The notes under the pieces: generated by a model
The model's database searches: none
What the model was told of the DNA's origin: nothing
What the model saw: the letters and a program-made list of their open reading frames with translations, nothing else
Source of the DNA: an uncultured Clostridia bacterium
GTDB taxonomy: Bacteria; Bacillota; Clostridia; TANB77; CAG-465
Reading direction: 5' to 3'
DNA: 64,000 bases
NCBI GenBank assembly: GCA_944388585.1
Contig: CALXJI010000005.1
Coordinates: 1-64,000 of the forward strand
Position numbers and translations under genes: made by a program
Part shown: positions 1 to 64,000 of the stretch, in pieces
Numbering within the stretch: the first letter of the stretch is position 1
Layout: every line of letters begins with the position of its first letter

Positions 1-62
1 AAAAATAAAAAGTTTTTTTACATTATTTTTTTATGTTTAACTGTCTCCTTGCGACGTCTATT

Positions 63-91
63 ATGATACTACTTTTTGTCTTCTTTGTCAA
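63..91 (-). promoter_or_regulatory. Strong sigma-A promoter pointing out of the window
   Basis: On the minus strand a perfect -35 TTGACA (86-91) and a -10 TATCAT (63-68) are separated by 17 bp. A comparatively GC-rich stretch (GACGTCGCAAGGAGAC) follows the -10. It fires leftward, so its gene lies outside the window. The layout would suit a highly expressed gene such as an rRNA or tRNA operon, but that is only inference. Confidence 0.65.
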
Positions 92-153
92 CACTTTTTT
101 TGAATTTTTTTAACTTTTTTTAAATTATTTTTTATTATATAATCTTAAATTCA

Positions 154-192
154 AAAATAGGACTAAAACACTTATATTTTAGTCCTATTTTT
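154..192 (-). terminator. Rho-independent terminator of the VanY-like gene
   Basis: A 14-bp perfect stem (156-169 pairing with 177-190, core TAGGACTAAAA) with a short loop and a T-rich flank on the minus strand lies directly after the stop codon of the carboxypeptidase gene. Confidence 0.85.
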
Positions 193-1767
193 TTAATTTA
201 CTCCTAAATATTCTTCCAAACATAGTCCACTGTTATATACTGCTTGTGCTACATCTTTTCCTAAATATCTAATATGCCATGGTTCATACTTATATCCGGT
301 TATGTTCTCTTTACCTTTTGGATATCTTATTATAAATCCATATTTATAACAATTTTGAGCAAGCCAAATTCCTGACGGTGTATCTCCATATGAATCGTCA
401 ATCCATCCTACATCCATAGCAAGTCCTGTTTGATGTTCTGAAGTACCAGGTCTTGCTGAAAATGTATCTGCTTCTGCTTGTCCATATACAGCAACATAAT
501 TATTGTATAATCTATCTTGAGTATCATAAGACCTATAGCCAGATAATAACTGTATATCAAATCCTGCACTTGCTGCATCTGCACTTAATTGTAAAAAAGC
601 ATTATATGCATCATCTTGTAACCCAGGTGCATAATCTCTTGGTACAGGATGATTTTTATTTACCAATAATATTCCATTTATATATGTTATATCTTCAGAA
701 TTATAATTATAATAGTTATTACTACTTACTGCTTTAATAACTACATTTATTTTAGCTGATACAATAGGGTCATTAGTTGATACATTTATTTGACAGTTTC
801 CTTCACTTACAGCAGTTATATTTCCATCTTTATCAACTGTTGCAATATTATTATCTGTACTTGTCCAATTTAATTCTTTATTAACAGCTTCTTGTGGCAA
901 TATAGTAGCTTCAACTTTTAAAGTTTGCCCAATTTGTAATTCGACATCTGTTTTATCTAATTGAATACTTTCTGCTACTTCTTGTATTTTTAAATTTATC
1001 TCTTTTGTAATACTTCCACTATTTGTGCTTAATTTTAACTTATAATCTCCTGCTTTTTTAGCTACTATTGTTGAATAATCTTCAATATCAATTGCCTCTT
1101 TATCATTACACTCCAAATAAAAGCTTCCCTTTGTATACTTAGATTTATCAATACCTATATCTATTTGAGTCTTAGTAGTATTATTTACTTCTATATCTTC
1201 AATATTAAATTCACTAGGTTCAACATAAGCTATTACGTAATTATTAATATTATCCTCTTGAATTAGATTTGAAAATCCATCTTCAGTTACTTGTATATCA
1301 TTTGAAACTATATTTAAAGCATCATTTAAAGTATTATATTGTGATATATATTTCACATCTCCTAGTGTACTTTTAACATTTACTTTTATATCACATTTTA
1401 CATTACTATCTACATTTATATTATAAGAATCATTAAAGATATTATTTTTCTTTAAATTAACATCTATATCCATATATTGTTGCAAATCACTACTTTTTAC
1501 AGTTGCAATATATACATCATTATATATAATAACATCTATTTCCTGTTCCTTTAGCTTTTTATATACATCGTCACTAATTTTTATATTTTTTCCACTATTA
1601 AATGAAATAGTTGTTTTGTTTTCTTCATTAATATAGCTTAATAGTTGATCATTTATTTTACCAATTCTAGAGAAATTAACAATTATTAATGATATACACA
1701 AAATTAATATCACAATAATCACAAAAATAATATTTTTTTTCTTATTAATTTTTATTTTCATTTTCAT
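193..1767 (-). CDS. VanY-family D-Ala-D-Ala carboxypeptidase with Ig-like (BIG2) domain
   Basis: Membrane-anchored peptidoglycan peptidase, expected to trim the terminal D-alanine from stem peptides outside the cell. A single N-terminal membrane segment covers about residues 14-33. A less recognisable region follows, then a bacterial Ig-like group 2 domain at about 268-350 with the usual VTAVSEG-type ending (here ITAVSEGNCQINV). The C-terminal VanY domain (about 370-510) carries the zinc-site motifs SEHQTGLAMDVG and EPWHIRYLG. The first possible codon is GTG at 1770; ATG at 1767 or 1761 is equally reasonable. The start overlaps the end of the upstream lipoprotein-like gene by about 20 bases, so the two are probably co-transcribed. 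The family is clear; the specific substrate is not. Confidence 0.88.
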   Translation of the reverse strand: MKMKIKINKKKNIIFVIIVILILCISLIIVNFSRIGKINDQLLSYINEENKTTISFNSGKNIKISDDVYKKLKEQEIDVIIYNDVYIATVKSSDLQQYMDIDVNLKKNNIFNDSYNINVDSNVKCDIKVNVKSTLGDVKYISQYNTLNDALNIVSNDIQVTEDGFSNLIQEDNINNYVIAYVEPSEFNIEDIEVNNTTKTQIDIGIDKSKYTKGSFYLECNDKEAIDIEDYSTIVAKKAGDYKLKLSTNSGSITKEINLKIQEVAESIQLDKTDVELQIGQTLKVEATILPQEAVNKELNWTSTDNNIATVDKDGNITAVSEGNCQINVSTNDPIVSAKINVVIKAVSSNNYYNYNSEDITYINGILLVNKNHPVPRDYAPGLQDDAYNAFLQLSADAASAGFDIQLLSGYRSYDTQDRLYNNYVAVYGQAEADTFSARPGTSEHQTGLAMDVGWIDDSYGDTPSGIWLAQNCYKYGFIIRYPKGKENITGYKYEPWHIRYLGKDVAQAVYNSGLCLEEYLGVN

Positions 1768-2389
1768 CACTTACTATAGAGTCATAAATGGAAATATTTT
1801 CAAACTTTATAGCATTATCACAATCAATAACATATTCAACATAAAAAGTATGATTTTCATCATTTATTTCTCTATTATACTCCATATATACATTATATAC
1901 TTTATTTTTTACTTTTTCAATATTTATCATTTTTTTGTCATCATACCATAAATGTTCTATAGGTTCAAAATTAAGTTCAATATATCCATTATTATAAAAT
2001 TTATAATTTTTAATATTAAAATCAAAACTATAAAAAAATTTATTAATTATATTAATAGCAAATTGCTCTGTTACTTTTCCAAAATTATAATATAGTGTAT
2101 CTTCATAAGTATAATAGTCCTCCTTATTATATATATTAATATCTTTTATAAATTCACTTTTATTTTCTATAATATATCTTACTGCAAAATCCAATTTATT
2201 TTCTTCTGTTAATATAGTTTTCCCATCACAACTCATACAATCAAGTATTATTTTATCTATGCTGTCTATACTTTTATAAATTTCATCTTTTAAATTAGTT
2301 AATTGATTTTCTTTTAAACTTTGATTACCATGATATACAAAAAAAGGTATAGTTATAACACCTGCTAGGAATAAAAATATTTTTTTCAT
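1745..2389 (-). CDS. Exported protein of unknown function
   Basis: A 214-aa protein that I do not recognise. It begins with a signal-peptide-like stretch (MKKIFLFLAGVITIPFFVY) and the rest is hydrophilic and rich in Asn, Tyr and acidic residues, so it is probably exported or membrane-tethered. An AGGTGAT ribosome binding site precedes the ATG. Its 3' end overlaps the start of the VanY-like carboxypeptidase gene in another frame, which argues for one transcript and perhaps a shared envelope role. A CxxC pair sits near residue 51 (MSCDG). No catalytic motif is visible. Confidence 0.6.
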   Translation of the reverse strand: MKKIFLFLAGVITIPFFVYHGNQSLKENQLTNLKDEIYKSIDSIDKIILDCMSCDGKTILTEENKLDFAVRYIIENKSEFIKDINIYNKEDYYTYEDTLYYNFGKVTEQFAINIINKFFYSFDFNIKNYKFYNNGYIELNFEPIEHLWYDDKKMINIEKVKNKVYNVYMEYNREINDENHTFYVEYVIDCDNAIKFENISIYDSIVSDENENKN

Positions 2390-2442
2390 AAAATCACCTA
2401 TTATAATTTACCACTTTAAATTAATTATTTATAAAAAAAACA

Positions 2443-2478
2443 AAAAATAGCTAGTTAATCTCTTAACTAGCTATTTTT
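2443..2478 (-). terminator. Terminator of the zinc-ribbon gene
   Basis: A 16-bp perfect stem (2443-2458 with 2463-2478, core ATAGCTAGTTAA) with loop TCTC is followed on the minus strand by a T-rich run. It lies just past the stop codon of the zinc-ribbon protein. Confidence 0.88.
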
Positions 2479-2485
2479 CAACATA

Positions 2486-2995
2486 TTAAAACTTATGTCC
2501 ACATTTATTACAAAACTTAGCTGTAGGTTCAAAAACCTGACCACATTCAGGACATACTTTTTCAACTTCTACTTCTTCTTTTTTTATAACTTTTTTATCA
2601 TCCTTTAATTTAAAAGGCTTTTGTTTTTCTCCACAATTAGTACAGAATTTACTATCTAAAGCAATTATTTCGCCACATGATGAACAATTTCTTAATCCTT
2701 TATTATATAGAATCTTAGTATTCATATTATTTATATCATCATTTAGCTTGTCGATTTTTTTACATTGCTTTGTAAATTCTTTTCCGACATCCTCATCACT
2801 TTTATATAAATTATACACTGCCTTACCTATCTCTTCATAAATTTCATCTATATCTGTTTGTTTTTCTGAAATAGAGATTTTCAATTTTGTCTCTTCTATT
2901 AACTTTCCAGATTTATCTGCCACTGTATTATAAGTATTAGATGCTGTATCACCAACTTTTTTTGATATTTCTTCAACTTTCTTCATAAACTCCAT
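2486..2995 (-). CDS. Coiled-coil protein with two C-terminal zinc ribbons
   Basis: A 169-aa soluble protein. The N-terminal two thirds is a predicted helical/coiled-coil region (residues 1-100, rich in Lys, Glu, Asp). The C-terminus has two CxxC...CxxC zinc ribbons: CSSCGEI...FCTNCGEK and CPECGQV...FCNKCGHKF. Such zinc_ribbon proteins are common in Firmicutes, and their function is mostly unknown. A strong AGGAGGAG ribosome binding site precedes the ATG. It has its own promoter immediately downstream of the clpC stop codon and its own terminator, so it appears to be a monocistronic unit rather than part of the clp operon. Confidence 0.7.
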   Translation of the reverse strand: MEFMKKVEEISKKVGDTASNTYNTVADKSGKLIEETKLKISISEKQTDIDEIYEEIGKAVYNLYKSDEDVGKEFTKQCKKIDKLNDDINNMNTKILYNKGLRNCSSCGEIIALDSKFCTNCGEKQKPFKLKDDKKVIKKEEVEVEKVCPECGQVFEPTAKFCNKCGHKF

Positions 2996-3024
2996 AAAAA
3001 TATCTCCTCCTTATTTATATTAAG

Positions 3025-3053
3025 ACTATATCATAAATATATTATTATTTCAA
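3025..3053 (-). promoter_or_regulatory. Sigma-A promoter for the zinc-ribbon gene
   Basis: Minus-strand -35 TTGAAA (3048-3053) and -10 TATAGT (3025-3030) with a 17-bp spacer lie in the 61-bp gap after clpC. Confidence 0.7.
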
Positions 3054-3056
3054 TAT

Positions 3057-5498
3057 TTACATTACCTCTATTATAACATTATTATCTTTTGCTTTTAAAA
3101 TAATATTATCTCCATCTTTTATTTTTCCATCTAGTAAATCTTCTGCAAACTTATCTTCAACTTTAGACTGCACTGCTCGTTTTAATGGCCTTGCACCATA
3201 AACATCATCAAATCCAACTTTTGCTATATATTCAATTATAGATTTATCTATCTTTACTGTTATTTTTCTCTGCTTTAATTTATCTGCAAATTCATTCAAC
3301 ATTATATTTGCTATCTTTTCAATAGCTTCCTTTCCAAGCTTATTAAATATAATTATTTCATCAAGTCTATTTAAAAATTCTGGTCTAAATGTCTTTTTTA
3401 ATTCATTCATAACTTCTGATTTCGCTCTTTCGTATGAAATACTTCCATCATCTTTATTTATAAAACCAATTGACTTAGTCTCAGTTATATTTCTAGCACC
3501 TGTATTAGAAGTCATTATTATAACAGTATTCTTAAAATTAACTGTTCTTCCATTTGAATCAGTAAGTCTACCATCATCTAAAATCTGTAGTAATATATTA
3601 AATACATCTGGATGTGCCTTTTCTATTTCATCAAATAAAATTATTGAATATGGCTTTCTCCTTACTTGCTCTGTTAATTGTCCACCATCATCATATCCCA
3701 CATATCCAGGAGGTGATCCTATAAGTTTAGAAACACTATGTGGCTCCATATACTCAGACATATCTAATCTAATCATTGCATTTTCGTTACCAAACATATT
3801 TAAAGCTAATGCCTTAGTTAATTCTGTCTTGCCGACTCCAGTTGGGCCTAAAAACATAAAAGATCCTATTGGTCTATTTACATCTTTTAATCCAACTCTA
3901 GCTCTTTTAATAGCTCTAGATAATACATCTATTGCTTCATCTTGACCTATAACTCTCTTTTTTAACTCTTGATCTAAGTTTTTTATTTTTTCAGATTCTG
4001 TTTGTGTAAGTTTGGTTACAGGAATTTTTGTCCAATTTGAAACAACCTCACAAATTTCTTCTTTACCTATAGAAATCTCTTTATTGTTTTCTTGTTTTTT
4101 CCATTTTTCATCTTGCTTACTTATCTTTTCCTTAAGAGCTCTTTCCTCATCTCTAATCTTAGCTGCTTTTTCAAAATTTTGAGAAATTATTGCCTCTTCT
4201 TTTTCTTTAGATTTTTTATCTAATTCCTTCTCTAAATTTTTAAAACTCTCTGGCTTTGTTAAACTTTTAATCTTAACTTTTGAGCATGCTTCATCTATCA
4301 AATCTATTGCTTTATCAGGTAAAAATCTATCTGTAATATATCTTTCCGATAAAATTGTCGCCTCTTTAATTGCTTCATCTGTTATCTTTACCTTATGATG
4401 TGCTTCATATTTATCTTTTAATCCTTTAAGAATTTGTATTGTATCTTCAATACTTGGTTCTTCTACTATTACACTTTGAAATCTTCTCTCCAAAGCACTA
4501 TCTTTTTCTATATATTTCCTATATTCATTTAGAGTTGTAGCACCAATAACCTGTATCTCTCCTCTTGAAAGTAATGGCTTTAAAATATTTGCTGCATCCA
4601 TTGCCCCCTCTGCAGCACCTGCGCCAACTATTGTATGTATCTCATCTATAAATAGTATAACATTATTAGCTGCTTTTATTTCTTGAAGAGATTTTTTTAA
4701 TCTTTCTTCAAAATCCCCTCTATACTTTGCACCAGCTATCATTGACGCTATATCCAAAGACACTACTCTTTTATTTTTTAATATTTCAGGAACATTATTT
4801 TCCTTTATCATTTGAGCAAGTCCTTCAACAACAGCTGTTTTACCAACACCTGGCTCACCAATTAGACATGGATTATTTTTAGTTCTTCTGCTTAATATTT
4901 CAATAACTCTTTCAATTTCATTTTTTCTACCTATTACAGGATCTAATTTATTTTGTTTTGCAAGTTCTGTTAAATCTTTTCCATATTGATTCAATGTTGG
5001 TGTACTATTTTTAGATTTATTTTCAATATTTGCTGGATCATGATAATTATCTGATATAGGTGATTCATCACCTAATATTTTTAAAAGTTCTGTAAAAATC
5101 TTTTGAGGATCAATATCTGCATCTATTAAAATTCTAACTGCCACACTATCAATCTCTCTCATCAAAGAAAGCAATATATGTTCAGATCCAACGTAATTTT
5201 GTCCCATCCTTAAAGCTTCTTTTTGACTATTAGCTATTATTCTTTTAGCTCTTGGTGTAAAGTCTACTTCATTTTCATTTACCTGTGTATCCATTATACC
5301 ATCTATTTTTAATATTTCTTCTTCTATATATTCTTCTGTAAGATCTTGTTTTTTTAATATAACTGCCGCTAGTCCTTCTCCTTCTGCAATAAGTCCATAT
5401 AGTATATGTTCAGTGCCTATATATGGATAATTATTTTCTATTGAAAAATTTCTTGCATATTCTATAACTTTTCTTGCACTTTCTGTAAATTCATACAT
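3057..5498 (-). CDS. clpC: ATP-dependent Clp protease ATP-binding subunit ClpC
   Basis: AAA+ unfoldase that feeds arginine-phosphorylated or adaptor-bound proteins to ClpP. The 813-aa order is typical: two Clp_N repeats (about 1-145), first AAA domain with GEPGVGKT near residue 214 and LFIDEIHT, a middle region with a UVR-type helix pair ([19 protein letters not shown]), second AAA domain with [14 protein letters not shown] and [10 protein letters not shown], then the ClpB D2 small domain. It is the last gene of ctsR-mcsA-mcsB-clpC, 17 bp after mcsB, so it should be under CtsR control. The C-terminus is intact and the length is normal for ClpC. Confidence 0.97.
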
Positions 5499-5515
5499 TA
5501 AAAATCTCTCCTTAA

Positions 5516-6487
5516 TTAAATATTATTTTTTATATATTCTGCTCTTTTAATATTTTCTTGATCTTTTGAAAAATCCTCTTTAAAGTTTTTCTTTAGTGTA
5601 TTTTTACCAATATTTTCAATTAATTTATCTATATTATCTAAACTAATATCATTTATAATTCCCATATTTATTCCCATTCGTATATTTGAAATTAATTCAA
5701 AAGCTTCTTTTTTAGAGATTATAATTGCATTTTTCAAAATACCATAAGATCTAAATATTTCATCTTTTATATCTATTCTATTTTTAATAATTTCTCTTGC
5801 TTTTCTTTCTTGCTTTACTATATAATTAGTTACCTGTCTTACCTGTTCTATAATATCTTTTTCACTAATTCCTAGTGTTTTTTGATTAGATATTTGGTAT
5901 ATACAACCATCTCCATTAGTATTTTCACCATAGATTCCTCTTATAGATATACCTAAATTAGTTATTTCATTAAATATTCTTTCTAAAATACCCATTTTTT
6001 CTAGTGCTGGTAAATGTAACATAACAGATACTCTCATTCCAGTACCAATACATGTAGGACAAGCTGTTATATATCCATAATCTTCATCATAAGCATATTT
6101 TATATTTTTATATACTATATTATCAAAAGATTTTATTTTATTATAAGCTTCTTCTAAATTAAAATTATGTTCAAAAACTTGTATTCTAAAATGATCTTCT
6201 TCATTTATCATAGTAGTAATATTATTTTTTTCATCTATTATTAAAGCTGCTCCTGTACTTTGAACAAGTTCCTTAGATATAGTGTGCATTTCAACAAGAG
6301 ACATTTTAGTAATATTATCTATATTATCTAAATCTAATATAGTATATTTATCTTTTAATTTTTCTTTTACAATATTAACAATTTCTTCTTTTTGTTTTTT
6401 TATCATATTGTTTGGAAAATTATATCCACCTATATTTCTTGCAAGTCTAATTCTTGTAGTAAGTACAACATCATTAAATGTATCCAT
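5516..6487 (-). CDS. mcsB: Protein arginine kinase McsB
   Basis: Phosphagen-kinase-like enzyme that phosphorylates arginine residues, including those of CtsR, and so marks proteins for ClpCP. Family signatures include [16 protein letters not shown] near the N-terminus, [20 protein letters not shown] around the catalytic cysteine, and the GIRGIYGE segment. The length of 323 aa is slightly short of the common 345-360, with a divergent tail. The start codon abuts the mcsA stop with no gap, suggesting translational coupling between kinase and activator. Confidence 0.95.
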
Positions 6488-6964
6488 TTATTTTTCCTCC
6501 TTATTATATTTTTTTTCTAATTCTTTAATCTTATCTCTTACAACTGCAGCCTCTTCAAATTTTTCTTGTTTAACTAGCTCTTGTAATTCTTCCTTTAACT
6601 CATCTATTGGTTTTAACTTTTCTTTCTTAATATGCTCTTCCTGTTTTATATGCCTATTTTTTCCTTGCATTTTTAATAATATTGAATCAATTTCTTTTTT
6701 AAAAGTTTTATAACATTCATCACATCCAAAAAGTCCAGTAGAACGATATTTTGAAAGAGTATATCCACATTTTTTACATTTTATTTCTTCTGGCAACACA
6801 TATTCCAAATCTAATATCATAGGAGAAAAAATATCGTCAAAACTATTGAAAACTCCTAATTCATGTGCACAACTATCACATAGATTTAATTCTATCATTT
6901 TTCCATTTACATTTTGCTTGTATGTAATATTAGCATTGTTTTTACCACAATTTGAACAAATCAT
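6488..6964 (-). CDS. mcsA: McsA, activator of the McsB kinase
   Basis: Zinc-binding modulator of McsB within the CtsR regulon. Two CxxC pairs appear near the N-terminus (CSNCGKN and LCDSCA), followed by a second set (CKKCGYT and FGCDECYKTF). A UVR domain closes the protein (LVKQEKFEEAAVVRDKIKELE). The 158-aa length and the position between ctsR and mcsB are both canonical. The gap to ctsR is 12 bp and the stop abuts mcsB. Confidence 0.95.
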   Translation of the reverse strand: MICSNCGKNNANITYKQNVNGKMIELNLCDSCAHELGVFNSFDDIFSPMILDLEYVLPEEIKCKKCGYTLSKYRSTGLFGCDECYKTFKKEIDSILLKMQGKNRHIKQEEHIKKEKLKPIDELKEELQELVKQEKFEEAAVVRDKIKELEKKYNKEEK

Positions 6965-6976
6965 AATATACCTCCA

Positions 6977-7423
6977 TTACTTTAAATTAACAATTATATT
7001 TTTAAACATATCTGCTCTTACCTCATCTCGTTTTTGCTTATTCACTTTTTTTAAACTATTTTCAGATAAAGCAGATGAGATGATATCTACTATATTATTA
7101 TCTATTATATTATATCTAAGTAATTCTTTTAAGTAAATATCTAATGTACTTTGCGACATTTTACTTCCTATTTTTCTAACAATATTTTTTATATAATCAC
7201 ACTGTGAAATATTAATCTCACTAATTTTTATATATCCCCCACCACCTCTTCTGCTTTCTACATAAAATCCAAGCTCTGGAATAAATCTTGTAGAAATAAC
7301 ATAGTTTATTTGTGAAGGAACACAATTAAACTCTTGTGCTAATTCATTTCTTTTGAGTTCTATATAGTGATTTTCTTCTATAGCATTTTTTATATATTCT
7401 TCTATTATATCCGATAAATTCAT
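6977..7423 (-). CDS. ctsR: Transcriptional repressor CtsR
   Basis: Winged-helix heat-shock repressor of clp and related genes. The reading frame is open further upstream, but the start is ATG at 7423: the protein then begins MNLSDIIEEYIKN as in other CtsR proteins, a GAGG ribosome binding site is correctly spaced, and the longer frame would run through the promoter. The DNA-binding glycine-rich wing is present (ESRRGGGGYIKI). The resulting 148 aa is normal. A perfect CtsR box overlaps the expected transcription start, so the operon should be autoregulated and induced by heat through McsB-dependent inactivation. Confidence 0.96.
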   Translation of the reverse strand: MNLSDIIEEYIKNAIEENHYIELKRNELAQEFNCVPSQINYVISTRFIPELGFYVESRRGGGGYIKISEINISQCDYIKNIVRKIGSKMSQSTLDIYLKELLRYNIIDNNIVDIISSALSENSLKKVNKQKRDEVRADMFKNIIVNLK

Positions 7424-7434
7424 ATTTTCCTCAC

Positions 7435-7451
7435 TTTGACTATCTTTGACT
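7435..7451 (-). promoter_or_regulatory. CtsR operator
   Basis: On the minus strand the sequence is AGTCAAAGATAGTCAAA, an exact match to the heptad direct-repeat CtsR consensus RGTCAAANANRGTCAAA. It begins 1 bp after the -10 hexamer, so bound CtsR would cover the transcription start. Confidence 0.95.
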
Positions 7452-7480
7452 ATTCTATAATAAAATATGCACTTTGTCAA
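7452..7480 (-). promoter_or_regulatory. Sigma-A promoter of the ctsR operon
   Basis: Minus-strand -35 TTGACA (7475-7480), 17-bp spacer and -10 TAGAAT (7452-7457). Placed directly upstream of the CtsR operator, it gives a leader of only about 20 nt before the ctsR start. Confidence 0.9.
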
Positions 7481-7493
7481 GTGCATATTCATT

Positions 7494-7955
7494 TTAATTA
7501 TTATTATTCCTTATAGCAAATAAGAAGATAGGTCCTAATATTCCACATGATACTATATCAAAAATTGTCATTAAAATTGTACTTTTACTATATTTGCTGT
7601 AAATTCTATATCTTGCAATGAAAGAATATATTGCAGTTATAATTGACAATATAAAACTAATACTAAATATTGCTAAAATAGCATATAGTTCACCATACAT
7701 AAATATAATAAATAAAGAAAATAATGTTGTACCTATACTTAGAAAAGTTAATATCAAAGCATGTGTATCTGATTTAAAAGCTATTTTTCCTAGCAAGTAT
7801 TTATTTACGCACGGAATCCATGCTATAAAATATGGTTTTTCTTTTTCTCTTTTTGCTATTTCATATAAACCAATAGAATTAAATACATATGAAATAAATC
7901 CAAAAGCAAATAAAATAATATATAGTATAATTATTATTGCTAGTACAAATCCCAT
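7494..7955 (-). CDS. Small integral membrane protein of unknown function
   Basis: A 153-aa protein with about four hydrophobic segments (roughly residues 3-27, 63-85, 88-112 and 127-147). The motif KPYFIAWIPCVNKYLLGKIAF between segments 1 and 2 resembles the P-x-x-N-x-x-LLGKIA loop seen in several uncharacterised Firmicutes membrane proteins. It is the last gene of the dnaG-rpoD operon, 24 bp after rpoD, and ends just upstream of the ctsR promoter. No function can be assigned. Confidence 0.6.
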   Translation of the reverse strand: MGFVLAIIIILYIILFAFGFISYVFNSIGLYEIAKREKEKPYFIAWIPCVNKYLLGKIAFKSDTHALILTFLSIGTTLFSLFIIFMYGELYAILAIFSISFILSIITAIYSFIARYRIYSKYSKSTILMTIFDIVSCGILGPIFLFAIRNNNN

Positions 7956-7979
7956 AACTTTCTCCCCTTATAATATATA

Positions 7980-9215
7980 TTAGTAATCGCTACTCATAAA
8001 ATCTTTTAACTTTTTACTTCTACTTGGATGTCTTAACTTTCTTAATGCCTTTGCTTCAATCTGTCTTATACGTTCACGTGTTACATCAAATTCTTTTCCT
8101 ACTTCTTCTAAAGTTCTCATTCTACCATCTTCAAGACCAAATCTTAATTTTAAAACTTTTGCTTCTCTAGGTGTTAATGTTTGCATAACCTCTTCTATAT
8201 GCTCTCTAAGTAAAGTATCAGCTGCCTGCTCAGATGGAGATGGAGCATCTTCGTCTGGTATAAAATTTCCTAAATTACTTTCATCTTCTTCACCAACTGG
8301 TGTCTCAAGAGATATAGGTTCCTGAGCAACTTTTAATATTTCTCTTACCTTTTCAACTGGCATTTCTAATTCTTTAGCAATCTCTTCTGGTGTAGGTTCT
8401 CTTCCTAAAGTTTGTAAAAGATGTCTTGATGTCTTTATTAATTTGTTTATTGTTTCTACCATATGAACTGGTATTCTTATTGTTCTTGCTTGATCAGCTA
8501 TAGCTCTTGTTATAGCTTGTCTTATCCACCATGTTGCATATGTAGAAAATTTATATCCTTTTGATTGGTCAAATTTATCTACAGCTTTTATCAAACCTAA
8601 GTTTCCTTCTTGAATTAAATCTAAGAAATTCATACCTCTACCTATATATTTTTTAGCAATACTTACAACCAGACGTAAATTAGATTCAATAAGTTGTTTT
8701 TTAGCTTCTTTATCTCCTTTTAACATTCTTTCTGCAAGAATATTTTCTTCTTCATAAGTTAAAAGTCTTATCTTACCAATTTCTTTAAGGAACATTTTTA
8801 CAGGATCATCCACATTCAAGTTGTCTACAAAAGACATATCTTGCATATCTTGAAACAATATATCTTTTTCTGTTTCATCAATATCATCAAGATCAGGCTC
8901 AATATCTAAATCTGCAACAGCTGTAGTATCTTCATCCTTTTTATCTGGATCATCTAATTCTTCCTTGATTTTATCTTCAATTTGCATATCCTTCTCATCA
9001 TCTTCATCATCAAGTATTAAATTAACTTTAGCTTTATCTAATTCATCATATATCTTTGTTACATATTCAGAATCAATATTTTCTTTGCTGATAAATTCAA
9101 TTACATCTTTCATTAACACTTTTTTATTTTTTATAGCTTGTTCTATAAATTTTTTTACTTTTTCTTTTTGATTTAGTTCTTTACTTTCAGGCAATTTTTT
9201 TTCCAATTTTTCCAT
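7980..9215 (-). CDS. rpoD: Primary sigma factor RpoD (sigma-A)
   Basis: Housekeeping sigma subunit of RNA polymerase. After a charged N-terminal region 1.1 and a very acidic stretch (about 70-115), the protein shows region 1.2 ([17 protein letters not shown]), region 2 with [19 protein letters not shown], region 3 and region 4.2 with [20 protein letters not shown]. Its 411 aa fit a firmicute SigA. It follows dnaG by 16 bp, the classic macromolecular-synthesis pairing, but without rpsU, which lies alone 35 kb away. Confidence 0.97.
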
Positions 9216-9231
9216 TTACAGAGACTCCTTT

Positions 9232-11046
9232 TTACTTCAATTTTGAAAGCTCAATTACAATCTGATTTAATTCATATTTTATTATCTCGCTTTCATCTTT
9301 CGAGATGTCTTGATCTAATCGTTTTAATATTTCATCTCGTCTAGCATATAATTTTTCTTTTTTCTTATTCTTCAATACATCCTGAAGTAATTTATTTTCA
9401 TACCCTGAAATGTCGATATACATTATATCGGTGATTTCCTTTACCATATCTTCATCCTGTATTTTAGATAAGATATCAATTTTATTTATATCATAATTAT
9501 CCATTAAAGATAATATGAAATCAAAAATTTTTCTTACATCTTCATTGTCTATATCTGAAGATTTTATATTTTTAACAATTTCCTGTTGTATTGCTGGCTT
9601 TTTTGAAAGCAACAAAGCAACAATATATTGTTCCTGTCTTTTTCTTACATTTGTTACTAATTGCATTTTTTTATTTAAAGATTGCATATCTACAAAAACA
9701 TCATTACCGCTTTTTTTAGTAAGACCTTTCTCTACTTCTTTAATTATAGGTCCAGGACTCATACCATATTTTTTTGCTATTTTATCTATATACATATCTC
9801 TTTCTATATTATTATCAATTTTAGCTAATATATTAGAAACTCCTGTCAAAAATCTAACTTTTGAATCAAAATTTTCTAAGTCTAAATCTTTTTCTAAAAT
9901 TGACACTTTAAATTCAACTAGCGATATTGCACTTTCTATACATTTTTTTAACCTTTCTGCACCATACTTATTCAAATACTCATCAGGATCCTTTACATCA
10001 TCATGATCTAATCTTAGTACTTTTACATTTAATCCATGATTTGCCAAAATATCAAGTCCACGCATTGTAGCTGCTTGTCCTGCTCCATCTTGATCATATC
10101 CAATAATTACATTATCTGTATATTTTTTTATAAGTCTTGCTTGATTCTCTGTAAGTGCAGTTCCTAATGATGCAACTGCATTTGTAAAGCCAAACTTTTG
10201 CAAAGCAATAGCATCCATATATCCTTCAACGATTATTATATTTTCTAACTTTTCTCTTTTTGCAAAGTTCATTAAATATAACGTTTTTCCTTTATGATAG
10301 ATATCATTTTCTGGCGAATTTACATATTTAGGTATTGTTTTTTCTAAAACTTTAGTACTAAAAGCTCTCCCACCAAATGCAATAATTCTATCTCTTATAT
10401 CAAAAATAGGAAATATTATTCTAGAATAAAATCTATCATACATTTTTCCATTATTATTTTCTATAATAATTCCTGATGCTAAAATATCATCTTTAGTATA
10501 TCCAAGACTTATTAAATGGTCATATAAAGGTATTTTACCAGTTGCATATCCAATACCAAATTTATTTATAGTCTTTATATCTAGTTTTCTTTTTATTATA
10601 TAATCTTTAACAGGATTACTAGCATCTTTTAACAGTTCAATAAGATTATTATGATAAAAAATACCAACATCTCTATTAAGATTAAATAATGTATCTTTTA
10701 AATCTTTCATTTGAGTATCTTTTTTATTATCATAATAATTTTTTACTTCAAATCTACTAGTGTCTATATTTGCTCTTTCAGCAAGCATTTCTACTGCATC
10801 CCAAAAGTCCAAATTTTCTATCTTCATTATAAAAGATATTACGTTTCCCCCTTCAGAGCACCCAAAACACTTAAATATTTGTTTATCCATTGAAACACAA
10901 AATGATGGTGTCTTTTCTCTATGAAAAGGACAAAGTCCCATATAATTTCTTCCACTCTTTTTTAGAACTACATATTCAGATATAACTTCAACTATATCAT
11001 TTTGAGATATAACTTCTTCTATTAAATCACCTGAATAATATGCCAA
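9232..11046 (-). CDS. dnaG: DNA primase DnaG
   Basis: Makes RNA primers for replication. The N-terminal CHC2 zinc finger is visible (CPFHREKTPSFCVS...FKCFGCSEGG, about residues 39-67), followed by the Toprim core (IIIVEGYMDAIALQ and GYDQDGAGQ), and a C-terminal helicase-interacting region. The length of 604 aa is normal. The gene is 17 bp downstream of a membrane-protein gene and 16 bp upstream of rpoD, in one operon. Confidence 0.96.
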   Translation of the reverse strand: MAYYSGDLIEEVISQNDIVEVISEYVVLKKSGRNYMGLCPFHREKTPSFCVSMDKQIFKCFGCSEGGNVISFIMKIENLDFWDAVEMLAERANIDTSRFEVKNYYDNKKDTQMKDLKDTLFNLNRDVGIFYHNNLIELLKDASNPVKDYIIKRKLDIKTINKFGIGYATGKIPLYDHLISLGYTKDDILASGIIIENNNGKMYDRFYSRIIFPIFDIRDRIIAFGGRAFSTKVLEKTIPKYVNSPENDIYHKGKTLYLMNFAKREKLENIIIVEGYMDAIALQKFGFTNAVASLGTALTENQARLIKKYTDNVIIGYDQDGAGQAATMRGLDILANHGLNVKVLRLDHDDVKDPDEYLNKYGAERLKKCIESAISLVEFKVSILEKDLDLENFDSKVRFLTGVSNILAKIDNNIERDMYIDKIAKKYGMSPGPIIKEVEKGLTKKSGNDVFVDMQSLNKKMQLVTNVRKRQEQYIVALLLSKKPAIQQEIVKNIKSSDIDNEDVRKIFDFILSLMDNYDINKIDILSKIQDEDMVKEITDIMYIDISGYENKLLQDVLKNKKKEKLYARRDEILKRLDQDISKDESEIIKYELNQIVIELSKLK

Positions 11047-11063
11047 CTTATTATCTCCTTCCT

Positions 11064-12320
11064 TTATGCTTCAATCATTTTTATTCTTTCCTCTCTATTG
11101 TAATAAATATTTGTAGTATTAACAATACAAATTATTACTAACAGTAAAGTAAGTACTGGTTGATAATATAATATATTAACTTTATAAATAGTTAAAACAA
11201 ATATTAAAGATATAAATATTATTTTTAATAATGTTGATTTTGTATCATATTTTCTGTGTAAAATTAATGATAAAGCTTCCATAATAATTATATAAATATA
11301 GCATATTAAATAAAATCTAGTAGACATTCCTGCAAAACTATATGCTTGATTTATCATATTATTATAACTCTTATCTATATCTGTGTTAATTCCATATCTT
11401 AAATCATTAACAATATTAGTACACACTCCATTTTGGTTTATAGCTAATTTTGTTATAATTATTCTACCACCAAAGTAAATACATAATACAATAGCACTAA
11501 TAATAATTAATGATATTAAAAGCTTACTAATTTTTATCCTTTCTACCTTATATATAAAATAATTATTTTTTCTTCTTTTTATAGTATTATTTGATTTTTT
11601 AGATAATTTTAAACTTGTAGTATCTAAGTTTGATGTTATAAGCAAAGACATTACTCCCAAAATTATCCAAACTAAATAATTAACTCCAAATAAGGTACTA
11701 ATGCCAATACATATTCCTAAAATAACTGCTTGTATTAAATATTTCTTATTTTTTATATTTAATTGTTTTAATTCATCTATAAGCCTTTGCATAATATATA
11801 TAGATAATAGCAATGTAGCACTTATAAATTTAGAATTCAAATCAACTGTTTTATCATCAATTATATTAGGGAGTGTAAAAGAAATAAACATCCCTAATAC
11901 AGATAAAACATCACTTTTTGAAACATTAAAAATAATTCTCTGAACAAAAAAACCTATAAAATAAGTTAATAAAAAATACAAAATTAAAGTATGTTTAGGA
12001 TATATGTCCATTACATTATATACTTTAAAAAACGTAGATCCTAGCATAACGAGTATTATATATATATACCTATAGAGTGTAGATATCATTTTTTGTAATT
12101 TTAGTCTTGACAGCTTTTCTCTTACATACGTATACAAAAAAACAAGCACAAAAACTAAAATGAAATATCCAAATTTTATAATATTATTTGGTCCATTTCC
12201 ATCCCCAAAGCCTTTATTTATATATATACAATCTGTTATTGCTAAAAATACAATTAGTGCTACAAAAATTACTACTACTATACTACGTGAAATTTTACTC
12301 ATACTCATATCTATTACCAT
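11064..12320 (-). CDS. Polytopic membrane protein of unknown function
   Basis: A 418-aa protein with roughly 9-11 hydrophobic segments and a basic cytoplasmic loop in the middle (KLSKKSNNTIKRRKN). I do not recognise the family; the pattern resembles O-antigen polymerase-like or other envelope-assembly membrane proteins, but no diagnostic motif is present. Its start lies 3 bp after the stop of the nucleotidyltransferase gene and lacks a strong ribosome binding site, which suggests translational coupling. It precedes dnaG by 17 bp. Confidence 0.6.
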   Translation of the reverse strand: MVIDMSMSKISRSIVVVIFVALIVFLAITDCIYINKGFGDGNGPNNIIKFGYFILVFVLVFLYTYVREKLSRLKLQKMISTLYRYIYIILVMLGSTFFKVYNVMDIYPKHTLILYFLLTYFIGFFVQRIIFNVSKSDVLSVLGMFISFTLPNIIDDKTVDLNSKFISATLLLSIYIMQRLIDELKQLNIKNKKYLIQAVILGICIGISTLFGVNYLVWIILGVMSLLITSNLDTTSLKLSKKSNNTIKRRKNNYFIYKVERIKISKLLISLIIISAIVLCIYFGGRIIITKLAINQNGVCTNIVNDLRYGINTDIDKSYNNMINQAYSFAGMSTRFYLICYIYIIIMEALSLILHRKYDTKSTLLKIIFISLIFVLTIYKVNILYYQPVLTLLLVIICIVNTTNIYYNREERIKMIEA

Positions 12321-12323
12321 CTA

Positions 12324-13061
12324 CTATTTTTTATTTTTATATAATTCATTAACATAAGCTAAAGATTCATGTGTGCCAACATCGTAGCATTCACCCTTAA
12401 ATGGAAATGCAAACACTGGCATTTTCTTATATAAATATGCAACGAAATTTCCTGGAGCATCTATTTTATTTCCTTCTTCTATATATTGTTTAAAAACTGG
12501 TAATACACTCTTAGGATATAAATACTCAGCATATGCTGCATATCTTCCCTTTGGATTCTCTGGCTTTTCTTCAAATCCGATTATTTGCATTTTTTCGTCT
12601 GTCTCTACAACACCTAGTCTTTTTAAAGTTTCATATTCTTCTTCTTTTACACAAACGGCAGGTGTATTTTTTTGCTTTTGAAAATCTACAAAATCTCTTA
12701 ATTTAAAAGTAAATAAATTATCTCCAGCAATAATTAATAAATCATCATTAATGTTTGCTTTTTCTATAGTAAATTGAATATCTCCTATAGCTCCCAATCT
12801 ATTTTCATTATTTGTAGTATTATCATTAAAGACTATAATTGGTTTTATATTATTTTTATCTTTTGCCCACTTTTCAAAATGTGGAGTATATCTCTTATTT
12901 GTAACTAAATATATTTCATCAACTTCATCTAAAGAATTTACTTCATCTACTATATAATCAAGTAAAGGTCTATTTCCTACCTCTAACAAAGCTTTTGGAA
13001 AATTTTCTGTTAATGGAAATAGTCTTGTGGCATAACCGGCACAAAGTAATAAACATTTCAT
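12324..13061 (-). CDS. Sugar-phosphate nucleotidyltransferase family protein
   Basis: Rossmann-like NTP transferase, expected to make an activated sugar or polyol from NTP and a sugar-1-phosphate. The signature region is MKCLLLCAGYATRLFPLTE followed by FPKALLEVGNRPLLDYI; later motifs IIAGDNLF and IIGFEEKPENP are also typical. The start at 13061 (residue 10 of the longest frame) fits the family N-terminus and has AGGAGAG 8 nt upstream. It is the first gene of the operon that includes dnaG and rpoD and has a strong promoter. The specific sugar is unknown. Confidence 0.85.
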   Translation of the reverse strand: MKCLLLCAGYATRLFPLTENFPKALLEVGNRPLLDYIVDEVNSLDEVDEIYLVTNKRYTPHFEKWAKDKNNIKPIIVFNDNTTNNENRLGAIGDIQFTIEKANINDDLLIIAGDNLFTFKLRDFVDFQKQKNTPAVCVKEEEYETLKRLGVVETDEKMQIIGFEEKPENPKGRYAAYAEYLYPKSVLPVFKQYIEEGNKIDAPGNFVAYLYKKMPVFAFPFKGECYDVGTHESLAYVNELYKNKK

Positions 13062-13116
13062 AAAAACACTCTCCTTTAAGAATAGCAAATATTCTGTGTC
13101 GCTATTTTACCACGAT

Positions 13117-13145
13117 ATTATATCATAATAAAAAATTTTTTTCAA
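13117..13145 (-). promoter_or_regulatory. Sigma-A promoter of the nucleotidyltransferase-dnaG-rpoD operon
   Basis: Minus-strand -35 TTGAAA (13140-13145), 17-bp spacer and perfect -10 TATAAT (13117-13122). Confidence 0.8.
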
Positions 13146-13190
13146 TATATTTTATTTTATATTATTGATATTTATATTAGATAAATTGAT

Positions 13191-13225
13191 AAAAAAATGT
13201 TGCTACTTAATTTGTAGCAACATTT
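13191..13225 (-). terminator. Terminator after the FWKNEWK protein gene
   Basis: A perfect stem ATGTTGCTAC/GTAGCAACAT with a 7-nt loop is followed on the minus strand by a run of seven T. Confidence 0.88.
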
Positions 13226-13242
13226 AAAGCTATAATACAAAA

Positions 13243-14244
13243 TTATATAGATTCTATGTCATTAAGTTTTTCCTCAAATTCAGAAATTCTTTGTTCTGTC
13301 TCATATTGTTCAATTCTATTTAAAGCATATAAATATTTTCTTTCTTGTGAAAGTAATGATTGATATTCCTCATTCCAATCTTCATGATTTTTTAAATTAT
13401 TGTGAACATCATCTAGTTTCTCTTCTAAAACTGATTTTATAGGTTCGAGTATATTAGAATCTTTTTCTACTTTAATTCCATTATCTACCATATATGTAAC
13501 AATCTCAGCAAACAATCTTTCTCCTTGAACATTAACACCTTCATCAGTATTATCATGCAATATATTTACAACTTTGTTTACTTGATCTATTCCTATCTTA
13601 TCAAAAATAGTATCAACTCTTGAATCAATAAATTGACCATTTTCCCCAAATACTTCCTGTCCCTTAATAAATAAATCAACATTATTCTGAATAATTCTAG
13701 CTTGTTCTATTGGTAATTCCTCAGTAGCTATTTTTAAAGCATGTCTATCATAATATTTTCTAAATGCTGTATTACACATATCTTGTGATTCAGCATATGG
13801 TTTAAAATATTGTGCATATTCTCTTAATACTTCATGTTGAGTTTTATCTCCACTCATATTAACTCTTAACTCATCAATGTTTTCACCAAAATATGCTGTT
13901 ACCTTATGATCAATTCCATCTAATTGATATGCAGGTTGTTGTGTAACACCAACGTCTGCTGTCTGTGCCATTTCAGGAAAAACTCCATTATCCTGTGCAA
14001 AAACATCTCCTACTGCTGAGTCAATATTATTTTCTAAAGTAACTTCTGCTGAAACATTTTCAAGTGATACACCTGATGCTTGAACAGGTTCTTCTTTTGG
14101 CAATACCTCTCCATTTTCTTCTTGAGTTCCAGATTTTAACATTAAATAATCTTTCTTTCTTCCAAAAATCTTAGCAAATGCATTTTTTACCGAATCAATA
14201 TCCTCAAGAAACAATTTCCATTCATTTTTCCAAAACTCTAACAT
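13243..14244 (-). CDS. Soluble protein of unknown function with FWKNEWK N-terminus
   Basis: A 333-aa protein that I do not recognise. The start is placed at ATG 14244 (MLEFWKNEWKLF), because GAGGTG lies just upstream and the extra 28 codons of the longer frame would be an unlikely hydrophobic leader. A low-complexity acidic/Gln-Val-rich linker (about 45-115) separates the short N-terminal motif from a helical C-terminal part ending in a coiled coil. No membrane segment or signal peptide is present. A 50-aa gene immediately upstream encodes a similar FWKSEWKRIKDEI motif, so the motif may be a shared docking or interaction element. Confidence 0.6.
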   Translation of the reverse strand: MLEFWKNEWKLFLEDIDSVKNAFAKIFGRKKDYLMLKSGTQEENGEVLPKEEPVQASGVSLENVSAEVTLENNIDSAVGDVFAQDNGVFPEMAQTADVGVTQQPAYQLDGIDHKVTAYFGENIDELRVNMSGDKTQHEVLREYAQYFKPYAESQDMCNTAFRKYYDRHALKIATEELPIEQARIIQNNVDLFIKGQEVFGENGQFIDSRVDTIFDKIGIDQVNKVVNILHDNTDEGVNVQGERLFAEIVTYMVDNGIKVEKDSNILEPIKSVLEEKLDDVHNNLKNHEDWNEEYQSLLSQERKYLYALNRIEQYETEQRISEFEEKLNDIESI

Positions 14245-14427
14245 TAAAAACACCTCTTTTGTACATAATATAACTATTATTATATGTAATTTCATTATAT
14301 ATAATGCGAAATAAAAAAGCAATAACAATAATATTTTATTTACATTACATAAAAATTACAAAAGTCATATTTTTATAGAAAAAGCATGATTTATTCAAAT
14401 GTTAATATTGTAACAGTTTACAATAAT

Positions 14428-14580
14428 TTATTTAATTTCAAAGATATATTCTATAAATGCTTTAAAATCACTTATTTCATCTTTTATTCTTTTCCATTCA
14501 CTTTTCCAAAAAGAATTTACATCACATTTTTGCTCTATTTCCATGACACTTGGATATAGCATTAATACATTTTTCTTCAT
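14428..14580 (-). CDS. Short ORF sharing the FWK-EWK motif of the next gene
   Basis: A 50-codon frame (MKKNVLMLYPSVMEI...) whose second half FWKSEWKRIKDEISDFKAF parallels FWKNEWKLFLEDIDSVKNAF of the downstream 333-aa protein. GGAGG lies about 14 nt upstream of the ATG, longer than ideal. It could be a real small protein, or a fragment left by duplication of the neighbour. The match in both motif and spacing makes chance unlikely. The remaining parts of this intergenic stretch (14245-14427 and 14581-14738) show nothing recognisable. Confidence 0.5.
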   Translation of the reverse strand: MKKNVLMLYPSVMEIEQKCDVNSFWKSEWKRIKDEISDFKAFIEYIFEIK

Positions 14581-14738
14581 AATATCTTATTTTTCCTCCG
14601 AAAGTATTTTTATTATACAAAAATTCAAGTTTAAAATCAACAACAAAAACATTTCATTTAAATTACTCTTTTAAAAATTTTAAAAATTAACTCTCAAAGA
14701 AAGATATATATTTTATATTTCTTTTACATAACTTATTA

Positions 14739-15101
14739 TTATACTTTTATCATTTCTTTATATGGAAAATTTGACAGAGATCCATACTCCCATATATATA
14801 TATTTGTATACCCCATACTATTTAAAATATAAATTGCCTCTTTAGTTCTTATACCACTTGAACAATATATAATAATTGCACTTTTATCTTTATACTCTTG
14901 TTCACACATTCTAAGATTGTCTACAGGTATATTTACAGCATTTACAATATGCATAATATCATATTCTTTTCTAGTTCTAACATCTATTAATATATTGTTA
15001 CTATCTTCTATCAATTTTTTTGCCATATCATAATTTACTAAGTTATATATTAAATTTCTACTTGCACATCTACATCTTCTTCTACCAAAAAAATTAAACA
15101 T
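14739..15101 (-). CDS. Rhodanese-like domain protein
   Basis: Single-domain rhodanese (120 aa), a family that carries sulfur on a catalytic cysteine. The conserved ILIDVRTRKEYDIMHIVNAVNIP segment and the active-site loop YCSSGIRTKEA are present. An N-terminal basic, cysteine-containing stretch (RRRCRCASR) precedes the domain and is not typical. A GAAGG ribosome binding site is well placed. Partner and physiological sulfur acceptor are unknown. Confidence 0.87.
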   Translation of the reverse strand: MFNFFGRRRCRCASRNLIYNLVNYDMAKKLIEDSNNILIDVRTRKEYDIMHIVNAVNIPVDNLRMCEQEYKDKSAIIIYCSSGIRTKEAIYILNSMGYTNIYIWEYGSLSNFPYKEMIKV

Positions 15102-15153
15102 AGTTATACCTTCTTTCCTTGATACAATCTATGTTTAACTTTATATTTTATGA

Positions 15154-16341
15154 TTATTTAGCTTCAACTACTTCTACTACAGGATTATTTTCTTGTTTTT
15201 TTAAAATAGATATTATTATTCCTACTGATATTACAAATATAATAATTGAGATTACAGTTCCTATATATGGTATGTTCTGTAAAATTTCTAATAATAAAAA
15301 TGTTGCAATACTAGTTAAAATAATATTTGGCCTTATCTTACTTTCACTATATTTTTTCTCAACCAATTTTACTAAAAAAGTTCCAACTATTATATTTTTT
15401 AATAAAGCAAATATTATAATGCTTGCTACAGAAAATACTATTGCAGCTATGCCTAAATTTAGTAATACCATTAATAATATTATTCCAAAGCTTAATATGA
15501 CTAAAATTCCAACTGTTCCTAATACTCCATTTTTCAAAACTGAATTTCCTTTCAATCTATCACATAATTTAGTTATTCTATCATTTTTAACAAATATCAA
15601 TATTAATAAAAATATAATTATACTTGTAAGTGTATTGCTTGTTATTCTTATTAAATATTGTGAAAAGCTTTCAGAATCAGATTTAATATAATCTATATTT
15701 GATGTTGCTATACTCTCATCTATAGTTAAAGTTTCATTATTAGTATTAATATTTATGCCATTATTAACTTTAGCGTTTTCTCCAAAGTTCAATTGTGTAA
15801 CATTCATATTTAATTTTCCATTAACCACATTATTTATAGTCACATCATTTACAGTACCTAATATATTTCCACTAATCTTTCCATTTACTTCTAATTTTGG
15901 TGAATAACATATAAGATTTCCCTCAACGTTTCCATTCTCACCTATTGTTACTGTACCATTACCATAAACAAACAGTGTATTTTTTACATTTGCATTTACA
16001 ACTACATTTCCTGCACAAAAGATAATAGCATTTGATATTTCTGAGTTTATTCTTACTGTATCATTGCTATAATACATCTGTAATCCTGTTAAACTAGAAT
16101 TTACATCAATAGATGATGGACTAAAAAATAATCCAAGCTGTGAAATAGTCTTATCTATTTCCATTCTTTGCTGTGATAATCTCATAAATGGTATATCAAA
16201 AGATGATTCATCTTCACTTAATTTATATATTCCATCTGTAGTTTTACTATCAAAAATTTCTACTGCAAATACTTGATTACATATTAAAACAAAAGTAAAC
16301 AATACCATTACAAAAGCAATTATCAATTTACTCTTTTTCAT
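15154..16341 (-). CDS. Secreted beta-helix (bactofilin-like) domain fused to membrane segments
   Basis: A 395-aa protein with a signal peptide (MKKSKLIIAFVMVLFTFVLICNQVFA), then an extracytoplasmic region rich in short beta-repeats typical of polymer-forming/bactofilin-like folds (about 95-205: NAIIFCAGNVVVNANV, LFVYGNGTVTIGENG, GNLICYSPKLEVNGK). Four hydrophobic segments follow at the C-terminus (about 235-255, 275-300, 300-325 and 345-380). The gene is 56 bp downstream of gpr. Similar multi-pass proteins are annotated only as polymer-forming cytoskeletal or hypothetical; the function is unknown. Confidence 0.65.
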   Translation of the reverse strand: MKKSKLIIAFVMVLFTFVLICNQVFAVEIFDSKTTDGIYKLSEDESSFDIPFMRLSQQRMEIDKTISQLGLFFSPSSIDVNSSLTGLQMYYSNDTVRINSEISNAIIFCAGNVVVNANVKNTLFVYGNGTVTIGENGNVEGNLICYSPKLEVNGKISGNILGTVNDVTINNVVNGKLNMNVTQLNFGENAKVNNGININTNNETLTIDESIATSNIDYIKSDSESFSQYLIRITSNTLTSIIIFLLILIFVKNDRITKLCDRLKGNSVLKNGVLGTVGILVILSFGIILLMVLLNLGIAAIVFSVASIIIFALLKNIIVGTFLVKLVEKKYSESKIRPNIILTSIATFLLLEILQNIPYIGTVISIIIFVISVGIIISILKKQENNPVVEVVEAK

Positions 16342-16397
16342 TCTTATTCCCCCTAATATAAATATTTTATACTAACTTCATATAAAAATCAATATGT

Positions 16398-17282
16398 CTA
16401 CATCGCTTCATTTATACTTTGAGATATTATTTCTGACATGATTTCTATAAGTTCGTCAATATCCTTAGGAGTCACTATATAATTTTCTGTATCTAGACTC
16501 TGTGCTATTTTTTGATATCTTTCATTTCTTTCATCAGTAGTGTTCTCTATTTTATTAAGTGCATCATTAGTTATAGTTGCCATATCAACAACCATAGGCA
16601 CACCAATTGAAATAACTTTAGCATTTGTTGTATCTTCATCAATTTGTGTATTAATTCCTGTTATTCCAGAGCCTGGTGTGATTCCTGTATTACTTATTTG
16701 TATTGACGCTCCGACTCTTTTTATAGATTTAGACATCAAACTATCTATAACAATAACATATTTAGGATTTACTATTTTTGAAACAGATGATATTATTTCA
16801 GACGTTTGTATTCCAGTATTTCCCATAACTCCAGGACAAATAGCACTAACTTCTCTTGTATCTTCAGATAATATATCTTTTGTCAGCTTTAGAATATGTC
16901 TTGTAACATCTATTCCTTTTACAACTTTTGAGCCAAGTGCATCAGGAGTTACATACATATTTCCAAGTCCAACTACAAGAACAGATTCTTTTCCTTGAGA
17001 AATAAGTTCTTTTATATACTCTTTTAATTTATCTATTACTTTTTGTCTATCATCTAAAAATTTAATGTTTTCTAGTTCAAATGTTATATACTTTCCTATC
17101 TTCTTATCTATAGCATTTGCTCCATCTTCATTTTTAACCTCAACTTGAGTTATTTTAAATTCATCAAATTTTTGCTCATTTATTTCAATTCCATCAATAG
17201 AGCTCATATTATTTATTACTTTATATTCATCTACTCTTTCATCTGCCATATCTGTATTGTAACTATACTTTTTTTCACTCAT
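16398..17282 (-). CDS. gpr: Germination protease GPR
   Basis: Spore endopeptidase that degrades small acid-soluble proteins on germination. Family signatures include GLGNMYVTPDALGSKVV, ICPGVMGNTGIQTSEII and SNTGITPGSGI. The start is ATG 17282 (MSEKKYSYNTDMADERVDEY): the N-terminal propeptide looks like those of known zymogens and AGAGGTG sits 8 nt upstream. The 294-aa product is slightly short of the common 320-370. It follows holA; the whole intergenic region is a hairpin that contains the ribosome binding site. Confidence 0.95.
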   Translation of the reverse strand: MSEKKYSYNTDMADERVDEYKVINNMSSIDGIEINEQKFDEFKITQVEVKNEDGANAIDKKIGKYITFELENIKFLDDRQKVIDKLKEYIKELISQGKESVLVVGLGNMYVTPDALGSKVVKGIDVTRHILKLTKDILSEDTREVSAICPGVMGNTGIQTSEIISSVSKIVNPKYVIVIDSLMSKSIKRVGASIQISNTGITPGSGITGINTQIDEDTTNAKVISIGVPMVVDMATITNDALNKIENTTDERNERYQKIAQSLDTENYIVTPKDIDELIEIMSEIISQSINEAM

Positions 17283-17326
17283 AAAACACACCTCTATATA
17301 CAATTATGTATATATTGGTGTGTTTT
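17283..17326 (-). promoter_or_regulatory. Hairpin sequestering the gpr ribosome binding site
   Basis: AAAACACACC (17283-17292 on plus) pairs with GGTGTGTTTT (17317-17326), and an inner 7-bp stem TATATAC/GTATATA continues it around loop AATTAT. In minus-strand RNA the 3' arm holds AGAGGTG and ends directly against the gpr start codon, while the 5' arm begins in the holA stop codon. The 3' arm ends in TTTT, so the same structure may also act as a weak holA terminator. Confidence 0.75.
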
Positions 17327-18240
17327 TATAACATACAAATTATTTTTTTTAGTCCAATTTCAAAATCCATGTCTCCATTTTTTGTTTTTTGATCATATTC
17401 ATCAAACGCATAAATTATATTTTTTAACTCATCTACGCTATATTTATTACATGAAACACTTAATTTTTTCACTACAAATGGATGAATAGAAAGAATAGAT
17501 GCAATATTACTTTCTTTTTTTTCTTTTAATAGTTTTATCATTAAAAGTTGTTTATATTGCTTATATAGCATTATATATATTTTAACTATTGATTCTTTTT
17601 GTCTTAATAGAGAATCTAATAAAAAAATAGCCTCTTTTTTCTTTTTATTAACTATATTATCTAATAAATCAAAAATTTTAGCATTTAAAGTTTTGGAACA
17701 TACTTTATCTATCATATCTTTTGTTATTGTATCACTTGTATCACAATAAATTACTAATTTTTGAAGTTCATTAATATTATTTGTTTTATCATTACCACAT
17801 ACATTTTGAAAATATTGTGCATCATCATAAGATATTTTTAATTTATATCTTTTTAGTAAATCTATTATATACTGAGTCATTTTAGCATCATCTAAATGTT
17901 TATACTCAATACATTCAGCTATTTTAGATATAGCTTTATATTCACTTGTTCTTTTATCTACATTATCTTCTATTATTATTACCTTTATATCTTGATCTAA
18001 ATCTTTTAAAATATTTACATTAAATTTTAGATTTGTATCTTTTATTATTATTAATTTCTCACTTCCAAAAAAAGTTACTCCTTGAGCTACACTTTCAAGT
18101 TCATCAATATTATCACTAGTTATATAAAATAAATTAACTCCTAATTCTAAATTTTGAAACTCTCTTTTTATTTTTTCCACTCTTTGATTTAAATCGTATT
18201 TTTCTTCTCCATACAATAAATATATATTGCTCATATTCAA
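17326..18240 (-). CDS. holA: DNA polymerase III delta subunit
   Basis: Clamp-loader subunit that opens the sliding clamp. The 304-aa protein has the HolA pattern: YLLYGEEKYDLNQRVEKI at the N-terminus, a degenerate P-loop-like region, VTFFGSEKLIII in the first domain, and the conserved helical C-terminal third (LLRQKESIVKIYIMLYKQYKQLL). A TAATTAT-rich stop region enters the gpr hairpin. It follows trmFO with a 4-bp gap. Confidence 0.9.
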   Translation of the reverse strand: MNMSNIYLLYGEEKYDLNQRVEKIKREFQNLELGVNLFYITSDNIDELESVAQGVTFFGSEKLIIIKDTNLKFNVNILKDLDQDIKVIIIEDNVDKRTSEYKAISKIAECIEYKHLDDAKMTQYIIDLLKRYKLKISYDDAQYFQNVCGNDKTNNINELQKLVIYCDTSDTITKDMIDKVCSKTLNAKIFDLLDNIVNKKKKEAIFLLDSLLRQKESIVKIYIMLYKQYKQLLMIKLLKEKKESNIASILSIHPFVVKKLSVSCNKYSVDELKNIIYAFDEYDQKTKNGDMDFEIGLKKIICML

Positions 18241-18244
18241 ACTC

Positions 18245-19558
18245 CTATTTTAAGTTTTTTTCTTTAAATTCCTGTATACTTTTTTGTGCTCTATTAGAAA
18301 GTAATGTATATTTTTCTTTTTTATCTTTTATTTTTTTATCCAATGGTTTTAAAATCCCAAAATTTGCATTCATAGGTTGATAATTTTTATTTTCTGTTGA
18401 AACATATTTTGCTAAACTTCCAAGCATTGTATCTTCTGGAAATTCTATTTTTTCATTTTTAAGTCTTTTAATTATACTATAAGCAACCATCAGACCAGAT
18501 GCTGCAGATTCTACATATCCTTCTACTCCAGATATTTGACCTGCAAAATATATATCTTTATCTTTTTCTAAGCAAAAATTATTATCTAACAATTTTCCAC
18601 CGTTAATATAGGTGTTTTTATGCATTACACCATATCTTTCAAACTTTGCATTTTCAAGGCCAGGAATTAAAGAAAATACTCTTTTTTGCTCACCAAATGC
18701 TAAGCTTGTCTGAAATCCAACCATATTATATATTGTTTTTTCCTCATTTTCTGCTCTTAATTGTACTACTGCATATGGCTTTTCATCTATATCTGGATTT
18801 TCTAGTCAAACAGGTTTTAAAGGTCCAAACACAAGCGTTTTTTCTCCTCTTTTTGCCATTTCCTCTATTGGCATACATCCTTCAAAAAGTAGTAGTTTAT
18901 CAAAAGAATGTCTGTTAGCACTTTTAGCATTTATAAGTTCATTATAAAAAGTTAAATATTCTTCTTTATTCATACTTAAATTTAAATAATCCCCTTGTCC
19001 TACTGTACCATATCTATCCATAAAATAAGCCTTTGAATAATCTATGCTATCTGCATCTATTATTGGTGCTGCTGCATCAAAAAAGTATAAACTATCATCA
19101 CCTATTTTCTTTTTTAAATTTTCCATTAATTTACTTGTAGTAAGAGGACCTGTTGCTATAACTTTAATACCATCAATATCATCTACATTACAAACTTCTT
19201 TATTTATTATTTCTATATTACCATTTGATTTTATTTTTTCTGTAATATATTTTGAAAATATATCTCTATCAACTGCAAGTGCTTGTCCTGCTGGAATTTT
19301 TGCTTTATACGCAGCTCTAATAAATAGACTATCTAAAATCTCCATTTCCTTTTTTAACAAGCCACAAGCATTAGTTAAAGACTCAGATTTTAAAGAATTA
19401 CTGCATACAAGCTCTGCAAAATCATTGCTTGTGTGAGCTTCACTTTTATTTTCTGGTTTCATTTCATATAATTTTACTTTTATATTATTGTTTGCAAGGA
19501 TCCATGCACATTCACATCCTGCAAGTCCTGCTCCTATTATTGATATAACTTTATTCAT
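18245..19558 (-). pseudogene. trmFO: TrmFO tRNA methyltransferase interrupted by an in-frame TGA
   Basis: Folate/FAD-dependent enzyme that makes ribothymidine at tRNA position 54. The FAD-binding N-terminus (MNKVISIIGAGLAGCECAW), NSLKSESLTNACGLLKKEM and the C-terminal GQISGVEGYVESAASGLM are all present, and both halves lie in one frame, total 437 codons, which is the normal length. The frame is broken only by TGA at 18806-18808, where the family has glycine in the GPLKPVGLE motif (here PLKPV-stop-LENPDIDEKPYAVVQLR). GGA to TGA is a one-base change. The start at 19558 has AGGAGA upstream. Either a real nonsense mutation, a sequencing error or readthrough; the context TGAC is a weak stop. Confidence 0.88.
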
Positions 19559-19577
19559 ATTTGTTCTCCTAGTTTGT

Positions 19578-19606
19578 ATTATATTATACAAATGCCTTTT
19601 TTTCAA
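19578..19606 (-). promoter_or_regulatory. Sigma-A promoter of trmFO-holA
   Basis: Minus-strand -35 TTGAAA (19601-19606) and -10 TATAAT (19578-19583) with a 17-bp spacer; a second TATAAT overlaps 5 bp upstream. It lies immediately after the topA terminator. Confidence 0.65.
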
Positions 19607-19645
19607 TAAAAATAGAATCTAATTATTAATTAGACTCTATTTTTT
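19607..19645 (-). terminator. Terminator of topA
   Basis: AAAATAGAATCTAATT (19609-19624) pairs with AATTAGACTCTATTTT (19628-19643) with one wobble or mismatch; a T-rich run follows on the minus strand. The topA stop codon lies inside the stem. Confidence 0.8.
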
Positions 19646-21604
19646 AACTTTTGGTTTAGTCCAAGATATATAATGACATTTACTATCCTCACTATTTGTA
19701 TTATTTTCACATACATAAAATGGTCTTCTTGTTTTTGTTCTTTTTATTAATACTTTTCCACCACACTCAGGACAAGGAATATCAATAGATTCTACATATG
19801 GTTTTATATTTTGGCATTCAGGATATCCAGGACATGCAAGAAATTTTCCAAATCTTCCCTGTTTTATTACCATTTTTCTTCCACACTTTTCACATATAAC
19901 ATCTGTTTCTTCTTCTGGAATTTTTACTTTTTCTATTTTATCTTGCACTTTTAAAAGATTTTCATTAAATGGTTTGTAAAAATCTTTTAACATTTCAACA
20001 TAATTTTCTTTAGAATCTGCTATATCGTCAAGCTTATTTTCCATACCAGCTGTAAATTTAACATCAACTATATCTTTAAAATTATCCTCTAATAATTTAT
20101 TTACAATTTCACCAAGTTGAGTTGGCTTTAAATATCTTCCTTCTTTTTCTATATAGTATCTTTCTTCTATAGTAGAAATTGTAGGTGCATAAGTACTAGG
20201 TCTTCCCACTCCCTTTTCTTCCATTATTTTTACTAAGCTTGCTTCTGTATAACGAGCAGGAGGCTCTGTAGTCTTTTTATCTGCCTTTAATTCTTTTTGC
20301 TTTAATATTTCTCCTATTTTAAATTCTGGTAGCACTTTAATCTCGTCATCATCATCTTCTGCTTCTTCCTTAGTTTTTACCTTATCGTCTTTTCCTTCAA
20401 TATAAAGTTTCATAAATCCGTCAAATTTTATCACACTACCATTTATATGAAATATATAATCCTCAACATTTACTCTTATTTTAGTTGTATCATAAATTGC
20501 TATTGCCATTTGAGAGGCCAAAAATCTATTTAAAATTAAATTATATAATTTTTCTTCATCTTTTCCCATAGTAATTGTAGCATCTAAATGTGTTGGTCTT
20601 ATAGCCTCATGTGCATCTTGTGCATTACCTTTTGCTTTAAATTCACGCTCTAAATAATATTTTGAACCAAATTTTTCATTTATATATTCTTTTGCCATCT
20701 TTCTTGCATCATCAGAAAGTCTTATAGAATCAGTTCTCATATATGTAATATATCCCGCTTCATACAACCTTTGTGCAACCATCATTGTCTTTTTTACACC
20801 AAATCCAAGTTTTCTTGATGCTTCTTGTTGCATTGAAGATGTTGTAAAAGGAAATGGTGGATTTTTTCTTCTTTCACTTTTTTTGATATCTATTATTTTA
20901 TACTCTTTATTATCTATTTTCTTTATTATAGAATCTACTTGCTTTTTATCCTTTAATTCTATCTTTCCGTTAATATCACCATAAAACTTAGCTAAAACAA
21001 TGTCATCTGCTCTTTGAAGTTTAGCATACATTAAATAATAATCTTCTGGTATAAAGTTTCTAATTTCTCTTTCTTTATCCACTATTAATTTTAATGCTAC
21101 CGATTGTACACGTCCAGCACTTGTTCCTTTTTTTACCTTTTTCCAAAGTAAAGGAGAAAGTTTATATCCTACTATCCTATCTAATATTCTTCTTGCCTGC
21201 TGTGCATCTACCAAATCTTGATTTATTTTTCTTGGTTTCTCTACTGCTTTTTTTACAGCATTTTTTGTTATTTCATTAAACTCTATTCTGCATTTTTCAT
21301 CATCATTTATATTTAATAAATTTTTTAAATGCCAAGCTATCGCTTCTCCTTCTCTATCAGGGTCAGTTGCTAAATATATAACATCTGCATTCTTTGCCAT
21401 ATCTTTTATTTCTTTTATAATTTTAGCTTTTCCCTTCATTGTTTTATACTCTGGTTTAAAATCATTGTCTAGATCCACTCCCATTTTACTAGCTGGCAAA
21501 TCTATTATATGCCCTTGAGAGGCTATAACTTCAAAATCTTTTCCCAAATATTTTTTTATTGTTTTCGCCTTTGACGGTGATTCTACTATTACTAACTTTG
21601 TCAT
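19637..21604 (-). CDS. topA: DNA topoisomerase I
   Basis: Type IA enzyme that relaxes negative supercoils. The Toprim domain begins LVIVESPSKAKTIKKYLG, the active-site region reads GYITYMRTDSIRLS, and two C-terminal zinc ribbons are present (CEKCGRKM...CPGYPEC and CPECGGKV...CENNTNSEDSKC). Start ATG 21604 is preferred: the upstream ATG at 21622 has no ribosome binding site, and AAAGG lies 10 nt before 21604. The product is 655 aa, with one fewer zinc ribbon than some relatives. Confidence 0.96.
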   Translation of the reverse strand: MTKLVIVESPSKAKTIKKYLGKDFEVIASQGHIIDLPASKMGVDLDNDFKPEYKTMKGKAKIIKEIKDMAKNADVIYLATDPDREGEAIAWHLKNLLNINDDEKCRIEFNEITKNAVKKAVEKPRKINQDLVDAQQARRILDRIVGYKLSPLLWKKVKKGTSAGRVQSVALKLIVDKEREIRNFIPEDYYLMYAKLQRADDIVLAKFYGDINGKIELKDKKQVDSIIKKIDNKEYKIIDIKKSERRKNPPFPFTTSSMQQEASRKLGFGVKKTMMVAQRLYEAGYITYMRTDSIRLSDDARKMAKEYINEKFGSKYYLEREFKAKGNAQDAHEAIRPTHLDATITMGKDEEKLYNLILNRFLASQMAIAIYDTTKIRVNVEDYIFHINGSVIKFDGFMKLYIEGKDDKVKTKEEAEDDDDEIKVLPEFKIGEILKQKELKADKKTTEPPARYTEASLVKIMEEKGVGRPSTYAPTISTIEERYYIEKEGRYLKPTQLGEIVNKLLEDNFKDIVDVKFTAGMENKLDDIADSKENYVEMLKDFYKPFNENLLKVQDKIEKVKIPEEETDVICEKCGRKMVIKQGRFGKFLACPGYPECQNIKPYVESIDIPCPECGGKVLIKRTKTRRPFYVCENNTNSEDSKCHYISWTKPKVKK

Positions 21605-21633
21605 TTGATCAAAACCTTTCATATCGATTTTAC

Positions 21634-21663
21634 ATTATATCACATACATTTTATTCAAATCAA
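21634..21663 (-). promoter_or_regulatory. Sigma-A promoter of topA
   Basis: Minus-strand -35 TTGATT (21658-21663), 18-bp spacer and -10 TATAAT (21634-21639). The -35 overlaps the stop codon of spoIIP. Confidence 0.65.
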
Positions 21664-22829
21664 TCCTTATATAATATATTTAATAAATTCGCTAAGCATC
21701 TAGTTGCAAGTCTTGCTTCGTCAATAGTATTTCCAGAAGCTCCAACTTCAACTAAAAAGGAATTTTCTTTCATATCTTGATTATATATAGAATTACGTAT
21801 TATCATTGATCTAAAGAGTCCTGGGTATATCTTATTTGCCAGTATCTGAATTTGCAATGCAAGCTTTAAATTTTGCATATAATATGGATTTTCTTCCTCC
21901 TCATATCCGATTCCCATAACAAGCATTAAATTTGCAACATCATATCCTTTTAAATTTACTTTAGGAGCAAAATCTAAATCTTCTATTGCATCTCTATGTA
22001 CATCTATAAAAATTGAGGCATTTGGATTTTCTGCTATCAAAGTTTCCATTGTTCTTCTAGAATTCATATATGCACTATTATATTCACCATAGTCATGTGG
22101 CGTTAAACTACATATTGTGTTTATTCCCTTGCTATTTAAACTTTCAGCCAAACAACTTGATATATAAAGCATATTATAATTTCCATCTGTTGTTCTTCTT
22201 GGACTTGTATAATCAAATTTATATTTTTCACTATTAGCATAAGACTCAGATGTATGTGTTGTATACATTAAAATTTCATCCTTACCTTTAGTAAAATATT
22301 TATCTTCACTATTTAAAATAGCTTCAAAGTCTATATTTCTATTTGTAGAATAATTAGTTATATCTACCCCACAAACGTTAATTTTTTGATAAGTAGAATT
22401 TTCCGATATAATTTTTATATCATCTTTAGTTATATTTTTAAATACTGCTTGTTCATTATATAAATTTGCTAACTCATCCATTGCTAAATAATCTTGTTCT
22501 ATAGGCTTTTGTACTTCCTCTTGTTTTTCTTCATCAAAAGTATAATTATTTATATTTGCCATAGAATTTAAAGCAATTATATCTTCTTTTGTTATATTTA
22601 ATGATTTAATACTTGATATGTTAGTCGCAAAATATAACACATTATCACAACTTAATGTAATTATTATACATATTAATATAACAGCAATAATATGATAATT
22701 CTTTATTTTAATATTATCTGAGCTTGCAATATTTATATACTTATTTTTTTCTCTTCTGCTATTTTTTAAAATTTTATCATAAATTCTTTTATTTTCTTTT
22801 TTCTTAAAAAAAGTAACCGCAATTTTCAT
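21660..22829 (-). CDS. spoIIP: Stage II sporulation protein P (SpoIIP)
   Basis: Membrane-anchored amidase/endopeptidase of the SpoIID-SpoIIP-SpoIIM engulfment machine. A basic N-terminus is followed by one membrane segment (about residues 48-66), a linker, and the SpoIIP catalytic domain with ILMYTTHTSESY (zinc-binding His and following Ser/Glu) and ASIFIDVHRDAIED (second His). Later motifs MLVMGIGY and SFLVEVGASGNT are also characteristic. Length 389 aa is normal. AGGAGA precedes the ATG. spoIIM is in the same window at 49.2 kb. Confidence 0.93.
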   Translation of the reverse strand: MKIAVTFFKKKENKRIYDKILKNSRREKNKYINIASSDNIKIKNYHIIAVILICIIITLSCDNVLYFATNISSIKSLNITKEDIIALNSMANINNYTFDEEKQEEVQKPIEQDYLAMDELANLYNEQAVFKNITKDDIKIISENSTYQKINVCGVDITNYSTNRNIDFEAILNSEDKYFTKGKDEILMYTTHTSESYANSEKYKFDYTSPRRTTDGNYNMLYISSCLAESLNSKGINTICSLTPHDYGEYNSAYMNSRRTMETLIAENPNASIFIDVHRDAIEDLDFAPKVNLKGYDVANLMLVMGIGYEEEENPYYMQNLKLALQIQILANKIYPGLFRSMIIRNSIYNQDMKENSFLVEVGASGNTIDEARLATRCLANLLNILYKD

Positions 22830-22879
22830 AAAACATTTCTCCTATGTTCTATTCTATTACGATTACTTCAATATAATTA

Positions 22880-23299
22880 CTAATCTAGTAAATTATTAAT
22901 TTCTTGACTATACTTGTCTAACAAAGTAACTGTTTTTTCCTTCAAATCTATTACTTCTCTTTTCATATCCAAGAGTTTTTCTTTTTCCATTTCTATTAAA
23001 TGCTCAATTCTATCTTTTTCTTGTATTGCTTCACTTCTAGAATCCTCTATAATCTTTTTAGCTTGGTCTTCAGCAGTTATTAAAGCACTAGCTACTTTCT
23101 CTTGTTTTGCTATATAGTCAGCTTCATATTTTTCAAGTTTTCTCTTAACCAAAGAAAGCTCATTAGCAATTCTATTGGCATCTGAACGTTCAGCTTGTAT
23201 CTTGCTTTCATATTCAGCTTTCATGGCTTTCATATATTCTTCTACTTCTTTTTTATCGTATCCGAACATCTCAGTTCCAAACTTTTTTTCGTTTTCCAT
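22880..23299 (-). CDS. DivIVA-domain coiled-coil protein
   Basis: Start ATG 23299 (MENEKKFGTEMFGYDKKEVEEYMKAM) matches the GY-[DN]-xxEVxxY DivIVA N-terminus; the longer frame adds only an untypical leader. The remaining 115 residues form a continuous coiled coil, with a late segment EKEKLLDMKREVIDLKEK. DivIVA proteins bind curved membranes and organise cell poles or septa. At 139 aa this is shorter than DivIVA itself and could be a GpsB-like or a sporulation-related relative. Confidence 0.75.
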   Translation of the reverse strand: MENEKKFGTEMFGYDKKEVEEYMKAMKAEYESKIQAERSDANRIANELSLVKRKLEKYEADYIAKQEKVASALITAEDQAKKIIEDSRSEAIQEKDRIEHLIEMEKEKLLDMKREVIDLKEKTVTLLDKYSQEINNLLD

Positions 23300-23334
23300 A
23301 TTACTACCCCCAAAGCTTCCCCATACATGCAACA

Positions 23335-23363
23335 ATTATACCAAATTATTTTTTTTATTTCAA
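23335..23363 (-). promoter_or_regulatory. Sigma-A promoter of the DivIVA-like gene
   Basis: Minus-strand -35 TTGAAA (23358-23363), 17-bp spacer and -10 TATAAT (23335-23340). Confidence 0.75.
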
Positions 23364-23433
23364 TATTTTTAAAAAAATATAATAAAAAATTATATTGGAA
23401 TATTTTTTACAAATAATATTATTGGTGATAATT

Positions 23434-23892
23434 ATGAATACAAATTTAAATATCTCAAATAGTGAATATGATGACTTAATATCTAAAAAAGCTCAAAAAA
23501 GTCCAATATTAAAAAATATATTTTTTGCTTTTGTTATTGGTGGAATAATATGTATGATAGGTCAATTTATAAATGATACCCTACAACACTATGGAATATC
23601 TAAAGAACATGCTGCTTGTTTTACAAGTATCTCTTTAATATTTTTAGGTGCCTTTCTTACTTCAATAAATTTATATTCTAGACTTGGAAAAGTAGCAGGA
23701 GCTGGTTCTACAATACCAATAACTGGATTTTCAAATTCAATCGTTGCACCAGCAATTGAATTTAAAAGCGAAGGATATGTACTAGGAATAGGTGCAAATA
23801 TGTTTAAAATTGCTGGTCCTGTACTTGTATATGGGATAACTTCTACAGTAATTCTTGGATTTATATACTACATATTTCACTATATGATTTAG
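23434..23892 (+). CDS. spoVAC: Stage V sporulation protein AC
   Basis: Inner-membrane component of the SpoVA channel that moves dipicolinic acid into and out of the spore. The 152-aa product (start ATG 23434 after GGTGAT) has SpoVA membrane segments: FAFVIGGIICMIGQFI, a second around CFTSISLIFLGAFL, the conserved loop AGAGSTIPITGFSNSIVAPAIEFKSEG split by a re-entrant region, and a final segment. It is the first gene of spoVAC-spoVAD-spoVAE, transcribed divergently from the DivIVA-like gene. A forespore promoter is expected, but I could not place one with confidence. Confidence 0.95.
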   Translation: MNTNLNISNSEYDDLISKKAQKSPILKNIFFAFVIGGIICMIGQFINDTLQHYGISKEHAACFTSISLIFLGAFLTSINLYSRLGKVAGAGSTIPITGFSNSIVAPAIEFKSEGYVLGIGANMFKIAGPVLVYGITSTVILGFIYYIFHYMI

Positions 23893-23904
23893 GAGGAAAA
23901 AATT

Positions 23905-24921
23905 ATGAAAATAGGAAAACAAACTATAAAATTAGAAAGTAAACCTTGTATTTTTTCAACATCTAGTATAGTTGGTCCAAAAGAAATGCAAGGACCTCTA
24001 GCTCAGTATTTTGATATGCATATAAAAGATGTTTTTTTCGATGAAAAAAGTTTTGAAAAAGCTGAAAGTAAAATGCTAGAAACATGTATAAATAATTTAA
24101 TAGTAAAGTCTGGTATTTCACAAAAAGATATAGATGTTATATTTTCTGGAGATCTACTAAATCAATGTATTTCTTCTTGTTTTGCAATAAGAGATTTTGA
24201 TGTTCCTTTTTTAGGGCTTTATGGTGCATGTTCTACTTTTTGTGAAGGATTACTACTTTCATCACTATTAATAGAAGGAAACACAGCCAACGAAGTTGTA
24301 GCATCAGCGTCTTCACATTTTTGTAGTGCAGAAAGGCAATTTAGGCTTCCACTTGAACATGGTAACCAAAAAAGTACCACTGCCCAAGCAACAGTTACAG
24401 CAAGTGGAGCTGCACTTATAACAAATAGAAAAGTCGCAGATAACGGTATACATATAACTCATGTAACACCAGGAAAAATAATAGATTTAGGTGTAAAAGA
24501 TATATCTAACATGGGAGCTGCCATGGCACCTGCTGCATTTAGTACAATAAGTAATCATCTAACAGATACAGGTAGAGATATTGATTACTATGATTGTATT
24601 TTTACAGGAGACTTAGGAGTACATGGAAGTGATATGTTAAAAGAATTATTCAAAAATGAAGATATTGATATAACATATAGACATAATGATTGTGGAATAC
24701 TTATATATGATGAAAAAAATCAAGATGTAAATTGTGGTGGTAGTGGATGTGGATGCATTGCATCTGTATTTAGTTCATATATTTTCAATGAACTTAAAGC
24801 TAAAAAATTAAACAAAATTCTACTTGTTGCAACAGGTGCACTAATGAGTCCTTTATCTTCAAGTCAAGGTGAATCAATTCCTGGAATTGCACATGCTATT
24901 GCAATAGAAAACGAGGTGTAG
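23905..24921 (+). CDS. spoVAD: Stage V sporulation protein AD
   Basis: Soluble thiolase-fold protein bound to the spore inner membrane, which binds dipicolinic acid. Family motifs are clear: IFSTSSIVGPKEMQGPL, LYGACSTFCEGLLLSSL, ASSHFCSAERQFRLPLE and CGGSGCGCIASVFSSYI. The 338-aa length is normal. AGGAGG lies 8 nt upstream; spoVAC ends 12 bp before, and spoVAE begins 3 bp after the stop. Confidence 0.97.
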   Translation: MKIGKQTIKLESKPCIFSTSSIVGPKEMQGPLAQYFDMHIKDVFFDEKSFEKAESKMLETCINNLIVKSGISQKDIDVIFSGDLLNQCISSCFAIRDFDVPFLGLYGACSTFCEGLLLSSLLIEGNTANEVVASASSHFCSAERQFRLPLEHGNQKSTTAQATVTASGAALITNRKVADNGIHITHVTPGKIIDLGVKDISNMGAAMAPAAFSTISNHLTDTGRDIDYYDCIFTGDLGVHGSDMLKELFKNEDIDITYRHNDCGILIYDEKNQDVNCGGSGCGCIASVFSSYIFNELKAKKLNKILLVATGALMSPLSSSQGESIPGIAHAIAIENEV

Positions 24922-24924
24922 ATT

Positions 24925-25290
24925 ATGGAGACATTTTTAACTTATGGTAGTGTTTTTTTAACAGGTGGGATTATTTGTACAATAGGTCAAATTTTAATAG
25001 ATAAAACAAAACTTTCTCCTGCAAGAATACTGACTTTATTTGTAACACTTGGTGTTATACTTACCTTTTTAGGAATATACGAACCAATAGTAGAATTTGG
25101 AAAATGTGGTGCTACTGTTCCTATATGTGGATTTGGATATTCTCTTTTTAAAGGAACAGTAAAGGCTATTACTGAAAATGGATTTATAGGGGTATTTACA
25201 GGTGGTGTAACTGCAACTGCTGGAGGAATTGCTGCTGCTATAGTATTTGGATTTTTAGCTTCACTTTTTGCTAAACCAACAATAAAATAA
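24925..25290 (+). CDS. spoVAE: Stage V sporulation protein AE (membrane part)
   Basis: SpoVA channel membrane protein, homologous to SpoVAC. The 121-aa product carries SVFLTGGIICTIGQIL, the ATVPICGFGYSLFKGTVKA loop that corresponds to the re-entrant region of SpoVAC, and a glycine-rich final membrane segment. It ends a three-gene clostridial-type spoVA operon (C, D, E). Confidence 0.95.
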   Translation: METFLTYGSVFLTGGIICTIGQILIDKTKLSPARILTLFVTLGVILTFLGIYEPIVEFGKCGATVPICGFGYSLFKGTVKAITENGFIGVFTGGVTATAGGIAAAIVFGFLASLFAKPTIK

Positions 25291-25348
25291 TTGTATATTT
25301 TATTTCAAATAGCACATACTATTCTTAGTGATTTAAAAGGAGGTTATT

Positions 25349-25531
25349 ATGGATAGTTTAAATCAAATTGAAATTCAAAACATTAGACACATATGTGGTC
25401 ACTCAACAAGTTTTTGCGAAAAGATTAATTACTATAAAACTTTATCTTCAGATTCAAATGTAACTACAGTTTTTGATGACATTTGCAATGAATGTAATAA
25501 TTTAAAATCTGAATTATCAAATATGTTGTGA
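25349..25531 (+). CDS. Small CotF-like spore protein
   Basis: A 60-aa helical protein preceded by AGGAGG. The pattern IRHICGHSTSFCEKINYYKTLSSD...DICNECNNLKSEL resembles half of the ferritin-like CotF/coat-F family (leucines and cysteines at helical spacing), truncated compared with typical 80-100-aa members. It lies 58 bp after spoVAE, and a second small coat-like gene follows at once. Ends in TGA. Assignment to the coat is inferred from fold-like pattern and position. Confidence 0.55.
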   Translation: MDSLNQIEIQNIRHICGHSTSFCEKINYYKTLSSDSNVTTVFDDICNECNNLKSELSNML

Positions 25532-25541
25532 GGTGAATAAA

Positions 25542-25784
25542 ATGACAGAAAAATTAGGTGTAAATGATGTATTAGCTACTTTAAATTCTATGATTAATAT
25601 GATTAATTATAGTATTCAACAGTGTAATAATAAAAATTTAAGAGATACTTTAATAACTTCTAGAAATTCACTAGAAAATTATCAATGGCAAATATATTTA
25701 ATTGCTAAAGAAAAAGGATACTATATTCCTGCAGCTCCTGCTGGTGCTGCTGATGTTGAGCAAGTAAAAAATTCTATTTGCTAA
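25542..25784 (+). CDS. CotF-like spore coat protein
   Basis: An 80-aa protein, MTEKLGVNDVLATLNSMINM..., starting at ATG 25542 with GAGGTG just upstream (a GTG at 25533 overlaps that ribosome binding site and is less likely). The helical pattern NLRDTLITSRNSLENYQWQIYLIAKEKGYY followed by a Pro/Ala-rich tail is typical of coat-F-like proteins, which end in an aromatic G-x-Y and proline segment. Together with the preceding 60-aa gene it forms a small pair following spoVAE; both probably serve the spore. Confidence 0.7.
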   Translation: MTEKLGVNDVLATLNSMINMINYSIQQCNNKNLRDTLITSRNSLENYQWQIYLIAKEKGYYIPAAPAGAADVEQVKNSIC

Positions 25785-25790
25785 AAATAA

Positions 25791-25816
25791 AAGCCCAATT
25801 TTAAATAATTGGGCTT
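25791..25816. terminator. Bidirectional terminator between convergent genes
   Basis: AAGCCCAATT (25791-25800) pairs perfectly with AATTGGGCTT (25807-25816). T-rich runs lie on both sides, serving the plus-strand coat-like gene and the minus-strand gene that ends at 25823. Confidence 0.87.
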
Positions 25817-25822
25817 CTTATT

Positions 25823-26341
25823 TTATAAAGATATATCATCTTTTTCTATTTTCTTTTGCGAATCTTTTTGTTGACTCTTTTCTTCTTTTGCTTTACTTTG
25901 AGTTTCTTTTTTCTTATCAATTCCTAAAGTTTTCTTAGCCATGGCAATTTTTTGCTTATTCTCTTTTTGTTTTTGCTCTATATTTCTTTCTTTTCTATTT
26001 CTTAAGTCTAATATAGGATTTAATTGATATTTTATGAAAAAGTTTAAATATAAATCTGTAGCTTCCTTTTTAGTTTTCTTCTTTTTTGTTTTTGTACTAT
26101 CTGTTGCAGAAATAATATAAAACTCACCATTTTCATAAAATAATTGTTCTTCTCCATCTGTAAATATAACATATTTATCTTTAGGGAGTTCTATTTCATC
26201 AATCTTTTTTAAAAAATCAATACTTTCTCTAGCCTCTTCAGTTAATTTTTTTATTTCTTCCTTCGTAAGCTCTTTTTTATTTTTTGCTATTTCCTTTTTA
26301 AAAATCTCTTCTAAACTATTTTTTTCTTCTTGGTTTTCCAT
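25823..26341 (-). CDS. Highly charged helical protein of unknown function
   Basis: A 172-aa protein rich in Lys and Glu. Both ends look like coiled coil or disordered tails; a small folded core is suggested at about 50-85 (KDKYVIFTDGEEQLFYENGEFYIISA). There is no signal peptide or membrane segment. AGGAGGT precedes the ATG. It follows mrnC by 10 bp on the same strand and could share its transcript. I do not recognise a family. Confidence 0.5.
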   Translation of the reverse strand: MENQEEKNSLEEIFKKEIAKNKKELTKEEIKKLTEEARESIDFLKKIDEIELPKDKYVIFTDGEEQLFYENGEFYIISATDSTKTKKKKTKKEATDLYLNFFIKYQLNPILDLRNRKERNIEQKQKENKQKIAMAKKTLGIDKKKETQSKAKEEKSQQKDSQKKIEKDDISL

Positions 26342-26351
26342 AAATACCTCC

Positions 26352-26747
26352 TTAGTTAAAACACTCTATACATTTTTTAACTATATAATCTAATCTTTCT
26401 TTCTGTTTTGTAACATATAAATATCCTATTAGACTTTCAAATCCTGTAGCTTTTTTATATTCAATAACATCAACATGTTTAGAAACACTTGGTATATTAG
26501 TATTTCTTCCTCTTTTATATATTGATATTTCATTATCATTTAACTCTTCCATTATTTTGTCTATTGTGAAAGCTTGTCCTTTTGCACTAACATATTTTAT
26601 AGACATATTGTGTAAAATTCCACTTTTTGCTGTAGAAATACTAGTTAAATACGTTCTAATATAAACATTATATACTGCATCTCCTATAAAAGCTAATGTT
26701 TGTGCTGGAACTGTTTGTATATCTATATTATCTATATATTCTTCCAT
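26352..26747 (-). CDS. mrnC: Mini-ribonuclease III (MrnC)
   Basis: Dimeric RNase III-type endonuclease without a double-stranded-RNA-binding domain, known for maturing 23S rRNA. Signatures are LAFIGDAVYNVYIRTYL (with the catalytic acidic residue in FIGDAVY), YVSAKGQAF, YKRGRNTNIPSVSKH and YKKATGFESLIGYLYV. The 131-aa length is typical. A GGAGAC ribosome binding site is present. The usual neighbour cysS is not here. Confidence 0.93.
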   Translation of the reverse strand: MEEYIDNIDIQTVPAQTLAFIGDAVYNVYIRTYLTSISTAKSGILHNMSIKYVSAKGQAFTIDKIMEELNDNEISIYKRGRNTNIPSVSKHVDVIEYKKATGFESLIGYLYVTKQKERLDYIVKKCIECFN

Positions 26748-26881
26748 TTTGTCTCCTATTTTATCTACATAATATTATAGCTTAAAACACTTTATTTTGC
26801 AAGGTTAATTTATTAAATTCCATTTATATAAATTGACTTTAAAAATTTTATATAATATAATATCGAAAAGAGGTGTAAAAA

Positions 26882-27322
26882 ATGAGAAAGCAACAAAAAT
26901 CACAAAAAAAAGAAATTAATATTCCAATTATGATACTATCTATTATATTAGCTATATTTGCTCTATTATGTATTATAATTATATTTGCTAATAAAAGCTA
27001 TAACTTAATACTTGGTACTGTAGGCATTGTTCTACTTATACTTACTATTAACATATCAAACTTAGTAAAAATAACAAAAGATAATGAAAAAATAATACCT
27101 ATAGCTTCAATAATATTAAATTTAATAGCTATTCCACTATTATTTAAACATGTAATATTTTCATATGTATTATCAATACCTGCATTTATTTTATCTATAA
27201 AATGTATTAAAAACAATAAGAAAAATCCATTAAATATAGCTTGTCTTATAATTTCTATAATATTACTTATTGCATGTATTTCTTTTTCAATTGGTGGATA
27301 TATAAAAGTTTTAAATAAATAA
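26882..27322 (+). CDS. Small four-helix membrane protein
   Basis: A 146-aa basic-tailed protein (MRKQQKSQKKEINIP) with four hydrophobic segments at about 15-38, 42-60, 72-95 and 112-136, separated by short lysine-rich loops (CIKNNKKNPLN). The layout recalls DUF4190-like membrane proteins but no clear motif is visible. GAGGTG precedes the ATG. The stop codon lies in the terminator shared with groEL. Confidence 0.55.
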   Translation: MRKQQKSQKKEINIPIMILSIILAIFALLCIIIIFANKSYNLILGTVGIVLLILTINISNLVKITKDNEKIIPIASIILNLIAIPLLFKHVIFSYVLSIPAFILSIKCIKNNKKNPLNIACLIISIILLIACISFSIGGYIKVLNK

Positions 27323-27356
27323 AGATACTCCTACTTAGGAGTATCTTTATTTATTT
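27313..27356. terminator. Shared bidirectional terminator containing both stop codons
   Basis: A 21-bp perfect inverted repeat (27313-27333 and 27336-27356, core AAAGATACTCCTA) with a 2-nt centre. The plus-strand membrane gene ends at 27322 and groEL ends at 27331, so both stop codons are within the structure. AT-rich outer arms give T-runs in both directions. Confidence 0.9.
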
Positions 27357-28920
27357 CACATATTGCTGCATCAGTAGTAAGAATCATTGAAGAAATAGAT
27401 ACTGCATTTTCTAAAGCAGTCCTTGTAACTTTTGTAGGATCTATTATGCCATATTCTTTCATATTAACAAAAGAATTATTTATAGCATTATATCCTATTT
27501 CTTTTGGACTTTCTTTAACTTTTTCAACTACTATATCTCCATTTGCACCTGCATTTTGAGCAATTTGATATAATGGTTTTTCCAAAGATTCTAATACAAT
27601 TTTTCCTCCTATTCTTTCATCATCTTTTAATGTATTTACAAATTCTTCTACTCTTTTAATTATATGAATGTATGCTGTTCCTCCGCCTTCTACTATTCCT
27701 TCTTCTATTGCAGCTCTGGTAGCAGACAGTGCATCTTCTATTCTTAATTTTTTCTCATTTAATTCTGTTTGAGTAGCAGCCCCAACTTCTATTACTGCTA
27801 TTCCACCAAGAAGCCTAGCAAGTCTTTTTCTTAAGTTTTTTATTTCAAGTTCATCAGTTTGTTCTAATATTTTATTTTTAGTCTCCTCTATTTTCCCCTC
27901 TACTTGTGAAGACTCTCCACATCCTCTTAATATTATTGTACTATCCTTTGTAACTTTTACACTCTTTGCACATCCTAAGTCTTCAAGTTCTACATCCTTT
28001 AAGTCTATAAATGTTTCTTCATCAAACATTTTCCCACCAGTAACAGTTGCTATATCTTCTAGTATCTCTTTTCTTTTTTCTCCAAAACTTGGTGCTTTTA
28101 TTGCAATAGAATTAAAGCTTCCTCTCATCTTATTTACAAGTAATGTTGCTAAAGCTTCCCCTTCTATATCCTCCACAATAAGTAATAATGATCTATTTTG
28201 AGCAGCTATTTTTTCAATTATAGGTAAAATCTCTTGAACACTTGTAATTTTTTTATTAGTTATTAAAATATATGGATTTTCTAATACTTCCTCCATTTTT
28301 AAATTGTCACTTACCATGTATGAAGAAATATATCCACTATCTATTTTAAGGCCTTCTACTATATTTAAGTTAGTACTTAGTGTTTTAGATTCATCTACTG
28401 TAATAACACCTTCTTTTCCTATCATATCTATTGCTCTACTAATTAGCTCACCTATTTGTCTATCATTTGCAGAAATACTAGCAATTTCTTTTATTTGATC
28501 ACTTGCTCCAACACTTTGAGATATTTCTTTTATATATTTTACTGATTCATCTAAAGTTTTTTGCATACCTCTTTTAATAAAAATTGGATTTGCACCTGCT
28601 GCTATATTTTTCATACCAGTTTTTACCATATTATACGCTAAAACTGTAGCAGTTGTAGTTCCATCTCCTGCCACATCATTTGTTTTCATAGCAACTTCTT
28701 TTAATAACTCAGCTCCTATATTTTCCATTTCATCTTCAAGTTCTATCTCTTTTGCTATAGATACTCCATCATTTATTATAACTGGAGAATTAAATTCAGT
28801 TTTTAAGGCAACATTTTTTCCTTTTGGCCCTAATGTTATTCTTACTGCATCAGCTAACTTTTCAACTCCTCTTTGAATTGCCTCTTTAGCTTCTGTTCCA
28901 TATAAAATTTTTTTAGACAT
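27331..28920 (-). CDS. groEL: Chaperonin GroEL
   Basis: Large ring subunit that folds proteins in an ATP-driven cage. Signatures: TLGPKGKNVALKT, NDGVSIAKEIELED, the ATP-binding VAGDGTTTATVLA and ALSATRAAIEEGIVEGGG. The 529-aa length is slightly below 540 because the C-terminal Gly-Gly-Met tail is absent; it ends CEINKDTPK. It follows groES by 11 bp. Confidence 0.96.
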   Translation of the reverse strand: MSKKILYGTEAKEAIQRGVEKLADAVRITLGPKGKNVALKTEFNSPVIINDGVSIAKEIELEDEMENIGAELLKEVAMKTNDVAGDGTTTATVLAYNMVKTGMKNIAAGANPIFIKRGMQKTLDESVKYIKEISQSVGASDQIKEIASISANDRQIGELISRAIDMIGKEGVITVDESKTLSTNLNIVEGLKIDSGYISSYMVSDNLKMEEVLENPYILITNKKITSVQEILPIIEKIAAQNRSLLLIVEDIEGEALATLLVNKMRGSFNSIAIKAPSFGEKRKEILEDIATVTGGKMFDEETFIDLKDVELEDLGCAKSVKVTKDSTIILRGCGESSQVEGKIEETKNKILEQTDELEIKNLRKRLARLLGGIAVIEVGAATQTELNEKKLRIEDALSATRAAIEEGIVEGGGTAYIHIIKRVEEFVNTLKDDERIGGKIVLESLEKPLYQIAQNAGANGDIVVEKVKESPKEIGYNAINNSFVNMKEYGIIDPTKVTRTALENAVSISSMILTTDAAICEINKDTPK

Positions 28921-28931
28921 ATTTACTCACC

Positions 28932-29183
28932 TCATATTATAGCTAAAATATCTTTTTCATTTATTACAGAATATTCATTACTTTCATACACAATTTTTTT
29001 AGCATCCATTTGACTATATATAACTTTATCTCCTACATCAACATCTTCTACTTCTTTTCCAATACATACTACATTGCCAATCAAATTAGATACTGTACTA
29101 GTTTTAACTATAATTCCATTTTTTTCATATTCATTTTTATCACTTGAATCTAATATAACATTTTTTCCTATGCATCTTAACAT
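28932..29183 (-). CDS. groES: Co-chaperonin GroES (short, divergent)
   Basis: Lid of the GroEL cage. The 83-aa product is about 11 residues shorter than usual, with a shortened mobile loop (EYEKNGIIVKTST) that retains a hydrophobic tripeptide-like GIIV. The DVGDKVIYSQ and NEKDILAII ends are typical. A GGAGGG ribosome binding site precedes the ATG. Upstream there is neither a CIRCE inverted repeat nor a CtsR box in the roughly 50 bp between the scpA terminator and the start, so control of this operon is not evident. Confidence 0.88.
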   Translation of the reverse strand: MLRCIGKNVILDSSDKNEYEKNGIIVKTSTVSNLIGNVVCIGKEVEDVDVGDKVIYSQMDAKKIVYESNEYSVINEKDILAII

Positions 29184-29230
29184 TTTTATCCCTCCTCAAT
29201 GTTTATATATGCAACTATTAAATAAATATG

Positions 29231-29256
29231 AAAAAAAGTACAGATTTCTCTGTACT
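29231..29256 (-). terminator. Terminator of scpA
   Basis: AGTACAGA (29237-29244) pairs with TCTGTACT (29249-29256) around TTTC; seven T follow on the minus strand. The stem includes the first two bases of the scpA stop complement. Confidence 0.85.
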
Positions 29257-30034
29257 AATAATTAAATCTAGATGAATCTATATCAATAATATTGTCATTT
29301 TTTCTAGTAACGTTTATATCTGAAAACAAATACTTTTGATCAATATCTACCTGTCTTAATTTACCAAGTTCAAGAACTCCTAAAAATGCTGTAACAATTT
29401 CTATATTATCACAAGTATTAGGAAAAACAGAATTAAACACCATACTTTTATTTTCATTTAAATAGTTAACTATTTGCTTAACTTTATCTTGTACTGTATA
29501 TTTTTCATAAATTGCTATTTTTTCTATTTCTTTTGCATGTTTATTTACTTTATTTTGATTTCTAAATAATATATCCGAATAAATACTAAATATGTCTTGT
29601 TTATCTAATTTTTCACCTTTATATTCTGTATTTTTAACAAAATCAATTTTTTCTACACCTTTAATAAAGGAACCAAAATGTTCTAAATACATTTTATTTA
29701 TTTTTTCTGATGCCTCTTTATATAACTTATACTGAGATATCTGTCTTAACAATTCTTCTTCTGAAATAACTTCTTCATCTTCTGGCTCTTCAAGCTGAGG
29801 TAATAACTTTCTAGCTTTAATATCTAATAAAGTAGAAGCCATTACAACAAATTCAGAAGCCACTTCTATATTTTTTTCATTCATTTCATTTAAATACTGA
29901 ATATATTCATCTGTTAATTCGCTTAGTGAAATATCAAAAATGTCCTTTTTATTTTTAGAAATAAGATATAATAGTAAATCTAATGGTCCTTCAAAATTCT
30001 TTATATTAAAATTAAATTTCTCTACTTTTTCCAT
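29255..30034 (-). CDS. scpA: Segregation and condensation protein A
   Basis: Kleisin that bridges SMC heads in the bacterial condensin. Family N-terminus is clear: FNFNIKNFEGPLDLLLYLI followed by DIFDISLSELTDEYI, and FVVMASTLLDIKARKLLP. The 259-aa length is normal. Its start overlaps the end of deoD by 23 bases. scpB, which usually follows, is not here; a terminator does. Confidence 0.93.
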   Translation of the reverse strand: MEKVEKFNFNIKNFEGPLDLLLYLISKNKKDIFDISLSELTDEYIQYLNEMNEKNIEVASEFVVMASTLLDIKARKLLPQLEEPEDEEVISEEELLRQISQYKLYKEASEKINKMYLEHFGSFIKGVEKIDFVKNTEYKGEKLDKQDIFSIYSDILFRNQNKVNKHAKEIEKIAIYEKYTVQDKVKQIVNYLNENKSMVFNSVFPNTCDNIEIVTAFLGVLELGKLRQVDIDQKYLFSDINVTRKNDNIIDIDSSRFNY

Positions 30035-30782
30035 CTATTCTTTCCTTTTCAAGCTGAACTGCAACATCCAAAGCAAGTTCTATCATTTCATTTAATCCAT
30101 TTTGACGCTCATTAGCACCAACAGATATTCCTCTTAATAATTTATCTGTAACCGTAAACATAGCTAAAGCATTTTTATTTGCAACCTTTGCATTAGTATA
30201 AAGAGCTAATGTTTCCATTTCTACGCCCATTACATCTTTTTTTGACATTTCTTCTAATAAATAATTTTCCATATAAAAAGTATCAGATGTATATACAGTT
30301 CCTATTTTTATATTATCTTTACCTTTACTTCTATCTTTCAAAATATTTAGTAGTTTTTCAGAAGCTACAGGTTCTACATTATAATGGTTTGCATTAATAT
30401 AATTTGAATCTGTAATAACATCAGATGCCACAACTATATCTCCTAAATTCACGCTTTTAGATATATCACTTGCATTATCATTATCTAGAGATCCTGCACT
30501 TCCTATTCTAATTATATTATCTACATCATATCCTTCAAAAAGCTCTTTTGAATATATTCCCATTGAAGGAACTCCCATACCACTTCCTTGAACAGATATT
30601 GTAACTCCTTTATATTTTCCAGTATAACCAAGCATTCCTCTTACATCATTATATAATTTTGCATCTTCTAAATATTTTTGTGCAATATACTTTGCTCTTA
30701 ATGGATCTCCTGGCATTAAAACAGTTTTTGCAATTTCACCAAATTTTGCATTATTATGTGGTGTTGGTGTATTTATCTTCAT
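30012..30782 (-). CDS. deoD: Purine nucleoside phosphorylase DeoD-type
   Basis: Phosphorolysis of purine nucleosides to base and (deoxy)ribose-1-phosphate. The hexameric DeoD pattern is present: TPHNNAKFGEIAKTVLMPGDPLRAK, GMLGYTGKYKG, GSGMGVPSMGIYSKEL, IRIGSAGSL and VMGVEMETLALY. GGAGG lies just upstream. Length 256 aa is a little longer than usual (about 235), with a charged tail that overlaps scpA. Confidence 0.93.
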   Translation of the reverse strand: MKINTPTPHNNAKFGEIAKTVLMPGDPLRAKYIAQKYLEDAKLYNDVRGMLGYTGKYKGVTISVQGSGMGVPSMGIYSKELFEGYDVDNIIRIGSAGSLDNDNASDISKSVNLGDIVVASDVITDSNYINANHYNVEPVASEKLLNILKDRSKGKDNIKIGTVYTSDTFYMENYLLEEMSKKDVMGVEMETLALYTNAKVANKNALAMFTVTDKLLRGISVGANERQNGLNEMIELALDVAVQLEKERIDGKSREI

Positions 30783-30840
30783 AATTTCCTCCTAAACATA
30801 TTTAGATTATATAATATTTATTTTTATTATGCAATAATTA

Positions 30841-31956
30841 TTAGTCTTTATCTTCTACAGTAAATTTATATCCACAATCTGAACATTTATATGTCGCATC
30901 ATCATCACATATTGTATATGTTTTTCCTGTTTTTGGATCTACCTTCTCTTTCATTACATGAAGGCCACTTTTATTTACCCATAAACTATTGCATTTTGGA
31001 CATTTAACATATGTATCTAAAATTTTTTCTTTAAATCTATATTTATATAAGTCATATGCTAGTTGTAAATTTTGGTACAACTCATTATCTTGTAAATATT
31101 CATTTATATCTTTTGGAAGATTACCTACAATTAAAATTTTTTGCTTTGTAGAATATTCTGAAATATAATTATCAAAAATGTAATTATATATACTTACATT
31201 ACCAGCCAAATTTTTAAATCGAGCTATAAATCTCAAAATGCTTGATTCACCTAAAACAGAATCACATTTAACATTTACCTTAATAGAAGAATTATTAATA
31301 ATATTTTCATATAATTCATTATTGCTATTTAAATATTCTCTTGCTTTATCAGGTATCCAATTAACAATAATATCCATCTGCTCTTTTGTATAACGACTAG
31401 CAATTTCTTTAAAAAGATTATCTGTTTTATTTTTATCATCTTTGACAGAAAGAAACATTTTCATAATTTCTTCTAATTCATTCTCTTTTATTATTGTATT
31501 TACTACATCATAATAATTATATTTATTATAATATAATTTTACATCATTAAAAGTTAAAGATTTATCTAGATATTCGCAACACTTATGTACTATTTTCTCT
31601 TTAATAATTGATTTAGTTAAAATAGTGTATATTCCCGAATATACTATTTTATACAAAAATATATCATCTTGTTTTCTAGAATTTTTAGCAATAAAAATTA
31701 TATTATTTCTATTAAAATTTTGCACTATATTATTTATGCATTTAAAAAATTCTATATCATTTAACTTATTTTCCATATGGTCAATGATAAATTCTTCACT
31801 TAATACTAACTTATAATAACTATCATTTAATAAATTATTGCACTCCTCTAAATCAGAAGCTATTGTATATTCTACTTTTTTCTTGTATTTTTTCTCATAA
31901 TATTTTACTATTTTATCTACTATTTTATTATTAGTTATTGCAAATAAAATCTTCAT
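30841..31956 (-). CDS. Pseudo-receiver-like protein with C-terminal zinc ribbon
   Basis: A 371-aa protein with no match I recognise. The first 120 residues alternate hydrophobic strands and helices like a response-regulator receiver (MKILFAITNN, KLVLSEEF, NIIFIAKNS, TILTKSI) but the usual acidic phospho-site is not evident. A helical middle part follows (about 130-315). The C-terminus has a split zinc ribbon: CPKCNSLW, then CDDDATYKCSDCGYKF. GGGGG lies about 13 nt before the ATG. Possibly a regulatory protein, but the function is unknown. Confidence 0.5.
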   Translation of the reverse strand: MKILFAITNNKIVDKIVKYYEKKYKKKVEYTIASDLEECNNLLNDSYYKLVLSEEFIIDHMENKLNDIEFFKCINNIVQNFNRNNIIFIAKNSRKQDDIFLYKIVYSGIYTILTKSIIKEKIVHKCCEYLDKSLTFNDVKLYYNKYNYYDVVNTIIKENELEEIMKMFLSVKDDKNKTDNLFKEIASRYTKEQMDIIVNWIPDKAREYLNSNNELYENIINNSSIKVNVKCDSVLGESSILRFIARFKNLAGNVSIYNYIFDNYISEYSTKQKILIVGNLPKDINEYLQDNELYQNLQLAYDLYKYRFKEKILDTYVKCPKCNSLWVNKSGLHVMKEKVDPKTGKTYTICDDDATYKCSDCGYKFTVEDKD

Positions 31957-32084
31957 ATATTTCCATTCCCCCCTATACTTATATCATATTATAATTACCA
32001 TTTTTTATCAAGTTATACACTAAAAATAAAAATCTACTTTCATTTTACCACTTCAGCATAGCCTATGATTTTCCCTAAAACCAA

Positions 32085-32115
32085 TAAAAACACAAATGAA
32101 AAATCACTTGTGTTT
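32085..32115 (-). terminator. Terminator of recX
   Basis: AAACACAAATG (32088-32098) pairs with CACTTGTGTTT (32105-32115) with one mismatch, and T-rich sequence follows on the minus strand. The recX stop codon overlaps the stem. Confidence 0.75.
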
Positions 32116-32521
32116 AATTGATTACACTAAATCCTCTTCTATATAAATATGCTTTTTGCTTTATTCTATCCATATCTTTTAACTTGCTCTCTTTTAACTT
32201 TTCTACAATTTTTCTTTCATATTCTTGTAAATTATATTTTTCAAGCTTTTCTTCTACGAAACTTTTATCTATTCCTTTTTGTAAAAGTTTCATTTTAATT
32301 TCATACTTTGAATATTTAGGTATCTTAATGCACTGTCTAATATATGCTTCTATATAATTTGAATCGTTTATATAGTTAATACCTTTCAAGTAATTAATTA
32401 CTTCTTCTATAATATCTTCTTCTACATTTAATTTTTTTAATTTATTTCTAACTTCATTTTCAGTTCTTAATGTTAATACTAAATATTTTACAGCTTTTTC
32501 TTTTGCTTGTTCAAAATTCAT
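32114..32521 (-). CDS. recX: Regulatory protein RecX
   Basis: Three-helix-repeat modulator that inhibits RecA filaments. The 135-aa product is short but has the family repeats (KAVKYLVLTLRTENEVRNKL, IIEEVINYLKGINYINDSNY and KYEIKMKLLQKGIDKSFVEE). It lies 41 bp downstream of recA after a terminator-like hairpin, so it would be expressed by partial readthrough from the SOS-controlled recA promoter. Confidence 0.88.
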   Translation of the reverse strand: MNFEQAKEKAVKYLVLTLRTENEVRNKLKKLNVEEDIIEEVINYLKGINYINDSNYIEAYIRQCIKIPKYSKYEIKMKLLQKGIDKSFVEEKLEKYNLQEYERKIVEKLKESKLKDMDRIKQKAYLYRRGFSVIN

Positions 32522-32537
32522 ATTTTTTCTCCTCTTA

Positions 32538-32565
32538 GAAAAAGGTGCATATTATGCACCTTTTA
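32538..32565 (-). terminator. Intercistronic terminator between recA and recX
   Basis: AAAAGGTGCATA (32540-32551) pairs with TATGCACCTTTT (32553-32564), followed by TTTTT on the minus strand. Strong enough to reduce recX relative to recA; the recX ribosome binding site lies after it. Confidence 0.8.
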
Positions 32566-33627
32566 TTCTTCATCAAGTGGTAATTCTTCCTCATCTATCT
32601 CTTCATTGTCATCCATTCCTGTCATACTCTTTTCAAATGCCATGTTAAAGTTTGCTCTAACTTTATCTTCAATTTCTTTCATAACTTCTGGATTTTGAGC
32701 TAAATATGATTTCGCATTTTCCCTTCCTTGACCGATTTTTTGTCCATTATATGCAAACCAAGCACCACTTTTATCTACAATATTTAAATCTGTAGCTAGA
32801 TCTAGTACACATCCTTCGTTTGAAATTCCTTTTCCATATATAATATCAAAAACAGCTTCTCTAAATGGAGGTGCTACTTTATTTTTTACAACTTTAACTT
32901 TTGTTCTTGTTCCCATAACCTCTCCATTTATTTTTATTGCTTCTTGTTTTCTAACATCAAGTCTTACAGACGCATAAAACTTTAATGCTCTTCCTCCTGG
33001 TGTTGTTTCAGGATTTCCAAACATAACACCAACTTTTTCACGTAATTGATTTATAAATATTGCAACTGTGTTTGATTTATTTAAAACACCTGTTAATTTT
33101 CTCAAAGCTTGAGACATAAGTCTTGCTTGTAGTCCTACATGAGATTCTCCCATTTCTCCATCAATTTCAGCTTTTGGTACTAAAGCTGCAACAGAGTCAA
33201 TAGTTACGATATCTACTGCTCCACTTCTTACTAATTGTTCAGCTATTTCTAATGCTTGTTCTCCAGTATCTGGTTGAGCAACTATTAAATTATCTACATC
33301 AACTCCTAAATTTTTAGCATAAACTGGATCAAGTGCATGTTCTGCATCTATAAACGCTGCTATTCCACCCTGCTTTTGTGCTTCAGCTATAGCATGTAAA
33401 GCTACTGTAGTTTTACCAGATGATTCTGGTCCAAAAATCTCTATAATTCTTCCTCTAGGAAATCCACCTATACCTAATGCCACATCTAAGCTTAATGCTC
33501 CAGATGGTATTGTATCAACACTTACATCTCCAACTTCTCCAAGTTTCATTACAGCTCCTTTTCCAAAATTCTTTTCGATTTGAGCCATTGCTATATCTAA
33601 TGCTTTTTTTCTTTCTTCAGATATCAT
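32563..33627 (-). CDS. recA: Recombinase RecA
   Basis: Strand-exchange protein of homologous recombination and coprotease for LexA. Walker [14 protein letters not shown], Walker B and later loops ([32 protein letters not shown] region) and the conserved [24 protein letters not shown] segment, which is split here, are typical. The 354-aa length and acidic C-terminus are normal. A LexA box lies just downstream of the promoter -10. Confidence 0.98.
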
Positions 33628-33652
33628 AATATTATCCCCCTTACACCCTTTA

Positions 33653-33664
33653 GAACGTTTGTTC
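33653..33664 (-). promoter_or_regulatory. LexA (SOS) box upstream of recA
   Basis: GAACGTTTGTTC is a perfect GAAC-N4-GTTC element of the Gram-positive SOS box, flanked by C and G in the CGAAC context on the minus strand. It sits 7 bp downstream of the -10, over the transcription start. Confidence 0.93.
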
Positions 33665-33671
33665 GATATTC

Positions 33672-33700
33672 ATTATACTATTAAATTTTTAGTTTGTCAA
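33672..33700 (-). promoter_or_regulatory. Sigma-A promoter of recA
   Basis: Minus-strand TTGACA (33695-33700), 17-bp spacer and TATAAT (33672-33677): both hexamers are perfect consensus. Confidence 0.95.
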
Positions 33701-33713
33701 CCCTAAAAAAATA

Positions 33714-33735
33714 AAAAAGGCAAATTTGCCTTTTT
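33714..33735 (-). terminator. Terminator of the HD/EAL gene
   Basis: AAAAAGGCAAA and TTTGCCTTTTT (33714-33735) form an 11-bp palindromic stem with a T-run following on the minus strand; the stop codon of the upstream gene touches it. Confidence 0.75.
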
Positions 33736-35365
33736 ACATTATTAATTGATCTTCTTCTGAGTTTAATAATTTATCTAAATCATCTTTTATCATATTAATA
33801 TCATATGAAGGCTTTCCAAAATAATATCCTTGAACAAGTCTTACTCCTACTAATTTTAATGTGTCTAATATATTTTTATTTTCTACACCTACAGCTATTA
33901 AGTTTATATCTTTTGATATAGTATAAGTTACTAAATTATTGATATATTTTTGCTTTTCAAAATCTTTATTTATATTTTTTATAAAAGACATATCTGGTAT
34001 TATATAATCAATATCCAAATAGCATAAATCTTCTATACTAAATTTATCTAAATTAAAATTATCAAAAGCTACCTCTCCACCTTTTAGATGAATTGTTTGA
34101 ATTGTATCTTGAAGTTCTGTTAAATCTTTATTTTCATAATTTTTAAATTCTATTACTACTTTATTCCTTGCCATCATATCATATATTCTAGGTTTATTTA
34201 TGTATTTAACATAACTAGTATAATCAATATTTGCCATTATTTTTCTTGATTCTCTATTTATTACATTTTCAAACTGCTCTACTGCATTAGTAAACAATAT
34301 CTGTTGCAATTTATCATAATCATCATAGTCTTTTGCTATTTCTAACAATTTATCTATTCTAATTTTTTTACTTGCATTTATTTGTGATAAAGCTTCATAT
34401 GCATACACTTCATGTGTTTTTAAATCAACAATAGGTTGATATTTAATTCTTATTGTTTTTTTAGTAATAATTTCATCTATTATTTCTTTTATATCTTTAG
34501 CAGTCAGTTTTTCTTCTACAACTGGTTCTTCTATCTCTTCTATTTGATTTTTTGCTTTTGTTTTCTTTAATTCAATATTCTGTCTATTTTCTGTGGCAAA
34601 ATATGTATTAGCAAATTCATAAAATTTTTCTTTTATAACTTTAAATTCATTATATGCTTCTGTATTTTTTGCTTTTGCATCTGCATCTTTTACATTTATC
34701 AATAAATAAAATAAATCTCTATCATTATTAAGCTCGTTTGCTAAAAAAGTTAAATTTTCTTGTGTTATTTCTTCTAGTCTTAGATATTTATCATGATATT
34801 TTATTAATGTATATATAATATTTTTTTCATTTTCTGTAAAATCAAATCGACTTAATATAGCTTGTGCCAAATCAATTGATTTTTCATCATGTCCTGTAAA
34901 AGTTTCTGTACCATCTTCTGCAACTTTTTTTACATATGGTTTTCCTATATCATGCAAAAACATAGCCCATTTTATTATCTTCTTTTGCCAATCAGCTATA
35001 GAAATTTCAGACACATTAGCATTTTCAATACTTGCAACAATATGATAAAACACACTATATCTATGATATTTACTATTCTGCTCACAGTTAAACAAGTTCT
35101 CGCCATATTCATTATACACATATAATTCTGGAAAATGCCTCATAAATACATCTTGTTGTGTTATTTTAGGTAAAAAGTATGAAACACTTTCATCTAATAA
35201 AACATTTGTATATATTTCTGTTATAATTTTCATATTATCTGCATACATATTAAGATTATTAATAATATTTCTTAATCTTCCTTTTTCTGTAGCATCAATA
35301 AGTGTTGCAGATGTATCTGGAAAGTCCATATCAAATACACCTTCGTAAACTTCATATCTTATCAT
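33734..35365 (-). CDS. HD-domain protein with degenerate EAL domain
   Basis: A 543-aa protein combining two signaling-type domains. The N-terminal half (about 60-250) has an HD phosphohydrolase pattern: YSVFYHIVASIE, AMFLHDIGKPYVKK and FTGHDEKSIDLAQAI. The C-terminal half (about 300-540) is EAL-like: KYQPIVDLKTHEVYAYEAL, VVIEFKNYEN, VAFDNFNLDKFS, IAVGVEN and LVQGYYFGKP. Residues needed for cyclic di-GMP hydrolysis are changed: DDFG is DNFN, the lysine preceding the usual IKID becomes IIPD, and the glutamate in AEGVE is V (IAVGVEN). So the EAL part is probably a binding or scaffold domain. AAAGGAT precedes the ATG. Confidence 0.8.
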   Translation of the reverse strand: MIRYEVYEGVFDMDFPDTSATLIDATEKGRLRNIINNLNMYADNMKIITEIYTNVLLDESVSYFLPKITQQDVFMRHFPELYVYNEYGENLFNCEQNSKYHRYSVFYHIVASIENANVSEISIADWQKKIIKWAMFLHDIGKPYVKKVAEDGTETFTGHDEKSIDLAQAILSRFDFTENEKNIIYTLIKYHDKYLRLEEITQENLTFLANELNNDRDLFYLLINVKDADAKAKNTEAYNEFKVIKEKFYEFANTYFATENRQNIELKKTKAKNQIEEIEEPVVEEKLTAKDIKEIIDEIITKKTIRIKYQPIVDLKTHEVYAYEALSQINASKKIRIDKLLEIAKDYDDYDKLQQILFTNAVEQFENVINRESRKIMANIDYTSYVKYINKPRIYDMMARNKVVIEFKNYENKDLTELQDTIQTIHLKGGEVAFDNFNLDKFSIEDLCYLDIDYIIPDMSFIKNINKDFEKQKYINNLVTYTISKDINLIAVGVENKNILDTLKLVGVRLVQGYYFGKPSYDINMIKDDLDKLLNSEEDQLIM

Positions 35366-35493
35366 TTTATATCCTTTCTACTTAAACCTCATATACATAT
35401 ATATTACTATAAATAATTATATTTTGCAAGTACAATTACATTTTATATTTTTCCATAATATACCTACTTTTTCACAAGATTTTATTTATTTAG

Positions 35494-35522
35494 TTGACAT
35501 TTTTACAAAAAAAATGTATAAT
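35494..35522 (+). promoter_or_regulatory. Sigma-A promoter of rplM-rpsI
   Basis: Plus-strand TTGACA (35494-35499), 17-bp spacer and TATAAT (35517-35522), a perfect consensus promoter. Confidence 0.92.
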
Positions 35523-35529
35523 ATTTGAG

Positions 35530-35590
35530 TATCGTATAGTTAGTCAAACTATAACCCCGGAAAATTTGACTTTCTAAGAGTATATTTTAG
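35530..35590 (+). promoter_or_regulatory. Candidate L13 (rplM) autoregulatory leader
   Basis: The leader between promoter and rplM contains TATAGTTAGTCAAACTATA, then CCCCGG, then TTTGACTTTCTAAG. TATAG pairs with CTATA; GTCAAA can alternatively pair with TTTGAC. This resembles the firmicute L13 leader, where the ribosomal protein represses its own operon, but the match is by eye only. Confidence 0.55.
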
Positions 35591-35603
35591 GAGGATAAAT
35601 TAA

Positions 35604-36038
35604 ATGAATAATACTACACATAGCGTTAAAGCTAAAGAAATTGAAAAGAAATGGTATATTCTAGACGCGGCTAACAAACCACTTGGTAGAGTGGCTACAG
35701 AAGCAGCTAGACTTTTAAGAGGTAAACACAAGCCTACATATTCTACACATATAGACTGTGGAGATAATGTTATAGTTATAAACTCAGATAAAATAGTTTT
35801 AACTGGTAACAAATTAAATGATAAATATTATAGACGTCATTCAGCATATATGACTGGTTTAAAAGAAATATCTTATAAAGAGTTAATGGCTAACAATTCT
35901 GAAAAAGCTGTAATGCTTGCAGTTAAAGGAATGTTACCACATAATACTTTAGGTAGAGAAATGTTAACAAAACTAAGAGTATTTAAAGGTCAAGAGCACA
36001 ATCATGAAGCTCAAAAACCAGAGATATGGAATTTTTAG
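35604..36038 (+). CDS. rplM: 50S ribosomal protein L13
   Basis: The 144-aa product shows the L13 signatures WYILDAANKPLGRVATEAARLLRGKHKPTY (split here) and the GMLPHNTLGREMLTKLRVFKG region. AGGAGG lies 8 nt upstream. First gene of rplM-rpsI, separated from rpsI by 13 bp, on the plus strand with a consensus promoter and leader. Confidence 0.97.
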   Translation: MNNTTHSVKAKEIEKKWYILDAANKPLGRVATEAARLLRGKHKPTYSTHIDCGDNVIVINSDKIVLTGNKLNDKYYRRHSAYMTGLKEISYKELMANNSEKAVMLAVKGMLPHNTLGREMLTKLRVFKGQEHNHEAQKPEIWNF

Positions 36039-36051
36039 GAGGAATTAAAAA

Positions 36052-36447
36052 ATGGCAAAAAAAGAATATATTTATGCAACAGGAAAAAGAAAATCTTCAA
36101 TTGCAAGAGTAAACATTATTCCTGGAACTGGTAAAATAACAATAAATAAAAAAGATTTAAATGATATCTATTCTCTAGATACATTAAAAGCTATAGTTTT
36201 AAAACCTTTTACAGTTGCTAACATGATGGAAAAATATGATGTAGAAGCTACAGTACATGGCGGTGGTTTTGCTGGTCAAGCTGGTGCTGTTTCTCATGGA
36301 ATTGCTAAAGCTTTAGCTACAACAGACCCAGAAGTTCGTACTATTTTAAAAAGAAATGGTCTTTTAACTAGAGACTCTAGAGTTAAAGAAAGAAGAAAAT
36401 ATGGTCTAAAAAAAGCAAGAAAAGCTCCTCAATTTTCAAAGAGATAG
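36052..36447 (+). CDS. rpsI: 30S ribosomal protein S9
   Basis: The 131-aa product has YATGKRKSSIARVNI near the N-terminus, GGGFAGQAGAVSHGIAKAL in the middle and the conserved C-terminal tail RRKYGLKKARKAPQFSKR. The 3' end may serve as an integration site: the sequence after the stop codon is repeated 681 bp downstream. Confidence 0.97.
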   Translation: MAKKEYIYATGKRKSSIARVNIIPGTGKITINKKDLNDIYSLDTLKAIVLKPFTVANMMEKYDVEATVHGGGFAGQAGAVSHGIAKALATTDPEVRTILKRNGLLTRDSRVKERRKYGLKKARKAPQFSKR

Positions 36448-36451
36448 TTTT

Positions 36452-36530
36452 AAGGAACTTTTTGGACTTTTTGATATGTATGATAAAAACTCGCTATTTA
36501 CTAAAAATAGCGAGTTTTATTATATTTAAT
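36452..36530 (+). repeat. Left copy of a direct repeat bounding the post-rpsI segment
   Basis: AAGGAACTTTTTGGACTTTT... starting 5 bp after the rpsI stop, including the terminator hairpin CTCGCTATTT/AAATAGCGAG. The copy at 37133 matches 25 of the first 28 bases, lacks about 7 bp, then matches 32 of 33 bases across the hairpin. Both start with a degenerate similarity that extends into the last rpsI codons. Confidence 0.8.
36486..36520 (+). terminator. Terminator of rplM-rpsI
   Basis: A 14-bp perfect stem AAAACTCGCTATTT/AAATAGCGAGTTTT (36486-36499 with 36505-36518) ends in TTTTATT on the plus strand. Confidence 0.92.
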
Positions 36531-36575
36531 AACTTTTTTATAAACACGTATAAAATTGTTAGATTTTTTTGTGGT

Positions 36576-36608
36576 AACTAACAAGTAATTAACAAGTAAC
36601 TAACAAAA
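36576..36608 (+). repeat. Three tandem 11-bp iterated repeats
   Basis: AACTAACAAGT (36576-36586), AATTAACAAGT (36587-36597), AACTAACAAAA (36598-36608): three adjacent units with an 11-bp period, about one helical turn, 33 bp upstream of a promoter. The pattern suits cooperative binding of a protein, for example a ribbon-helix-helix regulator or recombinase arm sites. Confidence 0.75.
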
Positions 36609-36640
36609 AGTTTATTTTTTAATTTTTTTCTATATTTCTC

Positions 36641-36668
36641 TTGGCACACGATGTACCCATGATATAAT
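36641..36668 (+). promoter_or_regulatory. Promoter of the post-rpsI element
   Basis: TTGGCA (36641-36646), 16-bp spacer and TATAAT (36663-36668). The predicted transcript starts near 36675 and would cover several hairpins and the 54-aa gene at 36883. Confidence 0.65.
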
Positions 36669-36692
36669 ATAAATGTAATAAGGAAAGGGACG

Positions 36693-36806
36693 ATTAAATT
36701 AAAAAAGCTCAAAGAATTATTACAAAAGTTCTTAAAAAAAAATACTCTAGTTGACAACTGGGCAACTAGAGTAGACAATTGGTTAACCGACTTTCCAAAT
36801 AGCTAA
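36693..36806 (+). other. Structured leader with a 37-codon frame lacking ATG
   Basis: Downstream of the promoter, AAGGAAAGGG is followed by an open frame that reads IKLKKLKELLQKFLKKN...VDNWATRVDNWLTDFPNS but has no ATG, GTG or TTG start (the first codon after the ribosome-binding-like sequence is ATT). The same DNA contains ACTCTAGTTG (36744-36753) pairing perfectly with CAACTAGAGT (36763-36772), and GGTTAACC nearby. It may be a non-coding or leader RNA, or a decayed small gene; I cannot choose between them. Confidence 0.4.
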
Positions 36807-36882
36807 CCTAAGATAAAGAGAATATCTCTTCTCTCTATCTATTATATTATTTTAAATTTTATTTATCAAGGAGGAATTTTTT

Positions 36883-37047
36883 ATGGCAAGAAATTATAAA
36901 AAAGAAAAAGAATGGGAAGAAAATAAATATAAAAGAATGGTAGCTAAAATTGATAAAAATCTAGCTAATGAATTTTTAGATAAATTAGATAAACCATTTG
37001 CAGTCTGGCTTAGAGAAGAAATGCAAAACTATTTACAAAAAAAATAA
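36883..37047 (+). CDS. Small ribbon-helix-helix-like protein
   Basis: A 54-aa protein (MARNYKKEKEWEENKYKRM...) with a strong AAGGAGG ribosome binding site. After a charged N-terminus, VAKIDKNLANEFLDKLDKPFAVWLREEMQNYLQKK follows the strand-helix-helix pattern of MetJ/Arc regulators as found on plasmids and integrative elements. A hairpin (AATGCG/CGCATT, 37046-37074) directly follows the stop. It is the only convincing gene inside the direct-repeat-bounded segment, so it may be an element-borne regulator that binds the 11-bp repeats upstream. Confidence 0.65.
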   Translation: MARNYKKEKEWEENKYKRMVAKIDKNLANEFLDKLDKPFAVWLREEMQNYLQKK

Positions 37048-37132
37048 TGCGGGGATAGTTTATTCCCTCGCATTCATCACTATTTAAAAACTTCTCTAAT
37101 ATTTGATTATCTACACTATTAAAAGATATTTC

Positions 37133-37200
37133 AAGGAACTTTTCCGAATTTTTGATATGTCTACTCGCTATTTACTAAAAATAGCAAGTTTTATTAATAT
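37133..37200 (+). repeat. Right copy of the direct repeat after rpsI
   Basis: AAGGAACTTTTCCGAATTTT... repeats the sequence at 36452, 681 bp away, including the terminator-like hairpin (here with one mismatch, AAATAGCAAG). It ends within the 3' end of the PAS-protein gene on the other strand. Confidence 0.8.
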
Positions 37201-37499
37201 ATTTCATATATTCCCATAAAGTTTTTTTCTTTATCTCTTACTACATATATAGTAGTATCATTGATAATTACTTTTTCTATAGTATTATCCAGCTCTAGTT
37301 TATCTAGAACTGCTAATATTTCTTTATTTGTCTTAGTTTTGTGAAATTCTACCAATGATTTTCCTACTAATTTCTTTATTCCTTTTTTTAAATAATACTC
37401 TTTTGCTGATTTATTAATATACCTTATTATACCTTTATTATCTGCAAAAATAATTCTTTTTTCCATATTATTAATAATATTTATTAAAATTTCTTCCAT
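37194..37499 (-). CDS. Single PAS-domain protein
   Basis: A 101-aa protein consisting of one PAS domain: KRIIFADNKGIIRYINKSAKEYYLKKG, LVGKSLVEFHKTKTNKEIL, then two beta-strand segments ending NFMGIYEIY. PAS domains bind ligands or cofactors or mediate dimerisation. No output domain is attached. A GGAGGGG ribosome binding site precedes the ATG. The 3' end touches the right direct repeat. Confidence 0.75.
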   Translation of the reverse strand: MEEILINIINNMEKRIIFADNKGIIRYINKSAKEYYLKKGIKKLVGKSLVEFHKTKTNKEILAVLDKLELDNTIEKVIINDTTIYVVRDKEKNFMGIYEIY

Positions 37500-37589
37500 A
37501 ATTCCCCTCCTAAAATTATTTTTGAGTCCGCTTTTAAAAAAGATAATAATATATTATACCACATTTTTTTTATTTTTCAAGTATACATT

Positions 37590-38408
37590 TTAAATAATAT
37601 AATTGTTTAAAAAATATGCTACCCCATTCTCATCATTTTTTAAAGTTACATAAGTTGCTATTCTTTTTAATTCATCATTAGCATTTTCCATTGCAATCTT
37701 ATATTTGCAAGCATAAAACATATCTGTATCATTTATATGATCTCCAAAACATAACGCATCATCTTTTGAAATATTAAAAATATTTAAAAACTTTGTTATT
37801 GCATTTCCTTTGTTAACATCTACATTATTTACATCGATATAATATTTATTATCTGTTGTTATTCCTTTTATATAATTACGTGATATATTTAATACATGTA
37901 TATCCTTATATTTATTTATATATTCTATTACAACTTTCATTGAATTATAACTATTTGTTTCTACAACAAGTTGCAAAAATACTTTATCATTAATCTCATC
38001 AAAATTATTAAATTTCAATTCTTCTGGGTCCATCATTCTTTTCAAATATTTATTACTATATCTAATAGTAGGGCAATTTAGTATACATCCTATTTCATTT
38101 TTATTAATAAATTCAATTACATTTTTTAATGTATCTTTATTAATGCCTTTTTCATATAAAGCTTCTCTTTCTTTAAAATTGTATATCTGAGCTCCATTAC
38201 TTGTTATAATATATTGACTAGTATTTGCCTCTCTAGCTTTATTTTCAACATACTTGTTTCCCCTTCCAGAACAAATAACAACTTTTATTCCCATATTTAT
38301 TATTCTTTTTATTGCTTCTTTTGTTACAGTTGTAACTTCCCTTTTGCTATTAGTTAATGTTCCATCAATATCTATAAAAATTGCTTTTATATTGTTTAAT
38401 TTTTCCAT
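37590..38408 (-). CDS. HAD-superfamily Cof-type phosphatase
   Basis: Metal-dependent sugar-phosphate or FMN-type phosphatase with the C2 cap. Motif I AIFIDIDGTLTNSKREV (nucleophile Asp), motif II VVICSGRG, then a cap region, motif III Lys in GNAITKFLNIF and motif IV CFGDHINDTDMF. Length 272 aa is typical. GGTGAT precedes the ATG. Substrate unknown. Confidence 0.9.
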   Translation of the reverse strand: MEKLNNIKAIFIDIDGTLTNSKREVTTVTKEAIKRIINMGIKVVICSGRGNKYVENKAREANTSQYIITSNGAQIYNFKEREALYEKGINKDTLKNVIEFINKNEIGCILNCPTIRYSNKYLKRMMDPEELKFNNFDEINDKVFLQLVVETNSYNSMKVVIEYINKYKDIHVLNISRNYIKGITTDNKYYIDVNNVDVNKGNAITKFLNIFNISKDDALCFGDHINDTDMFYACKYKIAMENANDELKRIATYVTLKNDENGVAYFLNNYII

Positions 38409-38458
38409 CCGATCACCTTCATAAGCATATTATACAATAATTTTTCTAATATAACTAG

Positions 38459-38486
38459 AAAAAACTTGAAATAAATTCAAGTTTTT
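38459..38486 (-). terminator. Terminator of the NTPase gene
   Basis: AAAACTTGAA (38461-38470) pairs with TTCAAGTTTT (38476-38485), then TTTTTT on the minus strand; the stop codon lies in the stem. Confidence 0.85.
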
Positions 38487-39015
38487 ATCTCCAAATATCT
38501 CCATTTATATATTGTGTAAGACACATAACAAAAGCTTGCTCTGTTAAATCATACCTTGAAATAACATTATGAGTAAGAAAAGACACACCACCTTTTCCCT
38601 GTCTTAATTCGTTTTGATTAAATAATTCATCCATTACTTTTCCTAAATCTGTATTTATTATTTTATCTACATATTTATCTGGTACAGGAAAAGCAGAACT
38701 TGTTCCAAAGCTTTCATATCCGTTATTATCTTCAATTATAGCTATATTTATAATTGACCATCTTCCAAGTTTATTAGTTATACCAGATTCTATTGATATG
38801 TAATAATCTGCATTAATATCATTTTCTTTAGTATATTTTTTCAAATTATTAACTCTATTTTTTGCACCTTGATATATTTCTTCATTTACTGGCTCATCAC
38901 TAACATCAGAAGAAACGGGAATGCCTATTATTTCAAAATCATCAAAATATTTTGAAAATGCTCTTTTTGCTCCTTCTATTTTTCCAGGATTTTTTGTTGC
39001 TATTAAAATTTTCAT
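38485..39015 (-). CDS. Inosine/xanthosine triphosphatase (DUF84 family)
   Basis: House-cleaning NTPase that removes non-canonical purine nucleotides. The signature MKILIATKNPGKIEGAKRAF and SVSSDVSDEP-like segment (here PVSSDVSDEPVNEEIYQGAKNR) identify the YjjX/DUF84 family; YYISIESGI and SGRGGVSFLT-like GKGGVSFLTHN are also typical. Start ATG 39015 is preferred over the in-frame GTG at 39024, which overlaps the AGGTG ribosome binding site. Length 176 aa. Confidence 0.85.
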   Translation of the reverse strand: MKILIATKNPGKIEGAKRAFSKYFDDFEIIGIPVSSDVSDEPVNEEIYQGAKNRVNNLKKYTKENDINADYYISIESGITNKLGRWSIINIAIIEDNNGYESFGTSSAFPVPDKYVDKIINTDLGKVMDELFNQNELRQGKGGVSFLTHNVISRYDLTEQAFVMCLTQYINGDIWR

Positions 39016-39061
39016 TTTTATCACCTAATGATATTTTACTATATATCAAATATTTGTCAAG

Positions 39062-39742
39062 CTAATTAGCTACTTCAAGTAAATCACTTGCTTTTGACAA
39101 ATCTAAATTATAATATGTATCTGGTATATTTCCATTTAAAACAGTTTCTGCAAGAACTACTTCTTTTTCATAGAACTGATTATTTACATATACTGGTGCT
39201 ACAATTACAAAAGTAGTTTTTATTTTAAGTAATATTCTATGCCTTGTTTGATTAATTCCAACACTATCAAACTGGGATATACAATCTATCTTAGTATCTC
39301 CTATAGGGCTAGTTTTAATATTTACTTTTATTCCTTCACCTCCAAGTATACCCGCATTAAAAAATAGTCCTAATGGGATTTTCAAATTTCCTGAATCTAT
39401 ATTTGCTATATTTTGCTCTATGTTCATTGCTATATTATTCGAAATTTTATTTAATTCATTAGTATTTGTCTTTAGTGCTATAATTTCACCATTGCCATTT
39501 AATACTTCAGTAACTATGCTATCATAAGTAATATCTTTTAAATTATCCCTTATTGCTTGTTCACTTGCCCTCATTGCTAAAGTATAAGCATTAGCTCTTG
39601 TAAATTGCACTAATATAGGTTCAATAACTTGTATATATAAAGTTGTAATACTAGAAAATATTATTAGAAAAGTAAAAAATAAGACAAATGTTTTTTCTTT
39701 TTTCATTTGTCTTAATGATAATTTATAATACTTTGCTCTCAT
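39062..39742 (-). CDS. yunB: Sporulation protein YunB family
   Basis: A 226-aa protein with one N-terminal membrane segment (about 18-40) and the YunB-type extracytoplasmic domain, including ANAYTLAMRASEQAIRDNL and the strongly conserved SVGINQTRHRILLKI. YunB is a sporulation-associated protein needed for normal spores in Bacillus; its activity is unclear. Its start is 1 bp after the sipL stop, so the two are co-transcribed. Confidence 0.88.
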   Translation of the reverse strand: MRAKYYKLSLRQMKKEKTFVLFFTFLIIFSSITTLYIQVIEPILVQFTRANAYTLAMRASEQAIRDNLKDITYDSIVTEVLNGNGEIIALKTNTNELNKISNNIAMNIEQNIANIDSGNLKIPLGLFFNAGILGGEGIKVNIKTSPIGDTKIDCISQFDSVGINQTRHRILLKIKTTFVIVAPVYVNNQFYEKEVVLAETVLNGNIPDTYYNLDLSKASDLLEVAN

Positions 39743-39743
39743 A

Positions 39744-41270
39744 TTATCTTATAACTAAAATTTTTTGTCCTACATCAATAACATCTGGATTTTCCAAGTT
39801 ATTTATCTTTATTATATTATCCATACTAGTCTTATATTTTTTTGCAATTTTCCAAATACTATCTCCTGGCTTTACTATATATATATTTATACTACTAATA
39901 TCATTTAAATTTATAGGTAAATCCTCTATTGCTTCAATTGAAGAGATATTTAAAATATTTTCAACATTTACTTTTATATATATAACTATCTTTATATCTA
40001 CATTAGAATTATTTTGAGTAACATTTAATTTTACATCTTTAATTTTTATATGTATATTAGAGTTTTTCCAAGAATCATCCATAGTAAAGTTTTGATCTAT
40101 CATGATATCAATACTTTTACTTTCAAGCTCATTATTTTCTTTATTTTGAAGAATTAAATTAAGTTTAGCAATTCCATTAACTTTAATAACATCATTTTCT
40201 AATGTTATAGCAACATTAGAAGTATCCAAACTATATTCTACTATTCTTGAATTTTCTGGTATTATATCATTTATAGTTTCATTAATATTTATCTCTTTTT
40301 CTACACTAAACTCATTAGATGAAATGTCCACATCTTTTATATCATATTTTAAATCTCTAGTCTTACTATAAAAATCATTTATATATTCTATCTCTTCTTT
40401 TTCAAATAATGTAATATTATTTTCTATTTTATAATCTACATTTAGAGTCTTTTGATCGATATCTGGATTTATTCTAACATTTAAATCTCTTATACAATAT
40501 TTTATATCAAATTGAGATTTATCTGAAATATTTTCAAGCTCAACCATTGAAGAAAAAGGGACTTCTATTTTCTCACAACATATATTTCTATTTTCACCTA
40601 TATATAGTAAACTTATATCTAATATACCTTTTAACATTATTTTATTATAGCTTTCTTTATATTCGGTATCTTTTATCTTACAATTTACTTTTAGAATCTC
40701 ATATACTGCATCAGCTTCTTTTCTAAGCATAATGTCTTCTGAAGAAGATATTATACTTCTTTTTCTTTCCTTAATATTATTAAAACAATTTTTACATTTA
40801 TTATATTCAATATCCTGATCTTTAGGAAAATCTTTTATTATATCTACAGAAATACCTTCGGATATATTAATTTCAAAATTCACTTCATTTTTTATAGCTA
40901 TTTTTCTTTCATTAGGTAGTGAATAAATAATATTTTTTAAATTAGACTCAATTATTATATCATCTTTATTTTTTATGTTTGATTTTTCTATTGTTGTTGT
41001 ATATGGATGTGATACGTTAAGTCCTCTTATATTCATCTCATCATCATTTGCTCTATATATTACGGAATAATTCATTTTTCCTACTACTTTTATTCTACCA
41101 TTATTTACTTCTATATCATTAATATATGGTGTAGATGTTATATTGATAATTTTTATAGCATCTGGCATATTATCTGGCACTATTATATCTTGTTCTATCC
41201 ACTTATCCTCTTTTTCAACAATCTTGGATTTACTCAAATTTAATTTCATATTATTAGTACTAATATTCAT
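39744..41270 (-). CDS. sipL: SipL-like spore coat morphogenesis protein (DUF3794-LysM)
   Basis: A 508-aa protein with repeated DUF3794 domains over the first 430 residues (DKWIEQDIIVPDNMPDAI, with the pattern recurring around VPFSSMVELEN) and a C-terminal LysM domain (YIVKPGDSIWKIAKKYKT). This combination defines SipL, which binds SpoIVA and builds the coat in Clostridia. AGGAGG precedes the ATG. Together with yunB it forms a sporulation operon. A TAATATT lies about 50 bp upstream and resembles a sigma-E -35, but the -10 is poor. Confidence 0.88.
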   Translation of the reverse strand: MNISTNNMKLNLSKSKIVEKEDKWIEQDIIVPDNMPDAIKIINITSTPYINDIEVNNGRIKVVGKMNYSVIYRANDDEMNIRGLNVSHPYTTTIEKSNIKNKDDIIIESNLKNIIYSLPNERKIAIKNEVNFEINISEGISVDIIKDFPKDQDIEYNKCKNCFNNIKERKRSIISSSEDIMLRKEADAVYEILKVNCKIKDTEYKESYNKIMLKGILDISLLYIGENRNICCEKIEVPFSSMVELENISDKSQFDIKYCIRDLNVRINPDIDQKTLNVDYKIENNITLFEKEEIEYINDFYSKTRDLKYDIKDVDISSNEFSVEKEININETINDIIPENSRIVEYSLDTSNVAITLENDVIKVNGIAKLNLILQNKENNELESKSIDIMIDQNFTMDDSWKNSNIHIKIKDVKLNVTQNNSNVDIKIVIYIKVNVENILNISSIEAIEDLPINLNDISSINIYIVKPGDSIWKIAKKYKTSMDNIIKINNLENPDVIDVGQKILVIR

Positions 41271-41441
41271 TTATACATCCTCCTTATTAGTATATATATA
41301 TTTAAACTAATAAAAAATATTACAAGTAACAAAAAATATAAATCAACATATTATATATTAGTTAGATACTTATTAGTATCTAGCATTAGATAAATTCTTT
41401 CTTACTATAACATACATTTATATACTCTCCTTAGAAATTTT

Positions 41442-41475
41442 AAGGTCAATTATTCAATGAATAGTTGACCTTTTT
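41442..41475 (+). terminator. Orphan plus-strand terminator-like hairpin
   Basis: AAGGTCAA (41442-41449) pairs with TTGACCTT (41465-41472), with an inner TATTC/GAATA stem, then TTTTT on the plus strand. No plus-strand gene precedes it in the 279-bp region between sipL and veg; a TAGATACT/AGTATCTA hairpin lies about 60 bp upstream. It could end a small RNA. Confidence 0.45.
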
Positions 41476-41481
41476 AAATAA

Positions 41482-41512
41482 AAAAATAAGCATAATAATC
41501 TCTTATTATGCT
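41482..41512 (-). terminator. Terminator of veg
   Basis: AGCATAATAA (41489-41498) pairs with TTATTATGCT (41503-41512); a run of T follows on the minus strand. Confidence 0.85.
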
Positions 41513-41549
41513 CTGTATATTATATATCAAACCTCTTTAGATTGCCTTC

Positions 41550-41834
41550 TTATAATCTTGTATATTTTGGTGTTGAGAAGTCATACCTTGTTATAGGTTC
41601 ACCTGTTGGAAGACTTAACTCTAATGTATTTGTTACTAAATCAGAATAACTATATGATAATTTACTATCTGTTTCTGAATCTCTAAATACAAAAAGGTTA
41701 GTATACGTACTATCAATGTATCCTTTTCTTTCAATACATTTATTTCTTCCGATATTTGCTTTTACACAAATCTCCTGTCCAACATAGTTTTCTACATCTT
41801 GCTTTATTTTCATTAGTGAATCCTTTGAAACCAT
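41550..41834 (-). CDS. veg: Veg family protein
   Basis: A 94-aa beta-barrel-like protein: MVSKDSLMKIKQDVENYVGQEI, KANIGRNKCIERKGYIDSTY and FVFRDSE. In Bacillus Veg stimulates biofilm genes by acting on SinR. Start ATG 41834 is preferred over an in-frame GTG at 41843 that is part of the GAGGTGG ribosome binding site. It has one of the strongest promoters in the window. Confidence 0.92.
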   Translation of the reverse strand: MVSKDSLMKIKQDVENYVGQEICVKANIGRNKCIERKGYIDSTYTNLFVFRDSETDSKLSYSYSDLVTNTLELSLPTGEPITRYDFSTPKYTRL

Positions 41835-41869
41835 ATTTACCACCTCTTATATAACTTCTTACAAGGCGA

Positions 41870-41898
41870 ATTATATCACTTTTTGGTATAACTGTCAA
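41870..41898 (-). promoter_or_regulatory. Sigma-A promoter of veg
   Basis: Minus-strand TTGACA (41893-41898), 17-bp spacer and TATAAT (41870-41875), perfect consensus. Confidence 0.93.
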
Positions 41899-41934
41899 AA
41901 AGGTATTTTTCTATTATTACATTTTTATGAAAAA

Positions 41935-41967
41935 TAGCAAGCAACATTTATTTAATATTGCTTGCCA
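41935..41967 (-). terminator. Terminator of ctpA
   Basis: GCAAGCAA (41937-41944) pairs with TTGCTTGC (41958-41965); TATTTTT follows on the minus strand. Confidence 0.8.
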
Positions 41968-42001
41968 TTTTTAACACTTTTTAATATTTTTAACATTTAT
42001 A

Positions 42002-43270
42002 TTACAATTGTTCATTTATATATTCTATAGCTCTTTGTAATTGTAAATCTTGATCTCTAGAAACATATGAATCATTTTTCAATTCTTCAGGTAATTCTAC
42101 AACTATATTAGGCTCTATACCATTATCTTGAATAACTACACCACTAGATGTAAAATACTGTGCTGCAACTATAGAAATAGCACCATGTTCTTTTATTGGT
42201 CTAACGTATTGAACAACACCTTTACCATATGTTCTTGTTCCTATTACCACTCCTTTTTCAGAATCCTTTATAGCACTAGCAAATATTTCTGAAGCACTTG
42301 CACTATTTTGATTTACAAGTACTGCAAGTGGTATATCTATTTGACTTGTATTGTCTGTTTTAAATACTTCTTCATTTCCATTTTTATCTACAAGTTTTAA
42401 AACATCACATTCAGGTAAAAATAGATCTAAAATTTCTACTGTATCATATACGAGTCCACCAGGATTATTTCTTAAATCTACAATAATTCCCTTTATGTTG
42501 TTTGCTCTTAATTTTTCATATTCTGCTTTAAATTGATTATATATACCATTATCAAAAGAATATATTCTTATATATCCTATATCATCAATTATCTCTGTAG
42601 TAACATTATTTTCTGTTATTTTTTGTCTTTGAACTTCTAACTCAAATACTTCTTCTCCTCTAAGTACAACAAGTTTTACAGTTGTTCCTTCTTCTCCTTT
42701 TATAGCTTCTGCAGCATCTGAATATGTCTCAATATTTAAATATATATCATCTACTTGTAAAATTACATCTCCAGATTTTATACCCGCCTCTTCTGCTGGT
42801 GAATCTGGCATAGTACCTAAAACTTTTATTCCTTCAGTTTCTCTATCAAAAGTTAAGTGCACTCCTATTCCAACGTAATTTCCTTTAGAACCCGAATTCA
42901 ATGTATCTTGGTACTCTTCTTCTGTCTCATAATAAGTATAAGCATTATCTAAAGAATTTATTATTCCTTCAATTGCACCATCAATCATTTTATCTGTATC
43001 ATATTCATACAAATAATCATTTTGTACAATTTTAGCTGCTGTTTCAATTCTTTCCAATTGTTCTTTTGTGAAAACAGAACTACTAAATGTATTTAACGTA
43101 GGTTGAATTATAGTATATAATGCAAATAAAACAACTGCACTTATTACAATAGCAATAGCTAAAGTTATAGCATTAGTTAAAATTTTGCCTTTATTACTAT
43201 TTCGATTATACTCTTCATCTATACTTTTTTTTATATCATTTACTTCTGATATATTATTTTTTTCTTCCAA
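42002..43270 (-). CDS. ctpA: C-terminal processing peptidase (S41, CtpA)
   Basis: Membrane-anchored serine protease of the CtpA/CtpB type. Cytoplasmic N-terminus, one membrane segment (about 37-60), PDZ domain (GVHLTFDRETEGIKVL, GIKSGDVILQVDD) and catalytic S41 domain with LRNNPGG, the Ser in NSASASEIFASAI and the Lys in RTYGKGVVQ. 422 aa is normal. The start codon is TTG at 43270, 9 nt after AGGAG; no ATG fits. In spore formers CtpB processes sporulation signals, so a developmental role is possible. Confidence 0.92.
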   Translation of the reverse strand: MEEKNNISEVNDIKKSIDEEYNRNSNKGKILTNAITLAIAIVISAVVLFALYTIIQPTLNTFSSSVFTKEQLERIETAAKIVQNDYLYEYDTDKMIDGAIEGIINSLDNAYTYYETEEEYQDTLNSGSKGNYVGIGVHLTFDRETEGIKVLGTMPDSPAEEAGIKSGDVILQVDDIYLNIETYSDAAEAIKGEEGTTVKLVVLRGEEVFELEVQRQKITENNVTTEIIDDIGYIRIYSFDNGIYNQFKAEYEKLRANNIKGIIVDLRNNPGGLVYDTVEILDLFLPECDVLKLVDKNGNEEVFKTDNTSQIDIPLAVLVNQNSASASEIFASAIKDSEKGVVIGTRTYGKGVVQYVRPIKEHGAISIVAAQYFTSSGVVIQDNGIEPNIVVELPEELKNDSYVSRDQDLQLQRAIEYINEQL

Positions 43271-43414
43271 TTTTATATCTCCTTTAAAAACATCTATTAA
43301 ATATTATATATTATTAAATTTATATAGTCAATTAGTGTTTAACTAATATTTGATTTTTTAGGAATCTAATATTTTTTTGAAATCTCTTTTTTACATAATT
43401 TTTCCCTTATTTCC

Positions 43415-43443
43415 TTGACTTATATATTATTTTATTGTATAAT
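43415..43443 (+). promoter_or_regulatory. Sigma-A promoter of rpsU
   Basis: TTGACT (43415-43420), 17-bp spacer and TATAAT (43438-43443), plus strand. Confidence 0.9.
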
Positions 43444-43524
43444 TTAATAGTAAATTTAGAAATACTTAGTAATAAACTATTAAAATAATAAAAGTATTTC
43501 CCAAACTGGAGGGAGGGAAAGTAA

Positions 43525-43698
43525 ATGCCAGGTATAAAGATTAAGGATAATGAAAGCTTAGATAATGCTTTAGCTAGATTTAAAAAACAATGTGCCAAAT
43601 ATGGCGTTCTTGCTGAAATTCGTAAAAGAGAACATTACGAAAAACCTAGTGTAAAGAGAAAAAAGAAATCAGAAGCTGCTAGGAAAAGAAAACATTAA
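43525..43698 (+). CDS. rpsU: 30S ribosomal protein S21
   Basis: A 57-aa basic protein: [21 protein letters not shown], then [19 protein letters not shown] and a Lys/Arg tail. This is typical S21. GGAGGGAGG lies upstream of the ATG. It is a single-gene unit with a consensus promoter and its own terminator, separate from dnaG-rpoD. Confidence 0.96.
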
Positions 43699-43744
43699 TA
43701 TTATAATTTTGATTTAAAAATGTATATCATTTTTATTATTATAT

Positions 43745-43773
43745 AATACATCTATTTATTAGATGTATTTTTT
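43745..43773 (+). terminator. Terminator of rpsU
   Basis: AATACATCTA (43745-43754) pairs with TAGATGTATT (43760-43769), followed by TTTT on the plus strand. It abuts the stop codon of the convergent pseudouridine synthase gene. Confidence 0.87.
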
Positions 43774-44455
43774 ATATGCTTTTTATCTCTTCATCACTTA
43801 AATATCTGTATTTTCCAGTCTGTAAATTTCCAAGATTTATATTACCTATTTGTATTCTTTTTAAATTTGTAAGATTTACTCTTACTGCTTCACACATTCT
43901 TCTTACTTGCCTATTCTTCCCCTCAGATATTATAATTTCAAATTGATTATTAGTTAAAATATTGACTTTAGCAGGTCTTGTTATATAATCTCCTATATTA
44001 ACTCCACTCTCTAATAACTCTTTTTGATTTTGTGTAATTTTTTCCTTTGATGTAACAATATATTTTTTAGCTATTTTATTTTTAGGGTGCATTAATTTGT
44101 TTGCAAAATCCCCATCATTTGTAAGAAGTAATAATCCTTCTGTATACATATCTAATCTTCCTATTGGATATACTCTAACATCCTCATCAATTAAGTCTAA
44201 TACACTCTTTCTTCCAAATTGTTCATGACTTGTAGTTACATATCCTTTAGGCTTATTTAGCATTATATATACTTTCTTTTCTTCCTTATTTATTATATTA
44301 TCATCTATCTTTATTATATCTTCTTCTTTTACTTTATATGCTAAATCTTTTATTATTATATCATTTACCTTTACTCTTCCTGACAGTACGTATTCTTCTG
44401 CTTTTCTTCTTGAACATACTCCACAAGATGCAATATATTTGTTTATTCTATCCAC
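43772..44455 (-). CDS. RsuA/RluB/RluF-family pseudouridine synthase
   Basis: S4-domain N-terminus (DRINKYIASCGVCSRRKAEEYV) followed by the catalytic domain of the RsuA/RluB family: LNKPKGYVTTSHEQ, PIGRLDMYTEGLLLLTNDGD with the catalytic Asp, and EGKNRQVRRMCEAV. It modifies rRNA, probably 23S near position 2605 as for RluB. Two GTG codons are possible starts; 44455 is favoured because AGGTG lies just upstream and the 44464 GTG is part of that site. About 227 aa. Confidence 0.87.
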   Translation of the reverse strand: MDRINKYIASCGVCSRRKAEEYVLSGRVKVNDIIIKDLAYKVKEEDIIKIDDNIINKEEKKVYIMLNKPKGYVTTSHEQFGRKSVLDLIDEDVRVYPIGRLDMYTEGLLLLTNDGDFANKLMHPKNKIAKKYIVTSKEKITQNQKELLESGVNIGDYITRPAKVNILTNNQFEIIISEGKNRQVRRMCEAVRVNLTNLKRIQIGNINLGNLQTGKYRYLSDEEIKSI

Positions 44456-44545
44456 ACTAATCACCTTTTTTTATAAAAATCATATTATATATTATCATAA
44501 GCTTATGTTGATATATATTAAAGCTGCATTAATTTGCAGCTTTTT

Positions 44546-45475
44546 TTAATTTGAGACTTTTTCTTTGTTTTCAAGAGACTTTAATATCTCTTTAAAATAT
44601 TCTGGTACATCTTTTTCAAATTCAACAAATTTTCCAGTAGATGGATGTACAAATCCTAAATACTTGGCATGTAACATTTGTCCTTGTACTTTAAATTTGT
44701 TATCTTTTTTTCCATATATTTCATCTCCTACAAGAGGATGATGAATATATGCCATATGAACTCTAATTTGGTGTGTTCTTCCAGTTTCTAGTTGTGCTTC
44801 AACTAAAGTTACATTAGACGAATAAAATCTCTTTAAAATGGCAATATGAGTTACTGCACTTCTAGAGTTTTTATTTGTAACAGCCATTTTTTTTCTATCC
44901 TTAATACTTCTTCCTATTGGCATATCTATTGTTAGACTATCTTCTTTGATTATTCCTTTTACTAAAGCTATATATTTTCTTTTTATGCTATGAACCTTAA
45001 ACTGTGCTGCCAATTTTTTATGTGCATTGTCATTTTTTGCAACAACTAAAATTCCACTTGTATCTTTATCTATTCTATGAACTATACCAGGTCTTATAAC
45101 TCCATTTATTGATGAGAGCTTTCCTTGATGAGAAAGCATCAAAGAGTTTACCATAGTACCTGTATAATTTCCATTTGCTGGATGCACTACCATCCCTTTA
45201 GGCTTATTAACAATAATAATATCATCATCTTCATATAAAATTTCAAGAGGAATATCTTGTGCTATTATATCCTCATTCTTTTTCTCTTCAAAAGTAACAT
45301 CAATGCTATCATTTAATTTAATCTTATATCCAGATTTTTGGCTTTTATTATTTACAAGTACTTTATTGTCATCTATTAATATCTTTATATAACTTCTTGT
45401 TACATCTTCTATATTTTCAGATAAATATATATCTAATCTTTTAGATACATTATCCTTATCTACTATAAAGTTCAT
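44546..45475 (-). CDS. RluA-family pseudouridine synthase (RluD/YlyB type)
   Basis: S4 domain (DNVSKRLDIYLSENI) plus RluA-type catalytic core: VNKPKGMVVHPANGNYTGT, GIVHRIDKDTSGILVVAKND with catalytic Asp, and GRTHQIRVHMAYIHHPLVGD. Expected to modify 23S rRNA helix 69 or similar. Start ATG 45475 is preferred over GTG 45481, as AGGAG sits 5 nt before the ATG. About 309 aa. Follows hslO. Confidence 0.9.
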   Translation of the reverse strand: MNFIVDKDNVSKRLDIYLSENIEDVTRSYIKILIDDNKVLVNNKSQKSGYKIKLNDSIDVTFEEKKNEDIIAQDIPLEILYEDDDIIIVNKPKGMVVHPANGNYTGTMVNSLMLSHQGKLSSINGVIRPGIVHRIDKDTSGILVVAKNDNAHKKLAAQFKVHSIKRKYIALVKGIIKEDSLTIDMPIGRSIKDRKKMAVTNKNSRSAVTHIAILKRFYSSNVTLVEAQLETGRTHQIRVHMAYIHHPLVGDEIYGKKDNKFKVQGQMLHAKYLGFVHPSTGKFVEFEKDVPEYFKEILKSLENKEKVSN

Positions 45476-45483
45476 ATTCACTC

Positions 45484-46353
45484 CTATTTATTAAAAATCT
45501 CATTTATTTGCTCTTCATTAAATCTATATTTTTTATTACAAAATCTGCAAGATATTTCTAGTACTCCTTGTTCTTTTAAAATATCCATAGCTTCCTTTTT
45601 ACCAAGTGCAATTATAGTATTTTTTATTCTATCTATTGAACAATCACACTTAACTTCAACATTATGCTCATATACTGATTCTATATTATTATCTCCCGTA
45701 GTATTTTGAGCAATATCATCTATACTTCTTCCTTCACTCATCAAAGTTGTCATAGACGGAATTTTTACATTAATCTGCTCTAGTTTATCTATTATTTTTT
45801 CATCACAATCTGGTAAAGGCTGAATAATATATCCTCCAGCTTTTGCTACATTACCATCTTTTCCAATTAAAACACCAACTGATACAACTGATGGAGTTTG
45901 TTCTGATACATTAAAATAATATGCAAAATCATCTCCTATCTCTCCACTTAATAGCTCACATGTTCCAATATATGGATCTTTTAGTCCTATATCTTTAATT
46001 ACAGTAAGTGTACCCATACCAATACCCTTTGAAACATCTAATTTTCCTTCCTTGTTTAGTGGTAATTCAACATTTGCACCTTGTATATATCCTTTTATCT
46101 CCAAGCTTTTATTTGCACAAACTACTACACTTCCTAAAGGTCCATCTGCCTTTATTTGAACAGTAAGCCTATTATCCTCATCCTTTAGTGTAGATGCAAT
46201 CATTGCTGATACTATCATAACTCTACCTAATGCAGCTGTTGCCAAATTAGATAAATTATGTATATCTCTTATTTTTTGTACCATATCTGTTGCATCGATA
46301 ACTATAGCTCTTACGCTTTTATCATAAGCTAAATAACGTTTTAAATTACTCAT
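45484..46353 (-). CDS. hslO: Redox-regulated chaperone Hsp33
   Basis: Holdase chaperone activated by oxidation of a zinc-bound cysteine centre. Start ATG 46353 (MSNLKRYLAYDKSVRAIV), with GAGGT 7 nt upstream, matches the family N-terminus; the longer frame adds 18 atypical residues. NLATAALGRVMIVSAMIAS is typical, and the C-terminal zinc motif is intact: VKCDCS and SCRFCNKKYRF. 289 aa. Confidence 0.94.
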   Translation of the reverse strand: MSNLKRYLAYDKSVRAIVIDATDMVQKIRDIHNLSNLATAALGRVMIVSAMIASTLKDEDNRLTVQIKADGPLGSVVVCANKSLEIKGYIQGANVELPLNKEGKLDVSKGIGMGTLTVIKDIGLKDPYIGTCELLSGEIGDDFAYYFNVSEQTPSVVSVGVLIGKDGNVAKAGGYIIQPLPDCDEKIIDKLEQINVKIPSMTTLMSEGRSIDDIAQNTTGDNNIESVYEHNVEVKCDCSIDRIKNTIIALGKKEAMDILKEQGVLEISCRFCNKKYRFNEEQINEIFNK

Positions 46354-46428
46354 TTTTCTACCTCGTTTCAATATATATATTTTAACAAAATCTAACCAAT
46401 TTTTCAATATATTATGTAATATAATTAA

Positions 46429-46462
46429 AAACTCTAAATATTAAATTTAATATTTAGAGTTT
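46429..46462. terminator. Terminator after spoIIAB
   Basis: A 34-bp perfect palindrome, 17 bp on each side (core ACTCTAAATATTAAA). On the minus strand T-rich sequence follows, ending spoIIAB; the structure would also work in the other direction. Confidence 0.85.
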
Positions 46463-46466
46463 AATT

Positions 46467-46907
46467 TTAGTTTGATTTTCTTTTTTTAATTGTTTTGGTC
46501 ATTGTTATTGACGTTCCATCATCTACTCTTGAATCTACTATTACCTCATCCATAAAAGATTCCATTATAGTAAATCCCATACCAGCATGTTCACTTTCTG
46601 GCTTCGATGTATAAGCAGGAGTCATAGCTAAACTTATATCTTCTATCCCCTTTCCAAAGTCTACTACTTTAAGTATTATTTTTTCGTCATCTTTAATAAT
46701 AGCCTCTGTTATTATAATACCATCATCATTTTCTAAATATCCATGATCTATAGCGTTAGTTACAGCCTCAGACAATGCTGTTTTTATATCCATAAGTTCA
46801 TCAAAATGAATATTTATCTCAGATAAAAAAGATGTAATACATAGTCTTATTGATGCTAAATTTTTAATATTTGCTTTTGATTCTATTTTTATATAATTTT
46901 CACTCAT
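46467..46907 (-). CDS. spoIIAB: Anti-sigma-F factor SpoIIAB
   Basis: GHKL-fold kinase that inhibits sigma-F and phosphorylates SpoIIAA. Family signatures: IKTALSEAVTNAIDHGY (N box), VVDFGKGIEDISLAMTPAYTSKPE with G1, and AGMGFTIMESFMDEV. Start ATG at 46907 (MSENYIKIES) rather than 46916 fits other SpoIIAB; either overlaps spoIIAA, so the two are coupled. sigF is not adjacent. Confidence 0.93.
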   Translation of the reverse strand: MSENYIKIESKANIKNLASIRLCITSFLSEINIHFDELMDIKTALSEAVTNAIDHGYLENDDGIIITEAIIKDDEKIILKVVDFGKGIEDISLAMTPAYTSKPESEHAGMGFTIMESFMDEVIVDSRVDDGTSITMTKTIKKRKSN

Positions 46908-47202
46908 ATTGTACACACTCCAATTTTATATTAGATAGCTCTATTATTCTTCTAATATTGCTTGTCGCATTAACTACTGTCATTTTAGCATCAAGAAGCT
47001 TTATTAAGTTATATCTTCCAAGAATAAGTCCTATTCCACTACTATCCATAAATTCTACCCCAGATAAATCTAATACTAATTCATATGGCTGGAATTTCAT
47101 AATATACCCATCTATAACACCTCTTATTGTTCTACAAGAATTCATGTCTAATTCTTCTTCTAAATAAATAGTTAATTTTCCATTTAAATATTTATACTTC
47201 AA
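46900..47202 (-). CDS. spoIIAA: Anti-anti-sigma factor SpoIIAA
   Basis: STAS-domain protein that releases sigma-F when dephosphorylated. It carries VEFMDSSGIGLILGRY with the phosphorylatable serine. The 100-aa protein begins with a TTG start (47202) with GAGGTG about 9 nt upstream; the first in-frame ATG comes too far inside the domain. It overlaps spoIIAB. A possible TATAAT lies upstream, but no clear sigma-H or sigma-A -35 was found. Confidence 0.93.
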   Translation of the reverse strand: MKYKYLNGKLTIYLEEELDMNSCRTIRGVIDGYIMKFQPYELVLDLSGVEFMDSSGIGLILGRYNLIKLLDAKMTVVNATSNIRRIIELSNIKLECVQYE

Positions 47203-47276
47203 TTTTTTCTCACCTCTTTTTGAATATTATATCAAGTTGAAAATAAAAAAAATGTTATATTATGATAGCATAAGAA

Positions 47277-47306
47277 AAATCCTTAAGTTTTTTCTTAAGG
47301 ATTTTC
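47277..47306 (-). terminator. Terminator of the sortase gene
   Basis: AAAATCCTTAAG and CTTAAGGATTTT form a 12-bp stem with loop TTTTTT; TTTTT follows on the minus strand. The stop codon lies close to the stem. Confidence 0.85.
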
Positions 47307-48065
47307 AATTAATCTTGCTTGAACAACAAATCTTCCATTTCTTATTGAGTAATCACAAGTAGAAAGAGTAAGTATTTTATCATTTTGAGTTATCTCAACT
47401 TCAGTTCCATATCTACTTTTATCTACAAGTGAATTTAAAAACTCTCCATACTCATCTATTGATCCAAATACAGTATCTATATAATAAAATTTAGTATCTG
47501 TAGAATATGCACTAAATATTTCATATTTATATAGTCCATTTACAGTTGCAAGCTCTATATATTTATGTGTATCATAAAATTCTTGTCTTTTATAATTTAA
47601 TAATGGTGTAAATCTATTATCTGTTTCTGTATTATGACCATATATTATTATATTAGTCATTGGATCTGATAGTTTATTTATATTACATCTATAATCTAAA
47701 AAATTCTCTCCCCAATATTGTTCTACATTATCTCTATCATTTCTATAATATCTAGTATTATCTTTACCTTGAAATACAGGAGTATCTATACTAGTTCCAG
47801 GTACTTTTAACCACACTACTGCATCTTGATATGTAACATTAATTGCTTTTATTTCCTCAACTAAATTTCTTCCCTCTTGTTCAGAAGTAGTTACAGGTGC
47901 ATTTTCATCACCAATAAAAATATCATAGCCAAGTTCTTCTCCAGGTTTTTCAAGACTTCTATTTGAAAAATAATTGTTTAATAATAGCGCTACAAGACCA
48001 ATTATAGCCATAAGTATTATTACAATTATTACTATTATAATTCCTACATTTCTTTTCTTTTTCAT
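47295..48065 (-). CDS. Class B sortase
   Basis: Membrane-bound transpeptidase that links surface proteins to peptidoglycan. An N-terminal membrane segment (about 6-30) is followed by class B features: MTNIIIYGHNTETDNRF with the catalytic His, the long helical insert, and the catalytic Cys in LTLSTCDYSIRNGRFVVQARL with its Arg. 256 aa. In Clostridia class B sortases recognise (S/N)PxTG- or NVQTG-like signals rather than LPxTG. No substrate gene is next to it. A good promoter precedes it. Confidence 0.9.
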   Translation of the reverse strand: MKKKRNVGIIIVIIVIILMAIIGLVALLLNNYFSNRSLEKPGEELGYDIFIGDENAPVTTSEQEGRNLVEEIKAINVTYQDAVVWLKVPGTSIDTPVFQGKDNTRYYRNDRDNVEQYWGENFLDYRCNINKLSDPMTNIIIYGHNTETDNRFTPLLNYKRQEFYDTHKYIELATVNGLYKYEIFSAYSTDTKFYYIDTVFGSIDEYGEFLNSLVDKSRYGTEVEITQNDKILTLSTCDYSIRNGRFVVQARLIENP

Positions 48066-48091
48066 GTTATCCTCCGATTAAATTCAAAGTA

Positions 48092-48120
48092 ATTATACCA
48101 TATAAAAAATTAATATTCAA
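48092..48120 (-). promoter_or_regulatory. Sigma-A promoter of the sortase gene
   Basis: Minus-strand TTGAAT (48115-48120), 17-bp spacer and TATAAT (48092-48097). Confidence 0.8.
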
Positions 48121-48148
48121 TAACACTTAATATAATCAATTAAAAGAA

Positions 48149-48184
48149 AAAAAATCTCATTCAGTTTTATAAATGAGATTTTTT
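48149..48184 (-). terminator. Terminator of xerD
   Basis: AAAATCTCATT (48151-48161) pairs with AATGAGATTTT (48172-48182) and T-runs follow on both strands. Confidence 0.85.
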
Positions 48185-48189
48185 ATATA

Positions 48190-49065
48190 TTATAAACTTG
48201 TATTTCCGTTTTGTTCTTGTTCATGTAAATGAGCAGCCATTTGTGTATACATCATAGTAGATGCTACATCAGTATGTCCTAATAATTCTTGAACTGTTTT
48301 TACTTCTGCTCCATCTTCTAACATATGAACAGCAAATGAATGTCTTATTGTATGTGGTGTAATATCTTTATCTATTTTAGCTTGATCCTTATATTGCTTT
48401 AATATTTTCCAATAACCTTGTCTTGTCATCTTTTGCCCATTAGTATTTATAAATAAAGTTTTTTCTTCTTCTGTTCTTATTAATAAAGGCCTAACTTTAT
48501 TCATATATTCTTTTAAACATTTTAATGCTAAATTTCCAAGTGGTATATGTCTTTCTGTATTCTTTTTCTTAACTTTAATATATCCACCAGCTAAATTAAC
48601 ATCTTCCACTCTTAAAGATATAAGCTCTGTTACTCTAATACCTGTAGCATATAATATTTCAAGCATTGTCTTATCTCTTTGACCTTTTAATTCAGATAAA
48701 TTTGGTTGCTCTAATAATTTTTCTATTTCCGCTTTTGTAAGTATCAAAGGCTCTTTTCTATCTACCTTTGGTGCCTCAACATTTTCAGCTATATTTGTTT
48801 CAGCTAATTTTTTATTTACCAAATATCTATAAAAAGCTTTTATTGAAGCTGTACTTCTTGATATTGTTGAATTAGATTTTCCGTCTGCCATTAAATGATT
48901 AATGTATTCTTGCATATCCTCTTTAGTTAAGTCAAATATCTTTTTCCCCTGTTTTTCAAAATAATTGCTAAATTGAACTATATCTCTTTCATAAGATGCA
49001 AGTGTATTTTGTGACGCTTGTCTTGCTTTTAAACTGTCGATAAATTCATCAATTATTATTTTCAT
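48190..49065 (-). CDS. xerD: Tyrosine recombinase XerD
   Basis: Site-specific recombinase for chromosome dimer resolution. The SAM-like N-terminal domain is followed by the catalytic residues: Arg in YATGIRVTELISLRVEDV, HxxR in HTIRHSFAVHML, H in LLGHTDVASTMMYTQ and the nucleophile Tyr. 291 aa is canonical. GGAGGAG precedes the ATG. spoIIM lies immediately upstream, as in many Clostridia. No dif site was seen. Confidence 0.92.
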   Translation of the reverse strand: MKIIIDEFIDSLKARQASQNTLASYERDIVQFSNYFEKQGKKIFDLTKEDMQEYINHLMADGKSNSTISRSTASIKAFYRYLVNKKLAETNIAENVEAPKVDRKEPLILTKAEIEKLLEQPNLSELKGQRDKTMLEILYATGIRVTELISLRVEDVNLAGGYIKVKKKNTERHIPLGNLALKCLKEYMNKVRPLLIRTEEEKTLFINTNGQKMTRQGYWKILKQYKDQAKIDKDITPHTIRHSFAVHMLEDGAEVKTVQELLGHTDVASTMMYTQMAAHLHEQEQNGNTSL

Positions 49066-49175
49066 TCTCAGTCTCCTCCATTCGTAATCACTTGTTATTT
49101 TACACTATTTCAATACATTTTGCAAGCTTTTTGGCGAAAATTATGTAATGTTTCTATGTTTAGTGATTTTCTATA

Positions 49176-49772
49176 CTATAAACCTTTGTATAAATTAAAA
49201 ATAATCCCTGTCATTACTTGTTCTAACACTACAGAAAGTGAAATTAAAGAAAATGAAATTATTAGCCAATATATGTTTTTTAGAATGTCTTTAATTTCTA
49301 TTTTTCCGTCACTTGTAAAAGATATATATAAATTAATTATGTTAGTTGATATAAATATATATGCCGACAAAGTAAATAACAATGGTAATATAACGCTTAA
49401 AAATACAGCTATTAGTCCATTTCCAATACCAAGTACACTAAATAGGCAGCAAATATATATTCCTGTTATAATAGCTTTTAACATTAATAATACGCAAACT
49501 GCTATTGGTGCAATTAATGTTATTAATGATAAATATAACAACCCTATAAACAAAATATTGTTTTTTAATCCATTTAATATAACATTTACTGATTTAAAAT
49601 TTTCTTGATTAACACTATCAAATACATTTCTTACAATATCTACATAATCTGTTTTTATACTAGACAAATTAAATAATATTATGCCTATAACTATTCCTAT
49701 TGCATAAATAATTAATAATTTTAATATTGTGTGTAAGTTTTCCACTATATACTTTTGTATGCTTTTATTCAT
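49176..49772 (-). CDS. spoIIM: Stage II sporulation protein M
   Basis: Membrane scaffold of the SpoIID-IIP-IIM engulfment complex. A 198-aa protein with five hydrophobic segments and the SpoIIM pattern GLKNNILFIGLLYLSLITLIAP...GIYICCLFSVLGIGNGLIAVFLSVILP (split here). Start ATG 49772 has GGTGAT 6 nt upstream, within the 3' arm of a hairpin that covers the rnhA-spoIIM gap. spoIIP is at 21.7 kb. Confidence 0.93.
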   Translation of the reverse strand: MNKSIQKYIVENLHTILKLLIIYAIGIVIGIILFNLSSIKTDYVDIVRNVFDSVNQENFKSVNVILNGLKNNILFIGLLYLSLITLIAPIAVCVLLMLKAIITGIYICCLFSVLGIGNGLIAVFLSVILPLLFTLSAYIFISTNIINLYISFTSDGKIEIKDILKNIYWLIISFSLISLSVVLEQVMTGIIFNLYKGL

Positions 49773-49778
49773 AATAAA

Positions 49779-49809
49779 TCACCATATAACACTCTATGCT
49801 ATATGGTGA
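49779..49809 (-). promoter_or_regulatory. Hairpin sequestering the spoIIM ribosome binding site
   Basis: In minus-strand RNA TCACCATATA pairs with TATATGGTGA (49800-49809 with 49779-49788) around an 11-nt loop; GGTGAT, the spoIIM ribosome binding site, is in the 3' arm. A possible sigma-E promoter overlaps it: GAATAAA, a 14-bp spacer, then CATAGAGT in the loop. A transcript from there would start within the loop or 3' arm and lack the masking 5' arm. The hairpin also follows the rnhA stop at 49814 and may act as a weak terminator. Confidence 0.6.
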
Positions 49810-49813
49810 ATTT

Positions 49814-50251
49814 TTATTCAAATTTTTCTCTTTGCTCTACTGCAAGCTTGTCACATCTATTATTTAATTCATCTTGTGCATGACCTTTTACCTTGTTAAA
49901 AGTAACTTTGTGAATTTCAAGTTGTTTTAAGAGTCTCTCCCACAACTCTATATTTTTTACTTCCTTTTTATCTGCTTTTTTCCATCCATTTTTTCTCCAT
50001 GAATATATCCATCCCTTTTCAATGGAATTTACAACATATGCACTGTCACTATATACTTCAACTTCACACGGCTCTTTTAGCATCTCAAGTCCCTTAATTA
50101 CAGCCATCATTTCCATTTTATTATTAGTAGTATCTTTTTGTCCACCTACTACTTCTTTTTCAATATTATTATATATTAATATTGCAGCATATCCACCAGG
50201 TCCAGGATTTCCACTGCATGCACCATCTGTATATAATATTACTTTCTTCAT
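49814..50251 (-). CDS. rnhA: Ribonuclease HI
   Basis: Degrades RNA in RNA-DNA hybrids. Signatures: ILYTDGACSGNPGPGGYAAIL with the first catalytic Asp, NKMEMMAVIKGLEML (Glu), VYSDSAYVVN (Asp) and KGHAQDELNNRCDKLA. The 145-aa length is typical of a bacterial type with no extra domain. GGAGT precedes the ATG. Confidence 0.95.
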   Translation of the reverse strand: MKKVILYTDGACSGNPGPGGYAAILIYNNIEKEVVGGQKDTTNNKMEMMAVIKGLEMLKEPCEVEVYSDSAYVVNSIEKGWIYSWRKNGWKKADKKEVKNIELWERLLKQLEIHKVTFNKVKGHAQDELNNRCDKLAVEQREKFE

Positions 50252-50336
50252 AACTCCTCCATTATTGATTTATGCTAAACTTACATGTATAATATTAACA
50301 TAGAATCAACGTAATATCAATAAGGAAGTGAATTTA

Positions 50337-51497
50337 ATGAAAATTGTTGGAATAATTGCTGAATTTAATCCATTTCATAATGGACATAAATACCTAATTA
50401 AAAAAGCTAAAGAGATAACAAATGCAGATATCGCAATTTGCATTATATCTGGTAATTTCACACAGCTTGGCAATATATCTATTATAGATAAATTTAAAAG
50501 AGCAAAAATTGCAATCGAAAATGGAGCTGATGCAATAATAGAATTACCTACAATTTATGCTACAGCTAGCTCACAATACTTTGCTTTTGGTGCTGTAAAC
50601 ATATTAAACAGTTTAAATTGTATAGATTATTTATGCTTTGGAAGTGAGACTGCAAATATAGAAGAACTAAAAAACATAGCAAATAAATTAATTGCAAATG
50701 AAAAAGAGATATGGAAAATTATACAAGAAGAGTTAAAAAATGGAATTTCTTTTGCTAGTGCAAGACAAAATGCAATTAGTGACTTTTTATCTGCACAAGA
50801 ACTTGCTATATCTTCTCTTTCTAATAATATTCTTGCAATAGAATATATAAAATCATTAATAAAGCTCAAAAGTAATATTACACCAATTGCTATTAAAAGA
50901 AAAGAGCAAGAAAATATAACTAGTGCAACTAGTATTAGACAAATGTTATATGAAGATAATAACTATGTTTATAACTATTTGCCATATAAAAAAATCTATT
51001 TTGATAAAGCTATGTTTAACGATAATTTTTATAAAATAGTACAATATAATATTATTTCTAGGGGTAAAGAATATATAAAAAATATAAATGAAGTAACAGA
51101 AGGTCTTGAAAATAAAATATATAATGCAATAAATGTTTCAGCTAATTATGAAGAATTTATTCACAATATTAAAAGTAAAAGATATCAATTAAGTAAAATT
51201 AAAAGAATACTCATCTATATTTTACTAGATATATCTAAAGAAGATTTTTTAGAACTAAACAATAATAGTAATATATATATTCATCTACTTGCAATAAATA
51301 ATAATATAAAGAATTCTTTACTATCTCTAATAAATAAAAAAGCTAAATGCAAAATATTTACATCAATCAATGATAAATTATTGAATAGTCAATCTGAAAT
51401 CGTAAAAAAGTCTTTACTTTTAGATATAAAGGCAACTAACATATATAGTATATTATCTGATCAAAATATAAATAAAGATTATACTAATAAACTATAA
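50337..51497 (+). CDS. tmcAL: tRNA(Met) cytidine acetate ligase TmcAL
   Basis: Nucleotidyltransferase-fold enzyme that acetylates C34 of elongator tRNA-Met using acetate and ATP. Signature IVGIIAEFNPFHNGHKYLIKKAKE with the H-x-G-H motif, plus AICIISGNFTQLG and YLCFGSETANIEEL. 386 aa. Start ATG 50337 is preferred over GTG 50328, which overlaps the AAGGAA ribosome binding site. Transcribed divergently from rnhA and convergently with the ECF-sigma operon. Confidence 0.9.
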   Translation: MKIVGIIAEFNPFHNGHKYLIKKAKEITNADIAICIISGNFTQLGNISIIDKFKRAKIAIENGADAIIELPTIYATASSQYFAFGAVNILNSLNCIDYLCFGSETANIEELKNIANKLIANEKEIWKIIQEELKNGISFASARQNAISDFLSAQELAISSLSNNILAIEYIKSLIKLKSNITPIAIKRKEQENITSATSIRQMLYEDNNYVYNYLPYKKIYFDKAMFNDNFYKIVQYNIISRGKEYIKNINEVTEGLENKIYNAINVSANYEEFIHNIKSKRYQLSKIKRILIYILLDISKEDFLELNNNSNIYIHLLAINNNIKNSLLSLINKKAKCKIFTSINDKLLNSQSEIVKKSLLLDIKATNIYSILSDQNINKDYTNKL

Positions 51498-51525
51498 AGA
51501 AGATAAGAAAAACCTTATCTTCTTT
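51496..51525. terminator. Bidirectional terminator after tmcAL
   Basis: AAAGAAGATAAG (51496-51507) pairs with CTTATCTTCTTT (51514-51525). It serves tmcAL on plus and the convergent minus gene that ends at 51524. Confidence 0.87.
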
Positions 51526-52312
51526 AATTATTAATATTATTATCTATATACTCTTTTAAATCCTCATATTCTTGTGTTTGATTATTTAAAATATTAGTTT
51601 TTTCAAAATCTAAATTAGTAACACTTACATATTCATCCTCTTGTGGTATTTGTACTTCTCTTAAACCAATCTCAAGTCCTATTATCTCATACGCTTTGTT
51701 TTTTTCATTATATGTAAGATATGCTAAATATGTCTTTCCTTCTTCTATGTCAATATCTTTATTTACACGAATATTCATGTATTCTTCACTAAGTGGTGTT
51801 GTAATTCCATTCATTTTTCTTACCATTAACCTATTTTCTCTTGCTGCCTCAGGTTGTGCGTTATTATATGTTTCCATATCTACATATCCACCTGGCTTCA
51901 TATATGTTATTACATCTCCTTCTTTAAGTGTACCATAAATAGAATTATTTATAAGAGCTTTTCCCAAAGTCATTCCAAACATACTTATATCCATATTCAT
52001 ATAATCTAAAGATATTACCCTTATTATCGCAATATCTGTACATAATTCTTTCAAATTTTCTGGCGTAAATTGTTCTCTAAAACATACAACACTTGCTGGT
52101 GCAGTTGCTGTTTTTTTAATATCATCTGTTACATAAGTAGAAATTTTATATTTTGGTGTTTCTTCTAATATAATCTCATCAATATCACTTATTGATTGTT
52201 CTAATATAGTGTTAGTATTATTTTCTAACTTGACATTAAATTTTACAATTAAAATCGTGCTAACTAAAACTAAAGCTAAAATAAAACTAATTAATATATA
52301 CTTTTTCTTCAT
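51524..52312 (-). CDS. Exported protein sharing the sensor domain of the anti-sigma gene
   Basis: A 262-aa protein with one N-terminal membrane anchor (about 5-24). Its extracytoplasmic part carries IEEGKTYLAYLTYNEKNKAYEIIGLE and TNILNNQTQEYEDLKEYI, which parallel LEEGKTYMMFIRKMAENEY and GMILNNDTKEYQDINSVLY at the C-terminus of the preceding putative anti-sigma factor. So it is likely a paralogue that lost or never had the cytoplasmic sigma-binding part. It is the last gene of the ECF sigma operon, 11 bp downstream. Confidence 0.65.
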   Translation of the reverse strand: MKKKYILISFILALVLVSTILIVKFNVKLENNTNTILEQSISDIDEIILEETPKYKISTYVTDDIKKTATAPASVVCFREQFTPENLKELCTDIAIIRVISLDYMNMDISMFGMTLGKALINNSIYGTLKEGDVITYMKPGGYVDMETYNNAQPEAARENRLMVRKMNGITTPLSEEYMNIRVNKDIDIEEGKTYLAYLTYNEKNKAYEIIGLEIGLREVQIPQEDEYVSVTNLDFEKTNILNNQTQEYEDLKEYIDNNINN

Positions 52313-52323
52313 AAACTCTCCTC

Positions 52324-53184
52324 CTAATACAAAACAGAGTTAATATCTTGATACTCTTTAGTATCATTATTTAAAATCATACCAGTATTTTCATCATATT
52401 CCCTTAATAAATTTTTAGATAAATTAGTAAAATATTCATTTTCCGCCATTTTTCTAATAAACATCATATATGTCTTTCCTTCTTCAAGTCTTATATCATT
52501 TTCTCCAAATTCACTTATATATACTTTTTCTTTTCCAGCATTTATATAATCTGTATATTCTTTTTCTATTCTGTCAATATCTAAAGGCTTCATATTATAA
52601 TAATTCCAGTATCTCATATATTGATTATATTCTAATATTCCACCATTTGCTTTTACAGTAAAAGTTTCATCTACTTTAAAATCTCCTCTTATATTTTTTA
52701 TGATTTTTACATTTGCTATAGTCCTTACTGGTACATAATCTTCTTTTACAAAATCCTGTCCTCCTTGAGTATAATATTTAGTATCATAATTTGTGTAACT
52801 AATACTTTCTACCTTAGCTATTACCACATCATAATCTAAGCTGCTAAATATAGTCTTTAAATCTGTTGTATCAATATCATATCGATAAGATAAAGCGTTA
52901 TTATTTTCTTTATTAACATTTATTACTCCATATAAATTGTCTACCTGTACATCATTATTTACATTTTCATCTGTATTTAATTTATTGTATTTTATATTAA
53001 CAAATATAACAGATAAAATAACAACTAAAAATATAACAATAGAAGCTACATATTTTAAATAATTATTTTTTCTATTTAATATTTTCTTATACATAACAGA
53101 TTTAATATCTTTATCTACTTTTTTAGGAACTCGAATTTGATTAATTTTTTCTTTTAACAATAAATCTAATTCATTATCACTCAT
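52324..53184 (-). CDS. Putative membrane anti-sigma factor
   Basis: A 286-aa protein with a cytoplasmic N-terminus (about 1-42, MSDNELDLLLKEKINQIRVPKKVDKDI), one membrane segment (about 43-63), and an extracytoplasmic domain of about 220 residues. Its start overlaps the stop of the ECF sigma gene (TAATG), which is the usual arrangement for a cognate anti-sigma. No zinc anti-sigma H-x3-C-x2-C motif is seen. The stimulus is unknown. Confidence 0.75.
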   Translation of the reverse strand: MSDNELDLLLKEKINQIRVPKKVDKDIKSVMYKKILNRKNNYLKYVASIVIFLVVILSVIFVNIKYNKLNTDENVNNDVQVDNLYGVINVNKENNNALSYRYDIDTTDLKTIFSSLDYDVVIAKVESISYTNYDTKYYTQGGQDFVKEDYVPVRTIANVKIIKNIRGDFKVDETFTVKANGGILEYNQYMRYWNYYNMKPLDIDRIEKEYTDYINAGKEKVYISEFGENDIRLEEGKTYMMFIRKMAENEYFTNLSKNLLREYDENTGMILNNDTKEYQDINSVLY

Positions 53185-53711
53185 TATTTATTCTCCTTTC
53201 CTAAATGTATTTTTATTTTATTTCTTATACTAGATAATTTACTTCTTAATGTACTTTCATTTATATCCAAAATCTCACTTATTTCCTTTGTTGTATACTC
53301 ATCTAAATAATACATAGTAATTAGAGTTTTTTCTTGCACATCTAGAAAGTCTATTATATTAAAAAAATTCATATTATTTTCCAAATCTATAAGATCACTT
53401 TCATACTTAAATTTATTTTCATCAAACTCACTATAAGAAAATATATTAATCTTCTTTTGATTATAAATTTTATTACATGAATTTATTAATATCTTAACAA
53501 TCCATGCATTAAATTTTTCAACTTCTTTTAATTTTTTTATATTTATATAAGCATACATAATAGCATCTTGCATAGCGTCTTTTATATCTTCTGTATTAGT
53601 AAGTCTGCTTCTTGCAATTATATATAATTTTCTTTCAACATTTTCAATCACCCTACAAAAAGCTTGCTTATCCCCATTTTGTGCTTTTTTTATTTCTAGA
53701 AGTACTTCCAT
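53184..53711 (-). CDS. ECF-family RNA polymerase sigma factor
   Basis: Alternative sigma factor with regions 2 and 4 only. Start ATG 53711 (MEVLLEIKKAQNGDKQAF) is chosen: AGGAG lies 8 nt upstream, and the longer frame adds an untypical 35 residues. Region 2 shows ARSRLTNTEDIKDAMQDAIMYAYINIKKL, and region 4 TLITMYYLDEYTTKEISEILDINESTLRSKLSSIRNKIK. 175 aa. Overlaps the putative anti-sigma gene. The upstream region contains an AT-rich promoter I could not assign. Confidence 0.9.
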   Translation of the reverse strand: MEVLLEIKKAQNGDKQAFCRVIENVERKLYIIARSRLTNTEDIKDAMQDAIMYAYINIKKLKEVEKFNAWIVKILINSCNKIYNQKKINIFSYSEFDENKFKYESDLIDLENNMNFFNIIDFLDVQEKTLITMYYLDEYTTKEISEILDINESTLRSKLSSIRNKIKIHLGKENK

Positions 53712-53795
53712 AATTTCTCCTCTCAAATTGTATATACACTTATATAGATACAAAAATTTTATATTTTGTCCATATATTTTTAATAAAAAGCAAAA

Positions 53796-53822
53796 AAGAC
53801 TTGGATTTTTTTCCAAGTCTTA
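53796..53822 (-). terminator. Terminator of the alpha ribosomal operon
   Basis: AAGACTTGGA and TCCAAGTCTT pair around TTTTTT, followed by a T-run on the minus strand, just past the rplQ stop. Confidence 0.87.
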
Positions 53823-53829
53823 ATTTTTA

Positions 53830-54351
53830 CTATATTAATTCAATTATAGCCATATCTGCTCCGTCACCGTGTCTAGCAACTAATTTAGTTATTCTTGTAT
53901 AACCACCTTTAGCTTCATATTTTGGAGCAATTTCGTTAAATAATTTTTCAGTTAAGTCAATTGTATTTCCTTTAGAATCACTTACTTTATTTAATGTTTT
54001 AAACATTTTTCTTCTTGCAGCAAGTTTAGAGGCACTATCAACTTTGACTTCTTCTTTTACTACTTCTCTTACTATAACTTCATATTTATTTCCATTTTTT
54101 GATGTTTTAGTTTCTTTAACTTTCTTACCATTTTTATCTAATTTAGCTCTTGAAACTATTTTTTCTTTAGTTTCAAAGTTATCTTTTTCTTTAATCGCTA
54201 AATCAATTAAACTATCTGCTAGAGGCTTAACTTCTTTTGCTTTTGCAAGAGTAGTTTCAACTCTACCATTAAGAATTAAAGAAGTAACTAAATTATTTAG
54301 CATTGCTTTTCTATGAGAAGTTGTTCTTGAAAGTTTTCTTGTTCCTGGCAT
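53830..54351 (-). CDS. rplQ: 50S ribosomal protein L17 with internal insertion
   Basis: L17 ends are normal: MPGTRKLSRTTSHRKAMLNNLVTSLILNGRVETT at the N-terminus (split here) and EIAPKYEAKGGYTRITKLVARHGDGADMAIIELI at the C-terminus. At 173 aa the protein is about 50 residues longer than usual because of a Lys/Glu-rich insertion at about 60-110 (SKNGNKYEVIVREVVKEEVK). The insert sits between two helices and probably protrudes from the ribosome. Last gene of the operon, 19 bp after rpoA. Confidence 0.92.
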   Translation of the reverse strand: MPGTRKLSRTTSHRKAMLNNLVTSLILNGRVETTLAKAKEVKPLADSLIDLAIKEKDNFETKEKIVSRAKLDKNGKKVKETKTSKNGNKYEVIVREVVKEEVKVDSASKLAARRKMFKTLNKVSDSKGNTIDLTEKLFNEIAPKYEAKGGYTRITKLVARHGDGADMAIIELI

Positions 54352-54370
54352 TGTAAATTTCCTCCTTTAA

Positions 54371-55318
54371 TTAGTCTTCTTTACTTTTAAATTCAAGTCC
54401 TAAATCTGCGATTTTATTCATTACTTCTTCTAATGATTTTTTACCTAGATTACGAACTTTTATCATATCTTGTTCAGTCTTACTTACTATATCTGCTACT
54501 GTATGTATTCCTGCTCTTTTTAAGCAATTATATGATCTTACTGAAAATTCTAACTCTTCAATAGGTGTTTCAAGAAGTTTATCTTTCATAGATAATTCTT
54601 TTTGAGACATAATTGACATAGTTTTTGCTATTTCAGATAAATCAATGAACATTTCTAGATGCTCGTTTAAAATTTTAGCAGCCATACTTAAAGCCTGATA
54701 TGGTTCAATAACACCGTTTGTCCAAATATCCATAGTTAATTTATCATAATCTGCTCTTTGACCAACTCTAGTTTTTTCAATTTGAAAATTCACTTTCTTT
54801 ACAGGTGTAAATATTGAATCTATAGGTAAAACGTTAGCTGGTAAGTCTTCATAATTAGCTCTACTACCTTCTCTATATCCTCTTCCTTTTATAGCAGTCA
54901 TTTCAATATTTAATTCTGCATCATCATCTAAATAAGCAATATGTAAATCTTTATTTACAACTGATAAAGTTGAATCAGTAATTATATCTCCTGCTAAAAC
55001 TTCACAAGGTCCTTTTGCTTTAATAGATAATTCTTTATCTTCTCTATCATCAGATTTTAAGCAAACTTGTTTTAAGTTTAGAATTAAATCTGTAACATTT
55101 TCTGTAACACCTGGTATTGTAGAAAATTCATGTGCTATACCATCAATTTTAATAGTATCAATAGCATATCCTGGTAAAGAAGAAAGTAATATTCTTCTTA
55201 ATGAATTACCTAGTGTAATTCCAAATCCTCTCTCTAGAGGTTCAACTTCAAATCTTGCATAAAATGTATCTGCATCAACATTAACACATTTTATTTCTGG
55301 TCTTTGCATTTCAATCAT
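54371..55318 (-). CDS. rpoA: RNA polymerase alpha subunit
   Basis: Start ATG 55318 (MIEMQRPEIKCV) has AGGAGG just upstream; the longer frame is not needed. N-terminal assembly domain with FARFEVEPLERGFGITLGNSLRRILLSSLPG-type region (split here) and C-terminal domain with IEELEFSVRSYNCLKRAGI and VRNLGKKSLEEVMNKI. About 315 aa, normal. Confidence 0.97.
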   Translation of the reverse strand: MIEMQRPEIKCVNVDADTFYARFEVEPLERGFGITLGNSLRRILLSSLPGYAIDTIKIDGIAHEFSTIPGVTENVTDLILNLKQVCLKSDDREDKELSIKAKGPCEVLAGDIITDSTLSVVNKDLHIAYLDDDAELNIEMTAIKGRGYREGSRANYEDLPANVLPIDSIFTPVKKVNFQIEKTRVGQRADYDKLTMDIWTNGVIEPYQALSMAAKILNEHLEMFIDLSEIAKTMSIMSQKELSMKDKLLETPIEELEFSVRSYNCLKRAGIHTVADIVSKTEQDMIKVRNLGKKSLEEVMNKIADLGLEFKSKED

Positions 55319-55385
55319 TTTATTTCCTCCTTCTAGCACGCTCTGATTACACGCACTATTTTAAATGATTTTATTTATCCTTTAA

Positions 55386-56015
55386 CTAGTTTTTAGAATA
55401 TAACTCAACTATTAGATTTTCTTGAACGTCTAAGTCTACATCATCTCTAACTGGTTTTCTTAATACTTTTGCTTCCATTTTTTCTCTGTCAAGTTCTAAC
55501 CAAGATGGAACTGCTTTTAATTTGTTAGCTTCTAGTGTATTTACTATAGCTTTATTATCTTTTTTAGAATCTCTAACTTTTACAACATCTCCAACTTTTA
55601 AAATATATGATGGAATGTTTACTTTTTTACCATTAACTTCTAACATTTCGTAGCTTACTAATTGTCTAGCTTCAGCTCTTGAAGCACCAACTCCCATTCT
55701 ATAAGCAACATTGTCTAATCTTAATTCTAATTGTTCAAATAATACATCAGAAGTAACTCCTTCTCTTCTGAATGCTTCTTCATAGTATTTTCTAAATTGT
55801 GATTCAGAAACTCTATAATATGTTTTTGCTTTTTGTTTTGCTCTTAGTTGAAGACCATATTCAGATAATTTTACTCTGTTTTTACCATGTTGTCCTGGAG
55901 CATATGATCTTCTGTCTATAGCGCATTTTGTTGTATTACATCTTTCGCCTTTTAAGAAAAGTTTAGAACCTTCTCTTCTACATTTCTTACATACTGCGTC
56001 TGTATATCTTGCCAT
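55386..56015 (-). CDS. rpsD: 30S ribosomal protein S4
   Basis: The 209-aa product is the zinc-binding type: CKKCRREGSKLFLKGERC followed by the fourth Cys in TTKCAIDRR. S4 domain LELRLDNVAYRMG is present. Same operon, 46 bp gap to rpoA start region. Confidence 0.97.
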   Translation of the reverse strand: MARYTDAVCKKCRREGSKLFLKGERCNTTKCAIDRRSYAPGQHGKNRVKLSEYGLQLRAKQKAKTYYRVSESQFRKYYEEAFRREGVTSDVLFEQLELRLDNVAYRMGVGASRAEARQLVSYEMLEVNGKKVNIPSYILKVGDVVKVRDSKKDNKAIVNTLEANKLKAVPSWLELDREKMEAKVLRKPVRDDVDLDVQENLIVELYSKN

Positions 56016-56033
56016 TTTATCTTTACACCCCCA

Positions 56034-56426
56034 CTATACTCTTCTTCTTTTTGGTGGTCTACAACCATTATGTGGTATTGGAGTAACATCTTTAATCATG
56101 TTTATTTCCAATCCTGCAGCTTGAATTGATCTTATTGCTGCTTCTCTTCCAGAACCAGGTCCTTTTACAAATACTTCTACTGTTTTTAATCCTTGTTCTT
56201 TAGCAGCATTAGCTGCTGCTTCTGCTGCTTGACCTGCTGCAAAAGGAGTATTTTTTCTAGAACCTTTAAATCCTAATCCACCAGCACTAGCCCATGATAA
56301 TACATTACCTTGAGAATCTGTCATTGTAACAATAGTATTGTTAAATGAAGATTGAATGTGTGCAGCACCAGTTGATACATTCTTTTTAACTTTTTTCTTT
56401 GATACTACTTTTTTCTTATCAGCCAT
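56034..56426 (-). CDS. rpsK: 30S ribosomal protein S11
   Basis: The 130-aa product has [35 protein letters not shown] and the C-terminal [16 protein letters not shown]. Position between rpsM and rpsD is canonical. Confidence 0.97.
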
Positions 56427-56431
56427 TTTTA

Positions 56432-56803
56432 CTATACTCCTTTCTTACCTGCTATTGCTATTGCTTTACCTTTTCTTGTTCTAGCATTTGTTTTTGTTCT
56501 TTGACCACGAACAGGTAATTTTCTTTTATGTCTTTGTCCTCTGTAGCAATTAATTTCCATTAATCTTTTAATGTTTAAAGCTACTTCTTTACGAAGATCT
56601 CCTTCAACAACATAATCTCTCTCGATTATTTCTCTGATTTTTGCTTCTTCATCTTCTGTAAAATCTTTTACTCTTTTTGTTGTTTCGATACCAGCTTCTG
56701 CTAATATCTTTCTAGATGCAGAACGTCCTATACCATATATTGCTGTTAGTCCAATTTCTGCAACTTTGTTTTTTGGTAAATCTACTCCAGCTATACGTGC
56801 CAT
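56432..56803 (-). CDS. rpsM: 30S ribosomal protein S13
   Basis: The 123-aa product begins [20 protein letters not shown] and contains [12 protein letters not shown] and the basic tail [21 protein letters not shown]. Lies between rpmJ and rpsK. Confidence 0.97.
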
Positions 56804-56820
56804 TTACTATACCCCCCAAA

Positions 56821-56934
56821 TTAACCTTGTCTTTGTTTGTGTTTAGGATTTTCACAGATTACACGAACTACGCCGTTTCTTCTGATAACCTTACACTTTT
56901 CACAAATTTTCTTTACAGATGGTCTTACTTTCAT
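56821..56934 (-). CDS. rpmJ: 50S ribosomal protein L36
   Basis: A 37-aa protein: [20 protein letters not shown], then a C-terminal [13 protein letters not shown]. The CxxC...CxxxxH zinc motif is complete, i.e. the C+ form. AGGGAGG precedes the ATG. Located between infA and rpsM, the usual place. The 155 bp between it and infA shows nothing else. Confidence 0.97.
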
Positions 56935-57091
56935 TTTAAATCCTCCCTAAAAGTTTTGTTAATTAATTAACAAAAGTAAGTATAAAATTATATATAATAA
57001 ATAATCTTTTTAAAATAAAAGAATTCTAGGCTTAAATTCTTTTACAGCCGCTTCAAAAAGACTATTTATATCTAAGTTATTAAATAATAGG

Positions 57092-57313
57092 TTATTTACT
57101 TTTTCTCCATGTAATTCTGCCTTTATTTAAATCATATGTAGATAACTCAATTCTAACTTCATCACCAGGTAAGATTTTTATGTAATGCATTCTTAACTTT
57201 CCTGATATATGAGCTAAAACCTCATGTCCATTTTGAAGTCTTACTTTAAATGTTGCATTTGGTAATGCATCAACAACAACTCCTTCAACTTCTATAACGT
57301 CATCTTTTGGCAT
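57092..57313 (-). CDS. infA: Translation initiation factor IF-1
   Basis: The 73-aa OB-fold protein has [41 protein letters not shown] and a C-terminal [14 protein letters not shown] lies upstream. First gene of the infA-rpmJ-rpsM-rpsK-rpsD-rpoA-rplQ operon, with its own consensus promoter. Confidence 0.97.
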
Positions 57314-57368
57314 TCTTCTACCTCCCTATTATCTTTAGTGCTCTATTAGAGCAAAATATAACACATAT

Positions 57369-57397
57369 ATTATAGCTTAAATTATAAATATTGTCAA
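57369..57397 (-). promoter_or_regulatory. Sigma-A promoter of the infA operon
   Basis: Minus-strand TTGACA (57392-57397), 17-bp spacer and TATAAT (57369-57374), perfect consensus. A small GCTCT...AGAGC hairpin lies in the leader. Confidence 0.93.
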
Positions 57398-57434
57398 CTG
57401 TTTTATCACTTTTTTTTGATATTTACGTACTTTA

Positions 57435-57464
57435 AAAAAGAAACCTATTTTTAAATAGATTTCT
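57435..57464 (-). terminator. Terminator of map
   Basis: AGAAACCTAT pairs with ATAGATTTCT (one wobble), and TTTTTT follows on the minus strand. Confidence 0.8.
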
Positions 57465-57472
57465 GTATTAAA

Positions 57473-58273
57473 TTATTTAACATTATTTTCTTGTTTTTCT
57501 TTTTTTGTCATTGTAAGTATTTCAGGACCATTTTTTGTTATTAAAATAGTATTTTCATAATGTGCTGCTAAACTTCCATCTTCTGTTATTATTGTCCATC
57601 CATCACTAAGTTCTAATATATCTGGTTTTCCCTCAATTACCATAGGTTCAATTGCAAGAGTCATTCCTTCTTGAAGTCTTACGCCTCTTCCAGCTTTTCC
57701 ATAATTTGGAATACCTGGATCTTCATGCATATCTCTTCCAATACCATGTCCTTGAAACTCGCGAACTACACTATATCCTTGTGATGCAACATATTCTCCT
57801 ATTGCATGACAAACATCACCTATTCTATTTCCTACTTTTGCATATTTAATTCCTTCAAAAAATGCTTGCTTTGTAACTTCTACTAGTCTTTGTGCCTCTT
57901 TAGTACCTTTTCCTACAATAAAAGTTCTTGCTGCATCCCCATTGAAACCATTTTTTAAAGCGACTGTATCAATACTTACAACATCTCCTTCTTGTATAAT
58001 TCTTTTTTTAGAAGGTATTCCATGAATTACTTCATCATTTATTGATACACATATAGATGCAGGAAATGGAGGAACTCCTCTTATTCCTATATCATATCCT
58101 TTTTCTGCGGGAATTGCACCTAAACTTCTCATTTTCTTTTCTGCTATTTGGTCAAGCTCAAAAGTAGACATTCCAGGTTTAATTTTATTTTCAAGTTCTT
58201 CATACACTAAAGCTACTACTTTACAAGCTTCTCTCATACATTCTATTTCTTTAGAATTTTTAATACTTATCAT
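57473..58273 (-). CDS. map: Methionine aminopeptidase, type I
   Basis: Removes N-terminal methionine from new proteins. Metal ligands lie in the usual places: VSIDTVALKNGFNGDAARTF (Asp, Asp), GHGIGRDMHEDPGIPNYG (His), MTLAIEPMV (Glu) and TEDGSLAAHYENTI (Glu). The 266-aa length is slightly longer than the common 250. It follows adk by 20 bp. Confidence 0.95.
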   Translation of the reverse strand: MISIKNSKEIECMREACKVVALVYEELENKIKPGMSTFELDQIAEKKMRSLGAIPAEKGYDIGIRGVPPFPASICVSINDEVIHGIPSKKRIIQEGDVVSIDTVALKNGFNGDAARTFIVGKGTKEAQRLVEVTKQAFFEGIKYAKVGNRIGDVCHAIGEYVASQGYSVVREFQGHGIGRDMHEDPGIPNYGKAGRGVRLQEGMTLAIEPMVIEGKPDILELSDGWTIITEDGSLAAHYENTILITKNGPEILTMTKKEKQENNVK

Positions 58274-58293
58274 TTTAAATCACACTTTCTAAT

Positions 58294-58911
58294 TTATTTT
58301 TTAGCATCTTCTATTACAGATTCAGGATTAGAAGATGCGTCTACTGTCATTAATAATCCTTTTTGTCTATAATAATCTAATATTGCTTTGGCATTTTCTC
58401 TATAAGTGTTAATTCTTTTAGACAAAGTTTCTTTTGTATCATCTGTTCTAACACTTAAATGTCCACCACAATCATCACATACATCCTCAACTTTAGGTGG
58501 AAAATCTATACCATATACTCTTCCACACTTTTCACATTTTTTTCTTTCCAATATTCTTTTGAATGCAAGTTCATCTGGAACAGTAAGTTCAATAACTTTT
58601 GTTATACTTCTTCCTAATTTATTTAATAATTCATCTAATAACTCTGCTTGTTTAAATGTTCTTGGATATCCATCTAAAACAAAACCATCTTTACAGTCAT
58701 CTTTTTTTATTCTATCCTCTAGTAACTTTGTAATTATCTCATCAGATATAAGTATTCCTTTTGAAAGTTTTTCTCTTATATCTTCATCATGTAAAGCAAC
58801 TTCTCTTAACATATCACCAGTTGCTATATGTGGTATTTTTAAAGCATTTGCAAGTATCTCAGATCTTGTACCTTTTCCTGTTGCAGGACCACCTGTTAAA
58901 ATATAAATCAT
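58294..58911 (-). CDS. adk: Adenylate kinase
   Basis: Converts ATP plus AMP to two ADP. The P-loop is GGPATGKGT instead of the common GPPGAGKGT, and the zinc LID has CEKCGRVYGIDFPPKVEDVCDDCGG. HIATGDMLRE and DGYPRTFKQAE are typical. At 205 aa it is about 10 residues shorter than usual. secY, which usually precedes adk, is absent; the threonylcarbamoyl-AMP synthase gene lies upstream. Confidence 0.93.
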   Translation of the reverse strand: MIYILTGGPATGKGTRSEILANALKIPHIATGDMLREVALHDEDIREKLSKGILISDEIITKLLEDRIKKDDCKDGFVLDGYPRTFKQAELLDELLNKLGRSITKVIELTVPDELAFKRILERKKCEKCGRVYGIDFPPKVEDVCDDCGGHLSVRTDDTKETLSKRINTYRENAKAILDYYRQKGLLMTVDASSNPESVIEDAKK

Positions 58912-58961
58912 TCAAATCACTCCTATTTTTTCAACAACTATATTATTACACAAATTTAAAT

Positions 58962-58988
58962 AAAAGTAAAGTTTTAACTTTTACTTTT
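58962..58988 (-). terminator. Terminator of the sua5 gene
   Basis: AAAAGTAAAGTT pairs with AACTTTTACTTTT (one bulge), followed by a T-rich run on the minus strand. Confidence 0.7.
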
Positions 58989-60030
58989 ATAATATATTAT
59001 ATTCACATGCTCTAATTAATCTATTTTCTATTGCCGTTCCAATATGATCTTTATTTATTCCTTCTATTAAACAAACATCTAATTCTAATTTATCTATATA
59101 TCTTAATATAGAGAAGATATTTTTAGATATTTGAAGCTGATTTTTTATACTGCCCATTTTAATAAACTCAATATTTCTATCTTTAAAATATTTAGCATGT
59201 TCATCAAAACATACAACAGCCACTCTTAAATTTTTATTATCCTTTATATACTTGTCCACTTTATCCACCATTATTTGATCTTTTGCATATTCTACTAATA
59301 TCGTTTTTGTACTTGGTGCATAATGTCTATGTTTCATACCTGGAGATTCTACTTTTTCATTTTCTTTTACGTCTTCAAAAATATGCTTATCTAACTTAAC
59401 ATTAACTCCTAACTCTTCTATATCTTCTAAACTAATTTTACCAGGTCTTAATATTATAACTGTATCATTTTCTACTTTAACCACTGTAGATTCTATCCCT
59501 ATATCTGTAAAACCACCATCTACAAATAAGTCTACTCTATCTTTTAATTCATTATAAATATCTTCTAGTTTAGTTCCACTAGGTCTACCCGATATATTAG
59601 CACTAGGAGCTGCAATTGGTATATTAAATGTCTCTATTATTTTTAATGCTATATTATTTGAAGGCATTCTAACCCCAACAGTATCAAGTCCTGCTGTTAC
59701 AGACTTTGCTACATTATTACTACTTTTTAAAATTATTGTAAGTGGTCCTGGCCAAAACTTATCCATTAACTTTTTTTCAATACTATTAATATTTGTAGCA
59801 ACATATTTTAGCATCTCATAATCACTTATATGCACAATTAATGGATTATCTTGTGGTCTTCCCTTTGCTTTAAATATTTTTTCTACAGCTTTATCATTTG
59901 TAGCATCTGCACCTATACCATAAACTGTTTCTGTTGGAAAAACTACAATTCCTCCTTCTTTTAATATATTAGCTATATTCTCTAATTCTTCTTGATTTAT
60001 GTTTTCTTTGAAATTATATATACTACTCAT
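58987..60030 (-). CDS. L-threonylcarbamoyladenylate synthase (Sua5 type)
   Basis: First step of tRNA t6A formation: threonine, bicarbonate and ATP to threonylcarbamoyl-AMP. The YrdC domain (about 1-210) has GGIVVFPTETVYGIGADATND, KGRPQDNPLIVHI and PSANISGRPSGT; a C-terminal Sua5 domain follows (about 240-345). 347 aa is the long Sua5 type. Confidence 0.93.
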   Translation of the reverse strand: MSSIYNFKENINQEELENIANILKEGGIVVFPTETVYGIGADATNDKAVEKIFKAKGRPQDNPLIVHISDYEMLKYVATNINSIEKKLMDKFWPGPLTIILKSSNNVAKSVTAGLDTVGVRMPSNNIALKIIETFNIPIAAPSANISGRPSGTKLEDIYNELKDRVDLFVDGGFTDIGIESTVVKVENDTVIILRPGKISLEDIEELGVNVKLDKHIFEDVKENEKVESPGMKHRHYAPSTKTILVEYAKDQIMVDKVDKYIKDNKNLRVAVVCFDEHAKYFKDRNIEFIKMGSIKNQLQISKNIFSILRYIDKLELDVCLIEGINKDHIGTAIENRLIRACEYNIL

Positions 60031-60124
60031 TTCTACCTCACAACAACATTATTATATCATTAAAGTCAAATAAACCTAGAAGATACAATATCCTCTAGGT
60101 TGTTATAAAACATTTTAAAACATT

Positions 60125-60319
60125 CTATTGCCTTGTTTTATCATCATTTATAAAGTCATCATCATTAAAGCCTTTTAGTTCATCTTTTTTATTTTCTCTT
60201 AAAATGCAAAATATTACGTATCCTATAGCAAAAGCTATAGCAACACCTACTATTATTAGACCATCGGTACTAAAAAAACCTCCTGTTACAGGTAACATCA
60301 AATCGTTTTCCATTATCAT
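60125..60319 (-). CDS. Minimal LPVTGG cell-wall sorting signal peptide
   Basis: A 64-aa frame that consists almost only of a sortase signal: LMLPVTGG, a hydrophobic segment of about 22 residues (LIIVGVAIAFAIGYVIFCIL) and a charged tail with RENKKDE. There is no signal peptide and only eight residues before the motif. AGAGGT lies about 7 nt upstream of the ATG (MIMENDL). It may be a real mini-protein or the 3' end of a decayed surface protein whose upstream part is lost in the AT-rich region. The 5' direction shows no continuation of the frame. Confidence 0.55.
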   Translation of the reverse strand: MIMENDLMLPVTGGFFSTDGLIIVGVAIAFAIGYVIFCILRENKKDELKGFNDDDFINDDKTRQ

Positions 60320-61316
60320 ATACCTCTCTTATGTATAACTTATATATTAACTTTATATTACTTCAAATATTTAAACTTTACTATTGTTATAATTATTAGT
60401 AATCATTATATCTTAATAAACTTAAAGAAATACTAATAAAAAATTTTTTAAAATATATTTAATTTCATTTATTATATAATATTCTTTAAAGCGCATAACA
60501 ATATATTTAAATATTTTATATAAGTATATTATCAAAAATATTAAATTTAATATTTTTAAATAATATAGTTTATATGAATATAAAACATTATATAATAACA
60601 TACTGTCTATAACTTAGACATAAAATTTTTTAGATAATACTTAAATTATAAATAATTAAATTTATGAGCTCTACATAATAGGAATTTTACCTACCTCAAA
60701 TATAATAATTATCTCATCTTTAAAAATCATAATTTAAAACTATCTTTTCTTTAAACTATCAACCTCTTCTCTATATACGAAATATTAATACTAATTAATA
60801 TCTTAAATAATTACTAATACTTTTTTACCATATAGGCTCTTATCCGTTCATTATTTTTTCCTTTTTAATTTCATTCGTATAGAATTATTTATTTTTTAAA
60901 ATAATAACTAAAGACAAAATAATATCCTTCAAATCTTTTCCCACACCTTTTATTCCATTTCATACTGATGTGGAGTTATATACTTAAAACTAATAGTGTT
61001 GGGGGAACTATATTTAGTGTATTAACCAATTCTATATTATATTATTTATTACTTTACATTAACATTTTCTTTTTTAAAATAATTATATTTTCCTATTTAC
61101 TAATCTCACATTTATCAATTAAATTTATTTTTTTCTTAACTGAATTCTAACACAAGACTTTTTAGTATGCAATAGTTTATTTTACTTTTTATGTAATGTT
61201 TTTCCTTTAATATTATCTAATTTTTAATATTATTACATAAATATTATATTTACATATAATAAATCTTAATAATAATAATATTATTTAAATTTTAATTGAG
61301 ATTTACGTATTTAGGC
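60320..61316. other. AT-rich stretch of about 1 kb without a recognisable gene
   Basis: No open frame with family features, no repeats and no RNA gene visible. A 60-codon plus-strand frame (60968-61150) is hydrophobic, has no ribosome binding site and is probably chance. The stretch separates the LPVTGG mini-gene from the frameshifted thioester-like gene and may be the remnant of a decayed surface gene. Confidence 0.5.
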
Positions 61317-61352
61317 AACAAAAAAACTACTAAAAATTAGTAGTTTTTTGTT
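61317..61352 (-). terminator. Terminator of the thioester-like gene
   Basis: AACAAAAAAACTACTAA and TTAGTAGTTTTTTGTT form a stem that contains the stop codon of the gene; T-rich sequence follows on the minus strand. Confidence 0.8.
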
Positions 61353-62762
61353 AAAGAATAAATAGAATCATTTGTAATGTTAAGTTCTATTTCTTCTTCT
61401 TCTCCTGTTATATTTAACTCGTATTTTGTCTGATTTATTATATATCCTGATGGGGCATCATATTGCTGTACATAATATTTTCCTGCAGGTAGAGAAATTG
61501 ACGATCCATTTTTAGAAAATCCATCAATATTTTGAACTATTTCTCCATTTTCATCATATATATAATAACTAATGTTTTTTATTTCCTCATTATCAGCATT
61601 TAAAAAGTTTATATATACATCTGAATACTCTACATCTATACCAATAATTGATTTTATAGATTTTACTACAAGATCTCTTGAATCTAATATAATATACTGT
61701 TTTTTAGAATTATCTGATGTATATAATTTGGTATATAACTTTTTTAAATTTGTACTTATAGTAGCTTGAACAAAATAATTTCTTGGTCCTTCTATTTTTA
61801 TATAAAATGGATCTTCAGATTTTATTTTATTAATTTCGTTCATTTCCTCATCTACAATTTTACAATTATTTTGTTCAAAATAATTTTTTAAGCTTAAATC
61901 TGTAATTTCTTCTATAGTATCTCCATATATACTTTTTACATATTCATCATTACTAGAATGTATATATATTGGTCCGAACAATTGTTAAATTATCATTTAC
62001 ATGATCAAACTCAAGTTTCTCAAAATCTACACTAGCACTAGCATCTGTACTATATGAATTTTCCATAGCATAATTTGCAATTTCTTTAGCTTTAGCTACT
62101 ACTCTATTTACCATATCTTCATGCTGCTCTTCACTAGCTCTTATCATATCTAATGAAAATGTACCGTTAGATATACCATCTAATTTTTTACGAGATATAA
62201 TCTCATATACCGCAAGCTGTGTAGCAATATATGCTTCTTCTTCACTTTTAAGTCCCATTTCTTCATAACTTAAATATGGATATCCATTTACAAATGCTGA
62301 AGTCAAATCTCCACTTGTAAAATATTTTGTATATGATAATTCACCCTGAGGAATAATATCATAATTATATGTTGCAGAATATGCAACGCTATCTCCAAGC
62401 TTTGTATATGCAATTTTAACATATATATTATTTAAATCATCTATCATATACTTTGTAAGTTCTCCTGATGATATAGTTCTAGGTTCATTTTTTGCCTTAG
62501 TAGCCACTTCTACATTTTGAATTGGGATATTACTATTTTCTTCTTTATTTGTACTATAAAAATAAATACCAATACTATTTATTATAAGTACAAATACTAT
62601 ACATATAATCCACATATTTCTTTCTTTTTTTAGTTTTTTCTTCTCCTCTTCTGGTAAATTTTTGCTTTCCTTAATTATTTGTTTTCCTTCATCAGTCAAA
62701 AACCAATCCATAAGCTTATTTTTAATTTTCTCGATATTAATCTTATTTTTTTGGGATTTCAT
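61337..62762 (-). pseudogene. Thioester-domain-like surface protein broken by a frameshift
   Basis: Two overlapping frames (62762-61953 and 61981-61337) read as one protein. The first has a basic cytoplasmic N-terminus, a membrane anchor (about 50-70) and a TQXA/thioester-type domain with YPYLSYEEMGLKSEEEAYIATQLAVYEI. The second continues with GPIYIHSSNDEYV and ends in a prealbumin/SpaA-like module with SLPAGKYYVQQYDAPSGYII. At the junction GTTCGGACCA looks like GTT-GGA-CCA plus one extra C: the first frame reads IVRTNI, the second FGPIYI, so the intended sequence is IVGPIYI. No Cys is present in the thioester region, so the thioester itself may be missing. There is no LPxTG; the N-terminal anchor may suffice. 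Confidence 0.75.
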
Positions 62763-62835
62763 AATTATTCCTCCTTCTTATAAATTTTCCATTAAATTAT
62801 ATCATATAAAGATATAAAAAGCAATTAATTTACAT

Positions 62836-62872
62836 AAAAATAGAAGATAGTTTTTACACTATCTTCTATTTT
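62836..62872 (-). terminator. Terminator of the LPQTG gene
   Basis: AAAATAGAAGATAG pairs with CTATCTTCTATTTT around an 8-nt loop; a T-run follows on the minus strand. Confidence 0.85.
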
Positions 62873-62888
62873 GTTTACTTATTTTATA

Positions 62889-64000
62889 TTAGCATTCTTC
62901 TTTTTTTGAAGATATAGCTCTTACAACTACATATCCTAATATACTAATTGCAGAAACTGCTAATACTATCATCATGTCATCACTTAATAGTCCACCAGTT
63001 TGTGGTAATTCAGCTTTCTTGTTATATACAACAGCTTCTACTAAGTCGTTGTTTTCAACAATACTAAATTCATGTTCTTGACCATCTATTATATAACCAT
63101 CTGGAGCTTCTATTTCTTTAAAGTAGTATGTTCCATATGTTAAGTTACTAGATGTTGCAATACCATTTTCATCTGTTATTATTTCTTCTATAACATTTCT
63201 TTCAGAATCTAATATAGCAAATTTAACATCTTTTAATGGTGTACTTGTTCCATCTACTAATTTAGTTATTTGTAATTTTCCTCTTACAAAGTTATTTACA
63301 ACATTTTCTACAACGTTTTGTCCGTCATATTCAATTGTAAATTTATGTGGTTCCTCGTCTATTACAATTCCTTCTGGAGCTTCTACTTCTTTATAATAAT
63401 AAGTTCCTTTTTCAAGTTCTTCAGATTCTGCAATACCTTCTTCATTTGTTGTCATATCACATATAAAGTTCATATTCTCATCGTAAATTTCAAATTTAAC
63501 GCCTGCTAGAGGTTCGCTATTTTCATCTACTTTGATTATTTTTAATTTACCTTCTTGAATTTCATTAATAACAGTTTTTTGAACAACTTGATTATCTTCA
63601 GTTAATATAAACTCATGTTCTTCCTCATCCATAACAACATTTTCAGGTGCTTCTGTTTCTTTGTAATAATATGTTCCTATTGGTAAATCTTTAGATATAG
63701 CTACACCATTTTCATCTGTTATGATTGTATCAACAACATTTTTATTTTCATCTAAGATGTCAAATTTAACTCCTTCTAGTGTTGATCCATTACTATCATA
63801 TTTAGTTATTTGTAATTTACCTTTTTCTACAAGTTTATTAACTACAGTCTTTTGAATAACTTGGTTATTTTCATTTAATATGAATTCATGTTCTGCTTCA
63901 TCCATAACAACATTTTCTGGAGCTTCTGTTTCTTTGTAGTAATATGTTCCTACTGGTAAGTCTTTAGATATAGCTACACCATTTTCATCTGTTATGATTG
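62889..64000 (-). CDS. LPQTG surface protein with tandem SpaA-like domains (5' end outside window)
   Basis: The open frame continues past the window edge, so the start is not here and the ATG at 63905 is internal. At least three complete and one partial prealbumin-like (SpaA/Cna-B) repeats of about 90 aa are present, each with GKLQITK-, VKFDILDENKNVV, TYYYKETEAPE and an HEF strand. Lys, Glu and Asn positions expected for isopeptide bonds recur (ITK, KETEAP, VYN). The C-terminus is a cell-wall sorting signal: ELPQTGG, a hydrophobic segment and a charged SSKKEEC tail. It is a sortase-anchored adhesin or pilin-like protein. The repeats nearest the window edge are very similar in DNA, suggesting recent duplication. 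Confidence 0.88.
   Translation of the reverse strand, partial: IITDENGVAISKDLPVGTYYYKETEAPENVVMDEAEHEFILNENNQVIQKTVVNKLVEKGKLQITKYDSNGSTLEGVKFDILDENKNVVDTIITDENGVAISKDLPIGTYYYKETEAPENVVMDEEEHEFILTEDNQVVQKTVINEIQEGKLKIIKVDENSEPLAGVKFEIYDENMNFICDMTTNEEGIAESEELEKGTYYYKEVEAPEGIVIDEEPHKFTIEYDGQNVVENVVNNFVRGKLQITKLVDGTSTPLKDVKFAILDSERNVIEEIITDENGIATSSNLTYGTYYFKEIEAPDGYIIDGQEHEFSIVENNDLVEAVVYNKKAELPQTGGLLSDDMMIVLAVSAISILGYVVVRAISSKKEEC

Follow-up and report, generated by a model that had tools for sequence, protein, structure and literature searches.

The gap between holA and gpr in this genome is probably, at roughly 70%, a compact developmental insulator, in which a hairpin that would mask the gpr Shine-Dalgarno sequence (SD) encloses a putative forespore promoter; we base this reading on sequence comparison and predicted folding. 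The window, the whole stretch of 64,000 nucleotides that was analysed, belongs to a 1.57 Mb genome whose close relatives are uncultured Clostridia MAGs. On its reverse strand, holA is the upstream, co-directional neighbour of gpr, and the 43-nt gap between them (17325-17283) runs from the holA stop TAA at 17328-17326 to the gpr start ATG at 17282-17280. The features of the locus, in the direction of transcription, are as follows.

17326 to 18240, reverse strand: holA (DNA polymerase III delta), an open reading frame matching the NCBIfam equivalog model TIGR01128 with 204 bits against a cut-off of 80.
17327 to 17331, reverse strand: -35-like element TTATA within the last holA codons; relatives have GAATA.
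17317 to 17326, reverse strand: outer stem 5' arm, AAAACACACC, beginning with the final A of the holA stop.
17308 to 17314, reverse strand: inner stem 5' arm, TATATAC, in the predicted fold.
17302 to 17308, reverse strand: -10-like element CATAATT of sigma-F/G type, in and beside the hairpin loop, 18 bp after the -35.
17295 to 17301, reverse strand: inner stem 3' arm, GTATATA, in the predicted fold.
17295 (give or take about 3 nt), reverse strand: predicted forespore transcript start, placed by geometry only, which excludes the 5' arms from the RNA.
17289 to 17295, reverse strand: gpr SD, AGAGGTG, overlapping the 3' arm and 6 nt before the ATG.
17283 to 17292, reverse strand: outer stem 3' arm, GGTGTGTTTT, abutting the gpr start codon and containing TTTT, a short T-run like that of a terminator.
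16398 to 17282, reverse strand: gpr (germination protease, SASP endopeptidase), matching Pfam PF03418 and the NCBIfam equivalog model TIGR01441 with 277 bits against a cut-off of 120.

Elsewhere in the window, trmFO has one in-frame TGA (18806-18808, reverse strand, GPLKPV*LENP) where relatives L047 and L048 have GGA (Gly); from the sequence this would be a recent nonsense change or an assembly error.

Together with the last A of the holA stop, the gap reads AAAACACACC-AA-TATATAC-ATAATT-GTATATA-GA-GGTGTGTTTT on the reverse strand, and builds a hairpin with a 10-bp outer stem, a 2x2 internal loop, an inner stem of 7 bp (8 counting one A-U pair) and a small loop. Its predicted RNA fold of -23.3 kcal/mol (z -6.1) was matched by none of 2000 dinucleotide shuffles and by only 3 of the 8526 60-mers of the window. 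As a genomic baseline we paired the segment 27-62 nt upstream of each start with the last 24 nt before it, at 289 gene starts in a 464-kb sample of the same genome with crude gene calls; gpr ranked first for SD-pairing strength, at -16.3 against -13.5 for the runner-up and a median of -5.0, and none of the other starts in that sample had a combination of hairpin and promoter like that of gpr. An Rfam search returned only sub-threshold microRNA matches.

In the predicted folds of both this genome and its relatives, the SD is paired in RNA initiated upstream. The predicted cost of opening the SD in this genome is 11.5 kcal/mol in read-through RNA versus 1.7 kcal/mol in RNA from the internal promoter, and the corresponding medians are 10.4 and 1.5 kcal/mol. 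Much of what the first-pass annotation had described is borne out here: fold and shuffles agree with a gap that is almost wholly an inverted repeat of 10 bp plus 7 bp, the coordinates agree with AGAGGTG lying inside a 3' arm that abuts the gpr start and with a 5' arm that begins at the holA stop, and the predicted opening cost of about 10 kcal/mol supports its proposal that read-through RNA hides the gpr SD. Its gap of 44 bp needs a small correction, being 43 nt plus the last A of the holA stop.

Our comparison covers the gpr upstream regions of 114 genomes in the order, each oriented on its gpr start; some relatives' start codons may be off, and neighbouring genes were called automatically. 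A count of base pairs on a MAFFT alignment was discarded because indels shift the registers of the arms and the alignment misplaces pairs; in its place we used an alignment-free arm-swap permutation, in which the 3' segment of each genome was paired with the 5' segment of every other genome. Across the 114 genomes, own arms paired far better than swapped arms (sum -1253 versus -741, sd 25, z -20.8), and with one genome per genus (27 genomes) the difference persisted at z -9.0, with 0 of 20,000 permutations as good. By a fixed criterion the SD-pairing hairpin is present in 57 of the 114 genomes and absent from the other 57. It recurs in many genera, and its arm sequences diverge strongly, as in CCTCATTATATAC/GTATATAATGAGG (G015), CTCCTACAC/GTGTAGGAG (G084) and AAATTCCACTC/GAGTGGAATTT (G092); on this comparative evidence, complementarity rather than arm sequence is what selection keeps. 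Since the pairing is kept by compensating changes across the order, the hairpin is probably a real switch. The idea had been staked in advance on pairing in relatives, and it survived: pairing is conserved there through compensation. Of 22 usable upstream regions in a class-wide sample outside the order, most are without a strong SD hairpin and two reach -12.7, so the hairpin design looks enriched in this order, the outside sample being small.

The promoter draws its credibility from the relatives. By the sigma-F/G criterion that we used (GHATR, 17-18 bp, CATNHTA), TTATA-N18-CATAATT scores 10 of 12, a score reached by about 10% of shuffled upstream regions; its -35 is one base off the consensus, and the promoter alone is not significant in its own genome. 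Among relatives, the promoters read GAATA or GTATA, 17-18 bp, and CATAATA or a near match, and 51% of the order's gpr upstream regions, versus 1% of shuffles, reach a sigma-G-like score of 11-12 of 12. The hairpin genomes have the 5' arm within the promoter spacer and the -10 in or beside the loop, and in 57/57 of them the start predicted from the best sigma-G-like site falls 3' of the 5' arm, a count to which the hairpin's definition itself contributes. GAATA (5 nt) is missing in this species and its sister G010 and is still found in G009; after its loss, a weaker -35 is drawn from the last codons of holA (TTATAA), with the spacing unchanged at 18 bp. The promoter could be of sigma-F or sigma-G type. 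The genome has a SigE gene identified by a curated model and a gene whose best match is SigG, yet under that model's strict cut-off. In B. subtilis, gpr is under both sigma-F and sigma-G, and in C. difficile it is sigma-F-dependent (PMC3789829). The internal promoter proposed by the first-pass annotation was thus supported by the comparison as a sigma-F/G-type site with a predicted start past the 5' arm; its sigma factor may be F as well as the G assigned there, and the genome's own -35 is eroded.

In the mechanism that we propose, RNA reading through from holA would carry both arms and fold into a hairpin with the gpr SD in its 3' arm. Such RNA would be poorly translated, and in many relatives it would probably also end at the T-run that separates the SD from the ATG. 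The forespore promoter, of sigma-F/G type, would place its -35 at the holA stop codon and its -10 within the loop of the hairpin; with that geometry, forespore RNA would begin some 14 nt ahead of the ATG and lack the 5' arm, leaving the SD free. Masking and termination would each silence read-through, and the internal transcript would escape both, so that gpr protein would come essentially from the forespore transcript, and no protein repressor would be involved. We infer the start site, the sigma factor, the silencing itself and the split between masking and termination.

In a rival reading, the hairpin is mainly an intrinsic terminator of the holA operon, with the gpr SD as its 3' stem and masking as a by-product. 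We consider this unlikely as the main explanation, although the outcome for gpr would be the same under either reading. A T-run of at least 5 is present in 82% of hairpin genomes versus 16% of gpr genes without the hairpin, and even at unpaired positions before the ATG, T makes up 82% in hairpin genomes versus 2.9 of 8 at the other starts of this genome. Scored as a G+C-rich stem followed by a T-run, with a threshold of 0, the terminator score is positive in 20 of the 57 hairpin genomes; in most, however, it is negative, strongly so in G015 (-38.5), G087 (-42.8) and G061 (-27.7). The SD itself, moreover, is consistently paired, a feature that termination by itself would not call for. Because T is enriched even where it is unpaired, termination may account for some or even most of the silencing, and the enrichment of the T-run after the 3' arm, including at unpaired positions, suggests that selection in the order has probably favoured a terminator role too. 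In this genome itself, masking is the safer reading, because its T-run is only four long, all paired, and its terminator score is -6.8; a pattern scan found no terminator there. Silencing through a masked SD, as the first-pass annotation had it, is backed by the compensation and the predicted opening costs, but that account had missed the terminator-like T-run, and it has translational coupling to contend with.

Coupling would have the opposite effect to silencing: ribosomes ending holA would melt the outer stem, and gpr would be translated in proportion to holA. Because the holA stop abuts and overlaps the 5' arm, this is possible in the present genome, where ribosomes terminating on holA might partly open the outer stem; the 5' arm begins at most 10 nt from the stop in 26 of 46 genomes. 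We nevertheless regard coupling as improbable: the reading is weakened by a stop-to-arm distance that ranges from below 0 to 78 nt, the hairpin is also found after genes other than holA, and a putative forespore promoter sits inside it. More improbable still is that the near-perfect inverted repeat, which does overlap a promoter, is a palindromic protein operator or a chance repeat with no role. A sequence-specific operator was rejected because the arms differ in sequence between genomes, varying freely while their complementarity is kept, and chance is excluded by the shuffles, the window 60-mers and the genome ranking.

The genomic context of the hairpin points the same way as the preferred reading of an insulator. 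The hairpin is present in 33 of 40 genomes with holA adjacent to gpr versus 24 of 74 others (p 5e-7, inflated by the relatedness of the genomes), and most hairpin genomes have a co-directional gene, as a rule holA, whose end lies a short way upstream and which lacks a terminator of its own. In genomes that lack the SD hairpin, a conventional hairpin frequently lies between the promoter and the neighbouring gene upstream (G004, G006, G023, G033, G109 and G131 are examples). Among co-directional gaps of at most 150 nt, 44 have the SD hairpin only, 15 a separate hairpin only, 2 both and 16 neither, a near mutual exclusion (odds ratio 0.05, p 7e-6) that holds when restricted to gaps of 60-150 nt (p 0.002), both p values being inflated by relatedness. 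From this distribution, the hairpin's function is likely insulation from read-through. There are exceptions: in G028, G029 and G030 (L039, L038 and L034), holA lies 47-59 nt upstream and a CATAATA -10 is present, yet the gap lacks both an SD hairpin and a terminator, so gpr does not require insulation in every genome; and in 8 genomes the hairpin is present with no co-directional neighbour called, some of these calls being crude.

The SD hairpin was found at 0 of 30 SASP genes, which are forespore genes from the same genome family. Upstream of SASP genes of the family (L164, L166, L170, L177 and L185), a common stem-loop seems by eye to be present at the predicted mRNA 5' end, after a CACAAATTA element, with arms GTGTAAAAC...GTTTTACAC in L164 and GTGTAAAGTG...CACTTTAATAC in L177; it is possibly an mRNA stabiliser. 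In the present genome (G000), no SASP gene (PF00269) was found genome-wide although gpr is intact, and its sister G010 has one SASP gene; the missing gene is maybe an assembly gap.

The logic of such a device is known already. In the phage T4 genes e, soc, 49 and I-TevI, the SD is hidden in early RNA, and RNA from a late promoter that adjoins the structure or lies inside it is without the 5' strand and well translated (PMC3014915). The gpr gap resembles these in that upstream-initiated RNA would mask the SD and RNA from a promoter near the ribosome binding site would escape, and differs in having a sporulation sigma-type promoter in place of a phage late promoter, in the T-run that usually follows its SD arm and in the compensation measured over a bacterial order. 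Another counterpart is B. subtilis sigG (spoIIIG), whose hairpin of 20 or more bp has been suggested to prevent translation of transcripts that read through from the spoIIGA-sigE operon; RNA started at PsigG cannot make it (PMC5942855, which cites Sun 1991 and Masuda 1988). There too, a gene expressed in the forespore follows a co-directional operon to which it is unrelated, has a sigma-F/G promoter of its own and has a hairpin confined to read-through RNA; by comparison, gpr lies behind holA, in another order, across a far shorter gap, with its -10 in the loop and a T-run in most relatives. Ordinary intrinsic terminators share the stem-loop followed by a T-run that many relatives have, but the gpr hairpin has a 3' stem that doubles as the next gene's SD and a putative promoter in its loop, and the present genome combines a short T-run with a score under threshold. 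No paper on a holA-gpr hairpin was found in the open-access literature; the additions to the known logic are the gene, the lineage, the order-wide compensation and the fused terminator-like T-run.

Somewhat more tentatively, and at a little under even odds, we suggest that the order uses a three-in-one element, with a forespore promoter in the loop of an intrinsic terminator whose 3' stem provides the following gene's SD. If so, fewer than 60 bp would serve as operon terminator, translational lock and developmental start site, in an element that evolves by compensation, its promoter fixed and its arms free to change. Among natural variants, some have the hairpin and others do not, and the same goes for the T-run, which makes masking versus termination directly testable. 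If the proposed insulator is real, the logic of T4 and of B. subtilis sigG would be held across an order by strong compensatory evolution, and small-genome gut Clostridia would use about 50 bp of DNA, rather than a repressor, to silence a spore gene that follows a housekeeping operon.
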